A DNA stretch of 40,916 bases from an uncultured Acidobacteriota bacterium (lineage in GTDB: Bacteria > Acidobacteriota > Thermoanaerobaculia > Gp7-AA8): the NCBI GenBank assembly GCA_937870635.1, contig CALMZP010000167.1:1-40916 (forward strand), written 5' to 3'. Each line of letters opens with the position of its first letter. Positions within the stretch are counted from its first letter, which is position 1. Positions 1 to 40,916 of this stretch are shown here, one piece after another. The position numbers and the translations under genes were made by a program. The notes under the pieces are model-generated. The model searched no databases, was not told where the DNA came from, and saw only the letters and a program-made list of their open reading frames with translations.

Positions 1-19
1 CATCATCTCCCGTGGTGTA

Positions 20-125
20 CGTCATGGTGTCAGGTCTGGAAACACAACTTTTCTTCCAGAATCGCGGACTGTCGAACACCCATTCTCGGAAGAAAAGTTG
101 TGTTTCCAGACCTGACACCATGACG
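20..125. repeat. Perfect 38-bp inverted repeat, MITE/REP-like
   Basis: Positions 20-57 and 88-125 are exact reverse complements over 38 bp, separated by a 30-nt loop. The right arm ends 1 bp before the stop codon of the MATE gene that follows. No ORF of its own is present. The arm is not built from 7-bp units, so it differs from the other repeats in this window. The perfect arms suggest a recent or actively maintained element, such as a non-autonomous transposable element or a REP pair mobilised by a distant transposase; that is inference. It could also act as a terminator for the leftward MATE gene, although no T-run follows. Confidence 0.85.
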
Positions 126-126
126 T

Positions 127-1506
127 TTAGGCCTCGGCGGTGACGATCGGGTTGATCGGCGCTGACGCGAGGCGGTGAAAGCGAATCAGGAGGAGGATCG
201 CGACTACGGTCAGGCCCGCGACGAATCCCCACCACAGGCCCACGATTCCCATCTCAAGGTGGAAGCCGAGAAGCAGAGCGACGGGAAACCCGACCAGCCA
301 GTGGCCGATGACGTTCGCGAGGAACGCGAACTTCGTATCGGCAGCTCCGCGTAACACGCCTGCGCCGACGGCCTGCACTCCGTCGGACAGCTGGAACACT
401 CCGGCGACGAAGAAAAGTGGCAGGGTCGCGGCGATCACCGCCGGTTCGTCCGTCAGGAGGCGTGCGATCGGACCAGGGAAAAGGATGAACAAAAGAGCGC
501 CGACGGACATCACGGCGGCTCCGCCGAGGAATGCCGTGTAGCCGGCGCGGCGCGTGCCGTCCTGGTCGAGCGCGCCGATCGCGCGCCCGACACGCACCGA
601 GCCTGCAGCGGCCACTCCCAGAGCCACGGTGAAGGTGAACGAAGCCAGGCTGATGACCACCTGATGCGCGGCGAGATCCATCGTCCCGAGCCGGCCCGCC
701 AGTAGCGCGACGAGCGCGAAAATGCCGACTTCCGCCGTCATCTGCAGAGCGACCGGCCACCCGACCTGAAAGGCTTTGCGAAGCGCGGCGCGATCGGGCT
801 TGTGTGAGACCGTTGCGCCCGGGATGGCCAGGGAGGCAATCGCCGGCGCGAGAAGCGCGAGCTGGATCAGCTGTCCGGTGACAGTGGCGATCGCAGCGCC
901 CGCGACGCCCATCGCCGGGATGGCGCGCAACGGTCCGCACCACTCGGGCAGAACGCCCCCTCCGAATACGAGAAGAATGTCCGCACCGAGGTTGTAGACG
1001 TTGCCGACGACCATCGCGATGACCATCGGCCGCGTGACGTGATGCGCCTGCAGATAGGCGCGAAGGGCGAGGAACATCAGCCATGGCGCGAGCCCGGTCG
1101 TGCGGATGAGCAGGTAAGTCGTCGCCGGCGAGATCAGTTCCTGTTGGACGCCGATGGCCCGAAGCAGAAAAGGACCGCACAGAAGTGGAACGGTGAGCGC
1201 GGCCGTCACGATCAGCGACAGCCACACTCCCTGCCACATTACGTAGCGCGCTCGCAGCGGTTCGCCCGCGCCGAGTGCCTGCGAGGCCATCGGGTCGATT
1301 CCGAACACCAGTCCCATGCCGAAAACCGAAACGGCGAAGAAGACGGCGTTTCCAAGTCCGGCCGCTGCGAGCTCCCGCCCGCCGAGGCGGCCGAGGACGG
1401 CCATGTCGACGATGCTCATGAGCTGTGTTCCGGCCTGCGCTGCGGCGAGCGGGAAGGCCAGCGCAAAGAGCTGCCGGAGTTCGAGACGGAAGGCTGAGGA
1501 CCGCAT
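127..1506 (-). CDS. MATE family multidrug/cation antiporter
   Basis: The product is a 459-residue integral inner-membrane protein of the MATE family, which exports cationic drugs or metabolites in exchange for Na+ or H+. The sequence shows about twelve hydrophobic helices and the N-terminal MATE pattern, with a PLAAAQ segment near residue 20 and an SIVDMAVLGRLG stretch near residues 31-42. The length matches the family (440-470). The ATG at 1506 is the only plausible start; the Shine-Dalgarno is weak. It is divergent from the dTDP-glucose dehydratase across a 59-bp gap. The substrate cannot be read from the sequence. The stop codon lies just inside a 38-bp inverted repeat boundary. Confidence 0.93.
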   Translation of the reverse strand: MRSSAFRLELRQLFALAFPLAAAQAGTQLMSIVDMAVLGRLGGRELAAAGLGNAVFFAVSVFGMGLVFGIDPMASQALGAGEPLRARYVMWQGVWLSLIVTAALTVPLLCGPFLLRAIGVQQELISPATTYLLIRTTGLAPWLMFLALRAYLQAHHVTRPMVIAMVVGNVYNLGADILLVFGGGVLPEWCGPLRAIPAMGVAGAAIATVTGQLIQLALLAPAIASLAIPGATVSHKPDRAALRKAFQVGWPVALQMTAEVGIFALVALLAGRLGTMDLAAHQVVISLASFTFTVALGVAAAGSVRVGRAIGALDQDGTRRAGYTAFLGGAAVMSVGALLFILFPGPIARLLTDEPAVIAATLPLFFVAGVFQLSDGVQAVGAGVLRGAADTKFAFLANVIGHWLVGFPVALLLGFHLEMGIVGLWWGFVAGLTVVAILLLIRFHRLASAPINPIVTAEA

Positions 1507-1565
1507 GGGGACCCGCGATTGTAAGCGTTGTCGGGTCCGGCAGCTTCGTGTAGAGTGCGCCGCTT

Positions 1566-2594
1566 ATGCGTTATCTCGTCACCGGCGGGGCCGGGTTCAT
1601 CGGCTCGAATTTCATCCGCTACATTTTCAAAAAGTACGGCGCCGACGCGCAGGTCGTGAATCTCGACAAGCTGACCTACGCCGGCATCCGCGAGAACCTC
1701 GCGGAGTATGAAGGTCAGAAAAACTACAGATTCCTTCAGGGCGACATCGCGAAGATCGACGACGTGGTCGAAGCCTACAAGGGCGTCGACGGCAGCGGCG
1801 TCGATGTCGTCGTGAACTTCGCCGCGGAGACGCACGTCGACCGCTCCCTGATGGAAGCGGGAACGTTCATCGAAACGGACGTGCATGGCGTCCTGGTCCT
1901 GCTCGAAGAAGCGCGCAAGCACGCTCCGAAACTGAAGCGTTTCATTCAGGTCTCTACCGATGAGGTGTACGGGTCGATCGAGAGCGGATCCTTCCGCGAG
2001 AGTGACCCGCTCAATCCACGCAACCCTTACTCCGCGTCAAAGGCCGGCGGCGATCGCATGGCCTACGCATATGCCCAGACCTACGGACTGCCGGTCATCA
2101 TCACGCGAGCCTCGAACAACTTCGGGCCCTGGCAGTATCCGGAAAAGCTCATTCCTCTGTTCGTCACGAACGCGATCGACGATCTCCCGCTGCCGCTGTA
2201 CGGCGATGGGAAGAACGTGCGCGACTGGTTGTTCGTCGACGATCACTGCGCCGGCATCGATTTTCTCATCGAGCGTGGAGAGAACAGCGAGACGTACAAC
2301 ATCGGCGGCGGTAACGAGCGTGAGAACCGTGAGATCACCGCGCGCATCCTCGAGTTGACCGGCAAGCCGGAATCGCTGATCAAGCGTGTGGCGGACCGGC
2401 AGGGGCACGACCGCCGCTACTCGCTCAACACCGACAAACTCGCCGCCCTCGGCTTCCGCGCCGAGACCGACTTCGATGAGGCACTCGAGAGGACGGTGCA
2501 GTGGTACGTGAAGAACGAGCCGTGGTGGCGCGCAATCAAGGAACGCAGCGCGGAGTTCAAGGCGTACTACGACAAGCAGTACGGCAAGCGGTAG
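1566..2594 (+). CDS. rfbB: dTDP-glucose 4,6-dehydratase
   Basis: This extended short-chain dehydrogenase/reductase converts dTDP-D-glucose to dTDP-4-keto-6-deoxyglucose, the second step toward dTDP-L-rhamnose and other deoxysugars of surface polysaccharides. The NAD-binding TGGAGFIGS motif lies at residues 6-14, the family-specific T-D-E triad at 131-133 and the YxxxK catalytic pair begins at Tyr155. At 342 residues it is full length. It stands alone: no rfbA, rfbC or rfbD is nearby, so the pathway partners must be elsewhere. It is transcribed divergently from the MATE gene and converges on a receiver-domain gene 27 bp downstream. Confidence 0.95.
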   Translation: MRYLVTGGAGFIGSNFIRYIFKKYGADAQVVNLDKLTYAGIRENLAEYEGQKNYRFLQGDIAKIDDVVEAYKGVDGSGVDVVVNFAAETHVDRSLMEAGTFIETDVHGVLVLLEEARKHAPKLKRFIQVSTDEVYGSIESGSFRESDPLNPRNPYSASKAGGDRMAYAYAQTYGLPVIITRASNNFGPWQYPEKLIPLFVTNAIDDLPLPLYGDGKNVRDWLFVDDHCAGIDFLIERGENSETYNIGGGNERENREITARILELTGKPESLIKRVADRQGHDRRYSLNTDKLAALGFRAETDFDEALERTVQWYVKNEPWWRAIKERSAEFKAYYDKQYGKR

Positions 2595-2620
2595 GTGAGC
2601 GCGGGCGACCTTGCCCGGCA

Positions 2621-2992
2621 TCAGTTCAGACAGGCCTTGACGTCGCCGATGAGGCGGGCCATGTCGAAGGGCTTCGCATGGATCCGGTAGACGTGGCCCT
2701 CGAACCGCCGGCGCACCTCCGACTCGGGGATCGCTGACGCGACGATGGTGCGGGCGAGCTTCGCCGGGTGATGCTGCGAGAGGTAGTCGAGAACCTGGAA
2801 GCCGTCGACGCGGGGCATCATCAGATCCAGCAGGATGACGGCGTACCCGTTGTCACCGGTGATCCGGTCGATCGCCTCCTGCCCGTCACGCGCGACATCG
2901 ACCTCGAGGCTGTGCCTCTCGAGGATCTTCGTGAGCATAGTTCGAATGGGCTCGTCATCGTCGACGACGAGTGCCCGCTTGCGGTCCGCCAT
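2621..2992 (-). CDS. Stand-alone response-regulator receiver protein
   Basis: This is a single CheY-like receiver domain of about 123 residues with no output domain. The acidic cluster (VVDDDEP) near the N-terminus, the phospho-acceptor Asp in LLDLMMPRVDG, a Ser at the switch position (VASA) and the Lys of AKPFD are all present. The ATG at 2992 was chosen because it leaves the standard short N-terminus; a TTG at 3013 would add seven residues. No histidine kinase is adjacent. It resembles the second stand-alone receiver at 17305-17691, including the LDLMMP and KPFD motifs. Its output partner is unknown. Confidence 0.88.
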   Translation of the reverse strand: MADRKRALVVDDDEPIRTMLTKILERHSLEVDVARDGQEAIDRITGDNGYAVILLDLMMPRVDGFQVLDYLSQHHPAKLARTIVASAIPESEVRRRFEGHVYRIHAKPFDMARLIGDVKACLN

Positions 2993-3031
2993 GGCCGGGT
3001 TGGGCAGGAGCAAGAATCCCGCCCGCCGGGA

Positions 3032-3307
3032 TCAGGCCGCCAGCGCGGCCGCCAGCGCGAATGGAGCGGCAAGAATGGCGAAGAGGATCGCGAGCGGAAC
3101 GATCACGGCGACGAATGCCGCGACGGCCGCCAGGACGACCGCGATCTTCACGACAACCAGCACGAGGAGGATCGGGAGGAAGAGCAGCTTCAGCGGCAGA
3201 AGGACGACCGCGAACACGCTCTTCAGGAACACGCCGGCCAGAGCCAGGACACCAACGAGGATCGCCCCGACGAACCCCATCACGATGAGTGCGAAAAGGA
3301 TCTCCAT
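3032..3307 (-). CDS. Small hydrophobic membrane protein, unknown function
   Basis: A 91-residue protein made almost entirely of Val, Leu, Ala, Ile and Phe, with two to three transmembrane segments and only two or three lysines as likely topology determinants. A good Shine-Dalgarno (GGAGGGGG) lies just upstream of the ATG at 3307, which supports real translation. It is 39 bp upstream of the receiver gene on the same strand and could share its transcript. No family is recognised. Proteins of this composition are often annotated as hypothetical membrane proteins in Acidobacteriota; no function can be assigned. Confidence 0.6.
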   Translation of the reverse strand: MEILFALIVMGFVGAILVGVLALAGVFLKSVFAVVLLPLKLLFLPILLVLVVVKIAVVLAAVAAFVAVIVPLAILFAILAAPFALAAALAA

Positions 3308-3388
3308 TTGAGCACCCCCTCCGATTAGGGATACGAAAGCGATGCCTGAGGGTTTCTACGGGGGGAGGGTGAGCGTTCGCGACCGGTA

Positions 3389-3458
3389 TGGAGCCGCGGG
3401 CGATCCCGCCCGCGGTCACGGTCGGAAGGCAACGCGGGCGGGATCGCCCGCGGCTCCA
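3389..3458. repeat. GC-rich palindrome pair (family B core)
   Basis: Two copies of a roughly 25-bp GC-rich unit containing GCGGGCGATCCCGCCCGC face each other (about 3389-3415 and 3434-3458). Each unit is itself a hairpin, and the pair forms a larger one bounded by TGGAGCC/GGCTCCA. The same core recurs at 14416-14486, 27205-27280 and 38276-38343. Around it, TCACGGTCGGAAGGCAACG and a variant near 3470-3495 are direct repeats. It sits in the 256-bp spacer 3308-3563, which has no credible gene. Confidence 0.85.
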
Positions 3459-3511
3459 CCCGATCACGCTCACGGTCGCCTCGGAAGGCAATGCGTTCTC
3501 TGCCCGACTCG

Positions 3512-3556
3512 GGGCGCAGCAAGCTGCGCCCAGCCCGAGCGGCAGCAAGCTGCCGC
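3512..3556. repeat. Twin AGCAAGCT hairpins
   Basis: Two consecutive perfect stem-loops lie 8 bp before the stop of the M20 peptidase gene, on its downstream side. The first has GGGCGCAGC/GCTGCGCCC arms with an AA loop (3512-3531), and the second has GCGGCAGC/GCTGCCGC arms with an AA loop (3539-3556). Both share the centre CAGCAAGCTG. They may stabilise or end the leftward mRNA. There is no U-tract, so they are not called an intrinsic terminator. Confidence 0.7.
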
Positions 3557-3563
3557 ACTCCAG

Positions 3564-4928
3564 CTACATGTTCGCCACGTTTTCGAAGTACCGGGCGAAC
3601 GCGACCATTCCGCCCGACGCCTGCTGCCAGTCGTAGTTCTCGTTCGGGGCGTGGTAGCCGTGCTCGGGGAGCGAGAGGCCGAGGAACATCACCGGGCATT
3701 TGAGGACTTTCTCCATCGAGGTGACCGCGCCGATCGAGCCGCCCTCGCGGACGAAGACCGGTTCGCGGCCGAAGGAGAACTTCATCGCGTCCTTGACGGC
3801 ATCCGCCAGCGGGCCGGTGGTCGGCGCGAGATACGGATACATCGAGTTTTCGAGCGTGACCTTCACGTCGGGGTTCCGCTTCTTCACGAAAGCCTTGACG
3901 AGTTTCTGGATCTTCTTTGGATCCTGGTTCGGCACCAGTCTGCAGGAAATCTTGATCTCTGCGCGCGGCGGGATGATCGTCTTGATGCCGGGACCGGTGT
4001 AGCCGCCGACGAGACCGTGCACCTCCAGCGTCGGCATCGCCCAGATCCGCTTCATCACATCCGTCGGGTTGTTGGTGCGAATGGATTTGAACAGGTGATC
4101 CTTCTTGAACTGCGCAACCGAGAAACCGGAGTTCCTGAAGTCTTGCAGCTCCTGCTTCGTCGGCGGCTCGACGTCGTCGTAAAAGCCCTTGATCTTCACG
4201 CGACCCGTCTTCGCGTCGTACATCTCGGAGAGAAGCTGCGCGAGCTCCCCGATCGGATTCCGCGCGGCGCCGCCGGTGACTCCGCTGTGCTGATCGGTCT
4301 GGCCGACCTCGAGCGAGAGCGTGAACCCCTGCAGCCCGCGCAGTCCGGCCGGACATGCCGGTTTGTTACGCGAGACCCAGATCGTGTCGGAAACGATCAC
4401 GTGATCGGTCTCGAGCTCGCCGGCGTGCTTCCGGATCGTGGCCTCGAAACTCGGTGAGCCAACTTCTTCCTCGAGCTCCCAGAGGATGTTCATGTTCACG
4501 GGAACACCGGCTTCGCGCGCCGCGCGCACGCCCCACAGCGCACTGAGAGCGGGACCCTTGTCATCGGTCGTTCCGCGGCCGAAGTACCGATCTCCTCGCA
4601 CCGTGAACTTGAACGGATCCGTGTCCCACGGCTCCGTCTCGCGGGACGCCGGCTGTACATCGAGATGGTTGTAGAGTGTTACGACCGGCGAGTCGTTGCC
4701 CGATCGGATTTTCCCGAAGACGATCGGATGACCGTCCGTCTCGACGACACGAGCCTCGCCGCCGAACTCACGGATGATGCCCGCCCCTGCTTCAGCGGCG
4801 CGGCGGACGTCCTGTTTCCGGTCCGGCTCCGACGACACGCTCGGGATCTCCACGATCTGGCGCAGCCGCGTCTCGAACGCGCTGCGCTGCGCGGAGGCGT
4901 ACGTCTTGAGCGATTCTTTCTTCAGCAT
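3564..4928 (-). CDS. M20 family dipeptidase/peptidase
   Basis: This is a zinc metallopeptidase of the M20 (ArgE/DapE/carnosinase-like) clan that hydrolyses dipeptides or short peptides in the cytoplasm. Metal-binding motifs are clear: YNHLDVQPA (His88, Asp90), GRGTTDDKGP (Asp near 122) and the acidic ELEEEVG cluster (about 152-156) with the catalytic Glu and ligand. At 454 residues it matches dipeptidases rather than ArgE (about 380). The ATG at 4928 follows a GAAAGGG-like site; an alternative TTG at 4958 would overlap the ggt stop as TTGA. It follows ggt directly, so the pair could act together in glutathione or gamma-glutamyl peptide breakdown (inference). ArgE activity is not needed here because argJ is present. 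Confidence 0.9.
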   Translation of the reverse strand: MLKKESLKTYASAQRSAFETRLRQIVEIPSVSSEPDRKQDVRRAAEAGAGIIREFGGEARVVETDGHPIVFGKIRSGNDSPVVTLYNHLDVQPASRETEPWDTDPFKFTVRGDRYFGRGTTDDKGPALSALWGVRAAREAGVPVNMNILWELEEEVGSPSFEATIRKHAGELETDHVIVSDTIWVSRNKPACPAGLRGLQGFTLSLEVGQTDQHSGVTGGAARNPIGELAQLLSEMYDAKTGRVKIKGFYDDVEPPTKQELQDFRNSGFSVAQFKKDHLFKSIRTNNPTDVMKRIWAMPTLEVHGLVGGYTGPGIKTIIPPRAEIKISCRLVPNQDPKKIQKLVKAFVKKRNPDVKVTLENSMYPYLAPTTGPLADAVKDAMKFSFGREPVFVREGGSIGAVTSMEKVLKCPVMFLGLSLPEHGYHAPNENYDWQQASGGMVAFARYFENVANM

Positions 4929-4954
4929 GTGCAAAGGCCCTTTCTCTGTGAAAC

Positions 4955-6661
4955 TCAATATCCGGCGGCAGCGCCGCCGCGACGGGCGTCGGATGCGCCC
5001 ATGCGAACACCGTCGCCGATGATGCCGGCAACGTGCGCGTCACCGATGGTCGTGAGCTCGCTGAAGCCCGGTTTGTCGCGAAATATGTGCCCCATCCGCT
5101 CCAGGGCCGCCCTGGTGTCGGGGCTGAACCCATGCTCTTCCCAGTAGACGGAATCGGGCAGCCACTGATGATGAAAGCGGGGAGCGTCGATTGCCTGCTG
5201 GATGTTCATACCGAAGTCGATGACATTGAGAATCGTCAGCAGGACGGTGTTGATGATGGTCGGCCCGCCCGGGCTTCCGAGCGCGAAGACGACTTTTCCA
5301 TCCTGGAGCACGATCGTCGGCGTCATCGACGACAGCGGTCGCTTCCGTGGCTGGATCGAATTGGCCTCGCCCTGCACCAGACCATAGCCGTTTGGTACGC
5401 CGGGCTGTGCCGTGAAGTCGTCCATCTCATCGTTGATGAGAAAACCGAGGCCGGCGACGGTGGCTCCGGCGCCATAGCTGTCGTTGATCGTGTACGTATT
5501 GCTGACGACATTCCCTTCGGAATCGATGATGCTGAAGTGCGTCGTCTCGGCGGGTTCCGGCGCGCCCGGCTTGACGCCGGTGCTCACCGCGGCGCGATAG
5601 GGATTGATCCCCGCTCTGCGCTTCGCCGCGTACTGCTTCGAAAGGAGTCCTTCCACGGGGACCTTCACGAAGTCCGTGTCGCCGAGGTGATGGGCGCGAT
5701 CGGAGAAGGCGCGGCGCATGACCTCGATCACGTTGTGAACGTAAAACGCAGAGTTCCAGCCGAGCGCCTCGAGGTCGATCGGCTCGAGCATGTTCAGCAT
5801 CTCGATCAGCGCAATGCCGCCGGATGACGGTGGAGGCATGCTCACGATCTCGTAGCCACGGTACGTTCCTTTGATGGGCGTGCGCACGGTCGGCTCGTAC
5901 GTCTTCAGATCCTCGGCCGTAATGAGTCCGCTGTTCTTCTTCATCTCCGAGGCGAAGATGCGGGCGGTCTCGCCTTCATAGAATTCCCGCGGATCAGTCT
6001 TGATCCGGGCCAGGGTCGCGGCGAGTTCCGGCTGGACGAACTTCTCGCCGAGCTCGTAGAAGCGGCCGTTGCGCTGGAAAATGCGCCGGCTCTCGGGCCA
6101 TTTCGCCAGTTTCTTGATCGTGCTCTCGCGGCGGAGGCTCGTTGCCAGCGCGTGACTGACCTCGAAGCCGTCGGCGGCGAGAGTGCGTGCGGGCTCCACG
6201 AGGTCTGCCCATTTCAGTTTTCCGTACTTCTGGTGGGCGAGCGCGAGACCGGCGACGGTTCCCGGCACACCGGCCGCTTTGTACGAGTCGGTCGAAAGAC
6301 CTTTGACGACTTCGCCCTTCTCGTCGAGATACATGGTGCGCGTCGCAGCGAGCGGCGCGCGCTCCCGGTAATCGATCGCTTCGGCCTTCCCATCCGCGGT
6401 GCGCACGAGCATGAAGCCGCCGCCGCCAAGGTTTCCGGCGGAAGGCCAGGTGACGGCCAGAACGAAGCCGACCGCAACCGCGGCATCGACGGCGTTCCCG
6501 CCCTTCTTCATCACCTCCACGCCGATGCGCGACGCGATCGGATCGACCGAGGCGACGACACCATTACGGGCGCGAAGGGGCTCGCGGGTCCACGCGAAGG
6601 TCGAGACGGGGACGAGAAGGAGAAGGAGAAGGAGAAGGAGAAGAACGATCGCTCGCTTCAT
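4955..6661 (-). CDS. ggt: Gamma-glutamyltranspeptidase, secreted
   Basis: This Ntn-hydrolase cleaves gamma-glutamyl bonds of glutathione and related peptides, typically in the periplasm. It is made as a precursor that cuts itself before a threonine. Here TTHFS at residue 373 marks the new N-terminus of the small subunit, followed by GNVVSNTYTIN. The substrate-site SSG and GSPGG segments are also present. The N-terminus is a Sec signal peptide with ten consecutive leucines, encoded by a five-copy hexamer repeat. Length (568) is typical. It lies 107 bp downstream of argJ on the same strand and precedes the M20 peptidase, overlapping or abutting it. Confidence 0.95.
   Translation of the reverse strand: MKRAIVLLLLLLLLLLVPVSTFAWTREPLRARNGVVASVDPIASRIGVEVMKKGGNAVDAAVAVGFVLAVTWPSAGNLGGGGFMLVRTADGKAEAIDYRERAPLAATRTMYLDEKGEVVKGLSTDSYKAAGVPGTVAGLALAHQKYGKLKWADLVEPARTLAADGFEVSHALATSLRRESTIKKLAKWPESRRIFQRNGRFYELGEKFVQPELAATLARIKTDPREFYEGETARIFASEMKKNSGLITAEDLKTYEPTVRTPIKGTYRGYEIVSMPPPSSGGIALIEMLNMLEPIDLEALGWNSAFYVHNVIEVMRRAFSDRAHHLGDTDFVKVPVEGLLSKQYAAKRRAGINPYRAAVSTGVKPGAPEPAETTHFSIIDSEGNVVSNTYTINDSYGAGATVAGLGFLINDEMDDFTAQPGVPNGYGLVQGEANSIQPRKRPLSSMTPTIVLQDGKVVFALGSPGGPTIINTVLLTILNVIDFGMNIQQAIDAPRFHHQWLPDSVYWEEHGFSPDTRAALERMGHIFRDKPGFSELTTIGDAHVAGIIGDGVRMGASDARRGGAAAGY
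6614..6643. repeat. Hexanucleotide microsatellite (GAGAAG)x5 in ggt signal peptide
   Basis: Five perfect tandem copies of GAGAAG (CTTCTC on the coding strand) encode ten leucines in the hydrophobic core of the Ggt signal peptide. Gain or loss of one unit changes the core by two leucines without a frameshift. Confidence 0.95.
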
Positions 6662-6685
6662 GGCGGCGGGAGTGTATCAGTGCGG

Positions 6686-6765
6686 ATTTTGGATTTCAGA
6701 TTTTGGATTTTGGATTGCCCACCCGCCGGGCCTTGATCGTTGGATCCAAAATCCAAAATCCAAAT
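6686..6765. repeat. Inverted pair of ATTTTGG heptamer arrays (family D)
   Basis: The left arm is four and a half 7-bp units of ATTTTGG with one degenerate copy (6686-6716). The right arm is the complementary AATCCAA array (6743-6763). They fill most of the 107-bp argJ-ggt spacer and would form a stem of about 20 bp in the mRNA between the two genes. The same family occurs at 20781-20867. Confidence 0.9.
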
Positions 6766-6768
6766 GAT

Positions 6769-7941
6769 TCAGCTGCGGTAATCCGTATTGACCGATACGT
6801 AATCGTGGCCGAGATCGCTCGAGAGGATGACCGCGCTGGCGGTGCCGGAGCCGAGGTTCAGGTGCAGCGCGACGCGCTCGCGGGCGAAGACCCTCGCGGC
6901 ATCCTTCTCGCGGTACTGGGCGGGCGCGCCGTTCTTCACGAGGGTGATGTTGCCGGCGGTCAGCGAGATCTTCTTCAGCGAGAATCGGGCGCCGCTTCTT
7001 CCGACGGCGGCGAGAATGCGGCCCCAGTTCGGATCGCCGCCATGGAGCGCCGTCTTCACGAGCGGAGATGTGGCGACTGCATGCGCCGCGAGACGCGCGT
7101 CCTTCTCGCTCCGCGCCCCGGAGACCTCGAGCTCCATGACTCGAATAGCCCCCTCGCCGTCGCGAACGATCATCCAGGCGAGGTCGCGGCATACCTTGTT
7201 CAAGGCATTCTGAAACGCAGTGAGATCTGCGTCGCTGTCATTGCCCGCTGCGCCCGAGGCCATGACGAGCACGGTGTCGTTCGTCGAGGTATCGCCGTCG
7301 ACTGAGATCGAGTTGAAGCTCTGATCGACGGCGTCTTTGACCGCGCGCTGAAGCGCCGCGGGAGTGATCGCGGCATCGGTCATCACGAATGCGAGCATGG
7401 TGGCCATGTTCGGATGGATCATGCCCGCACCCTTGGCCACGCCGACGATCCGTGCGCGCTTGCCGCCGATCGCGAACGAACTCTGGGCGACTTTCGGACC
7501 GATGTCGGTCGTGAGAATCGCGTGCGAGAAGGCTTCGACGCCACCCGCGGCGAGACGCGTGAACGCATCGGGGATCGATTCTCTGATCTTCTTGTCTGGG
7601 AGCACCACGCCGATGACACCCGTCGACGCCAGGAACACCTCGTCCTGCCGGCACTTCAACACCTCGGCTGCGCGCTCGCGGACGCGCTTCGCGGCGTCCA
7701 TCCCTTCCTGTCCGGTCACCGCGTTCGCGCAGCCGGCGTTCACGACGACAGCCTTCACGCGTCCGCCGCTTTTCTTGAGCGCGGATTTCGACAACGTCAC
7801 CGGCGCCGCCTGAAAGCGGTTCTGCGTAAAGACGGCAGCGGCGTTCGCGCCATTCGGTGCATAGATGAGTCCGAGGTCGGGACGCTTCTTGCGAATGCCG
7901 GCTCGGATGCCGGAAGCGAGAAAGCCGCGAGGAAGTTTCAA
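6769..7941 (-). CDS. argJ: Bifunctional ornithine acetyltransferase/N-acetylglutamate synthase
   Basis: ArgJ transfers the acetyl group from N-acetylornithine to glutamate, closing the cyclic arginine pathway; bifunctional forms also use acetyl-CoA. The protein autocleaves at the KGAGMIHPNMATML motif, whose threonine is about residue 181 here. Length with a TTG start at 7941 is 390 residues, normal for the family. That TTG overlaps the argH stop as TTGA, so the long open frame upstream of it, which runs through argH, is not coding. It is the last arg gene of the operon. Whether it is mono- or bifunctional cannot be decided from sequence alone, but no argA or argE is seen here. Confidence 0.94.
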   Translation of the reverse strand: MKLPRGFLASGIRAGIRKKRPDLGLIYAPNGANAAAVFTQNRFQAAPVTLSKSALKKSGGRVKAVVVNAGCANAVTGQEGMDAAKRVRERAAEVLKCRQDEVFLASTGVIGVVLPDKKIRESIPDAFTRLAAGGVEAFSHAILTTDIGPKVAQSSFAIGGKRARIVGVAKGAGMIHPNMATMLAFVMTDAAITPAALQRAVKDAVDQSFNSISVDGDTSTNDTVLVMASGAAGNDSDADLTAFQNALNKVCRDLAWMIVRDGEGAIRVMELEVSGARSEKDARLAAHAVATSPLVKTALHGGDPNWGRILAAVGRSGARFSLKKISLTAGNITLVKNGAPAQYREKDAARVFARERVALHLNLGSGTASAVILSSDLGHDYVSVNTDYRS

Positions 7942-9296
7942 CGCAGGTTCTCCAGCGCTGTCTGCGCGGCGGCGCGCACGCGATCGGGTGAAGCGCCGCC
8001 GGCGGAGGCTCGCTTGGTAAGCGCTTTGTCGACATCGAGTGCGGCGAGATCGAGATCGGTAATGTCCGCCGTGGGACCGAGGTCGCTCAGGGTCTTCTTC
8101 TGGCGGATGGCTTCGCCGACCCGCGCGCTGACGATCTCGTGTGCCTTGCGAAACGGGAGGCCGCGCGAGGCCATCGCGTCGGCGAGCTCGGTGGCGAGCA
8201 GAAGGTCGTGCGAAGCCGCAGCGCGCATCGCCTCGCGGTTCAGTTTCAGGTTGGCGAAGAGCTCGTTCAATGCCGGCAGCGCCAGCGCCAGGATGACGCG
8301 GGTACGGAACAGCGGTTCCTTGTCGAGCTGCAGGTCCTTGTCGTAGGCCAGGGGAAGTCCCTTGAGCAGTGCGAGGAGGCCTGTGAGTTCGCCGATGGAA
8401 CGTCCTGCGTGGCCGCGCACGAGCTCGAGCACATCGGGATTTTTCTTCTGCGGCATGCGCGAGGAGCCGGTGGCCATCGTGTCGGGAAGCTCGGCAAACC
8501 CGACCTCGTCGCTCGTGAAGAAGATGAGGTCCTCCGCTAGCCGCGAGAGGTGGGACAGCAGCATCGAGGCCACGAAGAGGTAATCGGCGGCGAAATCCCG
8601 ATCGGAAACGCCGTCGAGGGAGTTCGCCGTCGCGCGCGCGAACCCGAGGGACTTCGCGAGTGTCTCGCGATCGATGTCGATCGGCGTGCCGGAGAGAGCG
8701 CCCGATCCGAGAGGACAACTGTCGTTGCGCGTCACCGCGTCGCGAAGCCGGCTGAGATCGCGGCGAAGCATCTCGGCGTAGGCCAGTGACCAGTGGCCGA
8801 ACGTCACCGGCTCCGCGCGCTTGGAATGCGTGTAGCCAGGCATGGCCGTCGCGGCCTCGTCGAGCGCGCGCTGCGCGAGAGTCCGTGCGAGCGTGACGAT
8901 ATTGGCATCGAGCTCCGAGCACGACGCTTTCAAGTACAGCTTCAGATCCGTTGCGACCTGGTCGTTGCGCGATCGTCCCGTGTGGAGCCTGCCGGCGAGG
9001 TCGCCGATCTGTTCGCGCAGCTTCGCCTCGACGTAGGAGTGAACGTCTTCGTGAGATTCGCGGGCGAGGTCGCCCGCGTTCCACTCGGGATTTGGAATGG
9101 CCTCGAGACCGCTGATGATCCGCTCCGCTTCCGCCCCCGTGAGCACGCCGGCTCCCTCCAGGGCTTTCGCCCAGGCGATGGAGCCTTTCACGTCGACCGC
9201 GAAGAGCTCGCGGTCGAACGAGAAGGAATCATTGAAGCGGCGGAGGAGATCCGACGCCGCTTCTTCGAAGCGCCCACCCCACAGGTTCGCCGTCAC
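7938..9296 (-). CDS. argH: Argininosuccinate lyase
   Basis: This enzyme splits argininosuccinate into arginine and fumarate, the last step of arginine synthesis. It is a homotetramer of the fumarase/aspartase superfamily. The signature GSSRMPQKKNPD is intact, the N-terminal NLWGGRF is typical, and HTGRSRNDQ near residues 110-120 lines the active site. The GTG at 9296 overlaps the argG stop as GTGA and gives 452 residues, the normal size. The longer open frame to 9572 runs antisense-like through argG and is rejected. The 3' end overlaps argJ by 4 nt. Confidence 0.96.
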   Translation of the reverse strand: MTANLWGGRFEEAASDLLRRFNDSFSFDRELFAVDVKGSIAWAKALEGAGVLTGAEAERIISGLEAIPNPEWNAGDLARESHEDVHSYVEAKLREQIGDLAGRLHTGRSRNDQVATDLKLYLKASCSELDANIVTLARTLAQRALDEAATAMPGYTHSKRAEPVTFGHWSLAYAEMLRRDLSRLRDAVTRNDSCPLGSGALSGTPIDIDRETLAKSLGFARATANSLDGVSDRDFAADYLFVASMLLSHLSRLAEDLIFFTSDEVGFAELPDTMATGSSRMPQKKNPDVLELVRGHAGRSIGELTGLLALLKGLPLAYDKDLQLDKEPLFRTRVILALALPALNELFANLKLNREAMRAAASHDLLLATELADAMASRGLPFRKAHEIVSARVGEAIRQKKTLSDLGPTADITDLDLAALDVDKALTKRASAGGASPDRVRAAAQTALENLR

Positions 9297-10522
9297 TTCC
9301 CAACGGCCTCCTGGTCGGGGACCGCCATCGGAGAGAGGCGTTTGCGGCCGCGCGTCTGCAGACCGAACAGCCGGATGAAGCCGGCCGAGTCCTGCGCGTT
9401 GTAGCCGGTCATGTCGAACGACGCCAGGTTCTGCGAGTAGAGCGAGTACGGGCTCTGCCGGCCGATCACGGTCGCATTTCCCTTGTAGAGCTTCATCGTG
9501 ACGGTGCCGGTGACGCTCTGCGAGATCGTGTCGACGAACGAGTCGAACGCTTCCTTGAGCGGCGCGAACCACTGGCCGTTGTAAACCAGCTCCGCGTAAC
9601 GCGTGGCAATGCGCTCCTTCTCGTGCGAGCTGTCGCGGTCGAGGGTGATCGATTCGAGCGCCTTCAGTGCATTGACGAGCAGCGTCCCGCCCGGGGTCTC
9701 GTAGACACCGCGCGACTTGATGCCGATGAGACGGTTCTCGACGATGTCCGCCCGTCCAACGCCGTGGCGGCCGCCGATCTTGTTCAGCGCGTCGACGAGC
9801 TTCGCCGCCGACATCGCTTTCCCGTTGACGGCAACCGGAATCCCCGCCTGGAACGTGATCGTGACCTTCTCCGGCTCGTCCGGAGCGAGCGACGGATCGA
9901 CGGTCAGCTTGAACATCGATGCCTCGGGCTCGAAAGACGGATCTTCCAGCGGGCCGCCCTCATGCGAGAGATGCCAGAGGTTCCGGTCGCGTGAATAAGG
10001 ATCCTTCTTCGTGACGGGGACGGCGATGCCGCGCGCCGCCGCGTAGTCGATGGCGTCTTCGCGCGAAACGATGTCCCACTCACGCCACGGCGCGATGATC
10101 TGCAGCTCCGGCGCGAGCGCCTGATAGGCGAGCTCGAAGCGGACCTGGTCATTGCCCTTGCCGGTGCATCCATGAGCGAGCGCGTCACAACCGGTCTGCA
10201 GTGCGATCTCGACCTGCTTCCGCGCGATGAGTGGACGGGCAGTCGACGTGCCGAGGAGGTAATCCTTCTCGTAGATCGCGCCGGCCTTCAGGACGGGGAA
10301 GAGGTAATCGGCCGCGAACTCTTCTTTCGCATCCACGAGATGGAAATCGATCGCACCGGTCTTGCGCGCCTTTTCAGCGAGCCCGGACGTCTCTTCCGCC
10401 TGACCCACGTCGACGGCGACCGCGACGACTTCGCAGCCGTAGTTCTCCTTCAGCCAGGGAATGATGATCGATGTATCCAGCCCGCCCGAGTAGGCGAGTG
10501 CAACACGCTTGGCTTGCTTCAC
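9293..10522 (-). CDS. argG: Argininosuccinate synthase
   Basis: ArgG condenses citrulline and aspartate with ATP to form argininosuccinate. The N-terminal PP-loop for ATP (AYSGGLDTS, residues 10-18) and the GCTGKGNDQVRF motif that contacts substrate are both present. It is 409 residues long, full length. The GTG start at 10522 overlaps the argD stop as GTGA, implying coupled translation. The last residues after TRGRKRL are a short variable tail. Confidence 0.97.
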   Translation of the reverse strand: MKQAKRVALAYSGGLDTSIIIPWLKENYGCEVVAVAVDVGQAEETSGLAEKARKTGAIDFHLVDAKEEFAADYLFPVLKAGAIYEKDYLLGTSTARPLIARKQVEIALQTGCDALAHGCTGKGNDQVRFELAYQALAPELQIIAPWREWDIVSREDAIDYAAARGIAVPVTKKDPYSRDRNLWHLSHEGGPLEDPSFEPEASMFKLTVDPSLAPDEPEKVTITFQAGIPVAVNGKAMSAAKLVDALNKIGGRHGVGRADIVENRLIGIKSRGVYETPGGTLLVNALKALESITLDRDSSHEKERIATRYAELVYNGQWFAPLKEAFDSFVDTISQSVTGTVTMKLYKGNATVIGRQSPYSLYSQNLASFDMTGYNAQDSAGFIRLFGLQTRGRKRLSPMAVPDQEAVGK

Positions 10523-11796
10523 TTCGATGCTCCTTCATGAAATGAGGTGGTGGTGGAGATCGGCGGTACGAACGCAGGTTCTCCCGCCCCCTTCACACCC
10601 AGGTCCCTCGCAACGCTCGGGATGACAGTGAGAACTTCGGACAGCGCGGCGATGAACTCCTTGAGCGCCTGCTTCGGAACGATGTAGGGCGGCAGGAGGC
10701 GGATGACCTTCTCCCGCGCGGTGCCGACGACGAAACCGCGCTCGAGCAACTGCGCCGCGACGGGCCCTGCCGGACGATCGAGCTCGATGCCCCACATCAG
10801 GCCTTTACCGCGAATGGCCACGATGTTGTCGCACGCGAGCTTCCGAAGCTCCGCTTCGAACCATTCGCCGGTCTCGTTGATCTTGCCGAGGAGCTTTTCA
10901 GTCTCGACCACGACCTCGTATCCGAGACGGCACGCCAGCGGATTGCCGCCGAACGTCGTCCCGTGATGGCCGGGCTTCACCATGCCTTCGAGCGCCGGCC
11001 CGGTGAGAACCGCGCCGAGCGGCAGGCCGCCGCCGAGAGGCTTGGCGAGCGTGACGATGTCGGGAACGACGCCGCTCCGCTGGAACGCGAAGAGAGTTCC
11101 GAGACGGCCGAGGCCGCACTGGATCTCGTCGAACACGAGGATGGCGCCGGTTTTATCGGCCACGCGCCGCGCTGCGATCAGGAATTCGTCACTGAGCGGG
11201 ATGATCCCACCCTCGCCCATGACGGGCTCGAGGAAGATCGCTGACGTTTCCGTCGTCACCGCGGCTTCGAGCGCAGCGATGTCATTTGGCTCGACGAAGG
11301 TCACGTTCGGGACGAGCGGCGCGAACGGAGTCCGATACGCCTCGTGTCCCGTGAGCGACAGCGCTCCGGCTGTCCGGCCGTGAAAACTCTCCTGCAGCGC
11401 GACGAGATGCGAGCGGCCGGGGTTGGCGAGCCGCGCGAACTTGATCGCCGCCTCGTTGGCTTCCGTCCCGCTGTTGCAGAAGAACGCCCGGCAGAGGCCC
11501 GACGCGCGCACGAGCTTCTCCGCGAGGATGCCCTGCGCCGGGTGGTAATAAAGATTCGAGACGTGCAGGAGCGACGTCGCTTCTTCACGAAGGACGCGCT
11601 TGATGCGCGGATGCTGATGGCCGAGGACGTTCACGGCGATGCCGCCGAGGAGGTCCCAGTACGCCTTGCCGGCAGCGTCGAACAGACGTGCGCCCTTGCC
11701 GCTCCGCGGATGAAACTGCGTGCGGTTGTACGTCCCCAGCACGAACGACTTCTCGCGCGCCACAACTGCCTCGGTTGATTCGTCATGCAGCAACAA
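10519..11796 (-). CDS. argD: Acetylornithine aminotransferase with repeat-derived C-terminal tail
   Basis: This class III PLP transaminase makes N-acetylornithine from N-acetylglutamate semialdehyde and glutamate; many homologues also serve lysine synthesis. PLP contacts are visible: the NSGTEANEAA loop, FDEIQCGLGR, and the Schiff-base lysine in LAKPLGGGLP. Start choice: a strong Shine-Dalgarno GGGAGGT sits seven bases before the TTG at 11796. A GTG at 11820 is also open but has no such site. The catalytic protein ends near ALSEVLT. The last 35 or so residues (VIPSVARDLGVKGAGEP and onward) are translated dispersed repeat, not family sequence. Confidence 0.94.
   Translation of the reverse strand: MLLHDESTEAVVAREKSFVLGTYNRTQFHPRSGKGARLFDAAGKAYWDLLGGIAVNVLGHQHPRIKRVLREEATSLLHVSNLYYHPAQGILAEKLVRASGLCRAFFCNSGTEANEAAIKFARLANPGRSHLVALQESFHGRTAGALSLTGHEAYRTPFAPLVPNVTFVEPNDIAALEAAVTTETSAIFLEPVMGEGGIIPLSDEFLIAARRVADKTGAILVFDEIQCGLGRLGTLFAFQRSGVVPDIVTLAKPLGGGLPLGAVLTGPALEGMVKPGHHGTTFGGNPLACRLGYEVVVETEKLLGKINETGEWFEAELRKLACDNIVAIRGKGLMWGIELDRPAGPVAAQLLERGFVVGTAREKVIRLLPPYIVPKQALKEFIAALSEVLTVIPSVARDLGVKGAGEPAFVPPISTTTSFHEGASK
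10560..10628. repeat. Family-A dispersed repeat inside the 3' end of argD
   Basis: On the minus strand this stretch begins with a GTCATCCCGAGCG...GCGAGGGAC unit, related to the arms at 14351 and 16760, and continues into a GC-rich tail. It is read in frame as the C-terminal tail of ArgD. Only one copy (no inverted partner) is present here. Confidence 0.65.
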
Positions 11797-12535
11797 GTTC
11801 GGTACCTCCCTCGGCTTCACGGGACGACCCGATGGCGATGGTCGAGACTCCTGAGCTCAGCGCGTTCAGCGCTGCTTCGAGCTTCGGCTTCATGCCGCCG
11901 GTCACGACGTCGCTGGCCAGGAACGCGCGAGCTTCGTCCGCCGTCAGCTTCGGGATGACTCTGCCCTGCGCATCGAGCAGGCCCGCTACGTCCGTGATGA
12001 AATGCAGCGACACGGCGCCGAGACCTTCGGCGATCGCCGTGGCGGCCGTGTCGGCATTCACGTTGAGCAGCGTTCCGTTCGGACCCTGCGCGACCGACGA
12101 GACGACCGGCAGGATGCCCGCGCCGAGAAGCGACTGCAGGAGCAGGGGGCTCGACCGGACGACCTTGCCGACGTGACCGAGGTCGACGCCGTCGATGGAG
12201 GGGTGCTTCTGCGCAACGAGGGTCGCCGCATCGGCTCCCGAAAAGCCGGCGCAGCGGACACCGAGCGCGGTCAGCTCCGCCACGAGCATCTTGTTGACGC
12301 TCCCGCCGAGAACCGAGACGACGACGTCGAGCGTCGCGTCATCGGTGACCCGGAGCCCCGCATGCGTACGCTTGGCGATTCCCAGCTGTGCGAGACGCGC
12401 GTCGATGTGCTTGCCGCCGCCGTGCACGAGGACGATCTGCTCCCCAGCCGCCCATGCCGTCGCGATGTCCGCGAGGGCTTCGACGCGCCGGGTCATGTCG
12501 TCCAGTAGCGATCCACCCAGTTTGATTACTTTCAT
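11783..12535 (-). CDS. argB: Acetylglutamate kinase
   Basis: ArgB phosphorylates N-acetylglutamate, the committed and usually feedback-controlled step. The amino-acid-kinase fold is shown by the N-terminal KLGGSLLDD, the HGGGKHID glycine loop near residue 40, and a NVNADTAATAIAEGL stretch near residue 165-180. At 250 residues it lacks the N-terminal helix that arginine-sensitive hexameric enzymes carry, so it is more likely the dimeric, arginine-insensitive type (inference). The ATG overlaps the argC stop as ATGA. Its end overlaps argD. Confidence 0.95.
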   Translation of the reverse strand: MKVIKLGGSLLDDMTRRVEALADIATAWAAGEQIVLVHGGGKHIDARLAQLGIAKRTHAGLRVTDDATLDVVVSVLGGSVNKMLVAELTALGVRCAGFSGADAATLVAQKHPSIDGVDLGHVGKVVRSSPLLLQSLLGAGILPVVSSVAQGPNGTLLNVNADTAATAIAEGLGAVSLHFITDVAGLLDAQGRVIPKLTADEARAFLASDVVTGGMKPKLEAALNALSSGVSTIAIGSSREAEGGTELVAA

Positions 12536-13539
12536 TGTCCCAACCCCTCGGTCTCGGGATAGCCGTACATGCGATTGAAGTTCTGCACGGCCTGCGAGGC
12601 CGCGCCTTTCAGCAGATTGTCGATGACCGACACGATCACGGCGCGCCGGCCTCCCTGGAGAAGCTGGTAGCCGATCTCCGCGTGCGGCTTGTTGACGACG
12701 TTTTTCAGTTCCGGCAGCTGGCCCGGAGGAAGGACCTTCACGAATGGTGCGTTCGCGTAGGACGCCGCGTAGATCTGCTCCATCTCGCCCGGGGTGATCG
12801 GCCGGGTGAAGCCGACGTGGATCGTCGAAAGAATCCCGCGCACGGTCGGCAGAAGATGCGGAACGAATACGAGAGTCGCGCGGTCGCCGAGGTGGAGACC
12901 CTGACGGATCTCGGGCTCGTGCCGATGCTGGCCGACGCCATAGGCCTTGAAGTTTCCGAACAGCTCCGAGAACGAGAACGCCAGGTCGGACTTCTTTCCC
13001 GCGCCCGATACTCCGCTCTTCGAGTCGCAGATGACCGGCTGGCCGCGATCGATGAGATACATGATCGGCCGCAAAGCCAGCAGCACCGAGGTCGGATAGC
13101 AGCCGGGGTTGGCAACGAGGCGCGCCTTCTTCAGCTCACCGTTGCACCACTCGGTGAGGCCGTAAACAGCCTCTTCGAGCAGCTCGGGCGATTCGTGAGT
13201 GAAGCCGTACCACCGCGGATAGAGATTCTCATCGCGCAGGCGGAAGGCGCCCGAGAGGTCGATCACGCGCATGCCGGCCTCGATGAGCTTCGGCGCGAGA
13301 TGCGCGGAAACTTCGTTCGGTACGGCGAGGAACACCGCCTCGGGCGCAGCTTCGGCGAGCGAATCCATCTGGAACTCGCTTCCGAACAGACCGGTGACCT
13401 GGACGTGCGGATGCCGCTTCAGGATCTCGGCGAGCTCCGCACCGGAGTAACCGGTGGCGCCGATGATGGCAACTCGTGTGAGCGCCGGGGTCGCTGCCCC
13501 AGTGCCTACACGTTCGGTGATGTGAATGTTTTCGGTCAT
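12532..13539 (-). CDS. argC: N-acetyl-gamma-glutamyl-phosphate reductase
   Basis: ArgC reduces acetylglutamyl phosphate to the semialdehyde with NADPH. The nucleotide-binding GATGYSGAEL is at about residues 29-38 and the catalytic cysteine lies in NPGCYPTS. C-terminal HIGFTRP-like sequence is also present. Length is 335 residues. It begins at ATG 13539, 26 bp after argR, and overlaps argB by 4 nt. It is the first enzyme gene of the operon. Confidence 0.95.
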   Translation of the reverse strand: MTENIHITERVGTGAATPALTRVAIIGATGYSGAELAEILKRHPHVQVTGLFGSEFQMDSLAEAAPEAVFLAVPNEVSAHLAPKLIEAGMRVIDLSGAFRLRDENLYPRWYGFTHESPELLEEAVYGLTEWCNGELKKARLVANPGCYPTSVLLALRPIMYLIDRGQPVICDSKSGVSGAGKKSDLAFSFSELFGNFKAYGVGQHRHEPEIRQGLHLGDRATLVFVPHLLPTVRGILSTIHVGFTRPITPGEMEQIYAASYANAPFVKVLPPGQLPELKNVVNKPHAEIGYQLLQGGRRAVIVSVIDNLLKGAASQAVQNFNRMYGYPETEGLGQ

Positions 13540-13565
13540 GGCAATCTCTCTCGAATCGCCACGCG

Positions 13566-14078
13566 CTAGGCGCGGGTACGACGGCGGACCGGGCTGATGC
13601 CGGCGGTCTCCTGGACGCGGCGGACGAAGGCCGCTGCAGAGGAAGGTTCGCGGAAGGCGACGAAAATCGTGTCGTCGCCGCCAATGGTTCCAACGGCATC
13701 TTCGATCGCCGCCGCGTCGATGGCGCTGGCCAGCGGCTGCGCGGTCGCGGCGGGTGTCTTGATCACGGCGAGGTTGCCCGCGGTCTCCACGAAGATCACG
13801 GATTCACGGATGAGCTGATCGAGCCGTCCTTCGCGCACTTCGCGGGCGGTAAAAGGGATCGGCGCAGCGAGGTCGCCCGGCGCAACGTAGCCGTTCGGCG
13901 TCTTGGCGAGGCCGAGCTCACGGACGTCGCGCGAAAGCGTCGGCTGCGTGACCGAGTAACCGCGGTCGCGGAGGAGAGCGATGAGCTCTTCCTGCGACTG
14001 GACGGTCGTCTCGCGCACGATCCGAAGGATCTCTTCCCGGCGCCGTGGCCCCTCAGTGCCTGAATGAATATTCACCAT
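13566..14078 (-). CDS. argR: Arginine repressor ArgR
   Basis: This hexameric arginine-binding transcription factor has an N-terminal winged helix (residues about 10-80, with SQEELIALLRDRGYSVTQPTLSRDV as the recognition region) and a C-terminal oligomerisation/arginine domain ending in a GTIGGDDTIFVAF-type motif, the canonical arginine-binding site. At 170 residues it is slightly longer than usual because of the N-terminus and the basic tail. It heads the leftward arg operon. Two ARG-box-like sites lie at and just upstream of its start codon, so autoregulation and control of argCBDGHJ are likely. No clear Shine-Dalgarno precedes the ATG at 14078; translation may be leaderless. Confidence 0.93.
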   Translation of the reverse strand: MVNIHSGTEGPRRREEILRIVRETTVQSQEELIALLRDRGYSVTQPTLSRDVRELGLAKTPNGYVAPGDLAAPIPFTAREVREGRLDQLIRESVIFVETAGNLAVIKTPAATAQPLASAIDAAAIEDAVGTIGGDDTIFVAFREPSSAAAFVRRVQETAGISPVRRRTRA

Positions 14079-14096
14079 TGCGAATCTTTATTCATG
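14059..14096. promoter_or_regulatory. Tandem ARG boxes (ArgR operator)
   Basis: TGAATgaatATTCA at 14061-14074 exactly fits the palindromic core TGAAT-N4-ATTCA of ArgR operators. CGAATctttATTCA at 14081-14094 fits with one mismatch. The centres are 20 bp apart, close to the 21-bp spacing of paired operators in enterics. The first box overlaps the start of argR itself (codons 1-6), so the transcript may begin very close to the ATG. The AT-rich sequence is striking against the GC-rich background. Confidence 0.85.
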
Positions 14097-14184
14097 AACG
14101 ACCTGCTGTCAAGAGGTATTCCGGCACGCCGGTTGAATTTGTCATCTCCGGCCCGAGAAGGCCGCCCAGGAGACCGACCCCCCC

Positions 14185-14343
14185 ATGGCCAGAGTGGAAC
14201 CCATTGACGAGCGAGACCAGGAAGAACGCCGCGCACGCCAGCGCGGAGAGCGCAAGGTGCAGCCCCGCCCGGTCGACCGCACGCCCGGCAAAGCGGAAGG
14301 CGACGAAGAGACGGTAAACGAGGCGCTGCGGAAGCAGGAGTAA
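14185..14343 (+). CDS. Possible small charged protein (52 aa)
   Basis: An ATG-initiated frame of 52 codons, MARVEPIDERDQEER onward, encodes a very charged peptide rich in Arg, Glu and Asp. It has high GC at third positions, as the neighbours do. A CAGGAGA lies 11 bases before the ATG, rather far. It is divergent from argR and ends just before the nested repeat. The opposite strand also has an open frame (14092-14415) with hydrophobic content, so the coding strand is uncertain. No family is recognised. Apart from this, the argR-mutS spacer (14097-14568) holds only the repeat element. Confidence 0.3.
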   Translation: MARVEPIDERDQEERRARQRGERKVQPRPVDRTPGKAEGDEETVNEALRKQE

Positions 14344-14350
14344 GTTTCTA

Positions 14351-14549
14351 ATCCCGAGCGAAGCGAGGGATCTCCGGAAGCACCGGCAGGATGAATGTCG
14401 GTAGCGCGAGGACAAGTGGAGCGCGGGCGACCCCGCCCGCGTGCTCGAGCCACAGGGGACACGGGCGAGGGTGCCCGCGCTCCACTGATCTTCGCCTGGG
14501 GGGCCACATCCTGCCGGTGGTACCGGAGATCCCTCGCTTCGCTCGGGAT
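14351..14549. repeat. Nested inverted repeat: family-A arms around family-B core
   Basis: The outer arms are 43 bp each (14351-14393 and 14507-14549), inverted with two mismatches, and carry CCCGAGCGAAGCGAGGGAT. The inner GC-rich pair TGGAGCGCGGGCGACCCC.../...GCCCGCGCTCCA spans 14416-14486. The whole can fold as a hairpin whose loop is another hairpin. It occupies most of the space between the small charged ORF and the 3' end of the MutS-like gene. Confidence 0.9.
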
Positions 14550-14568
14550 GTTCGGCGCTGTTGGCGCC

Positions 14569-16338
14569 TCACACCTCGATCCCGACCGACCTCATCAGCT
14601 CCAGGGCGTTGCTCTTCTGCACCACGCCCTCGCGCATCCGGTAATCGAAGAGCATCTTCCCGTTCTCGATGTGGTCTTCGAAGTGAACGTTCGCCGCGTG
14701 CGAGCCGATCACCGCGACGATCTCGGCGAGAGCGAGATCATGCGTGCTCACCAGGCCGATCCCGCCTGATTCGACCAGCCTGCGGATGACGGCGCCCGCT
14801 CCGATTCGCCTGTCGTGCGAATTCGTTCCGTGAAGAATCTCGTCGAGAAGGAAGAGGAGAGGCTTTTCTTCGCGGCCGAGGTCGAGGATCTGACGGATGC
14901 GGAGAATCTCAGCGTAGAAGCGGGAGCTTCCTTCCTGGATCGAATCGTTGATGCGGATCGACGCGCCGATGTTCATCGGCGTAATCCGAAGCGATTTCGC
15001 GCAGACCGGCGCTCCGGCAAATGAAAGGACCGCGGCGACACCGGTGCTCCTCAGGAACGTGCTCTTGCCCGACATGTTCGAGCCGCTGATGATGAGCAGC
15101 CGCAGGGTCGGGTCGAGGCGCAGGTCATTGGCGATGCGCCGTGACGCAGGAATGAGCGGATGCCCGAGCTCGGCCGCTTCAAATCGTGGAGCGCCCTCTT
15201 CGATCACAGGCATCGCAAAGGAAGGATTCTCGTAGGCGAAGGATGCCAGCGAGGACAGTGCTTCGAGCTCTGCGATGCTGTCGATCCATTGCCGGAGCGC
15301 CGCGCCGTTGCGACGGCGCCAGCGTTCGATGAGGACGGCGAGGTTGGACGACCACAGGAGCAGCATTCCGATGGGCGCAAAGAACTGATTGCGCCGCGCG
15401 TCGAGGAGACTGACCAGCTTCTGGAGCCCCTCGATTTCGCGCGCGGCATCGCCGCCGATCCGTTCCACGACGGCGCGCAGCCGCGGCGATTCGAAGCTGC
15501 GGCCATCCGTGACGCGCAGGATCCGCGCGAGCTGGCCGAGTGCCGGTTCCGCGCGCTCGACCCCTGCCACGACGGCGGTGGTCCGATCGCCGAGTGTTCG
15601 AGCGAATGCCGCCTGCAATCCGAGGACGATGAGCAGTCCCCACGCGGGCACCAGGCTCGGCCCGAGGAGCAGCAGGGGGCGGGCGGCGAGAAAAACGACG
15701 GTGAGCGTAATGAGGGGAAGGACGATCGCGACGATGCGCTCCCACGCGGCGAAACGTACCGGCTCGGCCGCGGTCCACTGTGCGATCTGCTGCTCTTCGA
15801 GTCCGGCGGTCGCTTCGCCGGCCACGACGGCCATCTCTTCGCGAAAATCGACATGATCGCGAAGCTCGGTCACCGCCTGCTGCCGCGCGACGACTTCCGC
15901 TACCTCGTGTGCGGGGTCGCTCATCCACCGTGCGAGCTTCGACTGGCCGGACGCGGTCGCGGCGCGGCAGATCATCTCGAAGAGCGAGCCGTGTCCGAAC
16001 ACATCGAGGTCGGACGCGTACGGATGATGGTCGTCGCGGAAGCGATCGCCCGACAGTCCTTTCCCGGGCCAGGTCCCTTCGATCCGCTCGATTCCCCCCT
16101 GGTAGAACCGGGCCCCGCGCTCGGCGCGCTCGCGCCGCCGGATCGTGCGGTCGTGAAGAAAGACGAGGGCGAAGAACGCGGCGGTGAAGGCCGCGGTCAG
16201 CAGCCAGATCGTCGCGGTCGCGGCGAGAATGGCCGCGGCGATGGCGGCGAGCCGCCCGAGGGACATTCTCTTCTCGGCGCCGCGCAGGCGGAGGGCGTCG
16301 GCGAGCCGGGCTTCGTGGCGCTCGTGGTAGACGGTCAC
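14569..16338 (-). CDS. Membrane-anchored MutS-family ATPase
   Basis: The C-terminal half is a MutS-type ATPase: Walker A GSNMSGKST (Lys about residue 425), Walker B LLFLLDEILHGTNSHDR and a STHD switch. The N-terminal half lacks mismatch-recognition and connector domains. It instead has two hydrophobic helices near residues 25-55 and two more near 205-245. This layout belongs to a MutS-like subgroup common in Acidobacteriota and Bacteroidota, whose function is not established; canonical mismatch repair is unlikely. A GTG at 16338 gives the usual short basic N-terminus; ATGs at 16359 and 16368 would overlap the divergent gene. It does not look part of the arg operon. Confidence 0.85.
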   Translation of the reverse strand: MTVYHERHEARLADALRLRGAEKRMSLGRLAAIAAAILAATATIWLLTAAFTAAFFALVFLHDRTIRRRERAERGARFYQGGIERIEGTWPGKGLSGDRFRDDHHPYASDLDVFGHGSLFEMICRAATASGQSKLARWMSDPAHEVAEVVARQQAVTELRDHVDFREEMAVVAGEATAGLEEQQIAQWTAAEPVRFAAWERIVAIVLPLITLTVVFLAARPLLLLGPSLVPAWGLLIVLGLQAAFARTLGDRTTAVVAGVERAEPALGQLARILRVTDGRSFESPRLRAVVERIGGDAAREIEGLQKLVSLLDARRNQFFAPIGMLLLWSSNLAVLIERWRRRNGAALRQWIDSIAELEALSSLASFAYENPSFAMPVIEEGAPRFEAAELGHPLIPASRRIANDLRLDPTLRLLIISGSNMSGKSTFLRSTGVAAVLSFAGAPVCAKSLRITPMNIGASIRINDSIQEGSSRFYAEILRIRQILDLGREEKPLLFLLDEILHGTNSHDRRIGAGAVIRRLVESGGIGLVSTHDLALAEIVAVIGSHAANVHFEDHIENGKMLFDYRMREGVVQKSNALELMRSVGIEV

Positions 16339-16357
16339 GGGGAGGGATAATACGGCC

Positions 16358-16804
16358 ATGCAGAACATTCAGGTTCTCTTCGCCGACTATGCGTCGTATC
16401 ACCAGACGAAGGGGAACAAGTGGTTCCACCGTTTCGGCATCCCGATGATCATGCTGACTCTGATCGGCATGCTGGTCCGAGTAAAGGTCGGGCCGGTCGA
16501 CGCGGCGATGATTCTCATCGCGCTCGCGTCGGTGTACTACCTCGCGCTCGAGTGGAAGCTGGGTCTGGCGATGATTGCGGTGTCAGTGGCGATGTATCTC
16601 GCCGGCGCGGCGCTCCCCATGGCCGTCAACGTCGCCCTCTTCATCCTCGGCTGGATCCTGCAGTTCATCGGGCACAGCGTGTACGAGAAGAAGCAGCCGG
16701 CGTTCTTCCGCAACTTCGTCCATCTGCTGGTGGGACCGTTGTGGATTTTGAACGATCTCATCCCGAGCGGAGCGAGGGATCTGCGGAAGCACCGGCAGGG
16801 TTGA
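16358..16804 (+). CDS. DUF962/Mpo1-like membrane protein
   Basis: This small membrane protein (148 residues) has the DUF962 signature: YxxxHxxxxNKWFHRFGIP at residues 11-29 and HSVYEKKQPA near 106. The yeast member Mpo1 is an iron-dependent dioxygenase in fatty acid alpha-oxidation, so the conserved histidines probably bind iron; bacterial roles are largely untested. Three to four helices are visible. A GGGAGGG Shine-Dalgarno precedes the ATG at 16358. The final 14 or so residues (IPSGARDLRKHRQG) and the stop are translated from the dispersed family-A repeat, so the native C-terminus ended near WILNDL. Confidence 0.88.
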   Translation: MQNIQVLFADYASYHQTKGNKWFHRFGIPMIMLTLIGMLVRVKVGPVDAAMILIALASVYYLALEWKLGLAMIAVSVAMYLAGAALPMAVNVALFILGWILQFIGHSVYEKKQPAFFRNFVHLLVGPLWILNDLIPSGARDLRKHRQG

Positions 16805-16954
16805 TGTTGAGTCCGAAGAGCCGGTGAGCAGGCATTCAACATTGAACATTCAACATTTCCGTCTCCTCTGGGAAAGCATAGGAATGTTCAATGTTGAATG
16901 TTCAATGTTGAATGCCTGCCGGTGGTACCGGAGATCCCTCGCTTCGCTCGGGAT
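16760..16954. repeat. Nested inverted repeat: family-A arms around ATTCAAC heptamer arms
   Basis: Outer arms at 16760-16800 and 16914-16954 are the family-A unit in inverted orientation. Inside them, 16834-16857 is ATTCAAC/ATTGAAC alternating at a 7-bp period, and 16883-16913 is the complementary AATGTTC/AATGTTG array with one extra unit. The left outer arm is read as the C-terminus of the DUF962 protein. The right arm ends 11 bp before the stop of the glutaredoxin gene. No other gene fits in 16805-16965. Confidence 0.92.
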
Positions 16955-16965
16955 GAACCCCTTTG

Positions 16966-17202
16966 CTACCCCAGCGCCTGGTCGATCTCCTCGGCGCTCG
17001 GGACGGACAGCGCCTTTTCTCCGATCTCCACGAGGGGGATGCGGCGCTTGCCGCGGTTGAACTCGATCACCTTTTTTTCGCCTTCGGCGTTCTGGTCGAT
17101 GTCGACGTAGTCGTATGCGATTCCGGATTGATCCAGGTGCCGCAGGGTGCGAACCGTGTCGCCACACCAGTCGGCTCCATACACTCTGACGTTGTCTGCC
17201 AT
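16966..17202 (-). CDS. Glutaredoxin-like protein with CGDT active site
   Basis: A 78-residue thioredoxin-fold protein of the glutaredoxin/mycoredoxin type. The active site reads WCGDT (Cys13), where mycoredoxins usually have WCGDC or a CxxC form; the resolving cysteine is replaced by threonine. The cis-Pro segment (RRIPLVEIG) and C-terminal helix are present. It probably acts in thiol-disulfide or mixed-disulfide reduction by a monothiol mechanism, or in Fe-S handling; that is inference. A strong GGAGGA Shine-Dalgarno supports the ATG at 17202. It converges on the repeat element. Confidence 0.85.
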   Translation of the reverse strand: MADNVRVYGADWCGDTVRTLRHLDQSGIAYDYVDIDQNAEGEKKVIEFNRGKRRIPLVEIGEKALSVPSAEEIDQALG

Positions 17203-17304
17203 TGGTTCCTCCAGACTGCAAATAACTGCGAAAACGCTGCCGGATTCAGAGAGCGGGGAACGAAACGGTTCGATTATTGCTGCGCGTGCAGAGCGGGTAC
17301 GAGA

Positions 17305-17691
17305 GTGGTCAGAAGCAATCAGGATCCGGGGGTCCTCATCGTCGAGGATGACCCGGCTATTCGCCGCCTGGTGAAAACCGTGCTGCAGCGCGAGGGTTAC
17401 CGTGTCGACGTCGCCAACGACGGAATCGAGGCGGTCCTCAAGCTCGGGGTCGCGGAGTTCGACGTCATCGTTCTCGACCTGATGATGCCGAATCTCGACG
17501 GCTTCAACCTCATGAACACCCTCGCCGAGAACGATCCGAGCCGGCTGCAGAAGATCATCGTGACCAGCGCCGCGTCGCCCTCGATCATCCGGGACCGGAT
17601 GACGGGCAAACCCTTCGACCTTCTCCCGAAGCCGTTCGACATCGCGCACCTCGCCGAGCGAGTGGCACGGTGCATCGAAGCGCAGGTTTAG
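17305..17691 (+). CDS. Stand-alone response-regulator receiver protein
   Basis: A CheY-like single-domain receiver (about 128 residues). IVEDDPAIRR carries the acidic pair, VLDLMMPNLDG the phospho-Asp, VTSA the switch Thr/Ser and PKPFD the Lys. The GTG at 17305 is the best start; the frame is open much further upstream but has no receiver-like sequence. It is 9 bp upstream of the unknown membrane protein gene, so the two and then glgE may be co-transcribed. No kinase is adjacent. It is related to the receiver at 2621-2992. Confidence 0.87.
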   Translation: MVRSNQDPGVLIVEDDPAIRRLVKTVLQREGYRVDVANDGIEAVLKLGVAEFDVIVLDLMMPNLDGFNLMNTLAENDPSRLQKIIVTSAASPSIIRDRMTGKPFDLLPKPFDIAHLAERVARCIEAQV

Positions 17692-17700
17692 AATCGCCCC

Positions 17701-18768
17701 ATGCGGTCACATGGCACGGACCGGGTTCGCCGCGGAAACGGCGAGCAGTGGATCATCCTCAGCCGCCAGTCCAAAGGCTGGGTCCCGCGCACGCCCGCGG
17801 CGGTGACGAGAAACGAACGTCCCGGCACGACCGTCCGGTGTGAAGAGACGTATTACGAGGTCGTTTCCGCGACCGCTACTGCCGGCGGCATCCGTTACGT
17901 TCTCGAGCCGTGGCGTGAGGAGAACGTCATGCGCATCGTCGACGACTACGACGAGGCGAGCGAGGCACGGCGGCAGGCCGACCATCGCGACGGTGTTCGC
18001 CGCGAGCGGGGACGGGTCGGCGCGAACATTCTCGCGGTCTTCACCGGTCAGCTTCCCGGAGCCGTGCAGGAGAGGATGGGCAACGAGCTGGGGATCTGGC
18101 CCGCACGGCTGACCCTCATCTCCATTCTTCCGGCGATGGTTTTCGTCGGAGTCGTGGTGAATCTCGCGGTCCATCGGCGGATGGAGCAGGAGGCGCCGCT
18201 TCCCCTCTGGCTGCTGCTCGCCGCTGGATATCTTCTCGCGGAATCCGCGATCCGTTTCGTCGTCGCCATGACTCAGAACCGGGCGATCGGATCCGTGGCC
18301 GGATTCATCGCCTATTCGCTCTACTACCTCGCTGCTCCCGGCAGGAAGAACCTCGTCCGGCCGCTGGAGGAGTCGAAGGGTTCGCTCGTCCCTGAAATGA
18401 CGGAGGAGAACGCTGCGAACGATCGCTATCTGCTCCTCGAGCCGTTGCTCACACTCCTTTCGCCGGCCGACCAGGACCGGCTGGCCGCGAAATTTGGATT
18501 CGACTACCGGAAGATGGCCTCGATCGTCGCCGCCGTCATCCTCACCTTCGGCGTTCTCGGCGTCGTCAACTCCATCTCTCTACTGATGGATGGTGCCAGG
18601 CTCTCGCCGGCTGTGTCCCTCCTCGTGGCGGGCGGACTCGCCGCGGAACAAGTTGTCCGCCTCATGAAACTGCGCGAACGGCCGGCCGGCAGCGTGCTTG
18701 GTGTGCTGGTACGTCCGCTCGCCAGAAAACTGCTCACACTCGGAGTGGAACGAGCTTCGCACGGGTGA
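17701..18768 (+). CDS. Unknown membrane protein, coupled to glgE
   Basis: A 355-residue protein with a soluble N-terminal part (about 130 residues, containing WIILSRQSKGWVPRTP) and five likely transmembrane helices at roughly 135-157, 166-188, 194-210, 274-298 and 302-318, with a cytosolic linker between the third and fourth. No family is recognised. It starts 9 bp after the receiver gene and its stop overlaps the GTG start of glgE as GTGA. That implies translational coupling and possibly a link to glucan metabolism or stress. The start ATG at 17701 has no clear Shine-Dalgarno. Confidence 0.75.
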   Translation: MRSHGTDRVRRGNGEQWIILSRQSKGWVPRTPAAVTRNERPGTTVRCEETYYEVVSATATAGGIRYVLEPWREENVMRIVDDYDEASEARRQADHRDGVRRERGRVGANILAVFTGQLPGAVQERMGNELGIWPARLTLISILPAMVFVGVVVNLAVHRRMEQEAPLPLWLLLAAGYLLAESAIRFVVAMTQNRAIGSVAGFIAYSLYYLAAPGRKNLVRPLEESKGSLVPEMTEENAANDRYLLLEPLLTLLSPADQDRLAAKFGFDYRKMASIVAAVILTFGVLGVVNSISLLMDGARLSPAVSLLVAGGLAAEQVVRLMKLRERPAGSVLGVLVRPLARKLLTLGVERASHG

Positions 18769-20768
18769 CGGGAGTGGTGGTGGAGTTCGACGGTCGACGC
18801 AGAGTCATCATCGAGGGCATCGCTCCGTCCGTGGACAATGGGCGGTTCGCGGCGAAACGGGTGATCGGTGACGTGGTCACGGTCGAGGCGGACATCTTCG
18901 CCGACGGCCACGATCTCATCTCCGCGGTCATCCGGCATCGGCATCAGAGCGATTCGAAGGCGATCGAGGTGCGAATGCTCCCGCTCGTCAACGACAGGTG
19001 GACGGCCCAGTTCCCCGTCGACAGGCTCGGTTACTACTACTTCACCGTCGAAGCATGGATCGATCATTTCCTGACCTGGCATCGGGACCTGAAGAAGCGG
19101 GTCGACGGGGGGGTGACCGGCAAGGATCTCGAGGTTCAGCTCCTCATCGGACTGCAGATGATCCAGGCCGCCTCGGCCCGCGCCGCAGCGCGCGATCGAA
19201 AAAAACTCGCCGGCTTCATCAGCGCGCTCGAATCGGACGATCCCATCGAAGAAAAGATCGAGGATCTCTGGAGCGAAGACCTTCTCGCCCTGATGTGGAG
19301 AAACTCGGAACGGAAGTTCGTGACGAGTCACCCCTGCGAGCTGCCGGTCGAGGTGGACAGGAAGATCGCAGCCTTCAGCACCTGGTACGAGCTCTTCCCG
19401 CGGTCCACCGCCACGGCGGCTGGCGCGCACGGCACGTTCGCCGACGTGGAAAAGCAGCTGCCCCGCATCGCGAAGATGGGATTCGATGTCCTCTATCTCC
19501 CTCCGATCCACCCGATCGGCGAGAACTACAGAAAAGGGCGCAACAATCGTGTGACCGCGGAGAAGGGAGACGTCGGCAGCCCCTGGGCAATCGGCGGTCC
19601 CGCCGGCGGCCACACCGCCATTCATCCCGACCTCGGGACAGCTGCCGATTTCGAGCGGCTCGTGAGGGCCGCTGCCGACCGCGGGATCGAGATCGCGCTC
19701 GACATCGCCTTCCAGGCTTCTCCCGATCATCCTTATGTGAAGGAGCACGAGGCGTGGTTCCAGAAGAGGCCCGACGGAACGATTCAATACGCGGAGAACC
19801 CGCCGAAGAAATACCAGGACATCTATCCGTTCTACTTCGAGACCGACGAATGGAAGGCGCTGTGGCAGGAGCTGCGTGACGTCTTCCGCTTCTGGGCCGG
19901 GAAGGGCGTGCGCATTTTCCGCGTCGACAATCCCCACACGAAGCCGCTGCCGTTCTGGCAGTGGGTGATCACGGAGTTGAAACGCGAGAATCCGGAGCTC
20001 ATCTTTCTTGCGGAAGCGTTCACGCGTCCGAAGATCATGTACTGGCTGGCCAAGGCGGGATATTCACAGTCGTACACGTATTTCGCATGGCGCAACACGA
20101 AGTTCGAGCTCACTGAGTACTTCGAGGAAATCTCGAAGCCGCCGGTGAGCGACTTCTTCCGGCCCAACGCGTGGCCCAACACCCCGGACATCCTCACGGA
20201 GTACCTGCAGTACGGCGGGCGGCCGGCGTTCACGATCCGGCTCGTTCTCGCGGCGACCCTTTCCGCGAACTACGGCATTTACGGGCCCGCGTACGAGCGA
20301 ATGGTCCATCAGTCGCGGGAGGCCGGGAGCGAGGAGTATCTCGATTCCGAGAAATACGAAGTGAAGCACTGGGCGCCGGCTGACGACGATCTCTCCGACT
20401 TCATCGCCGTCGTGAATCGCATCCGGCGGGAGAATCCGGCGCTGCAGAACAACACGTCGCTGCGGTTTCACCGGACCGATAACGAACAGATCGTCTGTTA
20501 CAGCAAGGCTGCCGGTGAAAACGTCATCATCTGTGTCGTCAACGTGGACCCGCACAACACGCACGCGGGATGGGTGGACCTCGACCTGGCGGCACTCGGC
20601 CTCGAGGCTGGCCGCGCGTTCCAGGTTCACGACCTGCTCAGCGGGGCCCGGCACAGCTGGCAGGGCGCGCGCAACTACATACAGCTGAATCCGCACGTGG
20701 TCCCGGCGCACATCTTCCGCATTCGCCGGCGCGTGCGGACGGAAAGGGATTTCGAGTATTACCTGTGA
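18765..20768 (+). CDS. glgE: Alpha-1,4-glucan:maltose-1-phosphate maltosyltransferase
   Basis: GlgE (GH13_3) adds maltosyl units from alpha-maltose-1-phosphate to the non-reducing end of glucans. The catalytic nucleophile sits in FRVDNPHTKP (Asp388) and the acid/base in LAEAFTRP (Glu417). The spacing of 29 equals that between Asp394 and Glu423 in the Streptomyces enzyme. The N-terminal beta and helical-insert domains, the YLPPIHPIG motif and the C-terminal domain are all present; at 667 residues it is full length. The GTG start overlaps the upstream membrane-protein gene by 4 nt. It precedes the treS-maltokinase fusion that makes its substrate. Confidence 0.96.
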   Translation: MTGVVVEFDGRRRVIIEGIAPSVDNGRFAAKRVIGDVVTVEADIFADGHDLISAVIRHRHQSDSKAIEVRMLPLVNDRWTAQFPVDRLGYYYFTVEAWIDHFLTWHRDLKKRVDGGVTGKDLEVQLLIGLQMIQAASARAAARDRKKLAGFISALESDDPIEEKIEDLWSEDLLALMWRNSERKFVTSHPCELPVEVDRKIAAFSTWYELFPRSTATAAGAHGTFADVEKQLPRIAKMGFDVLYLPPIHPIGENYRKGRNNRVTAEKGDVGSPWAIGGPAGGHTAIHPDLGTAADFERLVRAAADRGIEIALDIAFQASPDHPYVKEHEAWFQKRPDGTIQYAENPPKKYQDIYPFYFETDEWKALWQELRDVFRFWAGKGVRIFRVDNPHTKPLPFWQWVITELKRENPELIFLAEAFTRPKIMYWLAKAGYSQSYTYFAWRNTKFELTEYFEEISKPPVSDFFRPNAWPNTPDILTEYLQYGGRPAFTIRLVLAATLSANYGIYGPAYERMVHQSREAGSEEYLDSEKYEVKHWAPADDDLSDFIAVVNRIRRENPALQNNTSLRFHRTDNEQIVCYSKAAGENVIICVVNVDPHNTHAGWVDLDLAALGLEAGRAFQVHDLLSGARHSWQGARNYIQLNPHVVPAHIFRIRRRVRTERDFEYYL

Positions 20769-20780
20769 GGCGATGAGACG

Positions 20781-20867
20781 ATTTTGGATTTTGGATTTTG
20801 GATTTTGGATTGTCCAGACAGTCCGATTTTCGAGCTAATCCAAAATCCAAAATCCAAAATCTAAAAT
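20781..20867. repeat. Inverted pair of ATTTTGG heptamer arrays (family D) at the treS start
   Basis: Four ATTTTGG units (20781-20808, plus ATT) face four AATCCAA units (20837-20864) across a 25-nt loop. The right arm runs directly into the treS initiation codon at 20866, so it occupies the position where a Shine-Dalgarno would normally be. A related pair lies at 6686-6765. Confidence 0.93.
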
Positions 20868-23800
20868 GGACAAGGACCTCTGGTACAAGGACGGCGTCAT
20901 CTATCAGACGCACGTCCGCGCGTTTTTCGACAGCACGAGCGACGGGATCGGCGACTTTCCGGGCCTGACGCAGAAGCTCGACTACCTGCAGGACCTCGGC
21001 GTCAACATCCTGTGGCTTCTTCCGTTCTATCCGTCACCTCTCCGCGACGACGGCTACGACATAGCGAACTACACGGCCGTCAATCCCGCATACGGAACAC
21101 TCGCCGATTTCAAAGCCTTCATGAAGGCGGCGCACGATCGCGGCATCCGCGTGATCACGGAGCTCGTGATCAATCACACGAGCGACCAGCACGCCTGGTT
21201 CCAGAAATCACGGACGGCGAAGCCCGGCAGCGCCTGGCGCGATTTCTACGTGTGGAGTGACACGCCCGACAAGTACACCGATGCCCGGATCATCTTCAAG
21301 GATTTCGAGACGTCCAACTGGGCGTGGGATCCGGTAGCAAAGGCGTACTACTGGCACCGGTTCTACTCCCACCAGCCGGATCTCAATTTCGACAATCCCG
21401 CCGTCCACGACGCGCTGCTCAAGGCACTCGATTTCTGGATGGACCTCGGCGTGGATGCCTTCCGCCTCGACGCGATTCCCTACCTGTACGAGCGCGAAGG
21501 AACCACCTGCGAGAATCTGCCCGAGACGCACGGCTTCCTGAAGAAACTTCGGAAGCACATGGACAAGCACTACCCCGGCAGGATGCTTCTGGCCGAGGCC
21601 AATCAGTGGCCCGAGGACACGCTGCCGTATTTCGGCGACGGCGACGAGTGCCACATGGCCTTTCACTTCCCGGTCATGCCGCGCATGTACATGTCGCTGG
21701 CGATGGAGGACCGCTTTCCGATCCTCGACATCATGAGCCAGACGCCGCCCATCCCGGAGAACGCGCAGTGGGCGATGTTCCTCCGCAATCACGACGAGCT
21801 GACCCTGGAGATGGTCACCGACGAAGACCGCGACTACATGTGGCGCACCTACGCCAAGGACTCACAGGCACGAATCAACCTCGGCATCCGCCGGCGACTC
21901 GCGCCGCTTCTCGACAACCATCGCCTCCGCATCCATCTGATGAACGGGTTGCTCTTCTCGTTTCCGGGCACTCCGATCATCTATTACGGCGACGAGATCG
22001 GGATGGGCGACAACATTTATCTCGGCGATCGCAACGGTGTGCGGACGCCGATGCAGTGGAGCGCGGACCGGAATGCCGGCTTCTCCCGGGCCAATCCACA
22101 GAAGCTGTTCCTCCCGGTCATCATCGATCCGGCCTATCACTACGAGCAGGTCAACGTCGAAGCGCAGCAGAACAACCCGCACTCGCTGCTCTGGTGGATG
22201 AAGCGCCTCATCGCGACGAGAAAGCGGTTCCAGGCCTTCGGCCGCGGCACCATGGAGTTCCTGCAGCCCGAGAACCGCAAGGTCCTCGCGTTTCTCCGGC
22301 GTCACGGTGACGAAACGATTCTCGTCGTCGCCAATCTTTCGAGGCTCGTGCAGTGCTTCGACCTCGACCTTCAGGAGTTCCGGGGGATGGTCCCGGTGGA
22401 GCTGTCCGGCGGAACACGTTTTCCCGAGATCGGTGAGCGGCCGTATTTCCTCAACCTGGGACCCTTCGCCTTCTACTGGTTCGCCCTGCAGCGGCAGGAG
22501 TCGCACGAGATCAAGAGCGAGGACGTACCGCTGGTCAACGCCAGGAAGTGGGAAGAGATCCTCGGCGACCGTCATCGCGACGAGCTGGAGCGGGCGCTCA
22601 TGCGGTACGTCCGCGGCCGCCGGTGGTTCGCCGCGAAATCGCGCACGATCAGTCATATCCGCGTGCGCGACGCGATGCCGTTGGCGGGAGACCTGCGCCT
22701 GACGATCATCGACATCGATTTCACCGAGGGTGAACCGCAGGCCTACATATTGCCGCTGGCGGTCGGTGAGCCACGGCGAACCGACGATCATGATCCGATC
22801 AGCGCGACGCTCATCGCGCGGCTCCGCGATGGATACCTCCTTCATGAACCGCTGGCCGACGAGCGATTGTCGGCTACGTTCCTCGACACGATCGCGCGGA
22901 AGCGACAGCTGAAGGGGCACCGCGGCGGGGTTGCCGGAGTGACCACCCGCGAATTCAAGGAGCTGCGCGGAAAAGAGCCGTTGGAAGCGCACGTCCTGAA
23001 GGCGGAGCACAGCAACACCGCCATCGTTTACGGGCAGAAGCTCTTTCTCAAGCTTTTCCGGAAGCTCGAGCCCGGCGTGAACACCGACCTGGAGGTGACC
23101 CGCTTTCTCAACGAGGAGACGAAGTTCGAGAACGTTCCTCGTGTGGCGGGATGGCTCGAGTACCGGGACGATTCCGGACCGACCACGATGGGGATCCTGC
23201 AGGGATACACGGTCAACTCCGGTGACGGCTGGTCCTACACTCTCGATGCGATCGGGCAGTATTTCGAGCGGCTTCTCAGCGAAGCGGGTGCGATGGAGAA
23301 GGTCGAGAAGCTCATTCCCCGCGGCTCTTTCTGCAGCCTCGCGGAGATGGAGATCCCACCGCTGGCGCGCGATCTTCTGGGCGCATATCTGGCCGACGCG
23401 CAGGTGCTCGGCCGGCGCACGGCCGAAATGCATCTGGCTCTCGGGTCGACGGACATCGCCGGATTCAACCCCGAGCCGTTCACCCCGCACTACCAGCGCT
23501 CGATCTATCAGTCGATGCGATCGCAGGCCGTGCAGGCCTTCCAGGTCCTGCGCCGCCGGGGGAAAGGCATCGGCGAAGCGGACGAATTGCTCCGGCGCGA
23601 GACCGAGATCCAGCAGCGATTCCGCGCCGTGCTCGACAAGAAAATCGTCGCCACCCGCATCCGCGTCCACGGCGACTATCACCTTGGTCAGGTCCTGCGT
23701 ACCGCGAACGATTTCATGATCATCGATTTCGAAGGCGAGCCCTCGCGGCCGCTCAGCGAGCGTCGCATCAAGCGCAACGCGCTGCGCGACGTCGCGGGCA

Positions 23801-24120
23801 TGCTGCGGTCGTTCCACTACGCGCCGTATGCGGTCGTGTTCGGCCAGGCGCCGGGACTCGTGCTGAGGAGTGAGGATCGGGGTGCGCTCGAGGCGGGCGC
23901 GACGTTCTGGCATCGCTGGGTCAGCGCTGCGTATCTCAAGGCGTACTTCGAGGCGAGCCGTGGCGGCGCGCACATCCCGAAGGACTACGAACAGGCGCGT
24001 GTGCTCCTCGATGCGTATCTTCTCGAGAAGGCTCTGTATGAAGTGGTGTACGAGCTGAACAACCGCCCCGATTGGGTGCACATCCCTCTTCGAGGCGTCC
24101 TGGAGTTGCTCAACGGATGA
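20866..24120 (+). CDS. treS: Trehalose synthase fused to maltokinase
   Basis: A 1084-residue bifunctional protein. Residues 1 to about 550 are TreS (GH13_16), which interconverts trehalose and maltose: nucleophile Asp202 in DAFRLDAIPYLYERE, acid/base Glu244 in LLAEANQWPED (spacing 42, as in mycobacterial TreS) and FLRNHDELT. Residues from about 590 on are maltokinase (Mak/Pep2), which phosphorylates maltose at C1: HGDYHLGQVL (catalytic Asp937) and IIDFEGEPSRPLSERR for metal binding. The fusion channels trehalose to maltose-1-phosphate for GlgE, encoded just upstream. The start fits the family, but the region before it is a repeat arm with no ribosome binding site. Confidence 0.96.
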   Translation: MDKDLWYKDGVIYQTHVRAFFDSTSDGIGDFPGLTQKLDYLQDLGVNILWLLPFYPSPLRDDGYDIANYTAVNPAYGTLADFKAFMKAAHDRGIRVITELVINHTSDQHAWFQKSRTAKPGSAWRDFYVWSDTPDKYTDARIIFKDFETSNWAWDPVAKAYYWHRFYSHQPDLNFDNPAVHDALLKALDFWMDLGVDAFRLDAIPYLYEREGTTCENLPETHGFLKKLRKHMDKHYPGRMLLAEANQWPEDTLPYFGDGDECHMAFHFPVMPRMYMSLAMEDRFPILDIMSQTPPIPENAQWAMFLRNHDELTLEMVTDEDRDYMWRTYAKDSQARINLGIRRRLAPLLDNHRLRIHLMNGLLFSFPGTPIIYYGDEIGMGDNIYLGDRNGVRTPMQWSADRNAGFSRANPQKLFLPVIIDPAYHYEQVNVEAQQNNPHSLLWWMKRLIATRKRFQAFGRGTMEFLQPENRKVLAFLRRHGDETILVVANLSRLVQCFDLDLQEFRGMVPVELSGGTRFPEIGERPYFLNLGPFAFYWFALQRQESHEIKSEDVPLVNARKWEEILGDRHRDELERALMRYVRGRRWFAAKSRTISHIRVRDAMPLAGDLRLTIIDIDFTEGEPQAYILPLAVGEPRRTDDHDPISATLIARLRDGYLLHEPLADERLSATFLDTIARKRQLKGHRGGVAGVTTREFKELRGKEPLEAHVLKAEHSNTAIVYGQKLFLKLFRKLEPGVNTDLEVTRFLNEETKFENVPRVAGWLEYRDDSGPTTMGILQGYTVNSGDGWSYTLDAIGQYFERLLSEAGAMEKVEKLIPRGSFCSLAEMEIPPLARDLLGAYLADAQVLGRRTAEMHLALGSTDIAGFNPEPFTPHYQRSIYQSMRSQAVQAFQVLRRRGKGIGEADELLRRETEIQQRFRAVLDKKIVATRIRVHGDYHLGQVLRTANDFMIIDFEGEPSRPLSERRIKRNALRDVAGMLRSFHYAPYAVVFGQAPGLVLRSEDRGALEAGATFWHRWVSAAYLKAYFEASRGGAHIPKDYEQARVLLDAYLLEKALYEVVYELNNRPDWVHIPLRGVLELLNG

Positions 24121-24320
24121 TGCGATTCGCCGTGATCGTGCTTCTGCTGGCGGCATGCACCTCGACTGCCGAGCTGCCGCTCGATACTCCCTTCGCTCTG
24201 AAGCACGGCGAAACCAGAGGCCCTGTGACATTCGTCGACTTCAGCGACAGCCGCTGCCCGAGGAATGCCGTCTGCGTGGGCTACCCTCGCCACGGTGAAC
24301 GGTTAACGGTGAACGGTTAA
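24117..24320 (+). pseudogene. Truncated lipoprotein gene ending in a heptamer repeat
   Basis: The ATG at 24117 overlaps the treS-mak stop. The 67-residue product starts with a lipoprotein signal peptide (LLLAAC lipobox). It then has a fragment of a small beta-sandwich-type domain whose usual ending is a DSRCPxxxxCVWAG stretch; here it reads FSDSRCPRNAVCV. After that valine the sequence switches to repeat-derived RHGERLTVNG and stops at a TAA inside the GGTTAAC array. Homologues as I know them continue for about 50 or more residues. It is probably a remnant left by a repeat-associated deletion, though a short lipoprotein may still be made. Confidence 0.6.
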
Positions 24321-24321
24321 C
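24294..24321. repeat. Four GGTGAAC/GGTTAAC heptamers at a convergent gene junction (family C)
   Basis: GGTGAAC-GGTTAAC-GGTGAAC-GGTTAAC occupies 24294-24321 with a perfect 7-bp period. GTTAAC is palindromic and contains TAA on both strands. It supplies the stop codons of both the truncated lipoprotein gene (+) and the RDD gene (-), whose ends overlap here. Confidence 0.95.
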
Positions 24322-24989
24322 GTCGAGCATTCGGGACAGATCGCCGCGGCGATTCCGATCCCTGTCGCCACGAGAGCGAGCCAGAGCAGCATCATCGCGG
24401 CGCGGACGCCTTTCGACATGGGCATGTTGAGAACGACGGTGCCGGCCACCGCGTCGCCGAAGCGTTGACGGCGCTGGGAGAACGTGGCGGTGAGGAATCC
24501 GACGAGGTACAGCGCCAGGCCGTCGACGATGCGCAGTGCGTTGCGGATGATCGCCGCGAGAAAGCGGCCGCGCTCTCCGTCGCCGCGCACCTGCAGGCCC
24601 ATCACGGCTTTGCCGAGAGTCGTGCCGAAACCGGCTTCGAAGATGACGTGGTAGAGGAATACGGCGGTCACCGCTACGAGGCCGGCCAGCACGCCCGTGA
24701 CGAGATCGGACGGGCGCGGGGAGTCCGCTTTCCCGTAGTCGACTAGCGCCGCCGCGCCGATGAGAAGGAACGCGGCCACGACGACGCGGTCAAACGCCAG
24801 AGCGAGCATGCGGTCGCCGACAGAGCTGAATGATTCGGTCGGTGCCAGGGGACGGCCAGGGCGCTGGGGTCGCGCCGGCGCGCCGGCGGCCACGCGAGCG
24901 GCCGCATCGATCGGCGGGATCGACTTCTTGCACGAAGCGCACTGGAGGGGAGTGCCATCGTTCTTGACGCCGCAGTGTGGACAGAACAT
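24303..24989 (-). CDS. Zinc-ribbon RDD-family membrane protein
   Basis: A 228-residue protein. It has an N-terminal zinc ribbon (CPHCG at 3-7, CASC near 19-22), a proline-rich linker and an RDD domain of three to four helices (the name comes from conserved Arg-Asp-Asp; here AFDR and GKAVMGLQV are visible). A last helix follows, then CPEC near the C-terminus. RDD proteins are membrane proteins of mostly unknown function, some linked to Na+/H+ exchange. The ATG at 24989 places the zinc ribbon at the N-terminus as in relatives. The last residues TLTVHR come from the heptamer repeat. It is divergent from malQ; the much longer frame to 25988 is antisense to malQ and rejected. Confidence 0.82.
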   Translation of the reverse strand: MFCPHCGVKNDGTPLQCASCKKSIPPIDAAARVAAGAPARPQRPGRPLAPTESFSSVGDRMLALAFDRVVVAAFLLIGAAALVDYGKADSPRPSDLVTGVLAGLVAVTAVFLYHVIFEAGFGTTLGKAVMGLQVRGDGERGRFLAAIIRNALRIVDGLALYLVGFLTATFSQRRQRFGDAVAGTVVLNMPMSKGVRAAMMLLWLALVATGIGIAAAICPECSTLTVHR

Positions 24990-25049
24990 GGTTCGAACAG
25001 ACTCCATATTATCGCGCGGGGCGGCCCATCGCTTGCTTTGCATTACCCC

Positions 25050-27008
25050 GTGAAAGCTGACCAGCTGCGCGAGCTCGCGCGCCTCTATTCCGTCCAGACC
25101 ACCTACGAAGATGCGGCGGGGAAGACCCGAAAAGCTTCGAAGGAGTCGCTCATTGCCGCCCTCCGCGTGCGGCTGCCGGAAGGCACGGAGCTCAGCGACG
25201 CCCTGCGCTTGCGGCGCGAGGCCTTCTGGGTGAAACCTGTGGACCCCGTGACCGTCGTCTGGGGGCGCCGGACGCCGGTCGTCGAGCTCAGGCTGCCGCG
25301 TATTTTCGCCGGACCCGTCGGCTGGCGTCTCACCTTCGAAGATGGATCGACCGCGGAGGGGCGCCTCGACCTCGGTGATGCCGCGCGGAGCCGCGTGGAT
25401 GGAGAGTTTGCCGCCAGGACCGTGACGATTCCGCGCAGGATGCCCTACGGGTACCACACGCTGACCTTCGAGATCGGTGGTCGCGACGTCCAGACAATGA
25501 TCGTCGCGGCACCGGCGAAAGCGCGTGGACCAAAAGAACGGTCGTGGGGCATCTTCCTGCCGCTGTATGCGGTCCGGAGCGCGGAGAACTGGGGTATCGG
25601 CGACCTGCGCGACATGGTCCGCGCGCGCCAGTGGGTGAATGAGCTCGGAGGCGGCGTCGTGGCCACGTTGCCGCTCCTGGCCACCTTCGAAGATGAACCG
25701 AGTCCTTATTCGCCGGTCAGCCGCCTTTTCTGGAACGAGCTCTATCTCGATGCCGAGAAGCTGCCCGAGTGGAGCGATGACCTGCGGGAGGTCCTGTCGA
25801 TTCGCTCGCTGAAGAGTGCCGATCAGGTCGATTACGAGCGAGTGAGCAGGATCAAACGCGCCGCTCTGGAAACCATGGCGACACGATTCACACAGGACGA
25901 GGACTTCGTGCGATTCGCGAGCCGCGGAGCCTACGGCTACGCACACTTCCGCGCGGCGAAGGAAGAGCGCGATTCCGCGAACTATCACCTTTACGTCCAG
26001 TACCGGATGGCGCAGCAGATGCGCGAGATTGCCGGCGAGGCCCGAAATTCAGGCATCGGTCTCTATCTCGACTTTCCCCTCGGTGTGAACCCGGGTGGCT
26101 TCGACGCATGGAAATACGCGCGGTCATTCGTCAAAGGCGTGTCGGTGGGCGCGCCGCCGGATCTGTTCTTCACGCAAGGTCAGAACTGGGGATTCCCGCC
26201 TTTCGATCCCGACGGCATCCGCGAAGACCGCTACGAGTACTTCCGGGCCTGCATCCGCCACCATGTTTCGCACGCCGGAATCCTGCGGCTCGACCACGTC
26301 ATGGGTCTGCACCGGCTCTTCTGGATTCCGGAGGGAGGGGAGGCGAAGGATGGCGTTTACGTTCGCTATCCGGAAGAGGAGATGTACGCGATCGTGGCAC
26401 TCGAGGCTCACAAACACGGTTGCGCGGTCGTCGGCGAGGATCTCGGTACCGTCCCGGAGTACGTCCCGCGGATGATGAACCGTCACGGGTTCCGGCGGAT
26501 GTATGTTGTGCAGTACGAGTTGAAGCCGGAAGAGGTGAATCCGGCCGGCGAGCCCCCCGCGGAGTCGGTGGCGAGCGTCAACACCCACGACATGCCGACG
26601 TTCGCGGCGTTCTGGCGCGGCGCGGACATCGACGACCGCCTCGAACAGCGGCTGCTCGATCGGAAAGGAGCCGAGGAGGAACGGGAAAAGAGGGAACGGA
26701 TGAGGCGGGCGCTGGTACGCCACCTCAAGGCGCGAGGCTTGCTTTCGAATGACTCGGGAGATACGAAGGCGGTCCTCGAGGGTGTGTTGCGGTTTTTGAG
26801 CGGCAGCCCCGCGGAAATCGTGCTCGTCAACATCGAGGATTTGTGGCTCGAGACTCAGCCGCAGAACGTTCCCGGTGTATCCGAACGCAGCTGGAAGCAT
26901 AAGTTCCGGCTCACGATGGACGAGATTCGAAACCATCCCGAAATCAAGCGCATCCTCGAAGCGGTCGACGCGGAGAGACGAAAGGGAGTTCATGGCAGGC
27001 AGGGGTAA
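25050..27008 (+). CDS. malQ: 4-alpha-glucanotransferase (amylomaltase), long type
   Basis: This GH77 enzyme moves glucan segments between maltodextrins, disproportionating them. The nucleophile Asp415 is in LRLDHVMG and the acid/base Glu463 in GEDLGTVP (spacing 48, matching 47-48 in the family); NTHDMPT supplies the third carboxylate. It has the N-terminal beta-rich extension found in the Escherichia coli and mycobacterial type (about 150 residues). The GTG at 25050 was chosen because the protein then begins with the usual ADQLRELARLY helix; ribosome-site evidence is poor. Its end overlaps glgB by 17 nt. A second, compact MalQ lies at 34296-35798. Confidence 0.94.
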   Translation: MKADQLRELARLYSVQTTYEDAAGKTRKASKESLIAALRVRLPEGTELSDALRLRREAFWVKPVDPVTVVWGRRTPVVELRLPRIFAGPVGWRLTFEDGSTAEGRLDLGDAARSRVDGEFAARTVTIPRRMPYGYHTLTFEIGGRDVQTMIVAAPAKARGPKERSWGIFLPLYAVRSAENWGIGDLRDMVRARQWVNELGGGVVATLPLLATFEDEPSPYSPVSRLFWNELYLDAEKLPEWSDDLREVLSIRSLKSADQVDYERVSRIKRAALETMATRFTQDEDFVRFASRGAYGYAHFRAAKEERDSANYHLYVQYRMAQQMREIAGEARNSGIGLYLDFPLGVNPGGFDAWKYARSFVKGVSVGAPPDLFFTQGQNWGFPPFDPDGIREDRYEYFRACIRHHVSHAGILRLDHVMGLHRLFWIPEGGEAKDGVYVRYPEEEMYAIVALEAHKHGCAVVGEDLGTVPEYVPRMMNRHGFRRMYVVQYELKPEEVNPAGEPPAESVASVNTHDMPTFAAFWRGADIDDRLEQRLLDRKGAEEEREKRERMRRALVRHLKARGLLSNDSGDTKAVLEGVLRFLSGSPAEIVLVNIEDLWLETQPQNVPGVSERSWKHKFRLTMDEIRNHPEIKRILEAVDAERRKGVHGRQG

Positions 27009-29466
27009 GAAAAACGACGAACAGACGAAGGGCGCGGCCCGGGACGGGAGATTCGACCTTCGACCTTCGGCCTTCGACCTTCGGGATCACAGCGGCGACA
27101 AGCCGCAAGCCGACGATCGCGTTTCGCCATTGCCGAAAACCGAGGAAGATACTCCCGCCGCAACGGGCCGGATGAAGAGCCGGAAGACCGCGAAACCGGC
27201 GGAAGTGGAGCCGCGGGCGATCCCGCCCGCCGTTCGATCGAGAAAACAGAAACCAGCGGGCGGATCGCCCGCGACTCCACTGGGACCGAAAAACGGCGCA
27301 GCCGCGAACCCCGAAGGTCGAAGGTCGAAGGTCGACGGCCGAATCAAGACCGAGGCCCCGACGGTGTCCGAATCGCCAAAGCCGGGAAAGAGAGCTGCCG
27401 CGAAGGTCGAAGGTCGAATCGACAAGAAAGGGGAAACCACCCCTTCACCCGACACGGTGGTCGAAGAACTCCAGAATGTCGGCGCCGATGTCGTCCCCAC
27501 GGTCGCAATCTCGGCCCTTCGCGAGCACACTGTCGATCAGGTGCAGCCGTCGGTGGAGAAAGGGGACAGCATCCTCAGCGACTGGGATCTCTACCTCTTC
27601 AACGAGGGAAGCCACCACAACCTGTGGGAAAAACTCGGTTCGCACATCGTCGAACGCGATGGTGTCGCCGGGACCAACTTTGCGGTGTGGGCTCCCAATG
27701 CCGAGCAGGTCAGCGTGATCGGCGACTTCAACGGATGGAATCCATCGAGTCACCGCCTCGAGCCGCGCGGGCACTCCGGAATCTGGGAGCGCTGGATTTC
27801 GCACGTGAGCAAGGGAACGATCTACAAGTACCACATCGTTTCGCGGCATCACGGATACCGGGTGGACAAAGCGGATCCGTTTGCCGTTCATCACGAGACG
27901 CCTCCTCGTACGGGATCGATCGTCTGGGATCTCGATTACGAATGGAACGATGAGGCGTGGATGACGAACCGGAAGTCGAAGAACTCCTTCGACTCGCCGA
28001 TGTCGATCTACGAAGTTCACCTCGGGTCGTGGCGTCACGCGGTGGACGGTGATCGCCCGCGCATGATGAGCTACCGCGAGATTGCGGAACCTCTCGCGCA
28101 CTATGCGCGCAAGATGAACTACACGCACGTCGAGCTGATGCCGGTCATGGAGCATCCGTTCGGCGGCTCATGGGGCTATCAATGCACGGGGTTCTTCGCG
28201 CCGACGAGCCGGCACGGCACGCCCCAGGACTTCAAACATCTCGTCGACGTCCTGCATCAGAACGGAATCGGAGTGATTCTGGACTGGGTGCCGTCGCACT
28301 TCCCTACCGACGAGCACGGTCTGGCGTATTTCGATGGAACGCATCTCTTCGAGCACGCGGATCCGCGCAAAGGTTTCCATCCTGACTGGGGAAGCCTGAT
28401 CTTCAACTACGGGCGCAACGAAGTCCGCTCGTTTCTTCTCAGCAGCGCTCTGTACTGGCTCGGCGAGTATCACGCCGACGGGCTGCGCGTCGACGCGGTC
28501 GCCTCGATGCTGTATCTGGATTATTCGCGCAAGCATGGCGAGTGGATTCCGAACGAGTTCGGCGGCCGCGAGAACATCGACGCGATCTCTTTCCTCCGGC
28601 GCCTCAACGAGGACGTCTACAAGGTTCACCCCGATGTACAGGTGATCGCCGAAGAATCGACCGCGTGGCCGATGGTATCGAGGCCGACTTACGTCGGTGG
28701 CCTCGGCTTCGGCATGAAGTGGGACATGGGGTGGATGCACGACACGCTGCGTTACTTTGCGCACGAGCCGATCCATCGCAAGTACCACCACAACGACCTC
28801 ACGTTCCGGATGATGTACGCCTTCACGGAGAACTTCGTGCTGCCGCTCTCGCACGACGAGGTCGTACACGGCAAGGGATCGCTGATCGGCAAGATGCCCG
28901 GCGACGAATGGCAGAAGTTCGCGAACCTCCGCCTGCTGTTTGCGCACATGTATTCGCAGCCCGGCAAGAAGCTCGTCTTCATGGGTGGAGACATCGGCCA
29001 GTACCGCGAGTGGAACCACGACATCTCGATCGACTGGCACCTCCTCGATTACCTGCCGCACTCCGCGTTGCAGCGCTGGGTCGAGGACCTCAACCGTACC
29101 TATCGCGACACGCCCGCGCTGCACGAGATCGACGTCTCTCCGGACGGGTTCGAGTGGATCGACTGCTGCGACAACGAACAGAGCATCGTCAGTCTTCTGC
29201 GACGCTCGCGATCGAACCCCGACCACGAAGTGATCGTGGTCCTGAACTTCACCCCCGTTCCGCGGCACAACTACCAGATCGGTGTGCCGCGCGGTGGTCG
29301 CTGGAAGGAAATCCTCAACAGCGATGCGCCGCTTTACGGCGGCAGCGGTCAGGGAAACCTCGGCGGCGTCGACGCGGCGCCGATCCCTCTGCATGGCCGG
29401 AGATGGTCCGTGAATCTCACTCTGCCTCCTCTGGGCGCGGTGTTCCTGGTGAATGAGCGTGAATAG
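26992..29466 (+). CDS. glgB: 1,4-alpha-glucan branching enzyme with repeat-rich N-terminal extension
   Basis: GlgB (GH13_9) creates alpha-1,6 branches in glycogen. CBM48 begins near residue 213 (FAVWAPNAEQVSVIGDFNGW) and the catalytic barrel follows: Asp501 in LRVDAVASMLYLDY, Glu554 in IAEESTAWP (spacing 53, as in the E. coli enzyme) and LSHDEVVHGK. The first 190 or so residues have no family counterpart. They are basic, rich in Pro, Lys, Arg and Gly, and partly translated from dispersed repeats (RFDLRPSAFDLRD, EPRAIPPAV, EGRRSKVDGR). The ATG at 26992 follows an AAGGGAG site. The frame stays open throughout, so the extension is probably made; internal initiation closer to the CBM cannot be excluded. 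Confidence 0.94.
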   Translation: MAGRGKKNDEQTKGAARDGRFDLRPSAFDLRDHSGDKPQADDRVSPLPKTEEDTPAATGRMKSRKTAKPAEVEPRAIPPAVRSRKQKPAGGSPATPLGPKNGAAANPEGRRSKVDGRIKTEAPTVSESPKPGKRAAAKVEGRIDKKGETTPSPDTVVEELQNVGADVVPTVAISALREHTVDQVQPSVEKGDSILSDWDLYLFNEGSHHNLWEKLGSHIVERDGVAGTNFAVWAPNAEQVSVIGDFNGWNPSSHRLEPRGHSGIWERWISHVSKGTIYKYHIVSRHHGYRVDKADPFAVHHETPPRTGSIVWDLDYEWNDEAWMTNRKSKNSFDSPMSIYEVHLGSWRHAVDGDRPRMMSYREIAEPLAHYARKMNYTHVELMPVMEHPFGGSWGYQCTGFFAPTSRHGTPQDFKHLVDVLHQNGIGVILDWVPSHFPTDEHGLAYFDGTHLFEHADPRKGFHPDWGSLIFNYGRNEVRSFLLSSALYWLGEYHADGLRVDAVASMLYLDYSRKHGEWIPNEFGGRENIDAISFLRRLNEDVYKVHPDVQVIAEESTAWPMVSRPTYVGGLGFGMKWDMGWMHDTLRYFAHEPIHRKYHHNDLTFRMMYAFTENFVLPLSHDEVVHGKGSLIGKMPGDEWQKFANLRLLFAHMYSQPGKKLVFMGGDIGQYREWNHDISIDWHLLDYLPHSALQRWVEDLNRTYRDTPALHEIDVSPDGFEWIDCCDNEQSIVSLLRRSRSNPDHEVIVVLNFTPVPRHNYQIGVPRGGRWKEILNSDAPLYGGSGQGNLGGVDAAPIPLHGRRWSVNLTLPPLGAVFLVNERE
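27052..27420. repeat. Nested inverted repeat inside glgB: TTCGACC heptamer arms around family-B core
   Basis: Four and a half TTCGACC units (27052-27084) face four or more GGTCGAA units (27311-27345), with a further partial GGTCGAA array at 27401-27420. Between the main arms, the GC-rich B unit occurs as an inverted pair (27205-27230 and 27256-27280). The whole lies within the N-terminal coding region of glgB and contains no in-frame stop. Confidence 0.92.
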
Positions 29467-31279
29467 GGCCGGGCACAAATCTGAACTGACAGCGCTCGGA
29501 CATCCATTCGGCACCCACATCGGGGCCCGGCTGCTGCAGGGCGACCGATGTGAGTTTCGCGTCTGGGCCCCGGAACATGAGCGCGTGGAGCTCCACATCG
29601 TCGCGCCGCGGGACCGCCGTATGCCGATGAAGAAGTCGGAGGATGGGTACCACGAAGTCGTCGCCGGCGAATGTCCGGCGGGGACGCGCTACGTCTTCGC
29701 ACTGAATCACGACAAGGAGCGCCCCGACCCGGCGTCACGCCTGCAGCCGGAGGGAGTTCACGGTCCATCGGAGGTCGTTCCGTCCGAGTTTGAATGGCAC
29801 GACCGGGGATGGAAGGGAATCGAACTGCAGGATCTCGTCGTGTATGAGCTCCATGTCGGTACGTTCACGCCGGAAGGCACGTTCGACGCGATCATTCCGC
29901 GCCTCGATGAGCTGAAGGAGCTGGGCATCACCGCGGTCGAGCTGCTTCCTGTCGCTCAGTTCCCGGGCGAACGGAACTGGGGCTACGATGGCACGTATGT
30001 GAATGCCGCCCAGAACAGCTACGGCGGCCCCGTCGCGCTGAAGCGGCTCGCGGACGCCTGTCATGGGCGAGGGATGGCGCTCCTGCTGGACGTCGTCTAC
30101 AACCATCTCGGACCCGAGGGAAACTATCTTGGTGAGTACGCGCCGTATTTCACGGACCGCTACAAGACTCCGTGGGGGCTCGCGCTCAATTTCGACGGGC
30201 CGCTCAGCGATCACGTGCGTTGGTACTTCATCCAGAACGCGCTGCAGTGGATCGACGAGTTTCACATCGACGGCCTGCGTGTGGATGCGGTTCACGCGAT
30301 CGTCGATCACTCCGCGCAGCCGTTCCTTCAGGATCTCTGCACCGCCGTGCGTGAGCGTGGAGGGAAACTCGGCCGCCGGGTGCATACCATCGCGGAGAGC
30401 GACCTGAACAACCCGCTGGTCATCACCCCCGCAGAAGACCACGGCCTGGGATTCGACACGCAGTGGATCGACGATTATCACCACTCGCTCCATACGCTGC
30501 TGACGGGTGAGAGGGACGGTTACTACGAAGGTTTCGGCAAGGTCTCGGATCTCGCGCGCGTGACGGAAGTCGGGTATCTGTACGTCGGGCAGCATTCGAC
30601 TTATCGCAAGCGCCGCTACGGGCGCGCTCCGAAGACGAAGGACGGGGCGAAATTCGTCGTCTCGGCCCAGAACCACGATCAGGTCGGCAACCGGATGATG
30701 GGCGATCGTCTCGGGACGATCGTCTCGCCGGAGAAGGCCCGTCTTGCCGCGGCCGCGATCGTCCTCTCGCCCTTCATCCCGATGCTGTTCATGGGGGAGG
30801 AGTACGGCGAGACGGCGCCGTTCCAGTACTTCACCAGCCACTCCGACCGTGATCTCATCGAAGCCGTCCGCAAAGGGCGCCGCGAGGAATTCGACGACTT
30901 CGCATGGAAGGGCGAGCCGCCCGATCCGCATGACGCGGAGACATTCCGGCGCTCCAAGCTGAACTGGAACCTGTCCAGAGTGGGCGAGCACGCGACGTTG
31001 CGGAATCTCCACGGGGATCTGCTGAGACTGCGCCGTGAGACTCCTTCGCTGCGGAAACTCGACCTCGGCGCCGTGGAAACTCATGCCGACGACGAAAGAC
31101 GACTCCTGTTCGTCAAACGTGGCGCGGTGTTCATCGCCTACAACTTCAGCGAAGAAGAGCAGACGGTCGATGTGCCCTTTGGCAGAGCCGGCTGGCGTCC
31201 CCTTTTCGTAAGTGGAGCAACGCTGGACGGGACTCGCCTGCGAATGACACCATCCGCCTTCGGCGTGTTCAGCGGGTGA
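29453..31279 (+). CDS. treZ: Malto-oligosyltrehalose trehalohydrolase
   Basis: TreZ (GH13_10) releases trehalose from malto-oligosyltrehalose. An N-terminal CBM48-like domain (CEFRVWAPEHERVELHI) precedes the barrel. The nucleophile is Asp278 in LRVDAVHAIVD and the acid/base Glu315 in IAESDLNNP; SAQNHDQVGNR is the TreZ-typical last motif. At 608 residues it is full length. The ATG at 29453 overlaps the glgB end by 14 nt and the stop overlaps the treY start as GTGA, so glgB-treZ-treY are one translational unit. Confidence 0.96.
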   Translation: MSVNRAGHKSELTALGHPFGTHIGARLLQGDRCEFRVWAPEHERVELHIVAPRDRRMPMKKSEDGYHEVVAGECPAGTRYVFALNHDKERPDPASRLQPEGVHGPSEVVPSEFEWHDRGWKGIELQDLVVYELHVGTFTPEGTFDAIIPRLDELKELGITAVELLPVAQFPGERNWGYDGTYVNAAQNSYGGPVALKRLADACHGRGMALLLDVVYNHLGPEGNYLGEYAPYFTDRYKTPWGLALNFDGPLSDHVRWYFIQNALQWIDEFHIDGLRVDAVHAIVDHSAQPFLQDLCTAVRERGGKLGRRVHTIAESDLNNPLVITPAEDHGLGFDTQWIDDYHHSLHTLLTGERDGYYEGFGKVSDLARVTEVGYLYVGQHSTYRKRRYGRAPKTKDGAKFVVSAQNHDQVGNRMMGDRLGTIVSPEKARLAAAAIVLSPFIPMLFMGEEYGETAPFQYFTSHSDRDLIEAVRKGRREEFDDFAWKGEPPDPHDAETFRRSKLNWNLSRVGEHATLRNLHGDLLRLRRETPSLRKLDLGAVETHADDERRLLFVKRGAVFIAYNFSEEEQTVDVPFGRAGWRPLFVSGATLDGTRLRMTPSAFGVFSG

Positions 31280-34077
31280 CCATGTATCGAGTACCAGTCG
31301 CCACGTACCGTCTTCAGTTCAATGCCGGTTTCACGTTCGATCAGGCACGCGCGATCGCCTCGTACCTGGTCGAGCTGGGCATCACCGATCTCTACTCATC
31401 CCCGGTGCTGCGTGCGCGGACGGGGAGCATGCACGGTTACGACGTCGTCGACGCATCGGTCGTGAATCCCGAGCTGGGAGGAGAGGAACAGTTCGCCGGG
31501 CTCCAGGCGGAGCTTTCCCGGCTGAACCTCGGATTTCTTCTGGATATCGTCCCGAACCACATGGCCGCCAGTCCGGAGAACGGCTGGTGGGTCAGCGTTC
31601 TGGAGAACGGTCCGCACTCGCGCTTTTTCCAGTACTTCGACATCGACTGGAGCCCGGTGGTGACGAAGGACAAGGTAGTGAACAAGGTCGTCCTTCCCAT
31701 TCTCGGCAAGCCTTACGGTGACGCCGTGGAGAGCCAGGAAATCCAGCTTGCCTACGACGAAGGAGGCCTGCACTTCCGCTACTACGACCGCCGGCTGCCG
31801 TTGTCGCCGACGACCTATCTCCGCGTGATCCGCGAGTGCGTCGAAGCGTTGCCGCAGCATGGCGTGGCCATCGAGCTCCGTGAGATCGTGCATCCGAGCG
31901 GAGCCACCGATCTTCAGCCGCAATTCCTCAACAGCCGCTTCCTCAAGGAGACGCTGCGCCGCCTTTACGAACAGGAAGCGGCGTTTCGGCAGGCGCTGGA
32001 CGAAACGATCAGGCGGATCAACGGCGAGAATGGGAACACGGACAGCTTCAACATTCTCGACGAGCTTCTCGACGCGCAGTGGTACCGCCTAGCGTACTGG
32101 CGCATCGCCAGCGAGAAGATCAATTACCGCCGCTTCTTCGACGTGGCCGACCTCGTCGGCATCCGCGTCGAGAACCCGGAGGTCTTCGAAGCGCGGCACA
32201 AGCGCATCTTCCAGTTCGTCACCGACGGTCACGTGACGGGGCTGCGGATCGATCACATCGATGGCCTGTACGACCCGGTCGGTCATCTCCGAAAGCTGCA
32301 GATGCGGCTTGCCTCGGGCGAGCCCATGACCGCGACAGACTCGCAGGCAACGAAGACCGAAAAGCAATTCTACGTGGTCGTCGAGAAGATTCTCGCGAAG
32401 GACGAGGTCCTCCCGGGCGATTTCGCGGCCAGCGGCACGACCGGTTACGACTACCTCGACACGCTCAACGCGGTGTTCGTCGATCCGGCCGGCCTGCCCC
32501 GGCTCGACCGCTTCTACAGGAAGTTCACGGACATCGAAGAGTCGTTCGAGGACATCTGCTACACGCGGAAGAAGCAGGTCATCCAGGAGCTCTTCTCCGG
32601 GGAGATGCGCGCCCTCGGCAAGCGCCTCGGCGAACTGTCGATGCACGACCGCAACGCTCGGGACTTCGCTCCATCGGAACTGCTCGCCGCGCTCACCGAA
32701 ATCACCGCGTGCATGGGCGTGTACCGGACATACGTTCGTGATCTCACGCCGTCGCCGGCCGATGCCGAGTGCATCCGCGGCGCTGTACGCGAAGCGAGAA
32801 AGCGGGCCGGCACCTCGCTCGACGAACGTCTCTTCACGTTTCTGGAGCGGGTGCTCCTGATCGATCCGCCGTCGTACATCGCCGAGGAACGCGAACGATG
32901 GCAGGCCTTCGTCATGCGCTGGCAGCAGTTCACCGGCCGGGTCATGGCCAAGGGTGTCGAGGACACCTCCTTCTATATCTACAACCGGCTCGTCTCGCTC
33001 AACGAGGTGGGAGGTGAGCCTGGCCGCGGGCCGGACTTCGATCCCGTCGAAGAGTTCCACGCGCGGAACGAGCGAATCCAGCGCGACTGGCCCGACACGA
33101 TGAACGCAACCTCGACACATGACACGAAACGCAGCGAGGACATGCGCGCGCGGATCAGCGTTCTCTCGGAGATCCCTGACGTGTGGGAGCGCGAGGTGCG
33201 GCGCTGGACGGAAATGAACGCGCCCCTTCGCACCGGCCCGGCTCCCGATCCAAACGAGGAGCTTCTCCTCTACCAGACCATCCTCGGCATGTGGCCGGAC
33301 ATCGAGGAGGAATTCGACGACGTTCCCGACCGTCTGCGCGCCTATCTCGAGAAGGCATCCCGCGAAGCGAAGACCCACACGAGCTGGATCGCACCGAATC
33401 CGGAGTTCGAGAACGCGTATCTCCAGTACGCCACGAATGTCGTGCAGAGCGAAGAGTTCCGCCGCTCGATGCTACGCCTTCATCGGCGGGTCTCCTTTCA
33501 CGGCTATCTCAACGGACTGGCGCAGCTGGTGCTGAAGGTCGCATCGCCAGGTGCTCCTGACTTTTATCAGGGGACGGAGATCTGGGATTTCAGTCTCGTC
33601 GATCCCGACAACCGCAGGCCGGTCGACTTCGATCGCCGCCGGGCGATGCTCAAGAAGATCCGCGCGAGCGCGGAGCGAGGTTCGCTCGATCTTTCGACGA
33701 TGTTGCGGCGCATGTTCGACGGTCGCATCAAGCTGTTCGTGACCTGGAAGAGCCTCGACCTGCGAAAGCGCCGCGTCGAAGTCTTTCAGCGCGGCGAATA
33801 CACGCGCCTGCAGGCGGACTCGCCACATGTCGTGGCATTCGCGCGCGGAAGGGACGTCATGGTTGCCGCTCCGCGGCTGACGACCAGTCTGGTGAAGACC
33901 GGCGTACAGCCGATCGGCGATGTCTGGGGCGACGCCGCGATCGAAGGCGTCCCGGCCGGCTCGTGGAAGAACATCTTCACGGGAGACACGCTGCGGGTCG
34001 ATGGCCCGGCCAGGCTGGCGGATGTATTCGCGAAGTTCCCGGTGGCGATGCTGGAGAGGGTCGAGCCCGAGGCGTAG
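31276..34077 (+). CDS. treY: Maltooligosyl trehalose synthase
   Basis: TreY (GH13_26) isomerises the reducing-end linkage of maltodextrins from alpha-1,4 to alpha-1,1, giving the TreZ substrate. Family marks are the N-terminal TYRLQFNAGFTF, LDIVPNHMA, the nucleophile Asp326 in LRIDHIDGLYDP, Glu370 in VVVEKIL followed by GTTGYDYL, and the long helical insert. It is 933 residues, within the family range. Start is GTG 31276 (GTGA overlap with treZ) or ATG 31282. It ends at a repeat element immediately after its TAG. Confidence 0.96.
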   Translation: MTMYRVPVATYRLQFNAGFTFDQARAIASYLVELGITDLYSSPVLRARTGSMHGYDVVDASVVNPELGGEEQFAGLQAELSRLNLGFLLDIVPNHMAASPENGWWVSVLENGPHSRFFQYFDIDWSPVVTKDKVVNKVVLPILGKPYGDAVESQEIQLAYDEGGLHFRYYDRRLPLSPTTYLRVIRECVEALPQHGVAIELREIVHPSGATDLQPQFLNSRFLKETLRRLYEQEAAFRQALDETIRRINGENGNTDSFNILDELLDAQWYRLAYWRIASEKINYRRFFDVADLVGIRVENPEVFEARHKRIFQFVTDGHVTGLRIDHIDGLYDPVGHLRKLQMRLASGEPMTATDSQATKTEKQFYVVVEKILAKDEVLPGDFAASGTTGYDYLDTLNAVFVDPAGLPRLDRFYRKFTDIEESFEDICYTRKKQVIQELFSGEMRALGKRLGELSMHDRNARDFAPSELLAALTEITACMGVYRTYVRDLTPSPADAECIRGAVREARKRAGTSLDERLFTFLERVLLIDPPSYIAEERERWQAFVMRWQQFTGRVMAKGVEDTSFYIYNRLVSLNEVGGEPGRGPDFDPVEEFHARNERIQRDWPDTMNATSTHDTKRSEDMRARISVLSEIPDVWEREVRRWTEMNAPLRTGPAPDPNEELLLYQTILGMWPDIEEEFDDVPDRLRAYLEKASREAKTHTSWIAPNPEFENAYLQYATNVVQSEEFRRSMLRLHRRVSFHGYLNGLAQLVLKVASPGAPDFYQGTEIWDFSLVDPDNRRPVDFDRRRAMLKKIRASAERGSLDLSTMLRRMFDGRIKLFVTWKSLDLRKRRVEVFQRGEYTRLQADSPHVVAFARGRDVMVAAPRLTTSLVKTGVQPIGDVWGDAAIEGVPAGSWKNIFTGDTLRVDGPARLADVFAKFPVAMLERVEPEA

Positions 34078-34293
34078 CCGTTCACCGTTCACCGTTAACC
34101 GTTCACCGTTGGCGAACGCTCGTTCAAATCACGTCACCCTGAGCCGCGAAGACGGCGAAGGGTCTCAAGATGCGTAACCTGAGGTCCTTCGGCGTCTTCG
34201 CGCCTCAGGGTGACGTGGCCTGGTTTACGCTCCTGTCGGTTAACGGTTAACGGTTAACGGTTAACGGTTAACGGTTAACGGTTAACGGTTAAC
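34078..34293. repeat. Nested inverted repeat: GGTTAAC heptamer arms around a CACCCTGAG palindrome
   Basis: The left arm at 34078-34110 is four and a half CCGTTCA/CCGTTAA units. The right arm at 34238-34293 is eight perfect GGTTAAC units. Between them a 32-bp inverted repeat with two mismatches (34130-34161 and 34186-34217) carries CACGTCACCCTGAG and CGAAGACGGCGAAGG. This fills the entire gap between the convergent treY and malQ genes: it begins right after the treY stop and ends 2 bp before the malQ stop. It may serve as a bidirectional transcript end. Confidence 0.95.
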
Positions 34294-34295
34294 GG

Positions 34296-35798
34296 TCAGA
34301 TCCTGCCCGTGATCTCCGCGAGCTTTCGCAGCCGCTCCGCGTGGGATCTCGTCAGCGCGCCCGCGCCCACCCTCCAGCTCCAGTTGTGAAGCGGATCGCC
34401 CGGTGTGTTCATCCGGCCTTCGCCGGCGAGGCCGAGGACGTCCTGAACGGGGATGATGGCGATCTGGGCGACGGATGTGTACGCGGCCCGGATCAGCGCC
34501 CATGAGAAATCACGGCAGTCGTCGCCGAGATAGGCGCGAGCGAGCTCCCGCTCGTTCTCCGACGCCGTTTCGAACCAGCCACGCGAGGTGTTGTTGTCGT
34601 GCGTTCCGGTGTAGACCACGGTGCTGACCTCGAACCGGTGCGGGAGATGAGGGCTGTCGGGCTGGCCGAACCCGAATTGGAGGACGCGCATACCGGGCAG
34701 GCCGGTGCTGTGACGAAGCTCGTGCACTTCGGGCGTGATGAAACCGAGATCCTCGGCCACGAGCGGCAGACCGCCGAGGGCGATGCGAAGCGCTTCGAAG
34801 AGTGCTTTGCCGGGACCGGGCATCCATCGGCCGTGAATGGCGGTGGACTCGTGCGCCGGGATCTCCCAGTAAGCGGCGAACCCGCGGAAGTGATCGAGCC
34901 GGACGAGATCGGTCAGCTCGAGGTTCGTCTTGATGCGGCTGATCCACCAGCGATAGCCGCTTTCCCGCAACGCATCCCACCGGTACAGCGGGTTGCCCCA
35001 TCTCTGGCCGGTGGCGCTGAAGTAATCGGGCGGAACTCCGGCGACGGCCGTCGGTGCGCCGTTCTCGTCCAGCTGGAACAGCTCGCGATTGGCCCAGACG
35101 TCCGCGCTGTCCTGCGCGACGTAGATCGGCACGTCGCCCATGATCCTGATGTTCCGCGCCGTGGCCGCTTCGCGCACGGCGCGCCACTGCCGGAAGAACA
35201 GGAACTGGATGAACTTCTGGAAATGGACTTCGTGGTTGAGGTCGCGGCGTGCTTTCTTGATCGCACCGGGATCGCGGTGCGCGAGACCGGCCGGCCACTC
35301 CCACCACGGCGCATTGCCGTGTGATTCCTTGATGGCCATGTACAGCGCGAAGTCGTCGAGCCATTCGCGCTCTTCTGCTTCGAAATGCGACAGTGCGCGC
35401 CGGAGCGCGGGCCAGTCGCCACTCTGAAAACTCTTCCACGCTTCACGCAGCAGCCGTCCCTTCCAGACACGGACGTCGTCGAACTGCACGTGTTCATCGT
35501 TGAAGGAAGGAACGGCACCGACGATGTCGGCAGTGATCAGCCCGTCCTGCATCATGCGCTGGGGCGAGATGAGGACCGGATTACCGGCGACGGACGACAG
35601 GCACCCGTAAGGCGAGTTGCCATAACCCGGCGGGTTGAGCGGAAGGACCTGCCATAGGCCGAAGCCCGCGCTCGCCGCCCAGTCGAGAAAATTCGTCAGC
35701 TCGTCGCCGAGATCGCCAATGCCGTAGGGAGAGGGAAGTGAAGTGGGATGCAGAAGAATGCCGGCCAGCCGATCGTTCGATGGGGAGGAGTCGGTCAC
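34296..35798 (-). CDS. malQ: 4-alpha-glucanotransferase (amylomaltase), compact type
   Basis: A 500-residue GH77 enzyme of the short bacterial/plant DPE1 type, similar in architecture to the Thermus amylomaltase. The N-terminal LLHPTSLPSPYGIGDLG and SPYGCLSSVAGNP are diagnostic; the nucleophile is Asp302 in VRLDHFRGF and the acid/base Glu349 in VAEDLGF (spacing 47). THDNNTSRGW is the final motif. The GTG at 35798 overlaps the stop of the GH57 gene as GTGA and has GGGAGAG upstream, so the upstream open frame to 35861 is not used. It differs strongly from the long MalQ at 25050, so the two are not recent duplicates. Confidence 0.95.
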   Translation of the reverse strand: MTDSSPSNDRLAGILLHPTSLPSPYGIGDLGDELTNFLDWAASAGFGLWQVLPLNPPGYGNSPYGCLSSVAGNPVLISPQRMMQDGLITADIVGAVPSFNDEHVQFDDVRVWKGRLLREAWKSFQSGDWPALRRALSHFEAEEREWLDDFALYMAIKESHGNAPWWEWPAGLAHRDPGAIKKARRDLNHEVHFQKFIQFLFFRQWRAVREAATARNIRIMGDVPIYVAQDSADVWANRELFQLDENGAPTAVAGVPPDYFSATGQRWGNPLYRWDALRESGYRWWISRIKTNLELTDLVRLDHFRGFAAYWEIPAHESTAIHGRWMPGPGKALFEALRIALGGLPLVAEDLGFITPEVHELRHSTGLPGMRVLQFGFGQPDSPHLPHRFEVSTVVYTGTHDNNTSRGWFETASENERELARAYLGDDCRDFSWALIRAAYTSVAQIAIIPVQDVLGLAGEGRMNTPGDPLHNWSWRVGAGALTRSHAERLRKLAEITGRI

Positions 35799-38203
35799 GC
35801 GGGCTCTCCCTCGCTGCTGATCGACAGCTTTTCGCCGAGCGAGTCGAACAGGTGGATCCATTGCCTGCTGTTGCCGCTCGCCTCGAATGCCGGCCGGACG
35901 GTACCCATCATGACGTAGTACTCGTTCTGGGGATGCCGCATGTCGACATTGATCTGAGCCTCGCGGATCACCGACACCAGCGCCTCGTATTCCTCGAGCA
36001 GCTCGATGTCCTCGGGGTGCTCGCGGAAGCGGTCGGCGGCACGCTCGATCGCCTGCTCGACGCTCATCAGCGTCGTTCCTTCCAGCGTGACTTTTTCATC
36101 CTGTGCTTCACGAAGGCGCGCTTCGATCTCAGCGAGGGGCGGATGCTCCTCCTCGAGAAGCTTGCGCAGCTGCACGTTGAGATCGAACTCCGCGGCCATC
36201 TGCAGCACCTTGGGAATGGGGATTCCCAGGCGGGTGTGGAACCGCATGATCGGGTCGTATCGCTCGTGAAGCTGGCGGAACGCGGATTCCGCTTCGTCCA
36301 GCGTGGCGTTACAGAGAATCTGGAAGATGCGCCGCTGCTCGTCGCGGAAGAGGGAACGGATCGAAAGGGACGTCTCCGCGAAGAACGCGTCGAGAAGGCG
36401 GATGAGTCCCGGGATTCCGCCCGGCTGCATGGTCTCGAGCAGCTCTTTCCGGATCGCGTTGAAGTCGTCCGCGGATCCGGCGGCGCGGACGCCGCCGGTG
36501 AGCTCCGTTTCTCCGAGGTGGAGGACCGCGAATTCGAAGCGGCCTTCTTCGTGGGTGATGGCGGATCGCGCCGTGATCGACCCGACGGCCAGCCGCGCTC
36601 GCCCGCCCTTCTGGACATCGAAATCGTGGCGGACGACGTCGTAGCAGTAGATGCGGGCCTCGTCATCGAAGTGGTCGAAGAGCGATGCCACGGCGTAGTG
36701 AGCGGCGACCCGGCGAAGGTCGAGCTTTGCCGGAGCCACTTCGCGTTCGTAGATCTCCGCGGCCGTTCCATGCTCCGAAATATTGCTCCGGGCGGCGCGG
36801 AGGATGTCGATGAAGGCCGGCTCGAGCGGCTTCCCGCTGATTTTCTCGGCTAGCTGAATCACTCTCGCCGCGTAGTTCAAGACCTGGACCGTTTCGATGC
36901 CGGAGACGTCGTTGAAGAACCAGCCGCAGCTCGTATACATGAGCATGGCGTTGCGCTGGATCTCGAGCAGCTCCAGCAGCCGCGTGACGTCGGCGCCGCC
37001 GGCACCGTGCTTCGCCACGAACCGGGCCACGGCATGGTCGGACCGATCGAGGATCAGATCGATGTAATCGTTGCGTGCCGCCCACGGATCGCGCAGGACC
37101 TTCGCACCCTCGTCCTCGAAAAGCTGTGCTGCCTGGTCACGGAGCCAGTCGAGTGCCGCGCGCAGCGGGCCGCGCCAGCGTTGATTCCAGCCTGGTCCCG
37201 CGCCGGTGTTGCATCCGCAATCGCTCCGCCACCGTTCCACGCCATGCGAGCAGCTCCATGACGTGTCGGGCACGATCTCCACTTCGAACTTCGGGGGATG
37301 CTTCTCCAGAAACTCACCGTAGTTCGTAAGGTCAGCGAGTTTCTGGCGTTCGATGTACTGCAGCGCGTATGCGAGGGCCATGTCGCCGTATCGATGGTGA
37401 TGGCCGTAGGTTTCGCCGTCCGTGGCGATGTTGACGAGCTGGGAATGCCGCCGGGAGTGATCGAACGCTCCCATGAGGCGATGGGCGAAAGACTCACCGC
37501 GCGCGAGGAGGTGCTCGAACGCCACGGCGCGCGAGATCGGTCCGTCATAGAAGAAGATCGCGATGCTCGCACCGGACGGCAGATTGCACAGATACGGCAT
37601 CGTCGGATCGAGCGAGCCGTTGGCGGGCGTCCATTCCTCTTCGCCGATCTCGCGGAACTTCGCAGCCTGGTGCGGCTCGAGAATCGTGTAGGCGATTCCC
37701 TCCGCGGCAAGAGCTTCGAGCGACGCGACGTCCACGGCCGTTTCGGCGAGCCACATTCCTTCCGGCTTTCGCCCAAAACGCGATTCGAAGTCGCGCACGC
37801 CCCATCGGACCTGCGTCTCTTTGTCGCGGTCAGCCGCGAGTGGGAGGATGATGTGGTTGTAGGTCTGGGCGATCGCGCAGCCGTGGCCGGAGTAGCGCTC
37901 GAGGCTGCGGCGGTCGCCGTCGAGGATCGCCGCGTACGTGTCGGGGGACTTCTCCTGCAGCCAGCTGAGGAGCGTCGGTCCGAAGTTGAAGCTGATCGAA
38001 GCGTAGTTGTTGACGATCTTGAGGATGCGGTCGCGAGGATCGAGGATGCGCGACGTCGCATTGGGCTCGTAGCACTCGGCCGTGATGCGTTCGTTCCAGT
38101 CGTGGTACGGACTCGCCGAATCCTGAGTTTCCACCGCTTCCAGCCAGGGGTTCTCTCGCGGCGGCTGGTAAAAATGCCCATGGATGCAGATCAGGTGATT
38201 CAT
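35795..38203 (-). CDS. GH57-family glycoside hydrolase with DUF3536 domain
   Basis: An 802-residue protein with an N-terminal GH57 domain (CIHGHFYQPPRENPW, typical HxHxYQP) and a C-terminal DUF3536-type helical region. The likely nucleophile is Glu154 in GMWLAETAVD; YGHHHRYGDMALAYAL and SWSCSHGVERW-DCGC motifs are intact. GH57 members include alpha-amylases, amylopullulanases and branching enzymes. The exact activity of the DUF3536 group is not settled, but this context points to alpha-glucan trimming or branching. It is translationally coupled to the downstream malQ. The ATG at 38203 is followed upstream by a repeat-filled spacer to rsbR. Confidence 0.88.
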   Translation of the reverse strand: MNHLICIHGHFYQPPRENPWLEAVETQDSASPYHDWNERITAECYEPNATSRILDPRDRILKIVNNYASISFNFGPTLLSWLQEKSPDTYAAILDGDRRSLERYSGHGCAIAQTYNHIILPLAADRDKETQVRWGVRDFESRFGRKPEGMWLAETAVDVASLEALAAEGIAYTILEPHQAAKFREIGEEEWTPANGSLDPTMPYLCNLPSGASIAIFFYDGPISRAVAFEHLLARGESFAHRLMGAFDHSRRHSQLVNIATDGETYGHHHRYGDMALAYALQYIERQKLADLTNYGEFLEKHPPKFEVEIVPDTSWSCSHGVERWRSDCGCNTGAGPGWNQRWRGPLRAALDWLRDQAAQLFEDEGAKVLRDPWAARNDYIDLILDRSDHAVARFVAKHGAGGADVTRLLELLEIQRNAMLMYTSCGWFFNDVSGIETVQVLNYAARVIQLAEKISGKPLEPAFIDILRAARSNISEHGTAAEIYEREVAPAKLDLRRVAAHYAVASLFDHFDDEARIYCYDVVRHDFDVQKGGRARLAVGSITARSAITHEEGRFEFAVLHLGETELTGGVRAAGSADDFNAIRKELLETMQPGGIPGLIRLLDAFFAETSLSIRSLFRDEQRRIFQILCNATLDEAESAFRQLHERYDPIMRFHTRLGIPIPKVLQMAAEFDLNVQLRKLLEEEHPPLAEIEARLREAQDEKVTLEGTTLMSVEQAIERAADRFREHPEDIELLEEYEALVSVIREAQINVDMRHPQNEYYVMMGTVRPAFEASGNSRQWIHLFDSLGEKLSISSEGEPA

Positions 38204-38248
38204 CGAACGGCGGGCATCATAGCGCGGGCCCGTGAGGCTGAAAAAAGC

Positions 38249-38390
38249 GTGCTTGGTGCCTGGTGCTCAGTGCACAGTGGAGCGCGGGCGACCCCGCCCG
38301 CGCCGTCTGACCCGGCGGGCGAGGTCGCCGGCCGCTCCACTGGGCGACGTCACCAAGCACTGAGCACCAGAGGCACCAAGCACCAAGCAC
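38249..38390. repeat. Nested inverted repeat: GTGCTTG heptamer arms around family-B core
   Basis: The left arm 38249-38276 reads GTGCTTG-GTGCCTG-GTGCTCA-GTGCACA. The right arm 38351-38390 is CACCAAG/CACTGAG/CACCAGA units with a 2-bp insertion. Between them the GC-rich B pair (38276-38302 and 38313-38343) is inverted. It lies in the 253-bp divergent spacer between the GH57 gene and rsbR, where promoters for both should lie; the remaining 38391-38456 holds the rsbR ribosome site and no gene. Confidence 0.93.
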
Positions 38391-38456
38391 AGTTGGCCCG
38401 CCAGCGGCAGTGTGTCATCCTTCGGGCCCCATTCAGGGACGGAGGAGATCGCTCGC

Positions 38457-39308
38457 ATGGCAGGAAAATCGGCACTCTCAGATGTGGTCCAGAAAAACGG
38501 GCGGGAGATCCTTTCTGCGTGGGTGCAGCGGCAGCAGACCGACCTTGCGCTTCGCAACAACCTGCTGCAGCCTGGCGAGCTCCAGCAGCAGGCTTCCGAT
38601 TTTCTGACGGCGTTCGGTCCCGCGATCGAGCGAGGCGGCACCGATTCGACGACCGGCGAAGCATGGTCGCCGGTACGAGACCTCCTCTCGACGATCTCGC
38701 GCTCCCGCGCACGGCAGGGGTTCACGCCCGCGGAGACGGCGACGTTCGTCTTTTCGCTGAAGAGAATTCTGTTCGATGCTCTGCAGCGCGAGGTGAAGGA
38801 CTCGACGCAGCTCGCCGATGAAATGTGGAAGGCGTCGGTCGTCCTCGATGACCTCGGTCTCTACACGACCGAGACGTATCAGAAAGGACGGGAGGAGATC
38901 ATCAATCGCCAGCAGCAGGAATTGATGGAGCTCTCCACTCCGGTCGTTCAGCTCTGGGCAGGCGTTCTCGCGCTGCCGTTGATCGGAACGCTCGACAGCG
39001 CCCGTACCCAGGTGGTGATGGAGTCGCTTCTGCAGTCGATCGTCGACACGGGGTCATCGATCGCGATCATCGACATCACCGGCGTACCGGTGGTGGACAC
39101 TCTGGTGGCGCAGCATCTTCTCAAGACGGTGGCCGCGGCGCGCCTGATGGGCGCGGACTGCATCATCAGCGGCATCCGGCCGCAGATTGCGCAGACCATC
39201 GTGCACCTCGGAGTCGAGATCAGCGATGTCATGACCAAGGCCACGCTGGCGGACGCCTTTGCCGTGGCTCTGACGAGAGTCGGCCTCGCCATCGTGCGGA
39301 AGGGCTAG
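38457..39308 (+). CDS. rsbR: RsbR-type stressosome protein (RsbRD-like N-domain + STAS)
   Basis: A 283-residue protein with an N-terminal helical sensor domain (residues about 10-140, RsbRD_N-like) and a C-terminal STAS domain (about 160-280). The linker NRQQQELMELSTPVVQLW and the DITGVPVVDT segment are typical of RsbR paralogues; threonines there are the sites phosphorylated by RsbT in Bacillus. GGAGGAG precedes the ATG at 38457, so that start is preferred over the upstream GTG. With RsbS and RsbT it should form the stressosome, a cytoplasmic complex that senses stress. Confidence 0.93.
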   Translation: MAGKSALSDVVQKNGREILSAWVQRQQTDLALRNNLLQPGELQQQASDFLTAFGPAIERGGTDSTTGEAWSPVRDLLSTISRSRARQGFTPAETATFVFSLKRILFDALQREVKDSTQLADEMWKASVVLDDLGLYTTETYQKGREEIINRQQQELMELSTPVVQLWAGVLALPLIGTLDSARTQVVMESLLQSIVDTGSSIAIIDITGVPVVDTLVAQHLLKTVAAARLMGADCIISGIRPQIAQTIVHLGVEISDVMTKATLADAFAVALTRVGLAIVRKG

Positions 39309-39311
39309 CCG

Positions 39312-39701
39312 ATGCAGCGGATTCCGATTCTCAAGATGGGACCGTATCTCCTCGTGTCGATTCAGGTCGACATGGATGACCGTACGGCCATGGCACTGCA
39401 GGACGACCTCATGGAGCAGATCGTGCGACACCGCGCGCGCGGCGTCCTCATCGACATCTCGGCGCTCGACGTCGTCGATTCGTTCATCGGGCGGATGCTC
39501 GCGGACACGGCGGCCATGGCCAGGGTGCTCGATGCAGACACGGTCGTGGTCGGAATGCAGCCTTCCGTCGCGATCACACTGGTGGAGCTCGGGCTCGCGC
39601 TGACAGGTGTCCGTTCCGCGTTGAACATCGAGCGCGGTATGGACCTCCTGCGCTCGCGAATCGAGGGGCCGGGGATCGCCGATGGACATCACGAGGAGTG
39701 A
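39312..39701 (+). CDS. rsbS: RsbS-type STAS antagonist
   Basis: A single STAS-domain protein of 129 residues that in Bacillus is the scaffold and inhibitor holding RsbT. The phosphorylatable region DISALDVVDSFIGR is intact, with serines at residues 50 and 57; the latter matches the regulatory serine region of RsbS. It starts 3 bp after rsbR and overlaps rsbT by 20 nt, so the order rsbR-rsbS-rsbT is as in other stressosome operons. Confidence 0.94.
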   Translation: MQRIPILKMGPYLLVSIQVDMDDRTAMALQDDLMEQIVRHRARGVLIDISALDVVDSFIGRMLADTAAMARVLDADTVVVGMQPSVAITLVELGLALTGVRSALNIERGMDLLRSRIEGPGIADGHHEE

Positions 39702-40095
39702 GGTCGTGGCGGTCCGCGCCGCCGCGGAAGTGGTCAACGTACGCCACATCGTGCGCCGCGCCGCCGTCGATCTCGCTTTCTCCCTCGTTGAGCAGACCAA
39801 GATCGTGACCGCGGCGAGCGAGCTCGCCCGGAACATGGTCGATTACGGCGGGGGAGGAGATCTGACGGTGGAGCTCCTCAGTGACGGCATCCGGAAGGGC
39901 GTGCGCCTGATCTTCGAAGATCAGGGCCCCGGGATCCCCGACATCCAGCAGGCCCTTCGCGATGGATTCACGACAGGCAAAGGTCTTGGTCTCGGTCTCG
40001 GCGGCGCAAAACGCCTCTCCAACGAGTTCCAGATCGACTCCGCTCCCGGTCGCGGGACGCGCATCACGATCGTCCGGTGGAAGGGTAGCGCTTGA
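39682..40095 (+). CDS. rsbT: RsbT-type serine/threonine switch kinase
   Basis: A 137-residue GHKL-fold kinase that phosphorylates RsbR and RsbS and, when released, activates a phosphatase. The N-box (ASELARNMVDYG), G1 (EDQGPGIPD) and G2 (GLGLGLGGAKRL) ATP motifs are complete. Start ATG 39682 lies inside the end of rsbS. Its stop overlaps the next start as TTGA. Confidence 0.95.
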   Translation: MDITRSEVVAVRAAAEVVNVRHIVRRAAVDLAFSLVEQTKIVTAASELARNMVDYGGGGDLTVELLSDGIRKGVRLIFEDQGPGIPDIQQALRDGFTTGKGLGLGLGGAKRLSNEFQIDSAPGRGTRITIVRWKGSA

Positions 40096-40916
40096 TCAGG
40101 TTCGATGCGATCGTGAGCGTCAGCGATCCCTCGGCCGTATCGGAGGTGCGCCGCGCCGCGCTTTTGCGCGCAACCAGTGTCGGATTCGATGAGACCGAAG
40201 CGGGTCGTATCGCGCTCGTCGCCACGGAGCTCGCGACGAACCTGGTCAAACACGGAGGCCCCGGATCCATTCTTCTCGGGGGCGACGACGAAACCCTCCA
40301 GCTGCATCTTCTCGCCATCGACAAAGGACGAGGAATCGCAAGCCTCCCGGCGGCGATGGAGGACGGGTTTTCCACCGCGGGCAGTCCCGGCACCGGCCTG
40401 GGGGCCATCCGCCGTTCGACGACGGGACTGAGCGTGTTCTCGCTTCCGCACAAGGGAACCGTGATCTCGTGCTGCATCCTCCGGAACGGCACACCTTCCG
40501 TGCCGAAAGCTGGTGCGGATGTGCCGGTGAGCATCGCCGGTATCTGCCTTCCCAAGCCGCCGGAAGAAGTCTCAGGCGATGCGTGGGGAGGCGTCGCTTC
40601 GCCGTCGGAGGTTTCGGTGATGGTCGCTGACGGGCTGGGTCACGGTTTCGCCGCGGCCGCGGCGTCGGGAGCAGCCATCCGGTCGTTTCATGGGACTGCG
40701 CGTTCTTCGGTCGAGGAGATTCTGCGCGCAACGCACGGCGCGTTGCGACCGACGCGCGGCGCCGCGGTCGCGGTCGCCCGCATTCATGGTCGAGTCGGCA
40801 AGATTGAATTTGCGGGCGTCGGGAACATCGCCGCGTCCGTCGTCGATGACGATGGGACCCGCAGAGCGGTCTCTCACAACGGGATCGTCGGCCACGAGAT
40901 CCGCAAGGTTCAGATG
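40092..40916 (+). CDS. GHKL ATPase fused to SpoIIE/RsbX-type phosphatase (cut by window end)
   Basis: The frame opens with a TTG at 40092 that overlaps the rsbT stop and stays open for 275 codons to the edge of the window, so the 3' end is missing. Residues about 1-130 are a second GHKL ATP-binding domain (ATELATNLVKHGG N-box, AIDKGRGI, GTGLGAIRR). Residues from about 150 on are a PP2C/SpoIIE-like phosphatase domain (SGDAWGG, VADGLGHG with metal-binding Asp, GVGNIAAS). It probably resets RsbR/RsbS phosphorylation or relays the signal; the double-domain design suggests both kinase/anti-sigma-like and phosphatase roles. The missing part lies beyond 40916. Confidence 0.9.
   Translation, partial: MIRFDAIVSVSDPSAVSEVRRAALLRATSVGFDETEAGRIALVATELATNLVKHGGPGSILLGGDDETLQLHLLAIDKGRGIASLPAAMEDGFSTAGSPGTGLGAIRRSTTGLSVFSLPHKGTVISCCILRNGTPSVPKAGADVPVSIAGICLPKPPEEVSGDAWGGVASPSEVSVMVADGLGHGFAAAAASGAAIRSFHGTARSSVEEILRATHGALRPTRGAAVAVARIHGRVGKIEFAGVGNIAASVVDDDGTRRAVSHNGIVGHEIRKVQM

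Follow-up and report, generated by a model that had tools for sequence, protein, structure and literature searches.

Why should two copies of an inverted repeat carry the same two differences between their arms? The question is raised by family A, a repeat found twice in the stretch of DNA analyzed here (the window; 40,916 nucleotides, contig C167:1-40916), which belongs to an acidobacterial genome (class Thermoanaerobaculia) of 4,523,169 bases in 171 contigs. The initial annotation held that the left and right arms are distinct by two changes shared by both pairs, and we confirmed the boxes concerned (AAGCA and TACCA) at the places given in Table 1. GGAAGCACCGGCAGG occurs at 14376-14390 and 16785-16799, and CCTGCCGGTGGTACC at 14510-14524 and 16915-16929. 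Read inwards, the left arm is ...CCGG-AAGCA-CCGGCAGG and the right arm is ...CCGG-TACCA-CCGGCAGG, i.e., the arms differ by A or T at the first position and by G or C at the third position of the box, identically in both window copies. Copy 2 contains two additional differences between its arms, namely G versus A in the GNA loop and CTGCGG versus CTCCGG.

Table 1. Positions of the family-A copies, neighboring genes, nested repeats, and Y1 transposase genes (window coordinates unless a contig is named).
Feature	Position	Strand	Remark
Copy 1, whole element	14351-14549		
Copy 1 left arm	14351-14390	+	box AAGCA, 14378-14382
Copy 1 left hairpin	14351-14371	+	ATCCC-GA-GC-GAA-GC-GA-GGGAT; predicted from consensus-arm fold and stem covariation
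Family B inverted repeat	14406-14495		GTGGAG-CGCGGGCGA type; nested in copy 1 spacer
Copy 1 right arm	14510-14549	-	box TACCA read inwards; TGGTA on + at 14518-14522
Copy 1 right hairpin	14529-14549	-	identical in sequence to left hairpin; predicted from sequence and consensus-arm fold
MutS-domain gene (PF00488/PF05192)	14569-16368	-	ends 19 bp from copy 1
Mpo1-like gene (PF06127)	16358-16804	+	last 12 codons and stop come from copy 2
Copy 2, whole element	16760-16954		
Copy 2 left arm	16760-16799	+	box AAGCA, 16787-16791
Inverted array of 7-nt units	16828-16919		ATTCAAC type; nested in copy 2 spacer; right array arm and start of right family-A arm overlap
Copy 2 right arm	16915-16954	-	box TACCA read inwards; TGGTA on + at 16923-16927
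Y1 transposase gene	C139:6620-7204		family B (GTGG-tagged, GTAG-like) on its flanks; this repeat is nested in copy 1
Y1 transposase gene	C170:23846-24841		has its own inverted repeat (~25-30 bp) on both sides; four miniature pairs occur elsewhere in the fetched stretches
Y1 transposase gene	C157:26059-27234		bounded by its own terminal inverted repeats

We searched the 4.52 Mb genome with the family-A arm core, CGAGCGNAGCGAGGGATCTNCGG, and obtained 145 matches with up to two mismatches and none with a reversed-pattern control. Arms were paired within fetched stretches picked around elements and Y1 genes, which total 720,283 of the 4,523,169 bases. Among the 127 arms that these stretches hold, neighbors formed 45 head-to-head, seven head-to-tail, and no tail-to-tail pairs; 37 arms had no partner under the hairpin-core pairing method. 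Predominantly head-to-head dimers with rare tail-to-tail pairs are a hallmark of the CGTC superfamily of REPs, and an inverted REP doublet forming a single hairpin, as found here, is that of REPINs. Family A is a REPIN-like, non-autonomous repeat in which two head-to-head REP arms enclose a variable spacer, with one left arm (box AAGCA) and one right arm (box TACCA or a relative). Direct repeats in the flanks of the 45 dimers, sought as the target-site duplications of classical DDE-transposase MITEs, were no commoner than in shuffled flanks. The terminal tag is mostly TTC or TTT, with T at position -3 in 65 of 90 arms and G in six; a GTAG-type tag is absent from these 90 arms, and a CGTC (or TGTC/CCTC) tag is not their terminal tag. 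Tandem copies of tag and hairpin, approximately 26-29 nt apart, were observed at C147:133911-133963, C36:1981-2010, and C110:42647-42676, an arrangement that suggests duplication of the GANTTC tag together with the hairpin.

The fold predicted for each arm as single-stranded DNA is ATCCC-GA-GC-GNA-GC-GA-GGGAT, followed by CT and then CCGG-box-CCGG. The predicted REP hairpin comprises five pairs with an AT foot, two G-A mismatches, two pairs, and a GNA triloop, while in the predicted CCGG-box-CCGG mini-hairpin AAGCA yields a five-base loop and TACCA closes one extra pair. Single-arm folds have weak z-scores (-0.7 to -1.2), and the complementary strand gives equivalent folds. Support for the arm-level hairpin comes from 41 arms of other phyla, not picked by the search pattern, in which the stem pairs are mostly Watson-Crick and C-G to T-A swaps preserve the pairing. 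For the whole dimer, the fold model predicts a hairpin of -61.6 kcal/mol in which the box forms two mismatches, compared to -66.5 to -68.5 kcal/mol for homotypic versions; in the consensus dimer, the outer stem is fully paired across 27 arm bases. An Rfam search at the locus returned nothing at the gathering score and sub-threshold matches to microRNA and small-nucleolar families.

The two kinds of box are combined within dimers far more often than shuffling produces. Forty head-to-head pairs contained recognizable boxes of the form WANCA; 31 joined AAGCA to a different box (19.6 expected), eight joined two non-AAGCA boxes, and one joined two AAGCA boxes. The five pairs left out of the 45 comprise two TGCAC/TGCAC, one TAACA/TGCAC, one AACCC/TACCG, and one AAGCA pair with the partner box one base out of register. 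Mixed pairs numbered 31 or more in 12 of 100,000 shuffles, and when arms were detected without the hairpin core, 33 of 41 pairs were mixed, a value reached by none of 100,000 shuffles; such shuffle tests ignore shared descent and are not probabilities. The core-free detection recovered five pairs missed earlier, all of them heterotypic, and missed the single AAGCA/AAGCA pair. The 113 boxes comprise TACCA (54), AAGCA (42), AACCA (9), TAACA (6), TATCA (1), and AATCA (1), with no TAGCA among them. We also examined whether the variants fall at random on either side, the outcome that the initial annotation had named as contrary to its claim. Of the 31 mixed pairs, 16 have AAGCA on the + side and 15 have the other box there; this split reflects insertion orientation only, and the conserved feature is one box of each kind per unit.

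Position-by-position comparison showed where the asymmetry sits. Across the 45 dimers, left/right differences exceeded those of shuffled arms only at box positions 1 and 3, and fell below them at a stem position, at box positions 2, 4, and 5, and at several following bases. Over 69 positions of the 31 mixed dimers, box positions 1 and 3 alone separated the arms (Fisher 2e-15 and 4e-18); these values are circular because the box itself serves to define the left arm, and what carries information is that no other difference exists. Positions beyond approximately 41, on the spacer side, are near-random, which indicates that the two-state box belongs with the conserved arm and not with the decaying spacer. 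Because the asymmetry extends across the genome and affects just two positions, the element acts like a unit with ends of two kinds. The earlier proposal of a defined left and right end is borne out as regards a real asymmetry, though no enzyme with these ends was found at the Y1 loci scanned.

The dimers are intergenic, mostly on the 3' side of genes, with 26 of the 45 between unidirectional, 15 between convergent, and four between divergent genes as assigned by a home-made codon-score gene caller, not a standard gene finder. We searched 17 family relatives besides the genome itself for the Mpo1-like gene; all 13 orthologues end differently from the window gene, without the element there. The arm core occurs in eight of the 17 family relatives (1-12 copies, at most one mismatch) and in none of 42 others, compared to 106 copies in this genome. 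Three relatives (G006, G007, and G014) contain arms with an AGTTT-like tag but different boxes. Other repeats are nested in both window copies; among those sampled, three of 36 family-B dimers, four of 43 single B arms, and ten of 34 ATTCAAC-type arrays lie inside family-A dimers, counts from which we claim no enrichment because sampling was centered on family A. By eye and in few cases, short dimers have the spacer motif GCCYAY toward the AAGCA arm and dimers carrying family B have it toward the other arm, indicating that left and right have no constant relation to the spacer.

The window also contains repeats of other kinds. Besides the array in copy 2, inverted arrays of 7-nt period are present at 6685-6721 with 20780-20867, at 24292-24335 with 34066-34295, and at 27050-27345, and four unrelated units (ATTCAAC, GATTTTG, GGTTAAC, and CGAAGGT types) make up the arrays. 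A lone TGTC-tagged arm of another family (...GCGAGGGACCTGGG) lies at 10600-10627 and has eight matches with up to three mismatches in the fetched stretches. A further inverted REP pair, with the stem CCCTGA...GAAGGG, spans 34130-34217.

The best reading of family A, to which we assign a probability of about one half, is that of a replicating unit with two different ends. What spreads would be the dimer rather than the single arm, moving as a single-stranded hairpin that some enzyme cuts and rejoins in trans. Efficient propagation would be limited to units with one end of each kind, which would preserve arm and box, whereas the spacer would be free to decay and take in other repeats. At the box, one strand's hairpin has A-A and G-G mismatches and the other strand's has T-T and C-C; these strand-specific mismatches, together with the different mini-hairpin loops, mean that the boxes could mark both end and strand. 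This reading is favored by the excess of mixed pairs under both detection methods, the restriction of left/right differences to two box positions, the predominance of head-to-head neighbors, the predicted hairpins of the dimer and of single arms, the orthologues of the Mpo1-like gene that lack the insert, and the persistence of both box states while spacers decayed. Dimers also showed no strand preference with respect to transcription (right arm first in nine, left arm first in seven; n = 16), which points to DNA and not to one transcribed strand. Against it stand the nine of 40 pairs that are not heterotypic, the variable placement of left and right relative to the spacer, the homotypic dimers of Luteimonas described below, and the lack of a cognate enzyme at the three resident Y1 genes and the 45 distinct Y1 loci scanned. 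The two-base box might even encode polarity for an enzyme mobilizing CGTC-type repeats and needing one end of each kind, but this is quite doubtful. If true, such a code would account for the recurrence of head-to-head heterodimers across phyla and would provide a bait for the missing transposase.

The main competitor is founder inheritance, whereby a palindrome that was nearly perfect apart from two substitutions served as the master copy and its asymmetry was inherited unselected. A founder dimer copied whole would also yield the observed asymmetry, so the enzymatic processing expected in the initial annotation does not follow from asymmetry alone. The absence of any other left/right difference fits such a founder, as do the near-invariance of the arms outside the box, the much lower abundance of the core in relatives, which may reflect a recent expansion, and the variation of the heterotypic state between genomes. 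However, both box states persist in dimers whose spacers have diverged almost to randomness, the right box drifts to TAACA, AACCA, and TATCA without reading TAGCA in any of the 113 boxes, and the orientation of the boxes relative to the spacer motif differs between subgroups. We consider founder inheritance possible but somewhat unlikely.

The search for a cognate enzyme centered on Y1 transposases. Profile PF01797 identified three such genes in the genome, and each is bounded by a different repeat, none of them family A. No family-A arm was found by an exact-motif scan of 33 Y1 loci or by a scan, allowing one mismatch, of 20 Y1 loci from relatives in the family, i.e., at none of 45 distinct loci (eight shared) from this genome and its relatives, a minority of all Y1 matches. 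In addition, two of the three Y1 proteins of this genome, used as tblastn queries against 46 loci of other phyla, gave no match at 1e-3. The TnpA-REP/RAYT flanked by the same ends that the initial annotation had suggested seeking was accordingly not encountered at the three resident genes or the 45 loci. The CGTC REP superfamily is likewise characterized by having no dedicated transposase, a likeness that for family A refers to Y1 transposases alone. Mobilization in trans by one of the resident enzymes is a sub-case of the two-ended unit, its likelihood being included in that given above, and seems unlikely: three Y1 transposases are present and one adjoins family B, which occurs inside family-A dimers, but each is bounded by its own repeat. 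The ends of the C170 and C157 genes recur elsewhere in the genome as miniature pairs of ~100 bp; one, an inverted pair at window positions 19-126, corresponds to the terminal inverted repeats of the C157 gene.

Mismatches might instead make the dimer less vulnerable to SbcCD and other hairpin nucleases, as suggested in PMC3733652. Heterotypic boxes do weaken the long hairpin in the fold model, but by ~5-8 kcal/mol, a small part of about -67; moreover, the outer stem remains paired over the 27 consensus arm bases, with mismatches not spread along the arm, and Luteimonas dimers are homotypic. We set this improbable explanation aside since the modeled effect is too small. An RNA-level role, in which the dimer acts in 3' untranslated regions and its asymmetry marks one RNA strand, would suit the 41 of 45 dimers between unidirectional or convergent genes but is highly improbable, given that the locus matched no Rfam family at gathering score and that the unbiased first-transcribed arm (genes from the home-made caller) speaks against a transcription-strand mark. 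The case is a clean one, since only two bases distinguish arms that are otherwise interchangeable; the predictions of founder effect, hairpin avoidance, and end recognition consequently diverge and can be tested.

Comparison with known repeat systems was based on published descriptions and on loci from other phyla. The y and z REPs of E. coli differ at more than two positions. They resemble family A in combining two REP types in one mosaic unit (BIME), as described in PMC8266576, and are unrelated to it in sequence. REPINs and BIMEs associated with RAYTs, as portrayed in Bertels and Rainey (2011; PMC3116915) and Corneloup et al. (2021; PMC8266576), share with family A an inverted REP doublet, a long hairpin, a less conserved spacer, and a mismatch-interrupted stem; in contrast, family A lacks the GTAG tag and yielded no cognate RAYT at the Y1 loci scanned. 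The genome also has two genes of the TIRYT/TIRtron kind, the TIR-bounded Y1 transposases of Acidobacteria outlined in PMC3733652, with miniature derivatives; family-A arms bear no relation to the ends of these genes.

At 46 loci from several other phyla, hairpins of the family-A type mostly carry a GTC tag. In each of the nine Thiosymbion dimers, one stem is of the ATTTC type and the other of the ATCCC type (4.8 expected; 227 of 20,000 shuffles, with shared descent ignored). Conversely, Luteimonas dimers with this hairpin differ in none of 20 stems and one of 20 loop bases (10.0 and 12.5 expected), showing that asymmetry is not generally required for this hairpin class. Among the 50 of 178 Reyranella dimers listed, no position showed an excess of heterotypic pairs and four showed a homotypic excess; among the 25 of 254 Vineibacter dimers listed, two spacer-side positions showed a heterotypic excess. 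Universal heterotypy of CGTC-type dimers, first suggested by a pattern search whose requirement for CGG on one arm biased it toward such pairs, is contradicted by Luteimonas. With Thiosymbion strictly heterotypic and Luteimonas homotypic, heterotypy is a property of particular lineages.

The portions consulted of PMC12306157, PMC6006769, PMC3116915, and PMC8266576 do not treat the asymmetry or its enzyme, and we recognized no paper on either for such REPs in the part of the later literature covered. Di Nocera et al. (2013; PMC3733652) defined GTAG- and CGTC-tagged REPs and found no transposase for CGTC REPs. The same paper put an excess of heterodimers in several REP families in print in 2013, with 'no obvious explanation'. 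Like family A, CGTC REPs are described there as short hairpins with an AT stem foot, mostly in head-to-head dimers, many of them heterodimers. Their stem has 8-9 bp starting with AT and a loop of 4-5; the predicted fold of family A has the AT foot, 5 bp, two G-A mismatches, 2 bp, and a GNA loop. The family-A tag is mostly TTC/TTT, with G at the second tag position in six of 90 arms, and its asymmetry lies in the box of a second mini-hairpin instead of the stem or loop of the REP hairpin. Family A is not strictly a CGTC REP, given its tag, nor a RAYT-REPIN, given the absence of a cognate enzyme and of GTAG; it is closest to the CGTC REPs, and its asymmetry is a recurring kind of heterodimer already reported in PMC3733652.
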